Shown piece after piece: positions 1-64,000 of a DNA stretch of 64,000 bases. The stretch comes from Apophysomyces variabilis (Eukaryota; Mucoromycota; Mucoromycetes; Mucorales; Mucoraceae). Numbering within the stretch: the stretch's first letter is position 1; each line of letters begins with the position of its first letter. The stretch covers positions 749,165-813,164 of the forward strand of contig MZZL01000401.1 in assembly GCA_002749535.1 (NCBI GenBank), read 5' to 3'. The notes below the pieces were generated by a model. It had not been told where the DNA came from, searched no databases, and saw nothing but the letters and a program-made list of their open reading frames with translations. The position numbers and the translations under genes were made by a program.

Positions 1-47
1 AAAAATAACAATAAGATCAAAAAAGTAATAAAGAGTTCGGTTTCTCC

Positions 48-451
48 TACCATCCGAATAAAAAGAACAAAGCTGCCATCGGAAACCGGCGGTCATCGAA
101 GTCTCTCAGTATCAAGGGTTGTTGTCGGATGCGATAGTAAGTATTATCAGGGATTAGAACCGTCTGATAAGTGGAATACTGACGTGGTGCTGCTTGTGGT
201 TGTGCTAGAGGAGGTTGCGGTATAGGCCGTTGTGAGGGAGACGGTAACTGAGGATACAGGGACTGGTGTTGTTGTGGGGAGGGCGGTGCAGAAGGTTCAT
301 GTGTCTGTGTGGAATAGGATGGGTAGGAAGGTGTTGCACGATTCGAATGAAGGTAAGCAGGGTTGTAAGCCGTATTATCAGACTCGGTATAGGGTGGCGG
401 GGGTACCCTTTCATCGCAATCAGGCGGGTTCCGTAGCGACTTCTTATCCAT
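48..451 (-). CDS. Proline-rich PPxY-motif protein, 5' exon (partial)
   Basis: Not recognised by name. Reading leftward, the ATG at 451 opens a first exon of about 134 residues beginning MDKKSLRNPP. It has a PPPPY motif near residue 17 (a possible WW-domain or Rsp5-type ligase docking site), then a Pro/Gln/Ser/Tyr-rich low-complexity stretch, then the start of a hydrophobic segment (MAALFFLFGW). The frame stops just after this point, but the stop overlaps a plausible donor (G|GTAGGA), so the gene most likely continues beyond the left edge of the window. The frame also stays open upstream of this Met to 595, but the preceding residues look like 5' sequence. Role unknown; a small membrane-anchored adaptor is possible. 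Confidence 0.5.
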
Positions 452-712
452 GAGAGCAAAAAGTGGAAGAAATAGCTGTAAATGGGCTGTTGCTTGGCAC
501 TCCCGCTTGTCGCCGCTTGCCCAAGACCTAGAAGCAGTCACAAATCCGCCTGCGACAAGAAATTCGGCTCGCTGCAACATGTTTATGGCAAACAATATCC
601 GTTTCTTTATTCTTACGAAAAAGGGTCCTCGTTTCGTTGGTATTTTATAGGCAGCCTCAATGTTTATGCATTATCTGGGGGATAAAGTGCTGGTTATATA
701 CAAGATTTCACG

Positions 713-2229
713 TCAAGCAGTTTCATCTCCATCCGTTGCCAACCATTCGTAGGCATAACTGTTTAGTGGATACTCAAAGCCGTTCCCTTGCCTAAGTTAT
801 GCGTATATGCGCATGGTGTTCAATATGTCGGTGTATGTGTTATTCCACTTACGGTAACCCGATGGGAAGCCACCATGTCTTTGGGTTAAGCCCCATTACT
901 TGTTCAACGTTCTTTCTTGCTCCAAGATCCCATGGGTTAAAATGTTTACTTCGCATGACATCTATGCGACCACGTGTACGACCCAAACGATAGTTCGATT
1001 TTTCATAAAACTCAATAGTTGTCCGGTTCTTGAGCAGCTGTCGAGTGTGAAATAGGGTAAAAGGGATCAGGAACAGACCAAAAACCGCAGATACGAAAAG
1101 CATCAGGATCCAGTTAAAATCAAGTCCAAAGATGCTCTGATTATACAAAATGAGTCTTTCGCTTATGCATAAAAGCTTGTTACTCATTTACCAGTGGTCC
1201 ATTGGAAACTTTGATCGCCGGTGGTAACGTCGTACTGAAGATATAGATACACAATAACGTTGCATATACTAGAAATAGATAAAAGAACTTGTAATTATAG
1301 AAGCCGACGCAGTTATTCACCCTAAACAGCCTTGAGCGATCAATAGCGGTCGTGACAAGAGAAAACATACCAAGGACAGTGGCTTTTTGTCGTATCGCAA
1401 TGAAAAGAGAATGAGCTTTCGTATCTTTTATCCAACATCCTGTTCATTCCTTAGAACTTACTGATCCATCTTCAGAGTACACCTACAGTGACGATATTTT
1501 AGGAAAAGAATGAAGAAGACGAGGGTATCAAGGTTACCGTTTGCATATACGACAATGATGGGCTCGATCTGACTTCTTCAGTTGGCATTTCTTGCAAAAT
1601 CTGTTATCTCCATCACGCTTTACCGTGATAGAAGTATAAGAACTCTGCTTCCTTCTGGACGACGTCGTCGGCCGATTCAGACTGGTGGTGGATTCTGCAG
1701 CCTCCACATTCAGAATCGCTATTTCGGATCGTTTCGTGTCTCCATCCTCCTCCTCCTCTTCTTCTTCCTCAGTGCCGTGACTATGATTTAATAATTGCAC
1801 ATCTTCCGTATTGTCGTACAAATTCATTGCTTCTTCGGCTTCAATCTCTTCACTTGTTTTCCTTTTTATCGTCTGTGGCTCGCGTATCGGTCAGATACAG
1901 ATTTCTATTTTTCCGTTGTCGGTTATCCTTACAGTAGCTGTGTTTCCGGGAGGTGTCCGTGTCACTTTCCAAAAACTCCATACACAGAGGAAGAAAAGAG
2001 GCTGCAGAAAGACAATATAAAGGCAACCTACTAATGTTAGGACTGTTCGCCTTTGGTGTTTCTTACCTTGAGCTATATGTCCATCGCTCAGTAAGAACCA
2101 GCAAAGCCGAAATAGGTAAGCATAATAGCTCCAGAGAAATATAAGCGAAAGAAGGATGACTGGAGATGCATTCACCACTCTCAAGATGTTTCGCTGACAG
2201 GCTTGTAGAGATGGACAATGGACACTCAT
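713..2229 (-). CDS. DHHC palmitoyltransferase (PFA3/ZDHHC-like)
   Basis: Protein S-acyltransferase that transfers palmitate from palmitoyl-CoA to cysteines of membrane proteins, probably at Golgi, vacuole or plasma membrane. Inferred exons 2229-1933, 1872-1538, 1482-1462, 1382-1371, 1321-1192, 1136-853 and 791-713 give 385 residues. Two N-terminal membrane segments are followed by a Glu-rich acidic linker. Then comes the cysteine-rich domain (FCKKCQLKKSDRAHHCRICK), the catalytic DHHCPW, VNNCVGFYNYKFF and two more membrane segments. The tail holds LPIGLPQGNGFEYPLN, the conserved C-terminal element of PFA3-type enzymes. The catalytic motif is assembled across exons of only 21 and 12 nt. Start chosen at MSVHC; the frame is open further upstream (to 2346), so the N-terminus is less certain than the rest. 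Confidence 0.88.
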
Positions 2230-2893
2230 TACCAGGAAACAGTGAGTGTCCAGGTCCACGGGCCAATGACAATCACGCTGCCCTAGCCAATCAAAACAGT
2301 TGGCTTTAAGCGAAAGGTACCAGCCAAGCGTTGTGTACAACACCATGATTTCGATAGTGAATTCGTCATTCTATTCTTTGTTCTCCAATAAATATCAAAG
2401 GTACTATTATAGAAAAAGCGCAAACAGATTAATATTTGTTTTGAAATGAAGGTTTTCTAGTGAAATCAAGAAGAAGAAGAGATCCATTCAATGAAGAAAA
2501 GACTTTTAAATGGCGCAAACTGAAAATAAACCACAGGAGGAATGTTGGCACGTCTTTATCATCTCATCAATAGATATCAATCAATAATGAAATGTTGCAT
2601 GCCATTGTTTATGCAACTTTACTTTGTCATACCGAACATTGTCTAATATCAAACTATAAACATATAAAATCTAACTCGAGCATTGGATTAGAGAGCTTTT
2701 CGCTGTTTCAACATTGCCTTCCTTATACAGCACTCGAAGGATTCCATTACTGTCCGTGTTGATCGCCCTTCGGGTCGTTTTTCTATCCCCGACAAGCATT
2801 CAGTTCAGTCACAGACGCGTCTCGCGTTCAGTTAACGCGCTTTTTGTGTTTCTCGTCCATGTCCAACCATAGTATCTCAGCCGCTTCATTGTA
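2230..2893. other. Intergenic region between divergent DHHC and POLD2 genes
   Basis: 664 bp without a supported gene. It should hold the promoters of both divergent genes. AT-rich; no TATA box or repeat could be assigned with confidence. Confidence 0.5.
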
Positions 2894-4843
2894 ATGTCGA
2901 CGTTATCCCAAATATTGTCCATTCCACCATCGATATTGACTTGATCATTAGCTCGCATCTTTGCAGCTCACCCGAGACGAACCATCCTATCATTGACCGC
3001 AAGACAGCTACTTACGATGATCTTCCTGAATTAAAGCAAAGCTTACAGCCGCGGGATCGATCATTTCGTCAGCAATATGCAAGCTTATACTTTGTTCGAT
3101 TACTTAAATTGCGCCCTGCAGTAATGGCAGCGGCTGAGAAACGATGGGGTCATCTACCAGGTTAGGACAATCTCCTTTTTCCTTTCAATGCAAACCGAGA
3201 AAAGACAGATCAATGCTCATACTTGTCGTTGCAGAAAAACCTCGCTATATTCCCAAGGTGTTGGACGTGCAATCCGGTGAACTATGCTATATCATTGGAA
3301 CCATTTACATGGATCTCACTTTAAAGCCAAACATTCTCAAAGACCTCAGCGAAGAAGTAATAGGCAGATCGCAGAAAGTTATGTCATTGCCTGACAGTTG
3401 GTCTTGTAGAGTTCCATTATTGCGCCACCTATTCCACCCAAATATCGTGGTCCTAATGACAAAATTTCTTTGGAGGACGAATCCGGGCGCATGGAACTGA
3501 TCGGATCACGCTTATCTAAAGAGTTTCTTGTAACAGGTACTTGAGGAAGTAAAATGCACAAACCACATGCGCCTTGACGTACGAGTTCTATTTGGTAGGC
3601 ATGGTTGCTGCTATCATGGGTATGGAGTCGGCTACAGGAGCGTTTGAAGTTGTAGATATCTGTATACCAGGAATTGCTCCGCAACCGCCTTTGACACTAA
3701 ACGGTAAAGATTGATCAACCTCTTCTGTCTATTCGTTGGTAACTAATCCTTTATGCTTGTGTTCAAAGACCCGACAGATCCCAAGTTTGTTGCCTTGATA
3801 TCGGGATTGAATCTTGGTCAGAATGCGAAACACGATGGCAATTGCCAACTGCTGACGGAGTTCCTTTCTGGTGAACTTGGTTGTTCAGAGGTAAATGATA
3901 AGGATATGAAGAAGTAGGAGAAACGGTGATAGTAATTTAGTTCTGTATAGGACCAACTATCAAGTTCACGGATTAGCAGACTAATTATTGCGGGTAATTC
4001 ACTGGAAAAGGTTCAAGCGGTCGAAGATCGCGGAAAAGCAGTGAGTACATTGCAGAAAACGACAGATCTCTAAAGGAAATATGTTGTTACAGAAAGTTTA
4101 CTCTTATGACTCTTCTCAATACGATGTAAAACCCTTGCAGCAACTCGACCAGCTAATTGATGAATTGTGTGGTACAATTGACGTTGACCTGATGCCAGGA
4201 CCGGATGATCCCAGCAACAACCATATGCCACAGCAGCCCTTGCATCCTTGCATGTTCTCACGGTCGCGAAGTTACTCCACTTTTCACAGCGTCACGAATC
4301 CGTACTGGTGCAAGATCGATAATATCACGTAAATAGTATAATCGAAGCGACCATTGACTAAATAAATGTAGATTTCTGGGGACGTCTGGACAAAATCTAG
4401 ACGATATATACAGATATATTGACGGTCAAGACAGGCTAAGTATGGCAGAGCAAAATATGTCGTGGAGACATATTGCCCCTTCCGCACCCGATACTCTTTG
4501 TAAGTTCATTGCAAAAATCAGCAAAATAATGGTGCTAATAACATGAGTTGTATTGCAGGGTGTTATCCGTTCCAGGACGAGGATCCGTTCCTGCTTGAAA
4601 CAAGCCCAAATGTTTACTTTATCGGGAATCAGCCACAGTTTGAAACTAGCATGGTTGAAGGTGAGTTCTGCTTATGTAAACCAATGTTACATGGAGACTC
4701 AGTGTAAATGCCATCTAGGTCCGGAAGGGCAAAGAACGAGAGTTGTATTGGTTCCGTCGTTTGCAGAGACCGGAATCGTTGTTCTGATCAACCTGAGCAC
4801 ACTTGAATGCACCTCGTTACAGATCGGTCTACCAAGTGATTGA
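2894..4843 (+). CDS. POLD2: DNA polymerase delta small (B) subunit, POLD2/Cdc1/Pol31 family
   Basis: Regulatory B-subunit of replicative DNA polymerase delta; links the catalytic subunit to the other accessory subunits in the nucleus. Exons 2967-3160, 3235-3356, 3410-3536, 3599-3703, 3769-3890, 3951-4040, 4093-4328, 4372-4499, 4559-4660 and 4719-4843 reproduce the family end to end. Landmarks in order: YASLYFVRLLKLRP, KVLDVQSGELCYIIGTIYMD, KISLEDESGRMELIG (OB fold), RLIIAGNSL, VDLMPGPDDPSN, PQQPLHPCMF, LGTSGQN, RHIAPSAPDTL, YPFQDEDPF. These are the inactive calcineurin-like phosphoesterase motifs of the family. A short first exon at 2894-2916 with a weak GTCCAT donor is tentative, but it gives 457 residues in phase, close to the human length of 469. 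Ten splice junctions agree in phase. Confidence 0.93.
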
Positions 4844-4959
4844 GTTCTCGTTGTACAAGGTTAAAGTAATAGGTCATTTGCATGCTGTAAATAAAAAAGT
4901 CCCTCCACGCTCTCACGCAAGTTGAATTTTTTTTTCCCATTGTTCTTCCATTTTTTGCA

Positions 4960-6226
4960 ATGCCAGAATTTTATACACTGTGAGTATCTGGATGTCAGCT
5001 ACAACGCTTTCTTTTTCTGAACCGAAAGGAATAGCAATACAGGAGCAAAGATTCCCACCATAGGCCTTGGCACGTGGGACACCACACTTGAGAATGAAGC
5101 GACTTATCATGCAGTCAAATCAGCTATCCATGCCGGCTATCGTCATATTGATGCGGCACTTGCAGTAAGAGTTTAAGCTCATTTGTGAACGAAGGAAACA
5201 TGGTGACCCACTTAAATGTGCTTTTTGACATAGTATCGAAATGAAGATGCGGTTGGCAAGGCTATCCGGGAAGCTATGGCCGAGAATTCACTGGAGCGCA
5301 GCGAGCTCTTTGTGACTACAAAGCTCCCACCTATTTACGCTAGACCTCAGCGTGTTCGCGAGGCACTGAATACGTCGCTTAACAATCTAGGGCTAGATTA
5401 TGTCGATCTTTACTTGATGCATTGGTAAAAGAAAAAAGCGTCTATGTCCCGCTTGTTTGTCTAAATCATGTGCCTGTTCTTTTTCCGGGATTTTTCAATG
5501 ATCTCAGGCCGGTTGCACTGAACCCTGCTTCAGGTGAATTCATTCCTTTGCGACCAGATGGCACAAGGGATCTGGATGAAGAACTGAACGGTCGATTTGA
5601 ACTCACGTGGGAAGCCATGGAAGGTTTACTTGCAACTGGAAAGGTCAAGGCAATCGGTGTATCCAACTTTTCCATTCCCAATCTCGAGCGTCTCTTGAAG
5701 ACAGCCAAGGTCGTACCAGCAGTAAACCAGATTGAATTGCATCGTAAGTTCACCCGGTAAAAAAGCGTATACCGAAAAAAGAAGAAGCAATTGATTAATG
5801 AGGAATGAAATAGCTTACAATCCACAATTTAAATTGTTGAATTACTGCAACAGCAAGGGTATCCATTGCACAGCCTATTCACCCTTGGGCTCCTCCAAAA
5901 CAGATATCCTACGCGACCCAACGATCGAAAGAATCGCCAAAGAATACGGCAAGACGCCGGCACAGGTCCTTATATCTTGGGCTGCCACTCGCGGATCTGT
6001 CATTCCGAAAAGCCACACCCCTTCGGTAAGTTGCGCTAGAGAAGAAAATAAGAGAGAGCATGGCATGATGCTTACGCTCTATGATTTTAAGCGTATCGCA
6101 TCGAATCTACAGACGATTGTACTATCTCAGCCGGTCATAAATGAGATCAACGATATTTCAAAGACCCGTACCGAGCGTGTTTGTCGACCTCCATGGGGAG
6201 TGCCTGTATTTGATGAAGACTTTTAA
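4960..6226 (+). CDS. Aldo/keto reductase (AKR superfamily)
   Basis: NADPH-dependent reductase of aldehydes or ketones, cytosolic. Exons 4960-4979, 5029-5164, 5234-5424, 5508-5743, 5814-6025 and 6092-6226 give 309 residues. The first 20-nt exon encodes MPEFYTL, the expected beta-hairpin start, and joins in phase to [16 protein letters not shown]. The tetrad is visible: Asp in YRHIDAAL, Tyr in LAYRNED, Lys in VTTKLPP, His in YLMHWPV. Also present: IGVSNFS, the ELHPYNPQ and AYSPLGS signatures, and a C-terminal VIPKS cofactor-binding segment. Substrate cannot be told from the sequence; glycerol dehydrogenase, xylose reductase and Gcy1-like enzymes share this architecture. It ends only 51 bp from the converging guanine deaminase gene. 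Confidence 0.92.
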
Positions 6227-6277
6227 TTTTAAATATATAGCAGGAAAATAACAACAACATAAAATAAACAAAAAGCT

Positions 6278-7774
6278 CTATGCATCTATCATCGTAGCTG
6301 TTCCCGCCACCCGGCGACCCTGCACAAAGACATGCAGCAAAGATTGCTCGCTACCGTTAAACAAAAACTTCTCCAGCATCTCTTGAGGCGTTTCGTATCC
6401 GAGCAGGTCAACAGGGCCATTTTCCGCCAGATTGACCCAAAGAGCATCGAATGCTTTGCCGACAGCAAAGCTACCGACTTTGTCCTCCAAACCCAACACC
6501 TTAGCTCCGCCCAGCGTTGCAAGGTATAGTAGTTCAACAGGGTTCAGAGGGACATACTCCTTTTCGCCCACGCGATGCATATTTTCCTGCTGCATGATTT
6601 TGACTGTCTTGGATGCAATGAAAGCTGATCGGATAGCATCCAGAATCGATGGTGAAAATCCACCGGCCACATCCGTACCCAGACCGACCTTCAGACCACC
6701 GTCGATCAGACGACGCACATCGCACACACCGCTGTGCAAGGAGAAGTTGGAATTAGCGCAATGCGATACACCTGTCTGGCGCTCAGAAAGCAATGCGATT
6801 TCTTCATCCTTCATATGAACACAGTGGGCCATGTAGGCCTTTTCATTCAATAGGCCATGATCGTCGTAAATGGCGGTATAGTTGGCTGATTCTGGGAATA
6901 AACTCATGGTGAAGTCGATCTCGTTTCGTGTTTCGCAGAGGTGCGTCTGGATCGGGACATTGTATTCCTTTGCCAGGTCGCCCAGACCTTTCAAGAGCTT
7001 GGAGGAGCAAGTGATGGCGAAGCGGGGTGTGATGACGGGTGTCACAAGGTCGCTCTTCTTCTGTGTATACTCAATGAAGGCCCGAGTGTCACGCAGACTG
7101 TTTTCCGTCGTTTCAATGTAATAGTCGGGACTATTCTGGTCCATGTTGACCTTACCGACATAGGCACGCTGGCCAAGTCGTTCCACTACGTCTACCAAGG
7201 TCTGACTTGCCTGAAGATGGGTTGTGGCGAACCAACTACAAGTGGTTGTTCCACGCTTCAAAAACGCATTCACCACCTTGGTATAGGCATGCTCAGCATA
7301 TTCTACAGATTGAAATTTGCTTTCAACCTTGAAGACATAGGTATTCAACCATTCCAAAAGGGGAAGATCCATGCCTGATCCAGCAAACACAAATTGAGGA
7401 GCGTGCTGTAAAGGGTCGGAAACCTTAGCTTTACACAAAGACATTTGTCCGAAGAAAAAAAATTTTAGGGTACTTACAGCGTGGGTATCAATCAAACCAG
7501 GCAAAAGGAATTGATGCGGTTCCAAACGATGTACCTAACAAAGAGGATCAGATCCGTTAAATGATTGTTCGCCCTTTCTTTTTTTAATTGCGTTTACTTT
7601 GTGTGGACCAGGCAGAGACGTTAGAAAAGCGTCCAAGTTTTTGATATTGCGCTCCAGTTGTGTGATGACGCCTTTCTGATCTACCACGAGCACGCCATCA
7701 GTGATGATCTCCAATTGAGTTAAAGAAAGAGAGTGAATAAGAGTGCCATGAAAGACGGTGAAGGACGATGCCAT
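6278..7774 (-). CDS. Guanine deaminase
   Basis: Zinc hydrolase converting guanine to xanthine plus ammonia (EC 3.5.4.3), purine salvage/catabolism, cytosolic. Exons 7774-7598, 7534-7478 and 7405-6278 give 453 residues. Seen: LPGLIDTHAHAPQFVFAG with the metal-binding HxH, RGTTTCSWFATTH, IQTHLCET, YMAHCVHM, GVSHCANSNFSLHSG and VGLGTDVAGG with the catalytic Asp. These are guanine-deaminase-type amidohydrolase motifs. The second intron (7477-7406) is a multiple of three and lacks stops, so the unspliced frame reads through. Splicing it restores THA-HAP, which proves the intron. ATG at 7774 is the only good start before the beta-sandwich. The gene converges on the aldo/keto reductase. Confidence 0.93.
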
Positions 7775-8534
7775 GGTAAAGAGCGGGAAATATGGAAGAT
7801 CTCATGGCTTCCGCTTTTTTTAAAGTGAACGCGGGGAAAGAAAGGAACCAACCGTTTATACTTCTTAATTCATTCTCAGCAGAGGGGTATATTTGCCACT
7901 TTTTGATGTTGTATTGACCAGATTCTTCTAATTGATGCATTGAAGCAGTTATTTTGTTTCAAGCTATCAACAATATGCCATCCTTCAAAGCCGAAATGGA
8001 AACAAAGAGAAGAAGGCGAGATTCATGCAAATCATCATACAAGAGTTTCCGTGTTTGCCGAGAACGTTGCTCTTTCAATTACAGCAGACCCAGCATTGTT
8101 CTTCTCATTCGGCTTCCTTTAAACTTGGAGAGTCAAACTGAATGTCTACATGTGGACCACGCTGCGCAAATCAGAGATGAGGTTTTTTGAGAGCTAATAC
8201 AAGGCCTGGAATATAAGTCTATGGCTGTGTAAGGATGAGCATATTGAACTCTGTGCATCCAAGTTACTGATGCTTTCACGTGATGCATGTCATTGCTTGG
8301 CTGTCAACCTTCTATATCATTATTATAGTTATTCATGGCTATGGTTAATCTACTTACATACTATTACTGCATTGTTTATTTATCAGAAACAGACAAGGTA
8401 CCCAATGTAAACGTATCCAATTCTTTGTCTGGACTGGTTTTAGTTCATTTAGTTTGTTTGTGAAGCAAAAAATGGAACAGGATAAAGCATTGTTCCCTAT
8501 TATGACACCAAATAAACAGCGGTCGTGTTTCTAT
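7775..8534. other. Intergenic, no gene seen
   Basis: About 760 bp, AT-rich, upstream of guanine deaminase. Short open frames (7940-8190) lack codon structure or homology. Nothing supported beyond presumed promoter sequence. Confidence 0.4.
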
Positions 8535-9062
8535 TTTATATTTGCGAACTGGGATTCAAGTTTTTGCGGAATCCAAAAAAAGCTTTTGCATGATTGGATG
8601 AAAATATTTGCGGTCAGACTACCCTTCTTTGCGTACAGTCGTGTCCATGTTCACTAGTTAGAGATAGTTTATTTCAAACCACAGCAAGACGAGTTTATTT
8701 AAAGAAGTGGTTCTCTATTTTTTTTTCTGCATCTAACGAAAAAGCTCTCAGAGTGTCTGATCCACCCTTGACAGTCTGAGCGCTTTACTTTTCGCGCTTC
8801 TTGAACAATAGGTTCTTGACGGTTATCGTCAACTCGTAAGGGCTCCTTTGTTACCCTAGCCTTCACTTTGGCCCAAAACTCTTCTATTGGGTTGAGAAAG
8901 GGAGAGTAGGGAGAAAGGTAGAGACATTTGTATCCTCTTTCTTCGACCAATTGCTTAACCTTGGCTGGTGTATGGATGGGCGCATTATCCATGATAAGAT
9001 AATAACCGTTCATTCCGTGGCAATCCAATACTTTATGATTGCCTAATAGACAAAGTTTAAGA
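8535..9062 (-). mobile_element. Tc1/mariner-IS630-type transposase fragment, copy 1
   Basis: 3' end of a DDE transposon gene, read on the minus strand. The open part reads YLIMDNAPIHTPAKVKQ (second catalytic Asp), then LSPYSPFLNPIEEFWAKVK (the NPIE[E]xW motif carrying the third acidic residue). The first catalytic Asp and the whole N-terminus are missing, so this is a 5'-truncated remnant. The downstream flank 8535-8700 is also shared with the copy at 37497-38005 in inverted orientation, including GATTCAAGTTTTTGCGGA. The shared 5' boundary lies near 9062 (AAACTTTGTCTATTAGGCAA). Confidence 0.75.
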
Positions 9063-9479
9063 TATAATAGAAGAAAAGGAGAACGTAACCACATTCAGGG
9101 AAAATAAAAGTAGAACGTAATGCAATACAATTGAGCAGAACCGGAACTGGGTACCATTGCCCTGACAGCTTCTAATACCATAACTGACAGAAACGGATAT
9201 GATATCATCAATGACGTACAGAAACAAACGAAAAGGGTTTATTTCCTCTACAGATGTTCATTCTGTTCAAGACCTTCTATGGGACTGAGTCCATTTTTAC
9301 TCTTGGGAGAATTGTTGTCATCCATAAGACATCCATCGATTTTCTTATCCATGACTGTGATTTTTTGATTTCAGTTATCACGTACTTTTTAAAGCGAAGG
9401 GACAACACCTTTTTGGCTCGTTGGCTCTATTCTCCAAAAACATCCCCGGTATGTGCTTTGCATTGATCATATGTACGGA

Positions 9480-9962
9480 ATGACTGATATCCCTCTTCTG
9501 TAACGTTTAGCCTGCATGACCTCTGTCCCGAACCACCTTGGTTATGTGAGTAAGGTCCCTGCACTCCACTTGGTAAGTGAAAAAGAAATCTTGTCTGTTT
9601 ATGCACAGTGTTATTCATTATCTTCAGCTTCCAATTCCTCGCCAAGTGTTACATCGCTTCAAGTTCTCTACAGTGCGTTACACTCTAACCGGCCCCTACC
9701 TTTGGGTAGGATTACCCTTCGGAGGTAAGTAAAAAAAAGATGTCAAGCTATCCTTCCATTTACTAACCATGAACACTCTTTTACGCTGCTCGAATGAATT
9801 TTGTGTCCACAGAAGGACCAAGTTCACGTAAGTAAAATATATTTACCGCATAATCCATTTAGTAATGACGCATATTTATATCCCTTTTAGCGCAAACTTG
9901 ATCCTTGCATGGACGCAAAATTTATTTGGATTAGCGTAAAAAATTGTTCAATAAACAGTATT
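9480..9962 (+). repeat. Three-copy interspersed repeat family, copy A
   Basis: Related to 31205-31715 and 60695-61210, which lie on the opposite strand. Shared landmarks, in order: GACCTCTGTCCCGAAC; a spliceable segment (GGTAAGTGAAAAAG ... ATGCACAG); CCATTTACTAACCATGAA; an imperfect inverted-repeat pair around GAATTTTGTGTCCAC and GGACGCAAAATT; a second intron-like segment (GTAAGTAAA ... TTTTAG); and a terminal TTCAATAAACA that resembles a poly(A) signal. No intact reading frame. It may be a decayed gene or retroelement tail, or a hairpin-type non-autonomous element. Confidence 0.7.
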
Positions 9963-9964
9963 CA

Positions 9965-12236
9965 AGTGCTCCTATCTGCTAATTTTGGGATCAGATTGCG
10001 GTGAATATTCGCAAAAAGGAAGGGTTTATGAAAGCGCGATTAGAATGCGGTCAGCAAACGGCGCATACAAGCGTCTATTGCCTGATGAAGTATAATGTAA
10101 GGACTTCATTGTTGACAAAGCTGACGGGAAAGATGACAGAAACGATTATGCTTGCGAGTGTTTTGACTGTTCTAAACTTAAGATGTAGGACTCCTTGTCA
10201 CGAAAATGATGGACACTTATATCACTGATGATGAGTGCAGACGCTTTTCTATTTCCGGTCATGCCAACATGATATCGTTAGCTACTAGAAGAAAGAAAGA
10301 GAAAAAAAAGAAAAGAAAAGTGCAAAGGGACAACAACCAAAAGAGAAAATGCACTCACGGCATTAAGTTTCCCGTTGTGACCGACAAACCTTGATCTGTT
10401 CATTCCGTCGGACTCGGCGAATTTTTCTGTCCGACTGTCTCCCGAATTTCATCCTTCAGGAAGGAAAAATAATCACCGTTGTCCTTCTCTTAAATGGCAT
10501 AAATGTCATCATTTTGCTTTTCTCCGCCGATAGGAAGACATCACTGGGTCTAAGCAGTCTGTGTCACTGCCGGCAATGAGATAGCATGCTCCCCACAAAG
10601 TGTGCGGACAATCGGGCATGGCTATATTCCCATGTTTAGGACACAACAAAATAAGACCGCAGGCAGGTTATGTAAGCGATCTGATATCTAATCGGTCAAC
10701 ATGCGCATAACCGACAATGTACCATAACCTGAACTGGCCTCTGATGCGCGAGGTGAGCTCAAACCTTGTCGTTGCGTTATACAGACCATAGCAAAGGGAA
10801 GGAATATTCGAACGATAGACGTATTGTAAGCGTGAAATTTACAATACAAGCAAGCGCATGGGGGATTGGGGGGGGGGGAACGAGAAGTAACGTTGCCGTG
10901 CCGAGCGGAAGGTCAGTTGGATAGTGATCTATGACCTACGGCGCCATAAAATTTGATGACAAGTGTAGGCCCTGACCAGGGTTTGGGGTACTTTTCGCGC
11001 TGAGAAATAGACCCACTCAGCTCGTTCGGGAATTTAAACCGTGATTATTGCTTTCTTCTTTCAAACAGTGGCCTATGCCTGAGATATTCTTTCCTAAAAC
11101 ATTAAAAAAGCAACGTCTCCATGTACCTGTAAGAATAAAAACAGTGGATGTTTCCTGTTCTTTTGCGCGTCTTTTTGAAAGGTGTTAGGAAGCTTGAAAG
11201 AAAAATAAGGAAAAAGAAAAAAAAAATAGACTTTCGGATAGTGAATTTGCTTTATCGATCTATCACAGACTAAAAAAGCATCAGCAATCAATGGAATGAT
11301 CGAAGCTTGAGATATTGTTAGATGCATTTGCAGATTGTCAATGGAGCATTCTATCAATGTATGGATATAGTTCGATGATCTTAATTTGGTCCAGAAATCT
11401 TGATTAAGCTTGTCTTTTACAAGCATAAAGATGTTTTTAGTTTGATTTACATCCTTGTGGAACGTGCAGAGCTGATGGTTAGAGAGCAAGAACAAGAAGA
11501 ATGATTTGATGACTTGGGCTGTTTTGGTCTCGTGAATGTATCTATTTTCTGTAAGCATTGCTTCAGACTTTTTCTCAAAGGTACTTTATACATATGTTTG
11601 TCTTACACTACACCAAGAGAATGAAATAGAGAGAGGACCCTTTTCCTTCTTTTTTCGTGTTGTGTTAATTTGGGCTGGTTCTCCTGGTTCTTTTCCAAGG
11701 GCCCAATGGTAATCGAGGATTTGCCCATCGACCCTTGAGGCGCTCATTTCAGTTGCACGTGAGGATTTAAATTCCGAAATGGGGGGCATTAAAGTCCATG
11801 AATTGATAATGCGAGTTTCAACAGAAAGCCAAGAAAGTGAAATTTCGATTCGTGCACGGGCTTCATGCTCTAATGAAAAGGAGGAAAAGATGTGGGGGGT
11901 GAGAGGGGGGAGGTGGATGGTCTAGTTAGAGAGGGCACAGTGTATGTATATTCATGCCATCTAATCCATTAGGCGGAAGGAATCGGAAAAATATGAGTCG
12001 CTTGATTAAAAGAACCCAAGGCGTGTTTGGACCTTTGTTAGTGTAACGCTGGGTTAAGTCATTTACCCTTTGGTCAATCCCCCATAATTGGCTTGGCTTG
12101 ATCGGAAGAAAGCCCACTTTGAATTTTCTTATTTTAAACAACTGACACACACACACACACACCCACCTCTCTCTCTCTCTCTCTCTCTTTTATTTTTTTC
12201 TCTCTTGCTAGTCTATTCTCGCTTTGTTATTCCATT
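9965..12236. other. Gene-poor region upstream of UGP1
   Basis: About 2.3 kb without a supported gene. Contains an 11-base G tract near 10869, several unconvincing short frames, and pyrimidine-rich sequence running into the UGP1 leader. The immediate upstream part probably contains the UGP1 promoter and 5' UTR. Confidence 0.4.
12147..12190. repeat. Compound microsatellite (CA)n-(CT)n in the UGP1 leader
   Basis: A CA run followed within 5 bp by a CT run of about 22 bp, 50-90 bp upstream of the UGP1 ATG. Such CT-rich leaders are common in fungal promoters; a role in expression is inference. Confidence 0.85.
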
Positions 12237-14186
<1,950 letters not shown>

Positions 14187-14491
14187 AAGGAAACAAACGA
14201 CCGTACATAACATTGTTCCCATACTTTAAAAAAAATAACACACACTTTCCCTCTCCCTTGATTTCTCTCTTGTCTCTATTTTTTCTTTTGTTGCAAATAA
14301 AATCTAGTTAAATTTTTTTTTGTTCATAAAGCTTGTATATAATTCAAACAGAACCACATATACTTATGTATGTTTCCTTTTGCAGGTTGATTTACGCCGT
14401 CAAAATGATATACATTAAACAATGGATAGCTCTTCGACCAAGTGTGTCAACGGGCAACACCCAATAACGTATCGAAAAAAGGCAAGTTTAC
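14187..14491. other. Convergent intergenic region
   Basis: 305 bp between the 3' ends of UGP1 and the BAHD-like gene. T-rich with AATAAA-like words (for example near 14295) consistent with transcript 3' ends. No gene. Confidence 0.5.
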
Positions 14492-16020
14492 TTAATACAG
14501 TATTCGTTTGGTATACTTCTTTACATCAGGATCTTCTATGAATCGACTCATAGATTCGGAGTCCATCTGTAGTTGTACATCATAGATGGGGCCTTTGGTG
14601 GAGTCACTGCGACCAAAGATAACCAAGCAGCCGTTTCCTCCAGAAGTGATATAGCCACGCGTGCGATCAGGCTTACCAGAACCGAAATCCAGACGCCAAA
14701 AAGGAAGGTTAGACACATCGCTAGCTGTGAGATAAGTATCGGAATTGGGGGCATAGGACAAGTAATGGACCGTCATGTCTTCATGCATGGTGTATAACTT
14801 GCTAACACCGTGAAACAAACTAGCTTTCAATGTAGCAAACTGTTGCCGAAATGCCATCGCCGTGTCAACTAATGCTGTGTTCTCGGCCTTTGCCTTGCTT
14901 ACCGATACCCAACGCGATCTGTCACAAGACATGATGAGTTCTTGTACCAGCTTTCAAAGGGCCTTACATCATCCAGTTCCCGAAATAATAGTCCATTTCT
15001 TTAGTATTTTTCATCTTTGATCGCCCATTCACAGCCAACACCATCTTGCATTCCTCATGTGGTTCGAGATTCCGACAACGAACAATGGCTCGTAGGAGCA
15101 TGGCAAACAACGCATCTTTCGTTCCTAGCCAGTTCTTCTGTTCGAGCATTTGGGGGGTATGGGCATCCTTCTTGCAGTGATGAAGTCCATCGGAATAGAA
15201 TTCCAGAATGACCGTCTTAAGTGGTTTGGGTCCATTAGGGGCCGTCCGTGCAAATTTCGGTTGATTAGGGTCCATGCGTACGACATGAGGATGCCGGTTG
15301 ATGCGGTGTTCTTCCCGGTAATGCTGTATTGCTTCATCCGTGATAATTGTATTGGCAGGATACGCCACCAGACTGCGGTCAAACACAGGTTTGACGTGTT
15401 TCACATGGCGTGCGCGCTTTGCCCATGCATCGAGAAACATGCAGATGGAATAGGTATCTGCTACCTTATGAAGGATCATCACGCCCAAGGCTACACCCCC
15501 ATCCTTAAAGCGAGTAAGCTGGATAGCAACAAGGGGATCATCAGCTGATCGATAGAAATGGATTGCAAACATATGGTGATAATCCATTCGACTCGGTAAA
15601 TAGCCATCTTCCCGGAATTTGCTCAACGCTTCGTCATATTCAGCTTCCTAAAGAAAAACCAGAAAAGGTATAAGTGGATGTTTAGATATCCTTTTCTTTT
15701 GTTCTTTGCAAACGTGCTTGGAATAATACACCCGCATCACTGCAGTTGATTTCATCGCGACCTTGACCGATATCCACCAGTCGACCTGCCATCGGATAAA
15801 AATCATCCAATGCCCGAGAAAGCGCATCCGTCAAAAGTTCAGTCTTCATAAAGTCTGGAGAGTCGTTGCCATTGTAAAATAAGAGCAACGGTGTATATGA
15901 TTTAAACATCACGACATCCCAGTCAGATAAGGGTATGCGTGTATTGGGCGGTGTGGGTGTCAAAGGCTTAATCCATGTCTGATGACGAATGCTAATAAGA
16001 TGTGGCTGGATGGGTGCCAT
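14492..16020 (-). CDS. BAHD-type acyltransferase (transferase family PF02458)
   Basis: CoA-dependent acyltransferase of the plant/fungal transferase family; acyl donor and acceptor unknown. Exons 16020-15714, 15643-14968 and 14918-14492 give 469 residues. The N-terminal half shows LSDWDVVMFKSYTPLLLFY and LSRALDDFYPMAGRL. The catalytic HxxxD appears as MILHKVADTYS, and the structural DFGWG motif as LDFGSGKPD. The G-to-S and W-to-S style deviations in the second motif, and HKVAD instead of HHxxDG, are tolerated in the family. The first intron uses a GTTTGC donor and an AAG acceptor chosen only to keep phase, so residues at that junction are uncertain. The neighbouring gene is a GDSL esterase on the same strand with its own ATG and spacing, so no operon-like linkage is implied. 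Confidence 0.83.
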
Positions 16021-16136
16021 GAAGTAAAACTAAACTTAACAAAACTAAGGAAAAAGAAAGAGGACAGTTCTCGTCTGCAACCAACGAGCATATTGGATCT
16101 TTTTTTTATTATTATTATTATTTCGTTTATTCAATT

Positions 16137-17259
16137 TTACTGCTCTTTGTGATTTCGTTGGATCTTTTTTAAATCGGCCAGTTTCGGAAATATCAAGTCC
16201 TTATTCAAATCATTACTCGTTGTCAACTGACGCCAGTAAGGCAACTCCATCTCCAAGGCATCCGGATGGATTTCATGGAAATGTCGCCCAATGGTTTCCA
16301 TGAGCAGATCATAAAGCACCTACATTGACTTGGCTCAATAACCTGTCATGAACTACTTATAACTGTCTTTGTCTACCTGATACCCGTTGCCATTCAAATG
16401 CAGACCATCAAACAAAAAATCCGACAGGTCGCGATTTTCTTGCTCACAGCGATTCGTAATTGCTGTCCAAAGATCAACCACAACAACATCCCGTTCACGT
16501 CCTACTTCTCGAACTTTCTCAGCATAAGCACGTGCTGATTCCCATGTTCGATTCAATGGATCGCCGCTCTCTTCACATCGCTTTTGCCACTGTGCCTCGT
16601 TCAGTGGCGGTTGCGTGATCAAGATAAGTCGCGCCTTAGGATTATAAAAACGCGAATCTTCCGAACGGACCATCGACACGAGCGTATTCAGATTTTCCTC
16701 GAATCGATCTAATGGAACATGTTGGAACGAAATGGGTAACGCAGCATCATTGGCTCCAAAAAAGATCGTAATCAGTCGAATGCTGGCTGCTTCTCGAGCC
16801 TGATCCTCCTTGGTCGGCAAGATCTGCCTGAAGACTGGAATAGCCCAATCCGTGTTATAACCTGGATTACAGACAGCAAAGAGTGATTACCATGTGAAAA
16901 AGAAGGAGGAAAGAGAAGAAAACACATATGCCGATCTTGACAAGGATCATACCTGAGAAGCCACGGTTGATCACATCCATTTTTCGTTGATACGCCTACC
17001 AAAATGATCTCTTAATGAGATACACAAAGTGGCAAGTAAACCTTACATTGGCAAGGCTAGCACCAAATCCTTGCAAAGCAGGGTTGTAACTCATCTATTA
17101 ATACGAGTTCGCTACCATCACTAATTCTGATGTACATTGGATGCGCTACCTGAGTAATGGAATCCTACAGAAATGCATAAACTTTAGCATGACAACTCAA
17201 TACGGTGTCTTTTTTGTTTCTACCCCGAATAAAAGGATTTGATCGTAAGGATGATTCAT
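16137..17259 (-). CDS. IAH1: GDSL/SGNH esterase, IAH1 (isoamyl acetate hydrolase) family
   Basis: Serine esterase hydrolysing short-chain acetate esters. Exons 17259-17224, 17164-17150, 17094-17047, 16995-16953, 16861-16377 and 16319-16137 give 269 residues. The first exon encodes MNHPYDQILLFG. A 15-nt second exon encodes DSITQ, completing the catalytic block I GDSITQ. Then come NRGFSGYNTDWAIPVF (block II), FFGANDAAL (block III) and FDGLHLNGNGYQ (block V with catalytic Asp and His), in IAH1 order. Splice sites are canonical and in phase. The word GGGGTGCAAATA lies 82 bp upstream of the ATG in sense orientation. Confidence 0.9.
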
Positions 17260-17340
17260 GTCTTAATAAACAACTACCGTAATGCCTGAAAGGTACAAGT
17301 CCGTGCCTCGAAAAGAGCTTTGCGAAACTACTCGGTTCGT

Positions 17341-17352
17341 TATTTGCACCCC
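17341..17352 (-). promoter_or_regulatory. GGGGTGCAAATA promoter word, IAH1
   Basis: Exact 12-mer upstream of the esterase start codon, preceded in sense orientation by ACTGAGTAC. The same word lies upstream of SET1 and the JmjC gene. Function inferred from conservation of position and orientation. Confidence 0.5.
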
Positions 17353-18090
17353 GAAGTTGTGTACTCAGTCAGGTGAAGTGATGGCGGTCTGTCCCTTTGT
17401 CCCGTGTTTCTAACCTTACCAAAGCAAGTAAGAACAAATAAGTAATAGACTCTCCACAGCAACCCAATAGACTGGTCTGCTTGACCAGACTTCACATAGT
17501 TCCTGTATTTCTTCGTACGTGAGCGCAAGAAACGTAGTTGTTTTAAGGACACTACCTCGATCAATCAATGGCATAAAAATGAATTGTGTGAGTGTCCCCA
17601 ATTAAAAAGGTGTGGATGTACAACCAACAGATAGAGTTCCTACGCATGTATCTTCCGGAATCGCAGCAGGAAATTCTATTTCGTGTAGAGAATATTGACC
17701 GGGATGCCATGTCCTAATCATTCCAGAAAGAAATAATCAGGCGTTCATCATGCTTGCTCGTATCCTGTGCATGAAAACACGATGTTGGAAGTTTGCAACA
17801 AGCACTGAAAAGGTCATGGTTGTCAATGTCACAGTCAACAGCTGTGGAAAGCTCTGCGTGTTAGCATTTATTCCACCCAATAGTGTTATATTGATACCCT
17901 CTATGGCGCATAAACATGGACGGTCTAGCTCATTATCACAAGCTACAATATTCAACATATCTACTGTACCACGTTGATCTTATTCGATCTTTCGTACAGG
18001 TCGCAATAGGGCGTGAAATCAGAGTTGCAAGCTTTTTGCATGCAAAACCAGTCAGTTAAAGTTCAAGTGAGACCCAAGATATCTACACGA
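17353..18090 (-). other. Unrecognised coding-like segments (possible decayed or unresolved gene)
   Basis: Minus-strand pieces have protein-like composition but no continuous frame. About 17976-17737 contains LCAIEGINITLLGGI; 17724-17620 contains WHPGQYSLHEIEFPAAIPED; 17601-17416 contains LALTYEEIQELCEVW. Each is next to usable splice signals (for example ATTAG before the second piece, TTTG|GTAAGG after the third). The first two faintly resemble beta-sandwich (arrestin-like) sequence, which is only a guess. The 5' end of the putative gene was not found. It could be a gene with unresolved exons or a pseudogene. Confidence 0.25.
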
Positions 18091-18641
18091 AAGGCCTATT
18101 CAAAGGTTGCTTTGGCCAATCGCCGCCATAACGGAAGGATTTCGAAGCTGCCGCACTGTCCTTAATGCTTTCAAGTCATTCCATACCATGAAAGGAAAAA
18201 GCAGGCAGGTGGGCCAGCAATTACGGCGCCGATAGACAATGTCCAAGAGTGAAAATGCATGTATGCGGCAGTGGGCAGGAGAGAAGAGTTGCTATGAGCA
18301 TCGTATTGGGGCAAGTACAGGAGTGCTGAGTGGACCACATCAACCTCTTCCTGCCTTTTATGGCAAGAGAAATGGAACAGCTTATAACCTGGATATGAAT
18401 ACGTTCAGCTCGTTCCTTGCCATTCAGGATGGGTTGCTCCACCAGCGCCTACTCAAGCAGTAGGATACACTGCAAGTTACATATAATAAAATAATCATAC
18501 GATGACCAACATCTTTCTGTCCGTATCATGATTTCTCATTTTATAACTGCAATTTGTTTGATTTGACCGATTTGAAACTGATCTCTAATTAATCTGACTT
18601 TTTCACAAAGGTTATATACAAGGGCTGCATTTTGAGAATAA
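18091..18641. other. Intergenic, downstream of SET1
   Basis: No supported gene. A 75-residue plus-strand frame (18239-18463) shows no motif. Confidence 0.35.
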
Positions 18642-21600
18642 CTAATTAAGACTATGAAGTGGCATCAATAAGCATATAAAACCTGTATCTGCTTTCTCTT
18701 TTTTACTTACGTTCCCTTACAGAATTTACTGCCGCACAGACAGGGTATCTTGTCAGCTTCGATAGGAAACTTGTAATCGTAAGTAATTTCTTCGCCAGGT
18801 TCAATATCTCGATTCGCGTAAATGACGATCTTTTTTTGCTTATCAACGGTAATGATTTTCGCACTACAATTAGGCTAACAACGGTGTGAGAAAACAACAA
18901 ACAAGAAAACGGAAAAACAAAGCTATAGCTTACTGTGCAACAATGGTTAATAAATCGAGCAATGCTTCCTTTCTTGGTAGCGTCGATCACAGTGTCGTCG
19001 TCCACTCGGAAAAGGTAGCTGCTACCAATGCCGCACCGTTCATATTTTTTCTCACGCTCCTCGGCCACTTGCTGGCGAATTATTTCACCCACATATTCGA
19101 TCACCATATCATTAGCGTCAATATGTTCCTCTGCAAAGAGACCCCAATCATGGATTGGTGACTTGGCGAAACGTAGTTGCTTTTTACGACTTTTAAGTTG
19201 ATTAAATTTAAGGATGTCAGAATCTGCAATCGTTTTTTTGTGCATATCCATGCCCACCAGGAGCCGACGATTATTCACACGGGTAGTACGAGAAGTCATC
19301 TTTCCAGCTACGGCAGACGTATCAAACACTGCCTTGTTTTTCGGAAGATAGGTCGCTTTAACTGAGTCTGGGATGGGATAATAGCCTCGGGCTCGAGCGC
19401 ATCCCTCTATACCGTCCAGCGGTTTCAATTCCTCTGTTGTAAGAAGTTAAACTTGATTTCACTCTCGGAAACAAAAATAGCAACTTACCTTCAATAGATG
19501 GAATGCCTTCCATAGTAGGACGTAACTTTTCCAATATGGCCAGTCGCAGAAATTCATAATCTTCCACATCATGCACCTGTTGAAATGGATCCCATTCCGG
19601 AATTTCAGTTTCCTCTTCGCTATCACGTTCCATAAGCAAAGCAAGCTCTTCTTCAGATATAGTTGATTCGAGTAATGCTTTCTCCACTGCACCCTGATCC
19701 TGGGTCTCATCATCTTCGTCTTCCATCGTATCATTGCCGTCTTCCATGTTGCTTTCATCTTTCGGTTCGACATACAGTGCTGTGTCCCATTCAGTAAGAG
19801 TCGTAGTTTCAGTCTTTAGTTTTTTTGCCCGTTTCTGAATAGCTACTCGTTGAGTCCGCTTGCCAATCTTTCTTTCTTCTTCGACTGAGGCTTCGTCATC
19901 GCTTACAAGCTGTTTTTGTCGTTTAATCTTTGTACTTTCTCCTCTTGGCCATTGCGGTCTCTTCTTTCGTTTACTCTGCGCTTTAGAATCGCTATCATCT
20001 TCAATAAAACTATCTTCATCTTGTGCTTTCTCTTTCTCTTCCACATCCTCGTGCAATCGGCGCAGAAAAGCATCATGTTCCTTGTCAATGTCGATATCAC
20101 TCTCATCGCTGATATAATCTCGAAGACTTTTCGTCGGCTGTCTTCGGTTCGGCAAAGTCTTCCTCCAGCGAGACGTTGCTTTAGCATTTTCCTCGCTTTC
20201 ATTTGACGATACGCCAGAGTGATATTCACCTTCTTCAGAATCTGATGATATATGTTTCTGGCGCCTCCTTCTGTCAAGTCCCATATCTGAAGTTCTCCGC
20301 CAGGTAGTAGTAAATGCATTATCATGGTTAGTTTTCCAGCGAGGTATATCGCTATCCTCGTCGTCATCGGAAGATGTCTCATTTCTTCTCTTGGAAGCTA
20401 TTTCTGACCGCCCTTTACCGTTCGTATCTGTAACTTCCCCCAGCGTTCGCCTTTTCTTAAATTTCGGTAACTTGTTGAGCGATGGTAATGACTTTTCAAT
20501 AACCACATCGGTCGGTTTTGGTAACGAGAACACGCCGCGATCTTCACTTAAAGGTTGGTCGATACTGGGTTCGGACTGTGTAAAGTTCATTGCATTCGAT
20601 GTGTCTTTTATCGACGTTTCAGATTTCAAGCCATTCAATTTCTTTCCATCAATATCCCCCTCTATACGACGATTACGAGATTTACGCAATGAGGGGTTGA
20701 GAAAATCGTAGATACAAGGACCAACTACACGATTTTTCAGATCCTTCAAGAAAACATCCGCAAGTTGTTCAAAAAGCACACGTTTTGCATGATGCATAAT
20801 CTCCTGTCTAGATGCGACTGGTTGATCATGGGATGATGGACCGCTTCCTGTTGATATAGGTGATTCCGTCGTTATAGCATTTTCTACTGCCTTTTCAGCA
20901 GTTAGTTCCGTTCTATCGGCTGAAGAGCTTCTTGTATCCTTCGGTGATGTGACTTTGTCCTTTGTAGGCAAGTTACGAGCGCGTTCCGTAGGTGAGGTTT
21001 TCTGCGATGGAGGATGTCTCAAAGTGACTGTCAAGGTGTGTCCCATTAATTCCTGCTTGTCGACTGCTGTCAATGCCCGCTTCGCTGCGTTTAACGAATC
21101 AAAGACAACGAACCAGTCTTCAGCATCGTGATATATCTGGAAAAATCGTCACGAATCTCATCAAGGACTTATAACACTTACATCTACGCAATTATGGTAA
21201 TAAAACAGTTTTCGTAAGTCTTCCAAAACCCCTCGAACAAACGGTAAACATTTTCGGGAAATGACAAGTGACGGTTGAGATTCGACTGAGGAAGAATATT
21301 TTCGGTCCTGTTTATGTAACTTGAAATAAGTATTATTATTGTCTTTTCTCGGACTTGCCTCTCGCGATGATGGACCTCTCCTTTCTCCAACCAACCAATA
21401 GTCATCTCTCCGACGATGTCTATCCCAGTCGTGTGACCTCTCAGTATCCACTTCCCATCGATTCGGTCGTGGTGCGTGATCTCCATGGTAATATCCAGGT
21501 GTTTCCCGGCCCACGCTTCGACTCCGACTTCGACTTCGGCTTCGGCTACGATACCTGGTATCTGAGGAGTTTACACTTGGACTTCTCCTGCTCCATCGTG

Positions 21601-22945
21601 AGGACAGCCTATTGGCCCGTGTCGGCTCATAGTGATCCCCCTCCAGTGATCTTGGTGGCAAGGTATAGCGTGATGAAGGTAAATAGGATTGTGATGGAGG
21701 TGGAGGAGGATGGGCATTCCCCATGTATGCTCGGTGTCGCTCATCATAATAACGCGGATAATCGTCGTCTGTATAAGCAAAGTCGTGCGTGCGGTAGTCT
21801 CGTCCACGGTAGTATCGGTGAGCAGGATTTGTAGACCTCCGTGGCCAAACTGGCATATCTTCATCCACCACTTCGCCCTCCTCATGATGTGATGATGATT
21901 GTGATTTGGCACTCTCTGGTCGTTCTATCGGTGATGTTACAGCGCTATCGGAGACTTTTTGCAAGGATGTATCAACGTTTGGTAAATCGCCATTTGTACG
22001 TATCTTCTCCCGTCCATGATGTAGCTTCCCTGCTGGATCATCAATCGAATCTTGAGTCTCCAGCGGACGAGCCCGTTCGGCAATAGCTTGTTTAAGTTTT
22101 TCACCTAGATCCAAATTGGTCTCCTTTTCTTTCTTTCTCCCTCTCTCCTTCCTTCTAGCTTACCCGTCGGATCAAACTCAACTTTGACGAAACCTGCAGA
22201 ACCCATTTTTCGTCCGTTTCCTTTTTCTACTGCGCGGCATGCCGCCGCATGCCCATCACCCAAGGCATCTGCACCAAATGTTACCTGCGCAAGGCCAAGA
22301 GATCCACCTGTCCTGGGACATTTTTCGATTTCGACGTTTTCCACCTGGCCATACACTGAAAAATAGGTCATGATTTGTGATTCAGTCATTAACGGAGAGA
22401 GATGCGATATTAATACTGTGTGTGGCGGACGTGGGCCAACCGAGTTGGCGTCAAACTAATAATATGCTGTTGAATGGGACTACAGACCAAAAGGCAAGAA
22501 TGGTCGTTCTCGTTACCTCGTACGATACTCGCTGTAAAATTGCCCTGTATGTCTGACTGCCTTTAGAAGTGGTTTTTCCATAACCAAGAACACTGATGCG
22601 TGGATCACGGGGAGGTGGAACTTCCTACATTTGGATCAAGTTGATACTGCTTGTGAGTTGCAAGTGGGGTAATAGAGTGGTGAACTTTACGGGATCGCCT
22701 TCAAATTGATATATAGGTTGCTGGCTACGTTTTACTTTACTCCGATCTAGTTCCGGGTCATAGATAACTCTGTAATTTCGCGGCGTCTTGGCTAAACTAG
22801 TTGCAGCTGCGCCGATTTGGGAGTTTAAACTGCACTCTGTTTTACTTGTAGACCTTTGATACGTTAAAATAGCAGAACAATGTCTATGTTAACCAAAAGA
22901 CTTAAAGCTCATAATGCGAAGAAAGATTTACCATTGTGAATCCAT
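18642..22945 (-). CDS. SET1: SET1/COMPASS catalytic subunit, histone H3-lysine-4 methyltransferase
   Basis: Nuclear methyltransferase of the COMPASS complex, mono- to trimethylating H3K4 at active promoters. Exons 22945-22932 (tentative), 22853-22691, 22624-22517, 22455-22164, 22104-21182, 21136-19489, 19433-18934, 18874-18711 and 18642-18651 sum to 1273 residues. N-terminal YDPEL segment, then an RRM ([24 protein letters not shown]), an Arg/Ser-rich region with an RSRSRSRS tract, a second RRM-like fold ([15 protein letters not shown]), and a long acidic Lys/Glu middle. The SET domain has [38 protein letters not shown] and YDYKFPIE, followed by post-[14 protein letters not shown] 10-nt last exon restores the family's terminal GTLN. 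Divergently transcribed from the JmjC gene. Confidence 0.94.
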
Positions 22946-23044
22946 GGAGATTCAAGTACGAGAGCTTCAGTAAAGGACTTAGCTGAGCGAAAAATTGTTG
23001 ATCAATTTTGTGTAAAGCTGGATAATTAAAGAACCGGGACTACC

Positions 23045-23057
23045 TATTTGCACCCCC
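23045..23057 (-). promoter_or_regulatory. GGGGTGCAAATA promoter word, SET1
   Basis: Sense to SET1, 100 bp upstream of its proposed ATG, within CGGGGGTGCAAATAGG. Confidence 0.5.
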
Positions 23058-23699
23058 GATACGTCAGTAAAAAATGATTGGCTAATGCTGATTTGCCCTT
23101 CGTTTACAGTCGTATCAATACCTTTCCTTTCTTTCCCCCCTTTTCCGTTTAATACAGATTTCTCTGTTGTGGCTCAGAGTCTGCCCTTCCATAACGTTCT
23201 AGCAAATGTCATAATGAGATAGCAAATTGAATTACTGCGTTTATGTAGTACCAGCTATCGATTCTTATTTAGAGGTTCCTTCTAGCGTCCATATATCGTC
23301 GGCCAATCCACCGTTGACGCCCTGTTCTTGAAGCTTTCCACTGCGCTTTCTATTCAAACAATTGCATAAATAATTTCTATGATATTTAGCTCTTCTTGTT
23401 TGGGAAAGTTTCCGGAATAAGGCGCTTTTATGACTCATCCCTTGACTTCCCTTGTAAAAAAAAAGGGCAGGACGGCTGACCAAGGCCTGTAAAGCATAGA
23501 TAAGCAAAGGAAGAAAACGTCCAATACGAATATACAGAGTCCCGTGTTGCATTGCTCTACAAAAGCCATTTTCTAGGAAATAGAATGCTTTCTGGAGAAT
23601 AAACTATGAGCATTGCTAGAAAGGTGTAGCTTTTCTTGACGCAAAAGATAGCAGTGCTGCTAAAAGCGAGCTGTCCAAATATGGAAATTACTGAGTGTA

Positions 23700-23711
23700 G
23701 GGGTGCAAATA
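23700..23711 (+). promoter_or_regulatory. GGGGTGCAAATA promoter word, JmjC gene
   Basis: Sense to the JmjC gene, 58 bp upstream of its ATG, preceded by ACTGAGTGTA. Confidence 0.5.
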
Positions 23712-23768
23712 ACGGATTTTAACATCTCTTGCGAGGCGCGCACTCAGCTATTATTCTTTTGGTTTGCC

Positions 23769-25843
23769 ATGGCTAAATCAACTGCAAAATCCAAGGCGCA
23801 AAATGAATCAAAAGCGAAAATAAAAGCGAAATCAGAGAACGTCATGAAAAACAAGAATGCAACCGTGGTTCCCATAGTACCGCCGCAAGCTGTACAGCAG
23901 AACCTTTTGTCGCCTCCTGAATCTTTGGCTTTACAGAACAAGACTTGTTTAAATAGCACATACAAAAGCTTCCTTAACCGTTGCCGAGCGTGTGTTGCGA
24001 AGAAGAATGACCTTTGCCGCTTCAGGGACCTGAGAGCATTTGAAGAAGTGGGCAAAGAGCTCAAGTACGGTCCTTACTTCGTGAGTACGACTGAATCAGA
24101 TAACATCCGTAAACGCACGCGAGGAATATCAGCCAAGTCGCAAAGCTACAGAAACTACTTGCGAAAGACCATCCGCAATGCATTTTTGAAAATGGTGCTA
24201 GAAGACAAGAATTTGGCTAGCCAGTGTGGGCAAACCTTAACACGTCGACCTGCCTTCTCAGATATTCGTCACGTCTGCGATCTTTGCTTGACAAGCATAT
24301 TTAATCTTTATTGGATGTGTGGTGTTTGCGGGCTTGATCTTTGTCCTGCTTGTTACCAAGAAGATTGGAGCGGTAGAAATTTGAAATTGAAGAATTGCAC
24401 GTATCGGCGAGCACATACCAGAGAGCATATGATCCCCATTGTGAAATATGATAGGAAAACGATCGATCAACTCTGTACAGAGGCCATAAATCTAGATAAC
24501 GCGGAGAAAATAGAGCCAAACGACGATCATTTTCAAGTTTCCTTCGATAGTTGCGCGCTTCCAGAAAATGGCAGAGCTTGTATGAACGAGCAGCAAAGCT
24601 CTACTTACCGTGAACAACTGTGTGATAACAGTAACTTACCGCAGGACACAACAGCTATGAAGCCCTGCGTGTATCCAACGAATAACGACGCACCATTCCA
24701 GGACCCTGTTATTGAAATATCGAAGGAATGCCATAAAATCAGCTCCTCGGAACCAAAACCGGGATTGCTAGCAGCAAGTCCAGCATCCGATAAAGAATGC
24801 ATTCAGGAAGTAACAACGAATCCATTAAAAGACGTATTAGTTCTCGATTTGAACCATGTAACTCTTGAAGGTTTCCAAAAGCACTGGGCACTCGGAAAAC
24901 CTGTGGTTGTCCATAATCTAACGAAAATACAAAAGAAGCTGTGGACGCCTGAATATTTCCAGAGAAACTACGGGGATCAATTCATTGAAGTAACGGACTG
25001 CCACACGGGAGATGTGGAAGAAACTACGGTGGGTCAGTTCTTTAACGGATTTGCAGATCATACCAAGCGACCGGGATATAATACGAAGGAGGAAAATTGC
25101 CGCGTCTTGAAGATCAAGGTTAGTGAAGGCTCAGTACGTTGATTGCATTCTAATAGCAAAATTGGCAGGATTGGCCACCAAAAGCAGATTTCAAGACGGA
25201 ATTTCCCGACTTATATCGTAACTTTATGCACATGCTTCCGATACCTGAATATTGCACATCTAAGGGTTATTTTAATCTATCAAATCGTCTACCCAAAGAA
25301 TACGTACCTCCAGATCTTGGCCCAAAGATGTTTATCGCATACGGGACAACGAAAGATGGAAGAGACTACGGCACAACGAAGTTGCATTGTGACATGGCAG
25401 ATGCTGTTAATGTCATGTGCTACGCTCACGTAGTGGATACAAACGCGTCAGCCACTTGGGATATCTACCCGTCCGAATCACTACCTATCCTCAGAGAATT
25501 TGTAGCTAAAATCGCAAAGGAGCGAGGTTACCAAGTCCAACATCCCATCCACAGTCAATGGATATATTTGGATGATGAGCTGCAAGATCGACTATGGCAA
25601 GAGTATGGTATTAGAAGTTGGCGTGTGTATCAAAACGTTGGGGATGCTGTGTATATTCCTGCGGGTTGCGCACATCAGGTTGCAAATAATCATAGTGCTA
25701 TCAAGTGTGCGTACGATTTTATAAGCCCTGAGTGCGTAGAGCGGGCCGGCGTCATCACAAAAGAGTTTGCACAGGTTCCGAGAGAAGATGCACTTCAACT
25801 TAACAATACGCTTCTATTTGCGTGGACAAGTAGCAATGCTTGA
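23769..25843 (+). CDS. JmjC-domain histone demethylase, KDM3/JMJD1-like
   Basis: Probable Fe(II)/2-oxoglutarate-dependent demethylase, by family most likely acting on H3K9me1/2 in the nucleus. Exons 23769-25118 and 25169-25843 give 674 residues. The ATG in CCATGG starts a Lys-rich N-terminus (nuclear-localisation-like). A cysteine cluster RCRACVAKKNDLCRFR follows, then a zinc finger CDLCLTSIFNLYWMCGVCGL/LCPACY, as in KDM3 proteins. The JmjC domain runs from about residue 395: GKPVVVHNL, EYFQRNYGDQFIEV, LHCDMADAVNVMCY (HxD metal ligands), and VYIPAGCAHQVANNHSAIK (distal His). All three metal ligands are present, so the enzyme looks active. Divergent partner is SET1. Confidence 0.9.
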
Positions 25844-26676
25844 CCAAGAGAGTTTAAAGCCATAATTTATAACCTGTACAAAACAAAATCCCTATCGTCC
25901 CATTCACAGTTACAGCTTCTTTCATCGACTACATTGTATCTGAAAATATCATCACGTTATATTAAATATATTCCCTACTCATTCCTCGCATAATCACGCT
26001 ATTAGATAACTGTGGAAGAGAGTCGTGATTCGTTTCGCTGCGAAAATACCTCACTTCATTCATTTAGTAAATGTTTCCCTTCTCATACGATATAGGAGAC
26101 GGAGAACGGAAGATTGTCTCTTGCATTACAATGGCTTCCGTCCTACTCATATCTCGGAAGATTAGATGCGAGACATCTTTACTACACGTCCATTCGATAA
26201 ATTTTCAGTTAATCAGCGCTCTTTTCGTATTGCTGTGACAGAATAGCAGGTATGGTTCAATTTGATCCATTCTACAACGCTTTATAGCATGAACCGCCTT
26301 GTTTTGCGTGACTACCATCCTCCTCTCCAACTAGGTACGTGTGAAAGAAACGATGCCCCTTTATATACAACTTCGCTTACTTTGGCTTGATTCAGAATCG
26401 TAGCCAGGGACTGCTCAAACGGAGGGCAAAGTCGATGTAGGTAAGAAATGGTTTTGCCAAAACTCCTTTACTCATGAAATATATATGTTTTGTTTTTAGA
26501 GTATTTGTAATTCTTTGTTTAGGCGCAAGGTTTGTTTAGAATAGCACGAAAAATCCATTCAATAAAAGAAGTATTATGGGTAGATGTACAAAGATATAAC
26601 TTTTCGCTAAACACGGCTATACAATTGAATTCTGCATGTCTACTAACCCTCGTATGGCAGTAGTCCATCAGAATAT
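25844..26676. other. Convergent intergenic region
   Basis: About 830 bp between the JmjC gene and the exchanger gene, AT-rich. A two-exon 17-codon frame starting at 26289 is splice-compatible but too short to support. Confidence 0.4.
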
Positions 26677-29600
26677 TCAACTGATAATGAAGGAAAGAAG
26701 ATAGTTAAAAACCCCAAACTCTATCGCCAAGTTAACTGCACAGCAGCCAAAGTAAACTAGAATCATCCAGATACCCAGCTTTTTGTTGATATGATAGTTG
26801 TTATTGGAGACAACTATGAGTGTGCTCATCAGCACTGTAATAAGACCCGCCGCTGATATCATGATAGTAGGGGCGATATTAAGCATGTAAGGCTTGCCAG
26901 TTTTCCAAGTTTGATACGTTGACGAGACTCCAACTCCAAGCACCATATCTAACCCAGTGTAAATGATTTTAGCATTGTTTCTAAAAGTCTTACTCAGCAA
27001 TGGCCCTGCATAACATGCCGAAATAGCCATGGTGGGAAAACCCATCTACAGTAGAGAACTATATTAATATACAATTTGCGGCCAGCATTCATGCTAGCTT
27101 TACCTTTGCAATGGCCGTATTAGATACAAAATCGCCTATACTGTTACCCTGATTACGGAGTTAAGTAATCGTCAGTGCTGCGTAGATATATCAGTAACAA
27201 GAAATATACCAGAGCAAATACAGTTAATCCCATGATGGACTCGCTAATACCAAGAATGATGCCTAATGCCTACCAAGACATAATAAAACTTTGATCGTTT
27301 TTATTGCTTCCATGCTTACCTCTAGTAAACCCACCATCTCGTTTGCTAGGACATAAATCCAGCATAACGCTACAAAGAATCCTGCAAAAGACAACATCCA
27401 AAACCATTTCGGTGGTTCATATGGCTTGGTAATTAGTGCAATTATTACAGCCAGCAAGCAACCAAACGCAAATGCGTACGGAACAGATTTTAATTCGACG
27501 AGTTCGTTCACTAGCATGGGAATTTTTTTTCTCAGTACCACCATCCTCCAGAAGACAAACCATGAACTTACTCGTAGCGATCAGGAAGATAAAGGTAATG
27601 CAACAGATAGCTTGCATTGCGACCAACCATTGGCACCAGGCTTGATGAACCACCGATATCTCTATATCCACCTCAGACTGGGTATCATTGATCATGCACT
27701 CGCTATCTGTTCGTGGCACAGTTAGATAGTCTTTTGCGGGAAGATCTTTTGCGTTGGCTTCTTGAGGAGGATTATCGTCAATCACTTCCATTCCATCCAC
27801 TTTGACATTTTCGTCTTCAGCAACGGGCAAGGTCAACGTGAAAATGAAAACAAGTGGCGCTGCAGTGAGTGAGCTTATTCTGGCAAACCATGTCTTGTCC
27901 TTCCAGTTCTGCAATGTTGGAAATAACATTCGTTGAACGTCTGACAAGAAAGATGCGGTATGTGTAGTTATTGGGAGAGTATAAACTGATTCATTAGGTG
28001 CTTTTCCCAGCTCTTGGTGTATTTGCGGACTTTGCGGAACCGGTAAACTGAGATAACTTGAGAATTGGTCTGGTGCTGTTGGGCTGACAGGACTTTGTCG
28101 TGCAGTCGCATAGCAAGAATACTCCGTGTTGCTCAGACTAGAACTGTGCGACATGGAAATGCTAGGCTTTCGGTTATGTGATTGATTAAGGGGTGCAGAT
28201 GGATGATATTCCTGCAAAGAATTGCGGTCTTCGTCTCCGTTGGGTGGCGCAAGCCTGATCTCCGGTATGCTGAATTCTGTACGGTTCAACTGCTTGTGCG
28301 CCTCAGAAAGCGGACGTTGCGGCGACATACTTCGAGTGGGATTCGCAGACAGATACGTGAAGTAATCTTCAGCAACCCCAGTGCTACTATTTGAACTATC
28401 TGACGAAGTTGACGCCCTCGGGTTGGCACTTGCGGGAATAAGATGATTGCCGACAGTACATGCACGCGTTCTTCTCGGACGAGAATCTACTTCAGGTATA
28501 GGTGTCTGTAATGATCTATTCCACATATCTTGTGGCATGGAAATCTGCCTACGACGCATAGTCGGGTCCAGAACATTGGTACTACTAGCCCGACGAATTG
28601 CTGTGATTTGTTCTTGAAACTTCAAACAAGCTCAGTGAACCTTAAGGACGCATCGGTATCAGAAATACGTACCTCGATAGCTCCAAATAAGGAGGTTCTG
28701 ATTCCAATACGCGGAGTCATAGGGTGCCGAGTAGGATGAGCAGAGAAGGGGCCACGTGGGCTCGAAGCGCATGACATATTAAAACTATCGATGCGTAACG
28801 AAGATCGGCCATGGGAGTTAGGTGATACAGGTCGAATAACGTTTCCTAAATGATGCTCAGAGTGACTGGGTTGCACAGCAAATCCATGGTCTGGTATCGA
28901 CAAACGCGGAGGCTTGATACATCTCTCTAGGGCCACAAATATTACATTGTATCCCATGCCTCTTCACGTACTCTGTTTACCTCTGGGACCTAATAATCTG
29001 GAAGATTCTGTTGCCAATTCCTCTACCGTGGACTTGTTTTCTGTTTCCGCTAATTGAGCAGCTTGTGAAAAGCTGCCGCTGCTAGCAAGAACGGAAGCGA
29101 CATAGGCCAAATAGTACATAATAAGAACAGCACCGTGATACCAATGAATTTGTTGATGATACGCGATCCAAGTTAACATAATCACAGCGCCTGTAAGAAA
29201 AGTCGCATCTCGCTTAAACGTAATTTTTGTAGCTTTGAAGGGGCGAATAATGCCCATGCAACCTGAAACGATGGCCACTATAAAAAAAGCTGCGCCAATC
29301 ATTTCCCCAATAGCTAATGAACCGGCACCAGAATCCATTGCGCTTAGCATATAAGTCAGTGTTAAGTTCTTTTCTGTCCTACTTGGACTCACGCAAATGT
29401 GCTGAAAAGATCAGGACTTCCATTACCAAATGCTAAAACGGTGACGCCTGCCTACAGAGCGGGAGAAGAATGTTTAATTCCCCGCACGTCAGTTTCGCAA
29501 GGTTAAAGTTGCCGATTTACCATGCTTTCAGACAATTGCAACTTGGAGGAGATTGTTTGCAAATTTGGACCTGTAGGAATTGTAAAACATATCAGTACAC

Positions 29601-30088
29601 TCGATTTCTTGTTATTCTGCATGATTCCTACAAAAGAAATCAGATGCAACGACGCTAATGGCTCCAAAAAGTAGCAACAAGCAGGCACACTAAAAATGGT
29701 AGTAAGCACGACTGCATCTGCATTCAATTTACATTTCGGACGCAATTAAAAGAACATATTGGGATATATTACCAGTATGGAGAGAGAAAGCGGCTTCCAA
29801 AGCGGCGAACAATAATAGAATATTAAAAACTGACCGCTGAAGTCTTGACACGCGCGTTGAACGAAGGTGCATTTGTCCGTATGCAGTTCTACGTCAGAGC
29901 ACTGTTGCAACTAGATTAAACGACTCAATTCTGATGTACTCTTGATCAGCACCTACAGATTGGTGCTGATAGCTGGTCATGTTCTGTTGGACATTCTTAT
30001 TGAATCTCCATTGCGTTGTCAGAGTTAAGAAAGCTAAGGAAGCGAGTATGACAAAGAAAAGCGAGATTAACGCAGATCGGTTTCTCAT
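26677..30088 (-). CDS. Cation/Ca2+ exchanger, NCLX (SLC8B1)-like
   Basis: Membrane antiporter of the CaCA superfamily, exchanging Ca2+ against Na+, H+ or K+; a vacuolar, mitochondrial or ER location cannot be decided. Exons 30088-29957, 29901-29773, 29689-29632, 29570-29521, 29451-29393, 29342-28981, 28926-28673, 28619-27539, 27510-27320, 27269-27210, 27148-27104 and 27045-26677 sum to 929 residues. Seen: signal anchor, CTFVQRACQDFSG, SDFFCPNLQTISSKL, alpha-1 repeat AGVTVLAFGNGSPDLFST, a hydrophobic block, a very long Ser/Pro-rich cytosolic loop of about 400 residues, then the second membrane half with alpha-2 repeat GLTVFALGNSIGDFVSN. Both GN(G/S)xxD ion-binding motifs are intact. All twelve exons join in phase. 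Confidence 0.9.
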
Positions 30089-31204
30089 GCCACAATAGAA
30101 AAGAAGGAGAAAGAGAAAGGTACGCAAATATGGACTGAGCGTCTCCGACCTCAGTTTAAAAATGTTGTCGTTTTTGGCAATTCCAAACTCAAGGCTACAC
30201 ACATGAATGGTGACCGTGCCGTTCATCCGTAAAAGAAGTTGCTGTACCTACCATATCATCAGGCACACATACTATATGACTGGATGACAGACTTTTCACT
30301 ATGAATAGAACAATGACATACTCAGTACAATGATAAGAAAGTAGCCGTTGGTCAAACATGAGTAAACAGTATTCTTTTTCATATCCTTGAAAGCCTCGAT
30401 CAGGGGTGATTGATACATTTCCGGCAAATTGATCCGTAGTTTAAAGTATATACAACTTAATCAATACCATATATCATCAGCAATAGTTGCTGCAAATGTT
30501 AACTTTCCTGTATAAAGTGGGTAAGACTGAAATTGTAGATTCTGCAGGACGCAGGTGTCTATGAATATATAGTCTATATTTGTAAAATGCGAATCAAAAC
30601 ATTCTTAGGGGCTCGGTCGTTCTGCCGAGAGATATGCATACTTGCAATGGTGCTATTGGTTTATCATTCTCAGTCATGGATAGCTTTTGAGATAATAGAA
30701 CGAGTTGTTCTCATTCGCTAAAGAGTTGGTAAGTCAATGTTAGCGTGTATCGGTAAGATTCAAAATACACTTGAAGAAATTTGCAAGGAGACATAGAGAG
30801 GCTTTAGAATGGTCATTTTTTAGTTACAGAAAACAAGCTTTTCTGGGTATGTTGGACAGAATGGCCTCGTACCATAGATAATTAATGGATTGACACAAAT
30901 AATCCAAAACAAGATTTTTCCGAATATATCTTATCTTAGGGTGCTGTGAATGCAAAGTAGATAACAGTTGGCATTCTTCTTCAGTGGTAACCAAAAGTTC
31001 TATCAAAAAGGAATATAAAGAACGGGATCGAAACCTAGGAAATGTCTAGTTATCATGATATCGAAAGCGAATCATGACGTCTTGCAGTACACCAGCTTGC
31101 AACAATAGGAAGACTTGTGAGGCAGAACCCAACTTAAATTAATACAGAGCAAGTTCTGTAAATCAGGAAACGTCAGATAAAAGAGACTCTCATTTTTGTT
31201 ATGC
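30089..31204. other. Intergenic, no gene seen
   Basis: About 1.1 kb upstream of the exchanger gene, AT-rich. No frame, tRNA or repeat recognised. Confidence 0.4.
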
Positions 31205-31715
31205 CAAAACACTGTTTATTGAACAATATTTTATGCTACTCTAAATAAATTTTGCGTCCATGCAAGGATCAAGTTTGCGCTAAGAGGGATATAAATAAGC
31301 TTCATTAGTATATGGATTATGCGGGAAATATAGTTTGCTTACCTCAACTTGGTCCTCCAGTGGACACAAAATTCATTCGAGCAGCGTAAAAAATACGTTC
31401 ATGGTTAGTAAATGGAAGGATAGCTTGACATCTTTTCTTACCCCCGAAGGGTAGGCGTGGGGACGGGGACCTACGCCGCACCTTGGCCAGGTGGGTCGTG
31501 GTGGAAGAAAAAATATGATGGCGTAGAATTGGCCATGTTATATGTAGCATTGCAGAGGACTTGAGGCGATACAGCGTATGGCGGGCCTTATAGTGAGACA
31601 CAACAAAGAATAAATATAGTTCTGTAATTATACACATTGAAAAGTACTTACTTCTACAAAAGTAGGGAGCACTGAAAAGCCAGTGACGGTTCGGAACAGA
31701 GGTCGTGCAGGCTAA
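31205..31715 (-). repeat. Three-copy interspersed repeat family, copy B
   Basis: Reverse-complement relative of 9480-9962. Same landmarks: AATAAACAG end, GGACGCAAAATT/TTTTGTGTCCAC inverted pair, intron-like segment, ACTAACCATGAA, and CGACCTCTGTTCCGAAC at the far end. No intact frame. Confidence 0.7.
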
Positions 31716-33400
31716 ATAGATAAACAACAAATATAAGTACGTTGATATATGGTATATTAGCTTTTTTTTTTACAGAAAGAAGATAAAAAAAACTTAAAAC
31801 CGAAAAAAGAAAATTTGGGATGCGATGTTTGAAAGGGAGGATAACTGAAAAAAAAGTAGAGGTTTTCCTTTCAATACTGTTTTCGTTGGATCTAGCTATA
31901 TCATAATAGGAAACAATTAACGAGTTTAGACTATAGTTTGTAACAAAGACTCTCATGCATCTGACAATGAGCTAAAAACTAGAAGCAAGCCAGAATATCA
32001 GAAGAGAGGAGACTAAGAAGACAGTTACTGAGCTAACAACAGTCTCAACTCTGATTTTTTTTAGATAGGACCTTACCAGAAGACATGGATCTCTTCAGGG
32101 ATTAAAGCAAGAATTTATCGTCAAGCATTTCGGATCTAAAATAAGACATGAAGTCGCCTTGTTTGTTTATTAATAACAAGTCTAGCACATAATAAGGAAA
32201 ACAAAGAACAGAGATGCATTAAAACATTGTATACACCATAAAACCTTCTGACTTCTCTAAAAGCTTTATACAAGAGATTAATGGAAAGGGGATCTAATAG
32301 ATAATAAAAAATCATCTGAAATAAGGTTGAAATTTTGGACGGGATTATTGCTTCATGTTAAGCATAACTCTTACACAAACGATATTGACAAGGAATGGAT
32401 TCTGTCAAGGGAGAAAAATATTACTTTTCTTTGTCATATGCATAGAAGATCAATGGTTACCAAAAGTATAATATATGCATATTATCAATATAACGAGCGT
32501 TGATGGAATATTTTGATAACATGTGTTCCGTCAAAAATAAAGTGTTTCCATTAACAGTGACTTTCGTTATCTTAGAATACCGACTACTGCTCCTCTTCTC
32601 TAAATCAGAGCTTTATCTCTGAGAAAAACATTCACTAGTTATAACTCTGCAGAAGATCAAATAAGTATAAGTAGGCAGACAAAGTTAAGTGAAATAAACA
32701 TGTCTAACAATCTCGAAAGATTTTATCCGTCTCCGTTTGTTCTCATATCACTGGTAGCATATAGAGCAACCATGTAAAGTTAAGGTTTTAAAAGAAGCAT
32801 AGTTATGCAATACGGCAAGCGAATGTAGGTGGAATCCAAAAATAAGCTCTTTTGTTACGCTTGCGTATTCTTTGTTGTGGCACACAAACACTGATTCAGC
32901 TCTTGATAATTTTAACACTTGTTTATTTCAAGTTATTTCTCAGAACCGACGCCTTGAAATAGACGAAGATTGACTGTTAACGTCAGAATCATAAAATTAT
33001 TGCAGAATACAGTAAACGATAACTTTCTTTCACTTCTTTAAACATATCGTAAGTGTGTTTGAGCATATCGGGGCGTCATATAACTAATGCACTACGCTAG
33101 ACATCTTCCTTCATATGTCTGAGAAAGGAAAATCTTCGTATCAGCAGAATAGGCCCCCCTGGCAGACCGGTTAGGGTCGGCGAACAGAAAAAGCAACGGA
33201 AACAGAAAAAGACATCCATAGAAGAGGAAAAAAGGCGTTACAGTTGGCTTTCGAGCAAAGACTGTCGAATGAGATCGATAAACGATTAAAATCAATAGTT
33301 AAAAAGAAACAACGCTGGATGGTTCGTCATGGAACAGAATTTATGAAGAAATCAACACTGGTGAACGTGTTCCCCGAGTTTATTTGAGCAAGCTAATAAG
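31716..33400. other. AT-rich spacer, no gene seen
   Basis: About 1.7 kb with homopolymer tracts and dense stops in all frames. Nothing supported. Confidence 0.45.
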
Positions 33401-36400
33401 TTGGGAGGGTTGTCCTTACGAACGGTCCGAAACACCGTCGGTCAAGGGCATGACATTCATAAAGACTGGTTGTTATACGTGGCAGGCTCATTCCCTGATC
33501 AAAAATTAGTAGCAGAAAATAAGTTTAAACAAATACGAAAAGAGCATGAGGGAAAGGAGGCTCAAACTACAGAGGAAATCGAAATTGAACGGCTACGCAC
33601 TTGTCCGACGTCATGGAAAAAGATCATGAGAGATGACCTCCCTGCAGATGATCGTCAGACTTTCCAAGAAAAGATGGCTGCTACTGCTATACAAGTAACG
33701 GACTATGCAGCCTATATGATGGCGGTTGTCAACGCTCTTATGCTCGAGATTGCGGACAAGGGCATCATTGTCAAGAAAACTGGCGAAGTTGAGATATCCT
33801 TGAATCAGACTTCCTTGTATCCAAAAGTGGACTCATTTTTACCGAAATACGCGCAAAGACATCCAGACCAAGGCCTTTGTAATAATAGTACAATACCTAT
33901 AGCATATCTGCCACACAATTTAGACAAACTGGGAAACAATTGTGATTTCCATAAGATGTTTTACCCATGAGCACTTGCAATTCCTGCATACGCGCTTGTT
34001 TAGTCAGAGGCTTACCGCTACTTCTGCAGCAAGGCATCATGTGTGGAACAAGCTATTACCATCGCATCAACCTGGCTTTTCTTTTCCTGCTGGTTTGAGT
34101 TTAAAGCTTACGTAGAAACTTCGTCAATTAGCTACGAACATCCAAAATATATGGCATGGGCGTATATATAGTCGTTCTCTGGATCGATTGATACTTGTTT
34201 ATCTGCCAACACATCTTGCACCAAAGCAAGAAGCAAAATAAAAGGAGATGACAGACCGTCGGGCAGAAGAAAGGAAGGAGAAAAAAGAATCACCCTCGTT
34301 GAAAAAGCGTAGCGGAACAAGACGGCTGTTGCGACGGGGAAATCGATATAAATAAATGTCAGCAAAAAGTCCAAACTGCCATTAACCATGAGGACAAGAA
34401 GAAGTGGCAACTGCGAGCACAACAGTCAGAAGGGCGGTTAAACGTAATGTACAAGCGACATATTGAAAGCCGGCCAGCTCGGTCACAATCGGCTGCAGAG
34501 ACGGTTGAAGCTAGTACGCATCAAGCTGAAATCGTTTCATATGATCCTCAAATTTCGGTGCTGCTAAAGAATGATTTATCCGCGAACGAAGTAGCAGAAT
34601 TCCTATTGGATAATGAAAGCGACGATAACGATGAAGTCACTAGCGTAAAGGAGGAAAAAGAAGACAAGGAACCACCGGACGTAACGGCAAAACGAATTAG
34701 AGTGCTAAACGGATAGCTAAGGATCATATTATTGGGGGAATCGAACTTAAAGAACTAAAGAAACCTATCCGAGACGCTTACGAAGGCCAAGACAGTTTAA
34801 GTAGCCGAAAAGTGGATGCTGTTTACAATCTTTGTTCGGCTATACGCGCTTTTGTACCACCGAAAGAGACACAGCCATGTGTCCTTACCCACCTACCTGT
34901 TGTTCTTCTTGCCGGTTATGCGGAGTTTACAATGAAGATATGCCCTGTAATCAGCCCTGCACACATCTATTCGTTAGCAGTGGATGCTACTGTTTTTACC
35001 AGGTGATGACTACCACCATTGGAGGTCCCGCGTATACGCTGAATGGCAGTGATATGTAGGCGATATCGTCGGCTGATATGGCAGTACACAGGAAGAGCGA
35101 GACCCTGGGATCGTTCTTGGATACAGAAAAGATGCAAGATATCTGCAGCTCTTACGGCTTGGATTTTGACAATCGTATTATTGTGAGCAATCACGGAATG
35201 ATTCATTTACAAGGCGTTCTGCAAGAAACTGTTAAACCAGCTATTTCCTATTATGACATAAGAAAGAAGAAAGCAAGAAAACAGAAAGAAAAAGCAGCTA
35301 CAAAAACTGTGTCAAAGGAGACAAAGCCAAAGACAACTCCGACAGCTATCCAGCGGGAACTGGAAACTTATGATAGGAAGGTAAAGGATTTGGAGAAACA
35401 GCATCGATCTGATAACAGTTCTTTACGAAGAACGGTTAAACAGCTGCAGGAGTTCAAAGAAAGACGTTCTTCTGCCTCCAATCAGGATAAACGGAGGTTA
35501 TCCAGTGAGCTAAAGGCTCTCAAAAAGGCTCGCGCAGCCAATCAATTCCAGGTTAACTCGACAAGACTGACTTTGAAAGATACGCGTTACCAAAGATACC
35601 ACCTTGGGAGGTACGTGGAAAGAAAAGAAGTGCTGATAACTATAGTAACTACCTTCCATATTTCTAGAAAGCCAAAATGGATCCCAAAAATAAGAAGCCA
35701 AAGAAAGAAATACGGTACAATCCACCAAATGGCCAATATCCGGCTTGATCTTCAAAGTTTCATACACAGCATGGAAGCAAGTGGCAAAGAAGTCTCTTTC
35801 GGGGGTACGGATTATGGTCTTGTCACAATGTCTACAGCTGTCTCTTTGTCCAACCAGCAATGTTTGCAGATGATTGAAACACACAACAGGTCTTCCTCTC
35901 TTAGAAAAAGACAGAGCATGGATAAACGATGAAAGAACCAGCAGAGCAGATGATGAACCCAGTATCGCCGAAGTGCCTACGCACTACTGCTCAAGAACTT
36001 AACCAGTCAGGGCTTGTTAGAAAATATCAAAAAAGAGACAGCGCCAGAAGGTATAGTTTTGCTGGTTATATTCGCATACTCATATTAATGTTCCCTTTCT
36101 AGGCCCTGAAGCCAGATATCAAAAACGCCGAAACCAAGCTCAGCAAAAATTCGGCCACTCTTGCTACAAGTTCAAGTGAGATCTGGAGATGCCATCAGGT
36201 AAACGCATGGTTTGATTGTGCGCATTATGTCACCAATCCCTAATTGTAAGGAGCAGGTGGCAGTGGAGAGTCGCAAGATCCTTAGAGAATTTTATCATTC
36301 AAAGAGAGCTCGGAAGGAAAGAAATGCGATCAACCGCTTCAGACGTATCATATATAACAAATTCGCCTCGATTGAACGTCGATTCGTGAGTGGTCCTGAT

Positions 36401-36794
36401 AAGCATTTCACTGTTATTTGCATCGGAAAGCTGGGCACCGCTGTCGGGTTGCCGATAGGCGGATATTCAAGAAGAGGTGGTGCACAGATCAGAAAAAGAC
36501 ATCGTCGTCACATTACTGTTGTGATGGACGGATGAATTCTGGACATCTCAGACATGCTCCGTCTGTTTCTAACCCGTTGTAAGGCCTAAAGGTAGACGCT
36601 ATATCGATGGCAAGCGGAAGACCTTTAGCCTCAATGGAGGTTCATTACGCATGAACCCGGGATGCGCATCGTTTGCCACTGGATCAAATACGAAGAACCG
36701 AGACGTCGAAGCTGCAACATGTATCGCCATCGCAGTAGCCTCGCGATGGCTCACTGGCTCTCGGCTTCCACCCTTCCGCCGGGATAGAAAATAA
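33401..36794 (+). pseudogene. Decayed TnpB/Fanzor-like nuclease gene (locus A)
   Basis: A degraded gene spread over about 3.4 kb, with several frame breaks. Upstream frames (33401-33970, then 34447-34716, 34740-35006) look like the N-terminal half of the same product. The frame 35078-35932 has a Lys/Arg-rich helical stretch and then SFGGTDYGLVTMS, a plausible RuvC-I strand with its Asp. 36212-36535 carries FTVICIGKLGTAVGLPIGG and then VVMD, where a one-base shift breaks the frame. Directly after it, in the next frame, are DEFWTSQTCSVCF (RuvC-II Glu and first zinc pair) followed by an in-frame TAA, MNPGC (second zinc pair region) and NRDVEAATCIAIAVAS (RuvC-III Asp). The order RuvC-I, RuvC-II, zinc ribbon, RuvC-III is that of TnpB/Fanzor proteins. 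Family membership is inferred from motif order only. Confidence 0.6.
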
Positions 36795-37496
36795 AGAGGT
36801 CTTGTGTGGAAAGATCTTGAGTGTGAAGGTCATCACATCGTGGCCGTAATTCTTGTCTTTTTTTCCTGATGCAGCAGTTTCCTCAATTAGCACCTGGTAT
36901 AAAAAAATATGCAAACTAAAAGAACCGCAAAAACTTGTATTTCTTGCGCACAGCGATGGAGCATGACGAATAGTTTGGCTTTCCATTTAAGCAAAAAGAA
37001 AATCGTCTTCTTTTAGTGAGCGAATAGATCGACGGACCACGTAACATCATTATCCCGGGATAGTAGATCGCAGATTGTCCTTCCTCTTCCCCCCGTTTGC
37101 ATTCTTTCTCTTTTTCTTTCGCTCGTTTCTCTCATTCCAATGGTGTAGTTTGTGTTGTTGCCAGCACATTAACTATTTTTTAAAATAAGATAAGGAAAGA
37201 TGGTGACAATTCGGGTATCTTAGGGGATTGACTTGGCACTGCATTGGTTATGTCATTGGAGAGAGAACTAGAGTTATTGTTGTCCGTTATTGCAAATACA
37301 GAAACGTGGTTGACGTCAAAAGAAGAAAGTAGAAGAAGAAGGGGAGAAAAGAACTGGGTCATCAAAATGGATTCACATGGTTTTTCTTTTTGTCATGACA
37401 AACGGCCAAAATAGACATCTTTAAGTGGCATTAGGGAAAAGGGCGGGCTTTCTGTGTGTGTTAAACCATGTTGTGTACGAACTTCTGCCTGCCAAG
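36795..37496. other. Spacer, no gene seen
   Basis: About 700 bp including a pyrimidine-rich tract around 37080-37140. No supported feature. Confidence 0.4.
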
Positions 37497-38005
37497 AAAC
37501 TTTGTCTATTAGGCAATCACAAAAGATTGGATTGACACGGAATGAACGGTTATTATCTTGTCATGGATAATGCGCCCATCCATACACCAGTCAATGTTAA
37601 GCAGTTGGTCGAAGAAAGAGGATACTAATGTCTCTATCTTCCTCCCTAGTGGCCCTTTTTCAACGCAATAGAAGAAGTTTGGGCAAAAGCGAAAGTTGGG
37701 GTAAGAAGGGAGCCCTTACAAGTTGACGATAACCTTCAAGAGCATATTGTTCAAGCAGCGCGAAAAGTAAAACGCTCAGACTGTCAAGGATGGATCAGAC
37801 ACTCTGACAGCTTTTTTTATGCAAAAGTAGAGAGCCACTTCTTTAAATAAATTCGTCTTGCTGTGGTTTGAAATAAACTATCTCAGGAAATAGTGAACAT
37901 GGACACGACTGTACGCAAAGGAAGGGTAGTCTGACCGCAAATATTTTCATCCAAACATGCAAAAGCAATTTTTTGGATTCCGCAAAAACTTGAATCCCAC
38001 TCTGC
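37497..38005 (+). mobile_element. Tc1/mariner-IS630-type transposase fragment, copy 2 (degraded)
   Basis: Inverted relative of 8535-9062. Retains the MDNAPIHTPVNVKQL segment, then a TAA stop after the following RGY, and an NAIEEVWAKAK version of the NPIEEFWAKVK motif. Shares the same 5' breakpoint (AAACTTTGTCTATTAGGCAA) and the same 3' flank as copy 1. Directly abuts the 0.9-kb repeat. Confidence 0.7.
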
Positions 38006-38890
38006 AAACCTTCCGTTACAGCCGCGTGCGGCTGCAGTAAATGAATTTGTGGCCATTTTTAGCATACGTTTACGGTAACAGAAAATTAAGTCCTCATTTC
38101 AATGTAAGATACTCAAGGTGTACGTAAGTGACTGATATGATATGATGTTGAGAAATAAAGATGCACCAAGTAAGATAAATAGTCTAAAACGCGAAAGACG
38201 ATTGGAGACATAAGAACGTAAATAAGCAAGTATCGCTTGTGGGCAACAATCTTAGATAGGCAAAAAAAAAGAGCAGAATGAATGTTTGAAGCCTAGGTAC
38301 CTGCCTCGTATAACATAGCTTCTGGACCTTGATCTTACGTTGAAAAATTACAGAGCGAATGACAAAGTTAGCATAGGAATGGTTACTTCTGTTGGTAATA
38401 GAATATGTAAGAAACAGAGATAGGTTTGCATTTTTCACTGAAGGTTCATGTCTACAGGAACAAAGCAAAGTGCTCCATATAAGGATCATATCATTGAGCA
38501 ATTTCGTCATATACAAAACGGGTGAAGGTCAATCAGACAATATATTCAACTACTCATTGCACTTTTGCAAAGCACTTGACCCTTCTCATTACTGCTGAAG
38601 TTTTTACAGAATGCCTATTTAATGATCTTAATATTCTTCTACCCACTTATTGCAGCTTAACTTTCTTGACCCACACATCAAGATTGCACCCACCTACGAA
38701 ATTGCTACTGAGAGCAACACGACCCTTGGCCTTGTTGGAAAGCGTCAGACAATATCTAACACTAATCTATTCCTCTACTTCATTGCTGAATGTACTCTTT
38801 TCTCCTAACTAAAGACTTCTATATATCAACTGAAGAGTACGACGGTCGAACCAGCTTGCAGGACGCTGGTTGTACTACCGGCAAACATAT
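38006..38890 (+). repeat. 0.9-kb direct repeat, copy 1
   Basis: Highly similar to 53797-54697 in the same orientation. Starts with TTCCGTTACAGC and a GC-rich palindrome (CAGCCGCGTGCGGCTG), and ends with GAACCAGCTTGCAGGACGCT then GGTTGTACTACCGGCAAA, a short terminal hairpin. Open frames inside both copies are similar but show no motif. No target duplication recognised. Confidence 0.8.
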
Positions 38891-40149
38891 TGTTGATGGA
38901 ACTGTTAACCTAAGATACCACCTTACTTAGACATGAAAAAAAAACTGGTTTTCTTGACCGTTTCTGGTTAATACTCTGTTGGGTATCTTTCAGTTTTAAA
39001 TGTCTGATATATTACAGGAACAGGGATGTACCCAATAAAAGTATCATAAGGCCGATATATACTCGGGTTGCAAGCTTAAGAAAGGCTTATTCAATAATAT
39101 CTACCTACTCTGATTTCCTTTTTTGGAGGAACTAATACGGCTTCATGCCTTCGTTCTTTCTTATCCATTCGTAAAATACGGCATATACCTAGAGGTCCTG
39201 ATGTTGCTAATTGTAATTGATAGTATATGCTTTACCTTGCTCAATCACAAGAATGGTCCGCCAATATTACCTCAGCCCAACTAGTATAATACAATGAACT
39301 GCCAAATTATGGCTAGCCTCATCATCAGATTTACTACCAGTTCCGGCTAGGAAGATGGATATTTGCTCCTATATAACGATCAGCTTAAATGGGGAAAGCA
39401 GCTGTTATGGGAAGAGACGTGAGTAGAGTGTCACAATATGTGTCATTCGGGTAGCTAACCAAGCAAAACGGTTTAATGGCCAGAGATCTCTCTGGTAATA
39501 TACTCTAGGCCAAATACAAGATGGAATATAGTTTAGGCAATACTGATGCTTTATTATAGTATTTGCATTTTTCTAAAAATAATGCTAGAATAGTTAAACA
39601 CGATAAAGTCCGATGCAATTCATTGTTTGACATACATTGGGACTCACTGGCTATGAAAGGATGTAAATAAGCCTGAAGTCTTCCGCAAACGTTTTCTGGG
39701 TGGGAAAAGGCTTCCATAAACTAGATAACAACATGTGGACAATAAGATTTAGGATCTTTAGCTTGATATTCACGACTGTGTCATGGGTAACTAGATCTTT
39801 AAAAGGCGAAAGATGGCGTATGTTTCATTAAAAGGAGAGGGTTAGCAACTAAGGCTTCAAGGAGTTGAACAAGATCTGAGTTGAGCTATTCGATCTATGA
39901 TATATTTTCCGATCTGCTTCAACGATAACAATTCTGTAAACCACTAGTTAAACTTTAGTCACTCTGGAGAACACTTTCCCCTTATAAAACGGGCTGATCA
40001 CTCAGGCACATATATACGGGGTCAAGGGATCTCCTCTTTATTGCACGAGTATACACAGAACAAAGGTGGATTTTTATCCTGAGTTTTTCTTTCTTGGGAC
40101 TTATATTTTGTAATTCTACAAACTGTCTTTTCGTCCTTTTGACTTCTTC
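38891..40149. other. Intergenic, no gene seen
   Basis: About 1.26 kb, AT-rich, upstream of the secreted-protein gene. The 39505-39717 minus frame has no motif. Confidence 0.4.
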
Positions 40150-40993
40150 ATGCGAGCAATGCATATATCTGGCAGCTTGGTTATTGTTGCAATGGCAATA
40201 GCTTCAGTAGCCGGATATCTCCCAGATGATACAGACGGTGGTAGTGGTTCACCTACTGCTACTGCTTCAAGTCAACCATACAGTAACGCCACATATAGAA
40301 TAGTGTAAAGCGAAAATCTCAACTGCCACTTAGTTGGACTACCTGTGGGATCCTGGACCATACTAGAGCTCAACGAGACCATGCGAACATCGGTATGCCA
40401 ACAGCAGATCACCTTTTGTAATGTAAGTATTACGGCGAACAAACTAGGAATCGACAGATCCCTTCGTTTCTTACTTTTCTTTTATTTTGTAAAAGGGACA
40501 ATGTGGAAACGGGTACCCAGCCTCTTCCAAGCAAGTACATGCAAACGAAAACAACTATCCCCTAAAAAGAAAGTTGCTTAACCATTTGCTTCAATAGCTT
40601 TTGTAACGAGACTACAATGGCGTGGGGATGTAAATGTCAGGTAGTGCTTTTTTATTTATTAATTTATCCTCTCTGTGATACTTAAATTGCTCGTATTAGA
40701 ACAAGATTCCAGCATGTCCTCCATATCAATGGCCAGTAGTCGTCGCGGAATGTCGTGGGCGGACGGAAGCTTGCCAGGACGGATGTACTTATGGACCCAC
40801 TAAAGAGCTCTGTCATCAGTCATGCGAGAATTATTACAAGTGCAATCAACCCGGTGCTCTACGAAGCCATCTACAAACTGACCGGCCAGACCAAGTCCCA
40901 ATCTATAATCTCCCAACTAATGCAGCCGGTTACCCAAATGGTGATATTTATCTACTTCTTTTCATTACTGTAATATCTTCCCTTATTCCCTAA
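40150..40993 (+). CDS. Secreted cysteine-rich protein with probable GPI anchor (DUF7707-like)
   Basis: Extracellular or wall-attached protein of unknown role. Exons 40150-40282, 40334-40422, 40496-40530, 40598-40640 and 40700-40993 give 197 residues. An N-terminal signal peptide (SGSLVIVAMAIASVAG) is followed by a Ser/Thr linker. The Cys-rich domain has SVCQQQITFCNGQCGNG, SNFCNETTMAWGCKC, ACPPYQWPVVVAECRGR, EACQDGC, CHQSC and YYKC. It ends in a hydrophobic tail (YLLLFITVISSLIP) after a small-residue stretch, as in GPI-anchored proteins. Cysteine spacing resembles a fungal secreted family named DUF7707; this is from memory and not verified. The third intron appears to use a GC donor (AA|GCAAGT), since no GT donor keeps the frame. 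Confidence 0.75.
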
Positions 40994-41199
40994 GCAAGAT
41001 AGTCTATTCATGGATTCTAACAAAAGGGAAGACATAAAAGAATAATAATATCGTAAGGACCCGTCATGGGATTTTAGTTGCGCCATGAATTGTATAATAC
41101 AAATAAAGAAGTTTGAATAAAATGCATGAAAAATTGCGAGCCATAACGTCTGGAAGCAGTGACAGAACCAGACATTCTCTAATGCTGCATTGTTTTGTA

Positions 41200-41933
41200 T
41201 CAGGAAATAATACAGCACTGACAGCATGGATTTTCAGCAGGCGAAATTGATTGGCGTTTTCTGGATGCGAAACGATAACGTGAAAAAGCCTCGTCTTGAG
41301 CGTCTACGTTACTATCGCTGCTTCGTGAATGTACGTTTGTTCGCATATGATCTCTTTGATTACCAGCACATGCTTGTGCATCGCCTGCGATGTTTGACGG
41401 GTAACGGCTTCGTGAGGTGGACTCGGCTCCAGATAAAATCCCCAATTCACTGTCCATGAGGATCAGCGTGTCAAGACTGTCCTCACTCATCTGCCATAGT
41501 GATGGGTGTCGATAGAGTCCAAAGTGAATATCGCCTGCAGTCATCGTTCCTTGATAAGGATTGGCAATGGCTGGAACGTTGCGGCCAAAGGCATCATCAT
41601 CAAAAATCTGCACTCGCGTCCGTCGCTCAAACGCCTGATCAAGCACAGCAAGATGGCGATTGGAAAGACGCCGTTGATCCATTCCATTGGTGGAATACCA
41701 GTATGTTGCCATCGAAAGTGGAGAAGAGAAAAAAAGCGTATATGAATAGGCATACGAAGGAGCAAAGAGGAAAAAAGGAAAGGAAAAAGGTTAAGGGGAG
41801 ACGAAGGGAGCAAAAAAGGGTCGCGTGATGCAACTCATCCGATACAGACAACGCCGGTTACTAACAAAAAGATAGAAGCCAACAGCAACGCAGTGAATAA
41901 TGGATAGTTCCAGGATAAGCTATGACTCCTCAT
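41200..41933 (-). CDS. Unrecognised single-pass membrane protein
   Basis: No homologue recognised. Proposed exons 41933-41862 and 41634-41200 join in phase to 168 residues. MRSHSLSWNYPLFTALLLAS begins a membrane segment. A soluble tail follows with FERRTRVQIFDDDAFGRNV, an acidic SEDSLDTLILMDSEL patch and a Ser/Arg-rich end closing in CCQCCIIS, a cluster that could be palmitoylated. The intron would be about 227 nt, long for this genome, with a GTAACC donor and a long pyrimidine tract before GATCAG. The open frame also extends upstream of this ATG (FGDYELFRHDYRDL), so the start is uncertain. Confidence 0.35.
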
Positions 41934-42607
41934 GTCTGCAATTGAAGGTGTGAGATCCCGATAATCGTGTCGGAACAACTCATAATCACCAAACCATGTC
42001 TTTTCTTCCCTTCCTAGGGGTTTGACTTCCTTGACTAGAGCTTGCTACTCTTGTCAAATAAGCATGAAATATGCCTTTATGCATCTAATTGACATGTATT
42101 ATCTTCAACTAATTCTTTCTTGCTGGGCTGATACACCTTATGTATCCCCTTGTCTTCTCCAATCGCTAAATAAGTAGTATCAAGGGAAGGACCCACATGT
42201 TGCCATGTTCTGTAGGTACGTGTTAAAGCATAGCAAAGATATCGAACTACCATATGCTGCAGCATGTCTTCGCAATATATTTCGCTTGTAATGAGAAGCT
42301 ACAGGTCACAGATAAGGAATTTACAGTATGTAAAAGTCTATGTTTTATGGTGTCCGTCTTTGGCAAGCATGGTTTCTAAGGCATTAATCAGTTCAATACA
42401 GGATTGGGAGGTACTTTTTCTAATCAAGCTTCTCTTAATTTACAGCAGCTGCCACAAAAATTGAAATAAGGTGTGCTTTTATTCGTGAGTAATTTGGTTT
42501 TAGTCAGATTTTACACGTGATGCTGAGGCCCATGCTCATTGTTTGCCGGTATTTTGGATTGAAATCAGTAAATATTATCCACCTACATACGCAAAAAAAG
42601 ATATCAT
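41934..42607. other. Spacer with unassigned frame
   Basis: Between the unknown membrane protein and PSD. A 62-codon minus frame (42265-42077, with KVYQPSKKELVEDNTC) may be an upstream exon of the membrane protein gene or nothing. Confidence 0.3.
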
Positions 42608-44344
42608 CTATGGTTCTTGCACAAAATCACCTAATGATTCGCCCATCTTGATCGACTGTCCATGGGTTAAATTGAATCTGAAAGACTTGGGAGCTTCGAA
42701 TACAAGAACAACCGTGGATCCGAGGTAAAATCCTCCCATTTCATCGCCATAATGAACAGCCTTTCCGTTCAAAAGTTTACTAGCTGACTTGTAGGAGACT
42801 TCGGTATATGTGCCTGTCGGAAGATCTTCTTTGCGATTCGTTTTAAGAGCCTAGCTATATGATGAATATTTACAATGCAGTTAACCAATGCAGTACCTCA
42901 TCAAAGTTGATCTTAATGGATCCAACGTTAGTAGCACCGACAGGAATCATCGAAAAGAATCCATATCTCCATTTACCAAGCAAAACAACACGCTCGTTCA
43001 ATACGAATAAGTTTTGCAAGAGATTTACGAAATAAGGCGACACCGAGAAAAGTTCACCTAAGCTTAGTTTCAGTTCATTTATTCTGCAGTAAAAGAAAAT
43101 TTTGTTTTTTACCTGCAAAGTGTCTTCTGGTTTGAACAACCCAATTGGTAGGGGAATGAAAACGATGGTAATCTCCAGGGGATAAGTAGACCACGCAAAA
43201 GTATAATGCATGACCTGGTTTGACTTTATGTTCGCCCACATTAGCAGGAGAAACTTCGGTTTGTTTCATGACTGCACGAGCCTCCTTGTCATCTGTGGTC
43301 TCGTCTGAAGAGCGAGAAAGACCGTCTGGCCCAACTGAACTTGGGGCCTGGATGGAACGGCCACCAGCTCCAATGAGATTATCCAACGAGTATTCTATTC
43401 CGTTGACATTCGCGAATGACTCTTCGTCTACAATATCACCCGAGTCACCCATCACAGCATCTGTAACGGGTCCAGTAGACTGATGAACTTCTCCCAGAAG
43501 AGCGTCCAGAGAGTATGTCACCCCTTTGATTTGCTCGATTTGTCGTCCCTCCTCAACGATGCCGAAATGCAGAACGTTACCATCGGCTGGTGATACCTGT
43601 TTTGATACAATGAGTTTATATCCTTCTAAAAGGCTATGACTGCACTTACAACAGGTGCCTTGGCAATGGGCCGTGCACCTTCTTTCAATTCCCGATAAAA
43701 AAAGGAAGAAAGATTCGGGTAGCTGTAAAGATCGGGGTTCTTCATCTCGTCGAGGTTACAGCCGAAAATCCAACTGTACAACTTAAATCCGGCTGGTCGA
43801 AGAAACGTAGGAATCGTCAGTGAATTAAAAGCACCCCACAATCGGGACATGGTACGCAATGGCAAAGCTGCTGCAACATGAACCTAGGTTTACCTCATAA
43901 GCGCTACGTTTGTGATGGAGGTAGATCTTTTACCTGCCACGGTCCTGATGCTATATATCTCGGACGATAGCTGTGCACCTCTTCTAGTCTTCTAGTTTCG
44001 CGTTCTTTTATGCGTCGATACTGGATATAAGCAATTACTGCTAGACCGAGACCAACTGGGATAGGGTACCACTTGATTTCTGTATTGTTCCAACTATTCT
44101 TTATATTTTCTAAATGAGCAGTTGAAAACTTAATGGACACGGAGATTCTTTTGAGATATGGTCTGTGTGTTTTGAACATACCCCAAAAAGGCTTGTACTG
44201 GGTTTGTTGTTCATGAAATTTCGGGGCACTGGTGTGGAATGCGTTGGCGCACGGGCCATATGGTTTCATTAATAGGCTTCTGCCTCGATTGACCGTCTTC
44301 CTGCAGCCTGCTCGCCACGCACCACTCAACTTGGCGATAGACAT
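42608..44344 (-). CDS. PSD1: Phosphatidylserine decarboxylase, mitochondrial type
   Basis: Converts phosphatidylserine to phosphatidylethanolamine at the inner mitochondrial membrane. Exons 44344-43934, 43883-43650, 43596-43113, 43057-42897 and 42850-42608 give 510 residues. ATG at 44344 opens a basic, Ser-rich presequence. A membrane segment ([16 protein letters not shown]) follows, then the core: [64 protein letters not shown] and [16 protein letters not shown]. The LGST motif is the self-cleavage site that creates the pyruvoyl group, and is intact. An insertion between VSPADG and YLSPGD contains two related motifs, [11 protein letters not shown] and [11 protein letters not shown]. Ends about 110 bp from the left end of the MULE on its 5' side. 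Confidence 0.94.
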
Positions 44345-44448
44345 GCTGGGCAAGGATAACTGCCATTGAAGGTTTGAGCTTGCCCTTCTAAAATTCACGA
44401 AACAGTCACACCAGGGGGTGGAGCGGTTTAGGTTTAAAGTTTGTTGGT

Positions 44449-44456
44449 TTTATTTA
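44449..44456. repeat. 8-bp target-site duplication, left
   Basis: TTTATTTA immediately outside the left terminal inverted repeat; identical 8-mer at 48697-48704 outside the right end. Confidence 0.8.
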
Positions 44457-44760
44457 GGGAATTACTACGCGCACTAAACGTTGGTGACCTCGCGCACTAA
44501 AAGTTTGGGTCACTTTAGTAGCTTTCCCTTTTCATACGGCGTCAACCAATCATCGCCGCAGGCTTCTCTAAGGCAATGCCAGCTTTTTAGTGCGCGAGCT
44601 GGCCATCACTCGCCATACATGGCGCGTCACACTTTAGTGCGCGAGATGGCCATATACTTTGTATCAGCTTTTAGTGCGCGAGATGACCATATACTTCATG
44701 TTAACTTTTAGTACGCAAAATGACCATACACTTCATGTTAACTTTTAGTGCGCGGGATAG
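44457..44760 (+). repeat. MULE left terminal inverted repeat and subterminal repeats
   Basis: About 130 bp of terminal repeat ending near CAATGCCAGC, then five imperfect units of about 35 bp, each with TTTAGTGCGCGA(G) followed by (TG)GCCATATACTT or a close variant. Confidence 0.85.
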
Positions 44761-45112
44761 TCTAGCTAACTTATAAAGAAAGCTCGTTTATATTGTTAAG
44801 GAAAGTTTTAACGTTATTTGACACGAGTTGAATTAGAGCAACAATGGATTAAACATTGTTACAAAAGCTTCAAGGAGGAAAAAATGGAACTACTTGGAAT
44901 TTTGATCATCAAAATATGTCAATTGCAAAAATTCTAACCAGCTAATAATGGTACAAAGATGACATAGAAATAAAAAATGAATATAATAAAAGAGAAAAAG
45001 TGCTAGCGAACTACAATATATCAGGATGATATTCAATTTTCACAGCTTGTTTTTTTATGTGCAGATATATCCATATGGTTTTGTAAGAGGCCATAGGGAG
45101 TTGCAGATCTTG

Positions 45113-48083
45113 TCACACCTTTGCGTGTCTTGACATCACGGGAGGCAATTCGATCTTTATACTGAGTTTGACCATAATGGTATCCCAGTGAATATTGTTG
45201 CGATAATGCATGATTAATGGTCTTGGTTGCGGGTTTTCTTTTAACGGCTGCCTAAACGGCAGATATAGCATCGAGCTATGCTCTACGACCCCCCTGAGGA
45301 ATAAAAGGCAACAGGAGTGGCAAAGGTGTCAGCAGCGAGCTGTAAATCCGTTCCGCCATCAAGCCAGTAGGTAAGTGGACATGGTGACATAGCATGTTGC
45401 TCCGTCTCTGACGTAATTCCATATCCCATCCTTTTTCTCATTGAGCTATACAATTCATCAGAGTTAAAGCACACATGCTTTTTATACAGCTCTGAATGGG
45501 AAGGAAGGTGGCTAAGCATCGCTCGTTTGACTGTGAAGTACTGATCTTCATTTCCATAAAGCTGATTAGCCAAAGACTGGAAGCCACACCAACCATCACC
45601 CACTATAGCAACCGACTTGACTACTACATGTGCCGGGATGTCTGGGTGTACGTTGCTATATACGGGGTTTAGTAAGAAATTGGATTACAAATATATAGTC
45701 TGTAGCACTTTTTTACATACTTCACAGTAGCATCCCCATATCTCTGTTTCTTGGCTGGCCAGAGCATCTCTACCTCGTACTCCTCCATCTTCGACTGCTT
45801 CTTTTTGTCATCCAAGACTACCTCAACAGATTCTTTAGCCTTGTTGCATTCTTCTCGTTTCTTCTGTAGTTCTTTCGCCTTTTCTTTTTCTTCTGCAAGT
45901 TCAAATGCTGACGGCAAACGTGAACCTTTAGTTTGCTTTGGCCGACCTCTGGTTTTTATATCGGTCGGAAAGTTTATATCATCAATTGCCACGGGGGAAA
46001 AGTTTTCTGCAACAGTGGTAATTTCCCGCACCAAATCGACACGTTGCTGTGTAGTTTCGCAGTATCTATATCCATCAATCAACGCATTTATAGCCTTCGA
46101 CAATTCAACGTCCACATGCGACTCATAGCTTTTAGCCGTAGGAAGAGTGACATAATCCTCTAAAAACTGTTATTAGCATCTACTTCAAACGGTCATAGAA
46201 AATAATTGATATGGAAATACTGACCATCTGTGATTTAAAGTAACCACCGTCTACCAACAATTGATGGGCTTAAGACTTCTGTTTTGTCATTTGAAAGTAT
46301 ATGGCGGCACGGCAAGCCATAGTTGATTTTGGTAGCACATTGGCATTGCTCAGTTTTTTCGCTATCTTCCATATCCCATGCTCGGTAGAGCTCTTTTTTG
46401 ATGCGGGTCATGGCGTAATGGCATACTTTAGCCTCATGCAACTTGCTCAAGGCATTGATCATCAATTGATCAGTAGCCTGATTGTCATTGATCACCAGAC
46501 GCTTCAATGATTTCTTGTTGTATTCAAATTGACTACTGATATCCTATTATGATTAAAAGTATCAATATCAACATGGAACTGTGTTGTATAATGTCCTTAC
46601 ATTTTTGGTCAACCAACTATGTATGGCCTTGATCAGCTTTATTATACGTCCTGGTGTCTGAAGTATCTGCTTGATACTCCAATGAGCACCTTTGATTCGT
46701 TGAGTTGTGCGAGCGCCCAAATGAACATGTTTCTCTGCTCATGGACCACACCATTTCTCTTTATATGAAAGTAGCCTAAAAGAATAAAAGCAATATAAGT
46801 ATAACTAAAAGAAGCATAACGTAATAAATACCCGTCAAGGTAGCTGTTAAGCTCTTCTGACTTATCGGTCTCTTTTACCATGTTTCGGTATTTTGCTTCT
46901 GCATCAGTAAATTTTACCTCATTACGGGACCAGATCATGCCTGCAACAGCACCTTTGAAAAAATCTTCATGCTCTTCTGTTTCTGGCTTAAAGCACCCTG
47001 CCGCATGTGTCTTGAAGTTATTCATTATATGCCAAGCACACAGCAAATGAGGCACATCAGGGAATACGGCAGATAACACGCTGCCAAGTGTTTTGTCATC
47101 ATCAGTTCCGAAGAGACCGGGGGACACATCTACGCCAAACACTTCCGTCTTTAAATTCTTCAAAATCCATTTATATGAGAGTAGTTTCTCATCAGAAACG
47201 AGCACAGATGCGACGAAAAATCCACGAGGAACAGATTTACCGTATTCTGACATCAGATTGTCGACACCAAAGATATTAACGAGCGGCATTTTGTTGATGT
47301 TCGTCTTGTATGTAGCATCAATTATCACAACTTCACGGAAGCGACGAGCACGTTCCACAGCCCCAGGATGAGTTATGAACAAGGATTTAATGGTATCCTC
47401 ATCACGAAATTCCCAGACAGAGTAACCGTGGGCACAAAGAAAGTCATACACTTCTCGAACTTGGTTCTGCGAATTGTACTGGGAAAATTTTTGCTTGAAG
47501 TTGTAGATGTCTTTAGCCACCATAAATGGCTTTCCATCAAGGTCTTTGCTGACGCGATCAATCTGGGATGGCTTGACACCTGCTTCCGTGAGTTCAGCGA
47601 CCTTGACCTGTGTCTCTCCATCAAGTTTACGGGCATTATGATAGACGATCTTTTCTCTTGACCGCTCTTGAGTGTGAAAGTCGATCTTGGATCTCTCACG
47701 CTTAACGGTCCAAGCACCTTCTTTATTAGTATACGAGGCATAAATGACCCAGGAGCAACCAATTTTCTTTGTAGTACGCCTTGGTTTACGTTTTGTTACT
47801 CCATTAATGCAAACGTATCGGTTGCTTGGCATATTCTCTTCAACTACAGCTGCATCCTTCTCAGTAGGTTCAACATTATCATCTGTAGCTTTTCCAGACT
47901 TGGCCCGATGGTCCCTATGTTGACCATCATGGATGCACTGAAAGTAGCAGAACTGGGTGCCACTGTCCTTAATGGTTCCGCTTCTTTGATGATGTCGAAT
48001 CCATCTACATTGATTGCCTGATCACAGATTGCGCTATAAAGATCAGCGCGGGTGGGATACTTCTGGTTGATGATCTTATCCAT
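45113..48083 (-). pseudogene. MULE transposase with SWIM zinc finger and C-terminal OTU domain, frameshifted
   Basis: Order on the minus strand. A FAR1-like N-terminus (48083 to about 47700) has CYFQCIHDGQHRDHR. The MULE DDE core spans 47830-46600: EVVIIDATYKTNINKMPLV with the first Asp, FGTDDDKTLGSVLSAVFPD and LLCAWHIMNNFK. The core ends in RTTQRIKGAHWSIKQ. A SWIM finger CQCATKINYGLPCRH lies near 46350. A KTRGRPKQTKG linker with coiled coil spans 46115-45669. The OTU protease-like domain (45610-45113) has VGDGWCGFQSLA (Cys) and YRNNIHWD (His). Three lesions are seen: a one-base shift near 47978-47982, a TGA at 46741-46739, and a shift in the C6 tract at 45289-45294. An intron at 46831-46776 has good splice sites. 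All other parts are well preserved, so decay is recent, or the breaks are errors. Confidence 0.8.
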
Positions 48084-48379
48084 GAGTTCAAATAGAGCTT
48101 GTTTAGAGTAGGATGCTATTAAATGAAAAAAGAAAGCAGTAATTCAAAGGTTATCTTTTTGCCATCTATTTATGCAAAGTTTTTCAGGAACCGTAATCAT
48201 CAGTCACTTGATGCAATAAAAAGTTTTAGTGTTTAATACAGCTAATAGTAGGCTGCGTGACAAACTTTAGAAAAAGTGCATTGTCCACTATGCAGTATAA
48301 AACTTTTCACCTTATTCAAAGTTACTTATACTGTATACTAAACATTGCCACGAGATATACTGTAGATCTCACGCACTAA

Positions 48380-48696
48380 AAACATATATATAATGGATTA
48401 TGCACCCTGCACGCTAAAAATTCATATGAAGCATATTATTTCTCTCGCCCACTAAAAGGTGACATGAAGCGTATGGTCATCTTGCGCACTAAAAGTTAAC
48501 ATGAAATATACGGTCATCTCGCGCACTAAAAGCTGACACGAAGTATATGGCCAGCTCGCGCACTAAAAAGCTGGCATTGTCTTAGAGAAGCCTGCGGCGA
48601 TGATTGGTTGACGCCGTATGAAAAGGGAAAGCTACTAAAGTGACCCAAACTTTTAGTGCGCGAGGTCACCAACGTTTAGTGCGCGTAGTAATTCCC
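48380..48696 (-). repeat. MULE right terminal inverted repeat and subterminal repeats
   Basis: Reverse complement of the left end: the same 130-bp terminal block with very few differences, and about four subterminal GCGCACTAAAA units. Confidence 0.85.
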
Positions 48697-48704
48697 TTTA
48701 TTTA
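48697..48704. repeat. 8-bp target-site duplication, right
   Basis: TTTATTTA directly after the right terminal repeat, matching 44449-44456. Confidence 0.8.
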
Positions 48705-50762
48705 ACATCTCTATTTGAACACAGCGTCTGTGACAGACATATTTGCTCGAGACAGCTCAATTACAGGTGAATGTACAGACAAGAGAAAAGCATGCTAACT
48801 ACGACGACAGACCGAACAAATTTAGCCAGAGGTGGATTTGATTTGAGACACAGGTAGGGAAGCGACCACGGTAATGGCTGATTTTGCATAACACGGTAGA
48901 GAGCGAAGTTGAGACTGCGGTAAAAACTCTTGCGGCGGAACGAATCGAACCAGTGGTTCTTGCATTGCGAATCGTGGCGTTTATCTACACCGGCAGGGGC
49001 CGAAGCCCCTGGAGCGATTTACAGCTTTTTGCATGTTAATTTGCGCCACTTATAAAACGTGTTTATGCTGATGGGAAATAAATTTGCCGCTGACATAGTG
49101 CCGTAGCAGAGTGCTCGAAGGTTCAAAAAACCAGCCACGCTTCCACTGCACATAGTCCGAATCTTGCATAGATCCAGGATAAGGATAACAATGATGTAGT
49201 ATGCTTTTGCTACTTTACGACAATGTTCATTCAAAAAATGAAAAATGGAATAGAACGAGGAGAACCAATACATCCATCAATGTCATTGTATTCTCGTAAT
49301 TTACACTGATTGCAGGAAGTTCAGTTAAGGATGTTACATAGACTGGTGGATGCTGACTTCCTACAGTAATATGAATAAACCACGAGTGAAAAATAAAATA
49401 ACTTTTTGATTATTGATCGACTAACCAAAAATGCCCGCCAGTTCATGCATATAAACTTGTCAATTCAGACATATAATCATTTCATCGATAGGTGACATCG
49501 TCATTGGACATACTGTGCTTTCAGCCCCTCTTAGATTCTTTTGACGCAGCTTGCTTCATGACATCCATCGACAACAATTGCCCTATCTGCGCGACTATAC
49601 AAACATTAACGTGGCATACCATGACGCCCCTCCTTTGATAAGACGATATGTCGTCTTTCATTCATCTTTTCTTTTGGCTTTATCTCGAACTGCACTTTTA
49701 ATTACATGACCTAGGATACGTTCATCACTCCTACATATGACAAAAGCACGTTGTCAGTCAAAGCGCATAAACATGAGAAGACTATTTTAACTTTCTCTCT
49801 TCCAAGAAATGACACAATCTTGAAATAAAAAGGGATGCATAAGGCAGCTTTAAACAGAAGCATTGAATGAAACAAGTACGACAAATTGGATGTTATTACT
49901 ATCATGCAGCCATTTAACCTCATAACACAATAGATCTTGAACATCATACTTGAGGCATCTCTCATTGCATACTCTTCTGGTTAGGGCTTGAAATAGGCGG
50001 GCCTTAACCGGTTGGGTCGTAACTGGGCCAGGTCAGGATATTGACCCATGGCCCGCTGGACTGGCCCAAGATCTTAATCCAGAACCCGGCACACCATATT
50101 CCGGATATTCTCGACAACCCGAAGGATTGGGTGATTTGGATAACAAAGCGGAAGACAAGAAACTAGAGAAAAATGCTATTATAGTTTTTAACTTCGCTAT
50201 TCTACAGCCCGAAAATACAAATAAGTAAAGCACTCTCTATAGGATGTGGGTGGGCATCGAAGAACAATCCATGATTTCCCCAGGATTCTCCTCCTCGCCG
50301 ACTCCCAGACTAGCGTTAGGATACCATGGGAGTAAGTGAAAAGGTAGTATGTCATTCTCATTTACCAACCATGATTTATACTTCACGCTAGTTGGATGAA
50401 TCTGGTGTTTATTGGAGGATCGAGTTGATGAGAGTAAAATATACTTGCCGCGGGAGCCATTTACTAATAACTTATATAAATTATTTCCTCCTTTCCCTTG
50501 AAGAGGAATCGCAACAGCATAATGCAAAAAATAATATAGCGATATCTTCTTTATTTTACTCTTAATCAGAGTAGATCATTGTGACAATGTTGATAAAGAG
50601 TTATAATTAAAGTAACGTAACCAAAGCAAGCATCATCAGAACGGCAGAGCTATTCAGAGTATAAAGCACCATTGTCAATAAATTCCAATTCATCTGGCTT
50701 AGTAATTTTGTTTTCTTTGTTTATCTTTCCTTTCTCACCTTTATGCTCCCTTTATTTTTGTA
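48705..50762. other. Gene-poor region
   Basis: About 2 kb without a supported gene. Contains a GC-rich patch near 48990-49015 (GGGGCCGAAGCCCC hairpin) and another near 49990-50110 with GGGCCAGGTCA ... TGACCCATGGCCC, a potential stem-loop. Function unknown. Confidence 0.35.
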
Positions 50763-51010
50763 ATGGAGCGAAAAAGAGCAGTACAGTTTGGTGATGATTG
50801 TCCCAGAGAGACAATGGCTTTGGCAATATCCCGCGCAGAAAAAACCAAAGCATGCTTTGGAACATGGGATCAGGTGATTCATCGCTGCTTAAACGGCGAA
50901 AGATACCTGACCATGGCAAGCTAAAGACAGATCTCCTGGAACGTAAGCGCCTGCCTAAGTGTAGCAGCGCAGGTTACAGATATGACTTCATGGCCTTCTG
51001 TGCAAATTAA
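50763..51010 (+). CDS. Small unrecognised two-exon gene
   Basis: ATG at 50763 after a pyrimidine-rich leader opens MERKRAVQFGDD. Exons 50763-50873 and 50921-51010 join in phase across a 47-nt intron (GTGATTC ... CTGACCATGGCAAG) with a CTGAC branch site close to the acceptor. The product would be 66 residues, basic, soluble, with ISRAEKTKACFGTW and LLERKRLPKCSSAGYRYDF. No family recognised; it could be chance. Confidence 0.35.
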
Positions 51011-51621
51011 CTTATTTAGGCTAAATTTTGTACTTCATCTATTTGTACATTTAGTCTGCTTGCATAGATGTTCATATATAAAGACGGACCTTGATATCTT
51101 AGGATCATCACGTTTCTGATATACTCAAACACACAATAAATCATTCTACACATGGTTCCTACTTAAGTCGGCTATTAGGATCTGACTCATGTCAGCAATG
51201 ATTGGGACGTGCTTATCCAAGAATTCAAGAAACTATTTTAATACTCAAACTCTGTCATCATTTTGATATCATTTAGACGTGTCCTAAACTTTTTATCCTT
51301 TGGATAGCACAAGTATTAATCGAGAAACGAAGAAGGGTAAACTTTAGACTGCCAAGAGAGGTGACCATATATCATGAGAAAGTTTATGCGCATCATTATA
51401 ATTGGTTTTATAAACATGGTAAAAAAAAAAGGGCTTTTCATTATAACTGACCAATCGTAAAAAAAACTTCTCAAACTGAAAAAGAAAGTTGTCAAAGCAA
51501 GAAAAAGAGTCGCACAAGGTATAAATTGGCAAACAAAGAAAATAACTTCGTTGTCTTTGTCCTCTCCTTATTTTTCTCTTGGCTTGATTTGTATACGGAT
51601 CTCTCTTTTCTCTACTAGAAC
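51011..51621. other. Spacer upstream of Fanzor-like locus B
   Basis: About 610 bp, AT-rich, ending in a pyrimidine-rich leader (TCTCTTTTCTCTACTAG) just before the ATG of locus B. No gene. Confidence 0.4.
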
Positions 51622-53473
51622 ATGGATATACCTGAGAACGATTTGGCTGAAGTATTGCAATCTCTGGGGATCCCTCCTACGGACATATTACATAGGTTGG
51701 ACAATTATCATGGCATGTCTGTATCAGACATCATTATATACAAGATACAATACAAGCAGCAGCAGAAGCAGTTGCAGGAAGGTGAGTAACATAAAAGCAG
51801 TTGGCCGATAATCTGATATATTCTCCTATCTTTCTGCAATCATCAGCCTACAGACAGTTACAACATGCATGGCAGCACAATGACAATGAAAACAGTGACG
51901 CTCAGTGTGAATCAAGCAGAACCTCCGCCCAGCGACAACTCGCTGGAAGCAAAAGGAAGCGGAAGCAAACCGCGGCAGAAAAAACACGTAACAGGGAGCA
52001 AGCACGACGAAGACAGGAATTGTCGACTAGAACATCAATTACACCATATCTCACTTACATTCGCAATCAGCGATACGACACAGCATTTACACATGGTCGA
52101 GCAAGTCATCACCTGTGTTCTTTTCAGAAAATAGGGAGCTGATCCTGGTGTTGCAGATATATATGTTTGTAGCAACGGAAGCAATGACGTGTATCGCGAT
52201 GAGGCTGATCTAGAATGTAAGTGATAGATATAATTAAATTTCATGCTTGATACATCTATGCAACACTGACATCGTTGCTACAATATTATTTTTACGTTTG
52301 CCAAAATAAACTCTTCTATTGCGTTTGACAGTGGAAGATGACCAGGATATTCCAGATGAAGATATAGTAGAACTTCCTGAACCTGAAGTAGCCGAAGGTA
52401 ATAATAATATTAAACGCCATTCATCCTCTAGCACGATTCTGAATGTTTATTTGAGCATCTGTAGGCGAAAATGATGATACGGAATTTGAACCGCACCAGA
52501 TCCGACAGCATTCAACAGTAGAGTATTACGCTAGAGCTGGCTTTAAGAAAACTACGCAAAGGATCAACACAAGTAAAACACCTCTTATAAGAAGACTAGA
52601 CTCAGAAATTGACACCAACAGAACCGCTGACATGGATCGTATTATCCGATCTATTGTATCAACTTTGGATGCATTACCAGAAGTTACAGCTTTTTATGCC
52701 CAACAAGATATCCAAGGATTGAAATTCTTGAATTACCAGGGACGTCAAAGGCTGGACGAAGAAATGGTTAAGATCTTCATCAACGGAGGCACCAAGTACC
52801 GGGACCCTCTCGGGAACGCGGATTGCCTATTCAGGGCACGTCAACAAGACCAACGTATGGACAATGAAACGCTTCGTCCTGATGGGACACGAAGATGGAG
52901 AAGAAGAAGAATACAGCGCCAAGAAGCAGGTGAACCATCACCTCCTTCTCATCCGTCTAAAGAAGAGTAAGTCACTCTCTTATTATCGATAACAGCAAGT
53001 GAAATATGAATGCGATCTAACACTTTTTGTTCGTGATGAACAACAGCAAGTGGCGAAAATCATTTACGGAAAATGATACGGCAAAACTTCTTGTAGTGGT
53101 GTATTGTGCTTCGAGATTTGGACGGAACGTTTACAAGGGCAAACCATGTGGACTGGCAGACAGATTTAGGAAGCTGCTCAAACGCACTGATACTTCTGGG
53201 CGGTTAATTATGATTAAAATGGATGAATACAATACATCTCAAGTTTGCTCCCGGTGCGGAACGAAATCCTTGACGAAACTAGATCCTAGTGGATATCGAT
53301 GCTTGTATTCAGTATTAGTTTGTAGTAGCTGTCATACTGTTTGGCAACGGGATGTTAATGCGTCAAGGAATATCCGTGCCACCTTTATGGCCATGATTCA
53401 ACAACGGGACCGACCAGTCATCTTTACTCGGCCACGTATGACCACAACTGCTCCACGTAATAGAAACGTGTGA
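51622..53473 (+). CDS. Compact TnpB/Fanzor-like RNA-guided nuclease candidate (locus B)
   Basis: Candidate eukaryotic relative of TnpB (IS200/605 OrfB). Proposed exons 51622-51781, 51847-52104, 52139-52216, 52332-52397, 52465-52966 and 53047-53473 sum in phase to about 496 residues. Order: short N-terminus with DILHRLDNYHGMSVSDI; a Lys/Arg-rich stretch (GSKRKRKQTAAEKTRNREQ, nuclear-localisation-like); RuvC-I as DPGVADIYV; an acidic linker; a helical block with YYARAGFKKTTQRI and LKFLNYQGRQRLDEEM; VVVYCASRFGRNVYKGKPCG; RuvC-II IMIKMDEYNTSQ; zinc ribbon VCSRCG ... VCSSCHTVW; RuvC-III QRDVNASRNI. Asp, Glu, Asp and four Cys are all present. The exon 2/3 junction is weak (a 34-nt intron, or a frameshift plus TAG at 52132), so intactness is not settled. 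The N-terminus is shorter than in most Fanzors. Confidence 0.65.
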
Positions 53474-53796
53474 TGTTTACTGTGTGTAAGTTACAAAGAA
53501 AAACAAGATATTTGTTTAATCAGGATACTAACAAACGAATGACCATTATATTTATTCTCATTCATTTTCCCTTGATTCGCTAACATATTGTCTTTGGATC
53601 CCCCCCCCCGGGCACATGTCTGAATTTGGATGGATGCGCTCACCAATTTGGCTTTTACACTCCGTCGAGAAACCCTCTGTCACGGGGATTTTTGCGTCGA
53701 GTTTTCCAAATATACGCAAAAAACGCAAAATCAAAACGCAGATAGGCATGGAAAACCCAGTACAGTACAACTAGTCCTTCTGCACTCGCTTCGCTC
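53474..53796. other. 3' flank of locus B
   Basis: 323 bp with AT-rich sequence, a C10 tract near 53601-53610 and CGCAAAAAACGCAAAATC near 53706. In TnpB and Fanzor systems a guide RNA usually overlaps or follows the 3' end of the gene, so this is where one would look. No structure is convincingly visible. Confidence 0.35.
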
Positions 53797-54697
53797 CTTT
53801 CGTTACAGCGTCGTGCGGCTGCAGGAAATGGATTTTTGGCGACTTCTAGCATATGTTTACGTTAACATAAGATATTGCTAAAAATGAAGTCTTCGTTTTA
53901 ATGTAAGATATTCAAGAGGTGTACGTAAGTGACTGATATGATATGGTGTTGTGAAATAAAGATGCACCAAGTAAGATGAATAGTATAAAACACGAAAAAC
54001 GGAAACCGATCTGGAGACATAAGAACGTAAATAAGCAAGTATCGCTTGTGGGCAACAATTTCAGATAGGCAAAAGAAGAGCAGAATGAGTGTTTTAAGCC
54101 TGGGTACCTGCCTCGTATTACGTAGCTTATGGACCTTGATCTTACGTTGAAAATATATAGAGCGAATGACAAAGTTAGCATAGGAATGGTTACTTCTGTT
54201 GGTAATAGAATATGTAAGAAACAGAGATAGGTTTGCATTTTTCACTAAAGGTTCATGTCTACAGGAACAAAGCAAAGTGCTCCATATAAGGATCATATCA
54301 TTGAGCAATTTCGTCATATACAAAACGGGTGAAGGTCAATCAGACAATATATTCAACTACTCATTGCACTTTTGCAAAGCACTTGACCCTTCTCATTACT
54401 GCTGAAGTTTTTACAGAATGCCTATTTAATGATCTTAATATTCTTCTACCCACTTATTGCAGCTCAACTTTCTTGACCCATACATCAAGATTGCATACAC
54501 ATACCAAATTGCTACTGAGAACAACAGGACCCTTTGGCCTTCTTGGAAAGCGTCAGACAATATCTCTAACGAATCTATTCCTCTACTTCATTGCTGGATG
54601 TATTCTTTTCTCCTAAATAAAGACTTTTATATATCAGCTGGATAGTACTACGGTCGAACCAGCTTGCAGGAAACTGGTTGTAATACCGGCAAAATGT
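53797..54697 (+). repeat. 0.9-kb direct repeat, copy 2
   Basis: Same orientation and content as 38006-38890: begins TTTCGTTACAGCGTCGTGCG, includes identical stretches such as ACAGGAACAAAGCAAAGTGC, and ends GAACCAGCTTGCAGGAAACT then GGTTGTAATACCGGCAAAA. Lies 324 bp after locus B. Confidence 0.8.
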
Positions 54698-55189
54698 TTT
54701 TGCACGCAAAAATTACTCGAAAATACAGTATACTAATAGAGAGAAGAGAAGGGAAGTCATCAAAGCTACCCAAAAGTTTCGGTGAAGCACAAATGCTTAT
54801 GAATGGCAAAGAAATGATACAAAGTATATATTTATAACCAGAGTGTCTACGTAGATAATGGAACGATTTGGTTAAGAATCAATTAGATCATCCCTCATGC
54901 AGCTAATCTTCACACTCTTTGTTCAGAAGGACACAAAGAATACTTTGCTTAAACTGCAACCTTTATAATTGCAGTTTATTGGTGATTCCTTATCACTATC
55001 ATTACAAACCAATAATGGCATTGTTTATGACCGGGGCCAGATCGATTAAAAGTAGCTTTTCAGGTTTTCTTTTATTTTTAAACGCTTTTCTCTTCTTTAT
55101 TTCCTGAGGTTCTTACCGACAGATTAAAGGAAAACGATCGCTATACTGATATGCAGCCTAAGCAACATGATTTTAATCACCGATACCTG
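54698..55189. other. Spacer, no gene seen
   Basis: About 490 bp between the 0.9-kb repeat and Fanzor-like fragment C. Nothing supported. Confidence 0.4.
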
Positions 55190-55547
55190 AAGTCTATGCG
55201 ATGGATACGTACACCTACGGTTCCTTGCAACGGCTTGTTCAATTCCATTCAGAAAGAACCCTGCCACGCACCACAAGGTAAGAAATTTCGTAGACAGCCA
55301 ATGGAAAATAGTGTCTAACAAGGGATCTTCTGTCTGTATGAATCCCGGTGTCCATGCAGCAAAGCAGGACGAAATACAAAAAAACCAAGATGTTCAGGGT
55401 GCTGAAAGCATTACTTTCGTTGTAGCAAGTCAATTACTTGTTGGGCGCACCTTACCATGCTTTGACCTAACCTATCACTTCCGAACCAGCCAACATTTTC
55501 CTCTCTACTATGACGCACTGATAACAGTTATGACCATGTTTCTTTGA
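55190..55547 (+). pseudogene. C-terminal fragment of a Fanzor-like protein (locus C)
   Basis: The frame 55226-55547 reads IPFRKNPATHHKVRNF, then SNKGSSVCMNPG (second zinc-ribbon half with one Cys lost) and NQDVQGAESITFVVASQLLV (RuvC-III with Asp kept but the usual Arg changed to Gln), followed by a short tail. This parallels MNPGC ... NRDVEAATCIAIAVAS of locus A. RuvC-I, RuvC-II and the N-terminus are absent. A dead remnant of the locus A type rather than of locus B. Confidence 0.5.
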
Positions 55548-55742
55548 CCTCCACTAATTCATGATATATGAACCACAAGCCCTTGTCCACTCGGATTACG
55601 ACAATGGTAAGTTATATACAAAAGAAACAAGTCGTAAAAGACGTCTATAAAACTTTCGTTCTTGCATTATTCGGAAGATTTGTAGGTGAGCCTTCATGCC
55701 GGCACACAAAATATTAAAAATATACAAAAGGAACAAAGATTA

Positions 55743-56768
55743 TTAGGATGATTCGTCTATCTGTTTTTGCTTTTGCGCTTCTTTCCGCTGCGCCAATTTT
55801 GCTAATTTCTTTTCTTGTCGACGACTGAGCCCAATCTGCTGACGATTATACATCTTGGTTTGTTCAAAGAACTTTTCCAACGAAAGCGCATCCACATCAT
55901 CTAGAGTGAACCGGCCAAGCTTTCCCGTTCGATACTGTTTGAGGAAAAATTTGGCTGCCATATTTAAATCTAATTCCCCTCCTTTGACAATTGCTCCTAT
56001 ACGTCGTGCAACACCTTCTAAAAGTTCATGTACATCATTGGTAGGTCCAATTCCGTACCAATTGGTGTAATCGAGCGCTCCAAACCCATTAAGACGATAC
56101 AACAGATAGTCGGCCATCACTTGTTCATCTGCTAAATGATCTCTGATTCCTCCCGTTAAAGCAACCTTCAGACTCCGGACAGGATCAGCAATATGGGGAA
56201 CCATCACACCAGGTGTGTCGATCAAATACACAGCTGGATCTTCCAAGACCTTTACTGTACCTATTACGGTGCGTGTAATACCAGGTTGCGCCCCAGTCTG
56301 CGCAGCCTTGCCTTTACCCACGCCAATCCGTCTCAGGGAGTTGATGAGCGAAGACTTGCCGACATTGGGCATACCAACGATCATCAGAGTCACCTGAGGT
56401 ATAGGGTCGGCTAAGGTCGCGGCGTATTTTAAGATATCCCGTACATTCTTATCCGTCTGACAGCTAGTGAATAAAACGGGAGTGCCGGGTGCATGCCGGG
56501 CAAATGCTTGTAAAATCGGCGACTTAGTTTCGGGATGAGCGAGATCAAATTTGTTATAAACGATCATTCTTGGTTTGCGACCGACGACTTTTTCGAAATT
56601 GGGGTTGACGGACGAGAGAGGGATGCGAGCATCGCGTACCTCTATTACCAGATCAACGGAATTCAATCGTTCCGATATCAATCGTAGCCCTTTGGCCATA
56701 TGGCCAGGAAACCAATTGATTATTCTGTCATAAGGAAACGTCGTCCGGGGAATAAAACGGGCTGCCAT
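55743..56768 (-). CDS. MTG1: Mitochondrial ribosome-associated GTPase MTG1
   Basis: Circularly permuted GTPase needed for assembly of the large mitochondrial ribosomal subunit. Single exon, 341 residues, start at MAARFIPRT (a short basic presequence). INWFPGHMAKGLRLI is the family hallmark. The permuted G motifs appear as G4 YNKFDLA, G5-like FTSCQ, G1 IVGMPNVGKSSLIN, G2-region QPGITRTV and G3 LIDTPGVM, in the order G4-G5-G1-G2-G3. The Lys/Arg-rich C-terminus suits RNA binding. The frame is open a little further upstream (to 56807), but without ATG. Confidence 0.95.
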   Translation of the reverse strand: MAARFIPRTTFPYDRIINWFPGHMAKGLRLISERLNSVDLVIEVRDARIPLSSVNPNFEKVVGRKPRMIVYNKFDLAHPETKSPILQAFARHAPGTPVLFTSCQTDKNVRDILKYAATLADPIPQVTLMIVGMPNVGKSSLINSLRRIGVGKGKAAQTGAQPGITRTVIGTVKVLEDPAVYLIDTPGVMVPHIADPVRSLKVALTGGIRDHLADEQVMADYLLYRLNGFGALDYTNWYGIGPTNDVHELLEGVARRIGAIVKGGELDLNMAAKFFLKQYRTGKLGRFTLDDVDALSLEKFFEQTKMYNRQQIGLSRRQEKKLAKLAQRKEAQKQKQIDESS

Positions 56769-56991
56769 GCCATGAACAAGCTGGAAAACACAGAGGATTT
56801 CAGCCAACAGTCAGTCACACCTGGTGGTGCCTTGCTTCATCTTTGACTCCGACCAAATGTCGGCGGATCGAGCGCAACTCGAAGGAGAGAGCGCCACATG
56901 TCAAAAATGAAAATCTAATGCTGTTTAAATCACGCATTACTAACAGTCAATGTTGTCTATCTTCCCTTGAAGGTGCTACTTTTTTATCTGA

Positions 56992-59900
56992 TCAATTAAA
57001 AAGATTCAGTACAGCCTGATGGACATCCCAGTCAACAGCTTCTAATCTCTTGTACGCTTCCTGAACATTGCACAGCTCGTAATCTGCAACGTAACGTGCT
57101 TTCTTTTCCAAGATAAGATGTGTTAATTGCTGTTGCCAATCCTGAACGATCTTTTCCAAAATGCGGTCTCTGTTTTTAGCCTCTATGAGCTTGACCTTGG
57201 CAATAAAACCAGCACTGATTGGCCTATGATCAGACGCACGCACTTCATGGCGTTGGTAATAGACATTATCGATGTCCTTCCCGCGGAAAAGAACACGATC
57301 ACACCACGCAGGTACACGCTTTTTCTCAGATCTATCATAGAAGTCGGTGCCCGGATCATATTTATAAGTCGGGTCAAACAAAATAGGCGCCTCTTGGAAC
57401 GTCAATAGTTTGAAGAGCGGATTAATCAATCTTTGCTTGTGAAGTTGATCCTCTTTCTGGAGCATTTCCCAGGCGTGTAGTTTGTCTGCGCTGGCCAGCA
57501 GCTGAAGAACCTTTTCACGACGCATGTTGATTCGGTAATTGAGATCGCCGCTCATGAAACAGAGCTCATGGTCCATAACAAGACTGCCATCCCCACCGTT
57601 CGCAAATATATCGCAATATTCAGGGAAATCCTTAAAAGAAGCACTGTGAAGGATACCCTCCGCATCGGCATTTCGCTGCTGAACGTGTGATTGTCCGGCT
57701 GCCAAATGACAGTTTACGAAACATAATGACGTGTGATCAAACAAGAACCGGATAGCGATCCCGCCTTTGTTTCCATGAAGACTTTTGTTCATCACCTTCA
57801 ATCCCGTTTTCACCTGACTCGACTCACAGTGGAAAATCCGATCCCGTTCGCTTGACTTTACAAAAATACAACTAAACAAACCCACAAGCTGGTCTGTCTT
57901 GATGACGGTATACACATTTTGCCCATAATTATCAGCAATCACACGTATTAGATGGTCATGCCAAAGACGGTATCGATGAGTTAGTGCTTCTTCAGCTTCG
58001 CTCGGTGTTTCTGTCTTTTTCCGAGACGCAAACAATGATCCTACACAACAGTAATTTAGCAAACGAATATCGATTGACATTTGCAATGCTACTTACGAGC
58101 AGTTTGCTTTTTTGATTCTAAATCAACAATCTCCTGAATGCCGACCACAATGATATCAGGGTCTTCCATGCCACCCAACCATTCGTGAACACTTTCATCA
58201 TCGCTTCCCAATAATTTCTCAGGTTTGTTGGCATCAATATTCCAAGAACAAATCATAATGCGGGTATCGCGATAAGTACAATATTCGTTTGTATGTTTCT
58301 GCAGCTGCTGATCTGATGTGATATTTTTCGTTAAGCACAAATGCATTCACGACTTAAACGCACAACCCACCTTGCCAATTTTCGATCATTAAACCATCCC
58401 AGATCGATACAGTGCCATTGGAATCAGCAGTGATCACTTGTACCGTCTTCTCATCGCGCGTGAGTGCCGATTCATCAACAATAATATCTGTTATAGAACC
58501 TGTATGTGCTTTCCACATCTTTACAACAATCCATTTATCCGGCCGAGTGTCATACACATAGATCATGCCAGTATTGTAGCCAGCCCAGATGTAGTACTCG
58601 CCAACAGCTGCCATAGCACAGATGCCGTACATCGATACAGTGATGACTTGGACACGGTCCACTGTAATCGTATCCCAGAGGCTAATTTTGCCATCGTCAT
58701 GTGAAGCGAAAATACGCTGTTTGTGGTAGGGTACAGCCGCAAGACCGGTGATATTCCCTAGATCATTTGGAATACGCACATGAGGAGAAGCAAGTTGGAT
58801 GTGAGTAAGCCTGAAAAGGTCCAAGGTACGTCCAGAAGACATCCACAGGTCAGCGTCTAAAGCCAATGCAGCGACCGCCTTGGATGTCACTTTGTATTTC
58901 TGAGGCGTAATCTCGAGGGGATGATCTCGTTCGCAATCAACGGTCAGTACCGGCCAGACGTTCATGACACCATTTTCATCAATAGTCCATAGTTCGGTGT
59001 TTTTGTATCGTAAAATGAATGTTACGGCAGAATTGTGGGTTGTTGAACGCTTTCCAAGTATCTCCCCATTAGCAGAATCTATAACCGCTAGGACACCATC
59101 CTGGAAACCAACCCACAGATAACGACCTTCATCTCGAGGGTTTCGACTTGGAGAGAATGCAAGTGAGCGAATTTTATCACCAGCATCACTTGGCGAGCTA
59201 TGATCTACCACATAAATACATTGACAGGAATTGGTATCCCATATCCTTGTAGTATTGACACCTGTGGCAAGCGAAGGACCGCATGCCGCAAGGGCATAAC
59301 TTGTACCTCGGTGCCCTGTTACAATACGTCGATTAGAGTCTATTAAAGGAGGATTACGCGTAGCATTGGCGAATTCGGGATATATAGTTGATGTCATCAA
59401 CATCTCTGAACGTGAGCCCGTTGTTCTCTTTTGACCCATCGTTTGAGAGCGTTTAAGACTGTTAGCGGATTGATCATCTGCAGTTCCGTCCGTAGCTGGC
59501 GCAGTTGATGGAGAGACAGAAAGTGTCCCCCTTCTCGTAGTTGTTGTTGCAGAAGACATAGAACTTCCTGGAAATGAAATAGTGTGAGAACGCGCAAGAG
59601 TCGAAGCAGACGGGCGCGGAGGAAGTTGCGGTAAAGGTGGCGCGTCAGTAGTTTGCGTGGCGTAGCTTGTTGGTCGTGGTGGAAGGGAAGGAGGCGAAGG
59701 TGTTGATGTTAAGTTTAGGGATGAATCTGCTGTCGATTTCTGTTTTGGAACGTTCACTGTAGCAGACAGCCGGGTATCTGCAGGTACTGGTGCTGCTGGT
59801 CTCGCTGCGCTATGATATTTTCTGCTCGGGGGTGGAGGAGGTGGAGGATGTTTTGCTTTTGATGCAATATAAGTTGAATCAGCTGGAGGAGGAGGAGCCC

Positions 59901-60612
59901 GAGTCTTCGCACTTGCAGAGTGAGTGCGTCTGCTGTCCGAGGTAGTGTAACGAATGTGAGCTTCCTGCACCTGACGAACCAAATTATCGTCAATATCACT
60001 GTCATCGCTACTGATGCTGTTTGTGCCGCTTTCGGTTTCACTTCCGCTGGTTTCTGATAGCATTTCTTCATCGATAAAGTGCTCTTGCGTATGGTGCGCG
60101 TCTGTTAATGGGGTACTTCGCGCGGATTTTGTGTGACCAGGTGTTAGATTAGATGAGCTGCTGTCAGAAATTTGCGTGGAAGGTTTCGACAAATCTCCGT
60201 TCGTCATTTCAGCGTTGGTCTTATGCTGTCCAAATTGCTGTGCAAGCAGCAGTACTCCTTTTGGCCGATCTTGCTCTGAAGAAACTCGAGCTGTCGTTGT
60301 TGCCAGGCCAGGTTTCTGTCCGGTAAGATGCTGCTGGGTCTGTAACAAGGCCACCGAAGGCTTTGGAGGAATAGGCGGTGCTTTAGTCTGTTCAGCCGGG
60401 TTAACTGATTCAGGCCGAGCAACAGTTGCATCGGCTATAGCGGGATGTTTATTCTGCGCTGGGTTGGTTTGTGTGAATGCAGACGGTGATGTGAGCTGCT
60501 TGGACGCATTGTCGGGACTATGTTGCTCCTTCGAGATGACTTCCTGTTGAGCCCAGCGTTTTTTTAGTTCTTGGAAAGAGACAGCCTGGTCATCATGTTG
60601 TTCTTTGTCCAT
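56992..60612 (-). CDS. Inositol polyphosphate 5-phosphatase with N-terminal WD-repeat region
   Basis: Phosphoinositide/inositol phosphate 5-phosphatase. Exons 60612-58371, 58312-58097 and 58040-56992 give 1168 residues. The N-terminal 400 residues are Pro/Ser-rich with polyproline tracts (PPIPPKPS, PPPPPPPSRK: SH3/profilin-like sites). A beta-propeller-like region of about 330 residues follows with WD-type repeats (TRIWDTNSCQCIYVVD, GKISLWDTITVDRVQ, GTVSIWDGL). The catalytic domain holds ICSWNIDANKP, GNKGGIAIRF, CFVNCHLAAGQSHVQQRN, FMSGDLNYRI, VPAWCDRVLF and RASDHRPISAGF, all catalytic signatures intact. It ends in a UBA-like helix (LEAVDWDVHQAVLNLF). The WD plus 5-phosphatase arrangement is known from plants and some fungi. 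ATG at 60612 (MDKEQ) chosen over an upstream TTG. Confidence 0.93.
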
Positions 60613-60694
60613 TGTTGTCCCTAACTTGTTATTCCTCAAGTTATCTATGTTATTAGAAGAAACGGAGAGTCAAAGCGGAAAAAAGTTAAGATAT

Positions 60695-61210
60695 GGTGTT
60701 TATTGAATCAATTTTTACGCTATTCTAAAACGAATTTTGCGTCCATGAAGGACCAAGCTTGCGCTAAAAATAAAATAAGTATACGTCATTAACAAATCAG
60801 TTATGCGGGTAGCACGCTTTACTTACATCAACTTATCCTCCAGTGGACACAAAATCCATTCGAGCAGCATAAAATTCAATTCATGGTTAGTAAATGGGAT
60901 GATATATTGATGTCTTGTAGTTACTCCCAAAGAATGTTCCTGCCCATCAGCAGGGGCCAGCCCCGCACCATTGACCGCCGGGAGAGATAAGAGGAGAGAA
61001 CGGCTTTTGTAGAGCGGACAGGTTTGGATTTAACATCGCCAGAGGATTTGAACCGATGTAGCACCTGACGAAGTCTTGGGAACACAAGAGCGATACTGTG
61101 TAAAAAACGGATATCATTTCTTATTCACTCACCTAATGGTGTTCAGGCAGCTTATTCACACAACCAAGATCGTTCGGGACAGAGGTCATTCGGAATTGAT
61201 TAAAGGACAT
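60695..61210 (-). repeat. Three-copy interspersed repeat family, copy C
   Basis: Same orientation as copy B. Shares TTTATTGAATCAATTTTTACGC, GGACGCAAAATT, the TTTTGTGTCCAC partner arm, ACTAACCATGAA and GACCTCTGTCCCGAACGATC. More diverged in the middle than A and B. Starts about 80 bp upstream of the 5-phosphatase start codon, so it may supply part of that promoter. Confidence 0.7.
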
Positions 61211-63074
61211 AAGTCATCCAATAGTATCAATGGAACTAACTTAGCAGCGATGTTTTAGAGAACAGAGCCAAGGGGTCGAAAAGTTGTTGTCCCTTTGCTT
61301 TGGAACAATTTGAATCACTGAAACCAAGAATTGGTAAGTCCTCGTTAAAAAATTCGAAGGACGTATAATCAATGACAACAATATAAAGATAACACAATAG
61401 GATAATAATAACGAACTAGTTTATAGTACGATTTATGTATATACATAGAAAGAAAAGACAACAATGTCTCTCATATCAACGGATGGTGTATTAAATAAAA
61501 GCATATTTATGGAATCAAAGTGTAAGAAAGGACAGTTATACTAGCACGCATTACTACGAAGCCCATACTTTCATTGCTTATATTACCCAAAATGCATATG
61601 CAATCAATGTATATTTAATCTTCCTGTCAGCACAAATGATAATGCAAACACATATATTTCCCATTCAGAAAAGCTATTCGCATAGGCAACTGACACGAAA
61701 GGCACGTCATGGTTAGCAACCACGTACTTTATTTTTTTTTCAGCTTACTTGGTAAGGTCTCGAAACCACTCCTATTGAAAAGGAGAAACAATGTCCCTTT
61801 TCTATTAAATACTTTACTTAAAAGGCTTTCACATATGCCATTCGTTGGAGACAAAGCGGAAGGCGACACTATGGCCCTAGCTAATGCCAATTCGTAACTA
61901 ATCCCGATCAATCATCAACATAGGCCATGTGCGCCTACATATCGTTGTAGAAGAATATGAATGGTCACCTCATAGTCTCCCGATTATTTTTTAATATATT
62001 GCAAATTCTCGGTTAAATGTTTGATTTTAAACGAATCGTTAGTTGTGAGAACCAGTCTTTCGTATAAGACATAAGAAAAAAGAGCAAAAGCATGATTAGT
62101 GGAGGTGGAACACCTAACCGGCAGTATCTAGTTCATCCGTATAGGTGCTAACCTGAACACTATGCCATCCATCACGGAGTCTTGCTTACATATAAGAAGA
62201 TTTTACGCGACGATTAAACCAGGTTCTACAACGATTTAATATGCTAAAGTTAGCTAGTCATCACAAGACGTTTGACACATACTGCTTTTATAAGCTACAT
62301 TACACGTTTCCAATCAGTCAATAGCCTAAAAGCCATTTTATAATGATGATACCGAAAATGTAATTTCTTCAGCCTTTTCTATGGTAGCAATCATTAAAAA
62401 CAACGTATTCAAAGAGACTACTATAAAGAAACAAGTCAGCATACAAACATATAAACATTCTCTTAACCACGCTGTATTTTACTCGCTTGTTGCAACTAAT
62501 ATAGAGACTATATCGCGAATAGCCAGACAACAGAAGCTTGAACGACAGAAATGCCCACAATAGTCCATGCTGCTGTAAGTTGTAAGAGAGATGATACTTA
62601 AGTGACGAACTGTAGATATGCTCTCAAGGTGAAAGCATTCTCATTAAATCTAGCAAAGAACGGAACACCGAGTTACCCGACGTTATTAACATGGCAGTCG
62701 GTAACTTCTCAATTTGATCCCATCAATGCAGGTCAGCAAAAACCCGCCTACAATGCATAGTCGATGTTTATCCCTGGCCTAGAATCTCACAGCCTGAATG
62801 GCAAATACGCAAAAATAGAGATGCCGTGGAGATGTAAGCAAACGCACTATATATAAGATTTTCGCAATATATGTTTGATTTTTTTTTCGCTGTCTTTTCA
62901 GTGAGCAGACCATAATAGACTACGGCTCGTTGTAGCGCATCGGTGCAACCAATATCTGCGACTAGACGAATATTTAACTTGACTAATTCGTTGACCCGCT
63001 GTAACCCGCACTGTTGGTACAAAAACAGAGATAGAAACAGGATGATCTGATGCCTCGCAGCTATTTCAGTTCTC
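61211..63074. other. Gene-poor region
   Basis: About 1.9 kb AT-rich sequence downstream of the RhoGAP gene. Short frames on both strands (for example 61709-61911, 62369-62563) overlap each other and show no motif. Confidence 0.45.
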
Positions 63075-64000
63075 CTACAGAACCTTTTCTGTCCCAGCTG
63101 ACATGGCCTCCTCTTTTTTTGGGTTCTCGTCCTCCAATCCCTGCAATTCAAGATCGTCTACCTCTTCCTCCTCGCCTAATTCTGGGGGACCTATGGAAAC
63201 CGAAGGAAGTTGGGGGTTATATTCACATAGCCTATCAATGATTTGTACCATGAATATTCTTTTCCAGATCCACAATTGCTATTGGCGCACCATCCAAGTA
63301 ACTCATGCTATTGCGATTGCTCCGTCCACCTTCTTCGCGCAATATCGCACCAGATTTTCGAATCATTGGTTCTTCTTTCTCCTTCACGTCTCCATTATCA
63401 CTGTGATTATTATTACTTGCTTGCTTGTTTTCTTGTCCATCCTTAGATTCTCTGGTGCCATCTTTTGTTGTCCAGAAAATGTATTCGAATTCGCACAAGA
63501 ATAGTTGGAAGATGGTAGGTGGTATAGTAAGTGTAGGAGCAAATACAATGACGATGTTGCGCACTGGCATCTTGTTAATATGTGAGTGTTCAATTACACG
63601 AATAAGATGAGCAGTGAGCGTTCGCAAGAGTGTATAATTAGCAAGTGGTAGTTCTGATACAAGCCGTCCAAGCTCGTTCACGCGATCCTTTCGATCCAGC
63701 AAGTCTGACAGTTGTTACTCTCAGGAAGGGGCCCAGTAGAAAAGACATACCGATCACATGCATAAACTGCTTTTCACGCTCGTCTGTAAATATATTGGAT
63801 GGCAGCTCTCGTAACCATAACTTCAACAGGCCAGCAATTGCATGAACGTCATATTCTTCCTTGGACGCCAAAAGATTTAGATCACCTTCTATAAGCACGT
63901 AAACAATGCATGAAAGAAAAGACTCTGCTTAGTTTCCAACGTTCTTTGATACCGCTACCTTTTGCTAACCTTGATCGAACTTCTGCTTGAGGTTTTGAAT
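63075..64000 (-). CDS. RhoGAP-domain protein, 3' part (partial)
   Basis: GTPase-activating protein for Rho/Cdc42-type GTPases, controlling polarity and actin. The gene enters from the right edge. Exons 64000-63970, 63888-63751, 63704-63249 and 63190-63075. Seen: NLKQKFDQ joined to EGDLNLLASKEEYDVHAIAG, LLKLWLRELPSNIF (helix with the conserved Leu-Arg-Glu-Leu-Pro), LPLANYTLLRTLTAHLIRVI and NKMPVRNIVIVFAPTL, all classic RhoGAP helices. The catalytic arginine finger lies upstream, outside the window. After the domain comes a charged tail (GPPELGEEEEVDDLELQG), reached by an intron at 63248-63191 that restores phase. Confidence 0.88.

Follow-up and report, generated by a model that had tools for sequence, protein, structure and literature searches.

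Fanzors are RNA-guided DNA cutters carried by jumping genes. In the available text of PMC10711439, the marks of a Fanzor are a RuvC-I DPG motif and a glutamate placed six residues ahead of the zinc finger, and this 'alternative' RuvC-II glutamate just ahead of the ribbon is typical of Fanzors. Metal coordination in SpuFz1 of Spizellomyces punctatus involves D383, E541 and D606 among other residues, and its REC and WED domains read the target motif (PMC10432273, in the portion available); WED positions the first guide bases (PMC11423790, likewise in part). The available portion of PMC10432273 already describes partial Fanzor loci and 'ghost' elements without a nuclease, and the Mucorales elements ROr-4, PBl-3, MCi-4 and MCi-2 (PMC3627910, available text) are fungal Fanzor1 elements like the one described here.

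The window analysed in this work is a stretch of 64,000 nucleotides from Apophysomyces variabilis, and all positions below refer to it. An element of about 4.74 kb, delimited by the ends of similarity among its siblings (about 49,019–53,763, + strand), very probably derives by deletion from a Mucorales Fanzor1 transposon and is dead, non-autonomous and multi-copy, and the window copy most likely makes no working enzyme. Like the partial loci and the ghost element Spu-1 of PMC10432273, as far as that source was available, it is multi-copy and bounded by inverted repeats, with the nuclease gene missing or partial. Unlike Spu-1, it keeps the nuclease half, and its 3′ region is not conserved above its other parts. 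A limited literature search found no report of Fanzor deletion derivatives or of a Fanzor in Apophysomyces.

RuvC motifs and exon layout

The translated frames of the + strand contain DPGVADIYV at 52,141–52,167 (the DPG of RuvC-I itself being encoded by GATCCTGGT at 52,141–52,149), MDEYNTSQ at 53,219–53,242 and the RuvC-III motif QRDVNASRNI at 53,345–53,374, with CSRC and CSSC between the latter two forming a C4 zinc ribbon. All four motif groups thus occur in Fanzor order from 52,141 to 53,374, as a sequence-only reading of this DNA had reported. The alternative RuvC-II glutamate lies six residues ahead of the ribbon (E-YNTSQV-C) and the RuvC-III aspartate is present in an RDxNASRN pattern. 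Since the DPG and the pre-ribbon glutamate are both there, the locus is, by its sequence marks, Fanzor1 by descent, and the TnpB/Fanzor-like label given by that reading was well placed.

The last exon (53,047–53,473, +), which carries the glutamate (DEYNTSQ), the ribbon and RuvC-III (RDVNAS), agreed with this assignment in the two checks that the sequence-only reading had proposed. In the Pfam search, 53,021–53,473 matched PF07282 (Cas12f1-like TNB) at 51.4 bits (E 1.2e-13); the cut-off is 26.3 bits, so the match is not due to chance. The AF2 model of this exon (mean pLDDT 65.4) had only two PDB matches below E 0.001, 8gkh (E 1.9e-4) and 9cey (9.4e-4), both of them SpuFz1 chains (TM by query 0.43), and further SpuFz1, Cas12f and Parasitella Fanzor chains followed just behind. 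Compared from DNA alone with SpuFz1 (8gkh) and PpFz1 of Parasitella parasitica, the window shares the DPG, the rearranged glutamate before the C4 ribbon and the RD of RuvC-III, but lacks the N-half (REC/WED) and has RuvC-I out of frame.

Upstream of the last exon, the + strand holds exon 1 (51,622–51,781), an open frame beginning MDIPENDL that ends at a GTGAGT donor and represents an N-terminal extension of the ancestral protein; exon 2 (51,847–52,133), which contains a Cys/His knuckle in degraded form as well as a basic KRKRKQ segment, recognized from its translation and from siblings; a RuvC-I segment (52,138–52,216), shown by frames, sibling comparison and GT phases to differ in frame from exon 2; a small exon after it (LEDDQDIPDEDIVELPEPEVAE, 52,332–52,397), located by tblastn of the relative P0002 and by its frame; and the middle exon of the RuvC half (52,465–52,966), an open frame with 55–91% amino acid identity to close genomic copies. 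Judged by eye, four of the five exon junctions are plausible, with donors GTGAGT, GTAAGT, GTAATA and GTAAGT. The spliced structure had been thought unusual but is not: Chlamydomonas Fanzor1 genes have five or ten exons according to the available text of PMC3627910.

The remaining junction, between exon 2 and RuvC-I, is blocked. The exon 2 frame ends in CSFQKIGS followed by TGA at 52,140–52,142, and the RuvC-I frame has a TAG at 52,132–52,134 immediately ahead of GGA GCT GAT. Exon 2 has 10 GT dinucleotides, none of them in phase as a donor for a splice onto the GGA at 52,135, and the exon 1 donor, worked by hand, is likewise out of phase. A rescue splice at this point was therefore rejected, all the more as the sibling C30_147 reads across it without an intron. 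No single frame, even spliced, runs through all RuvC motifs, and because of the stops and the lack of an in-phase GT the protein of roughly 496 residues proposed earlier is a construct and not a reading of the locus; the motifs do not lie within one multi-exon gene as had been stated. The sequence-only reading had itself singled out this junction as its weak point, and the site turns out to be a deletion scar.

Sibling copies and the missing N-half

Window positions 51,000–54,500 were compared as DNA with 31 fetched loci of the genome (38.7 Mb in 126 contigs), which gave three kinds of sibling. Class A comprises eight places beside the window (C94_695, C72_140, C95_1979, C95_1375, C75_670, C11_214, C78_539 and C116_144) whose similarity extends across the junction and takes in most of the stretch; the exceptions are C95_1375, which matches only up to 52,905, and C116_144, whose match is broken into three segments. 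Class B (C30_147, C30_124, C39_116 and C94_279) is similar only from 52,134 or 52,136 onward, and class C (C92_152 and C78_745) is similar up to 52,137 and resumes from about 53,270. Outside the classes, C94_910 and C64_1003 are similar only in parts of the 3′ half, and L020 gave no match to 51,000–54,500 at the sensitivity used. The 5′ module (51,600–52,131) has 12 genomic copies including the window. The twelfth, C95_2178 (C95:2178857), was considered as a full-length element and discarded: the 8.5 kb read contained no RuvC half, and the module and the start of an N-half were followed by unrelated sequence and, by eye, a GTPase-like frame.

The two partial classes supply the two sides of the scar. 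C92_152 and C78_745 pass from ...AAAATAGGGA into the Fanzor N-half (context ..AAAATAGGGAAGAG..), and the C30 copies enter ...TTTGGGGAGCTGATCC from the Fanzor N-half (C30_147 and C30_124, context ..GATGTTTGGGGAGCTGATCC..). Written around the four shared nucleotides, the window junction is AAAATA-GGGA-GCTGATCC, the class C context AAAATA-GGGA-AGAGACGG and the class B context TTTG-GGGA-GCTGATCC; since the window equals the class C left side joined to the class B right side, a deletion with GGGA at both breakpoints is indicated, the microhomology lying at 52,134–52,137. This junction is common to all nine class A copies, window included, although C95_1375 and C11_214 lack one A just ahead of it and C11_214 has a single base change right after it. 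By tblastn of P0002 and P0004, the class B sequence upstream of RuvC-I is the N-half of Fanzor relatives, and C30_147 codes across the breakpoint (YMDVW-GADPD) without an intron. Class C continues after exon 2 as KIGKRRQ... (C92_152 DNA), toward a stretch resembling P0004 residues 3–102 (tblastn). On these alignments, the window element is an internally deleted one, from which the Fanzor N-half between exon 2 and RuvC-I is absent.

We infer an ancestral gene in which exons 1 and 2 formed an extension, followed by the N-half and then by the RuvC/zinc-ribbon half. The sibling copies hold, in overlapping pieces, the passage from extension to N-half and that from N-half to RuvC half; no complete ancestral copy was present among the loci read. 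In the window the outer parts are joined at the 4-nt GGGA, which leaves RuvC-I out of frame. The short N-terminus, which had been called unusual, is this out-of-frame loss of the N-half, common to nine copies. A product without the N-half could presumably neither hold a guide nor read a target motif, and mutation may simply not yet have reached the C-terminal exons that are open in the window copy.

The closest named relatives are Mucorales proteins from Apophysomyces, Absidia, Chlamydoabsidia and Halteromyces. Three Apophysomyces hypothetical proteins, P0002, P0004 and P0010, belong to the clade of the window (WGADPGV...YV.SNGS...DVY) and keep 137, 344 and 580 residues ahead of the Trp; the zinc-ribbon end is absent from their deposited models. 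RuvC-I reads WGxxPG in all nine clade relatives in which it was found, and the Trp is preceded by 137 to 580 residues; the motif's first residue is 141 in P0002, 348 in P0004, 584 in P0010, 459 in P0011 (motif degenerate), 499 in P0012, 425 in P0014, 505 in P0015, 392 in P0016 and 487 in P0017. P0013 ends ahead of the motif, P0003 is without it, and P0005, a more distant protein encoded on a contig of 1287 bases, reads WGLDPG, its Asp being residue 76.

The REC and WED regions upstream of RuvC-I are present in relatives and absent from the window copy. An alignment of the N-half aligned with four complete distant Fanzors (P0006–P0009) over 122 columns up to the DPG (hhalign E 1.1e-5, probability 81.6), spanning the FNLVPKPS...KKxIK, TDGF..SVP and WGADPG stretches. 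The complete-Fanzor profile finds SpuFz1 at E 3.8e-24 over profile positions 312–663 only, which is mostly the RuvC half. The AF2 model of the N-half (P0012) was largely helical, poor in its C-terminal part, of low confidence and without a PDB match (best E 0.21), and the P0004 sequence gave only an unrelated weak match in the PDB. With the model poor and the PDB match lying mostly in the RuvC half, the identity of the missing N-half rests on profile comparison and position, by which it corresponds to REC/WED.

The N-terminal extension offers an observation of its own. At 52,035–52,127 (also in L062 and L065), class C shows by eye a knuckle-like CPTC...H...C, and the CPTC of the class C copies reads YLTY in exon 2 of the window; in another family the knuckle-like stretch is NPCPACGSTEHRS.

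Ends, flanks and spread of the element

The element begins with a terminal inverted repeat, TACAGCTTTTTGCATGTTAATTTGCG, at 49,020–49,045 (+), found by pattern search, and ends with an imperfect one, TACTGGGTTTTCCATGCCTATCTGCG, at 53,737–53,762 (−), found from sibling ends and pattern search; by eye, 18 of the 26 positions pair in the window. Similarity starts at 49,018–49,019 in five of the 10 siblings with the left flank in hand, at 49,024–49,054 in four, and is continuous with a flanking repeat (repeat A) in one. On the right it stops at 53,755–53,764 in six of the 15 loci examined and earlier, or without a match, in the rest, and C94_695, C30_147 and C39_116 show, by eye, identical or almost identical terminal letters after a gap. 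The inverted-repeat pattern had 42 genomic matches with at most two mismatches against none for the backward control, several of them within about 300 bases of other Fanzor matches (C59:470421, C72:155698, C39:93381 and C88:93619). Ends resembling those of the window element thus occur in several distant Fanzor families, among them these four and C91:1206721, suggesting from their sequence one transposition system for many Fanzor families. A third inverted-repeat group at C64:392417 was considered as an autonomous partner; L090 there has, by eye, a Fanzor-like ...NHNAARNI....

TA adjoins both element ends in the window and in several copies, which fits the mariner-type Fanzor1 elements in the available text of PMC3627910, whereas three Mucorales Fanzor1 elements in the same text were placed in MuDr, with 9-bp duplications. 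No target-site duplication beyond TA was consistent among copies by eye; C75_670 has the 7-nt GTAGCTT near both ends and other copies are without it.

The 400-base right flanks were unrelated in all eight class A copies compared (seven siblings and the window), and the left flanks were unrelated in five siblings. Because nine copies have the same junction, with unrelated right surroundings in all eight compared, the broken form spread after the deletion. The left side is less uniform: pieces of repeat A are common to the upstream sides of the window element, C78_539, C72_140, C75_670 and, from class C, C78_745, and C72_140 and C75_670 have 272 left-flank columns in common next to the element. 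Some copies may thus reflect a target preference or, in part, another copying route. A Pfam search (E up to 0.01) gave no domain in 10 of the 29 open frames of at least 50 codons listed for 48,700–51,700, from which we infer that the deleted form would have been moved by a transposase acting in trans and recognizing the inverted repeats, although a degraded transposase among the other listed frames is conceivable.

Repeats flank the element at 48,697–49,010 (repeat A) and 53,767–54,741; in L088 (C64) the two are adjacent, with the second inverted. The presence of repeat A upstream of five Fanzor copies hints at insertion preference or nesting. A further repeat (46,000–48,696), whose Fanzor-facing end adjoins repeat A, has at least five more copies covering most of it and two shorter ones in C22; the 459-residue product of an open frame on its − strand (46,645–48,021) matches the MULE transposase domain PF10551 at 64.8 bits. 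To the right, 55,746–60,669 (−) holds host-type genes, among them an MMR_HSR1 GTPase and an Exo_endo_phos2 frame beside a WD40-like frame; the latter two together would resemble an inositol polyphosphate 5-phosphatase. Across the genome, a Pfam search (E up to 0.001; 150 of 164 candidates scored) gave at least 73 zinc-ribbon places, so Fanzor-derived sequences are abundant.

The 3′ end, decay and competing explanations

Other Fanzors encode their guide RNA in the 3′ non-coding end, which here occupies 53,474–53,762 (+). Among eight class A copies the divergence of this region was 0.112 and 0.131, with the position of the guide RNA within it only assumed for the comparison, versus 0.039–0.117 for introns and 0.067–0.091 for exons, and some class A copies are without part of it. 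Four folds had z-scores of −0.33 to 1.01, with no unusual energy, and Rfam at gathering thresholds gave nothing across 48,500–55,500. A hairpin-like stretch (TTTTTGCGT...ACGCAAAAA) seen by eye near the 3′ end is altered in some copies. From its sequence, a guide RNA at this end, which the sequence-only reading had placed within 53,300–53,900, is neither supported nor excluded.

These data bear on the possibility that the element behaves as a ghost, its protein dead and its 3′ end still making guide RNAs for intact Fanzors elsewhere in the genome. Spizellomyces ghost elements have omega RNAs that were active in a cell assay (PMC10432273, available portion), both ends of the window element are kept, and the genome has other Fanzor families whose inverted repeats are related and in which parts of the gene form open frames. 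However, the 3′ region diverges like other parts (0.11–0.13 versus 0.04–0.12), shows no significant fold and is partly lost in some copies, and an intact Fanzor in this genome is not established; we consider this explanation unlikely. A related idea, slightly less probable again, is that the deleted copies form an amplified family of satellites which serve intact Fanzors in trans, as 3′-end guide-RNA donors or dependent substrates, which if true would amount to a defective-interfering relationship between nuclease transposons.

The coding parts show decay in every sibling. Measured against the window exons, every one of the eight class A siblings is truncated or carries premature stops or frameshifting indels, the stop count for exon 5 including its natural stop codon. 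The catalytic Glu is Lys in C94_695 and C72_140, and C116_144 has DPD for DPG and Glu for the RuvC-III Asp. Within its exon segments the window copy is free of stops and indels, and all three catalytic residues and the four ribbon cysteines are retained, in a comparison that favours it because the exon limits were drawn from it. At another site, all six relatives have a Gly-Asp (FGD/YGD), where the window has YCA, the seven class A siblings retaining that exon have YGA or YGT, and three aligned class B copies have YGA or HGA; since the pair is changed in both classes, its Asp was probably lost before the deletion.

Pooled over 36 pairs of nine copies, dN/dS for all exons was 0.68 (0.54–0.87) versus 0.72 and 0.76 in the wrong frames. 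Exons 1 and 2 together gave 0.53 (0.36–0.78) versus 0.85 and 1.51, and by exon the values were 0.63 (exon 1), 0.48 (exon 2), 0.29 (RuvC-I segment, 27 codons), 2.40 (small exon), 0.66 (middle exon) and 1.07 (last exon). The values of 0.53 and 0.29 make weak constraint on exons 1 and 2 and the RuvC-I segment conceivable, the former being the main hint of it.

A short but working Fanzor, made by an unusual splice from an upstream exon to a TAG|GGAGCT acceptor at 52,134 and accompanied by a guide RNA, would be compatible with the intact C-terminal motifs of the window copy and with a pyrimidine-rich stretch ahead of 52,134. The absence of any in-phase GT in exon 2, the uninterrupted coding of C30_147 (YMDVWGADPD), in which the N-half is kept, the loss of the very half that in characterised Fanzors reads the target motif and positions the guide (PMC10432273 and PMC11423790, as available) and constraint over all exons no higher than in wrong-frame controls make it highly improbable. 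The sequence-only reading had proposed a 'working or recently working' Fanzor; with the N-half gone, RuvC-I out of frame, the siblings decayed and dN/dS at the wrong-frame level, that proposal is not borne out. Least probable of all is a new exon-shuffled gene, joining an N-terminal module to a nuclease half and retained because it serves the host or the element in a new way: nine copies of one chimera and the 0.53 of exons 1 and 2 speak for it, but the junction is blocked in both readings, all eight siblings are damaged and, per C92_152 and C78_745, the module comes from the same ancestral gene.

As a deletion derivative, the candidate compact nuclease becomes an explained pseudogene and would provide a clear case of Fanzor decay, in which a microhomology deletion takes the half expected to bind guide and target, the remainder multiplies and the catalytic residues erode. 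It also warns that a complete, ordered set of RuvC and zinc-ribbon motifs does not equal a usable Fanzor. The Mucorales also contain a Fanzor clade with a very long N-half, of which intact copies in other species may merit study: in P0010 (annotated as partial), P0012 and P0015, RuvC-I lies at residue 499–584.
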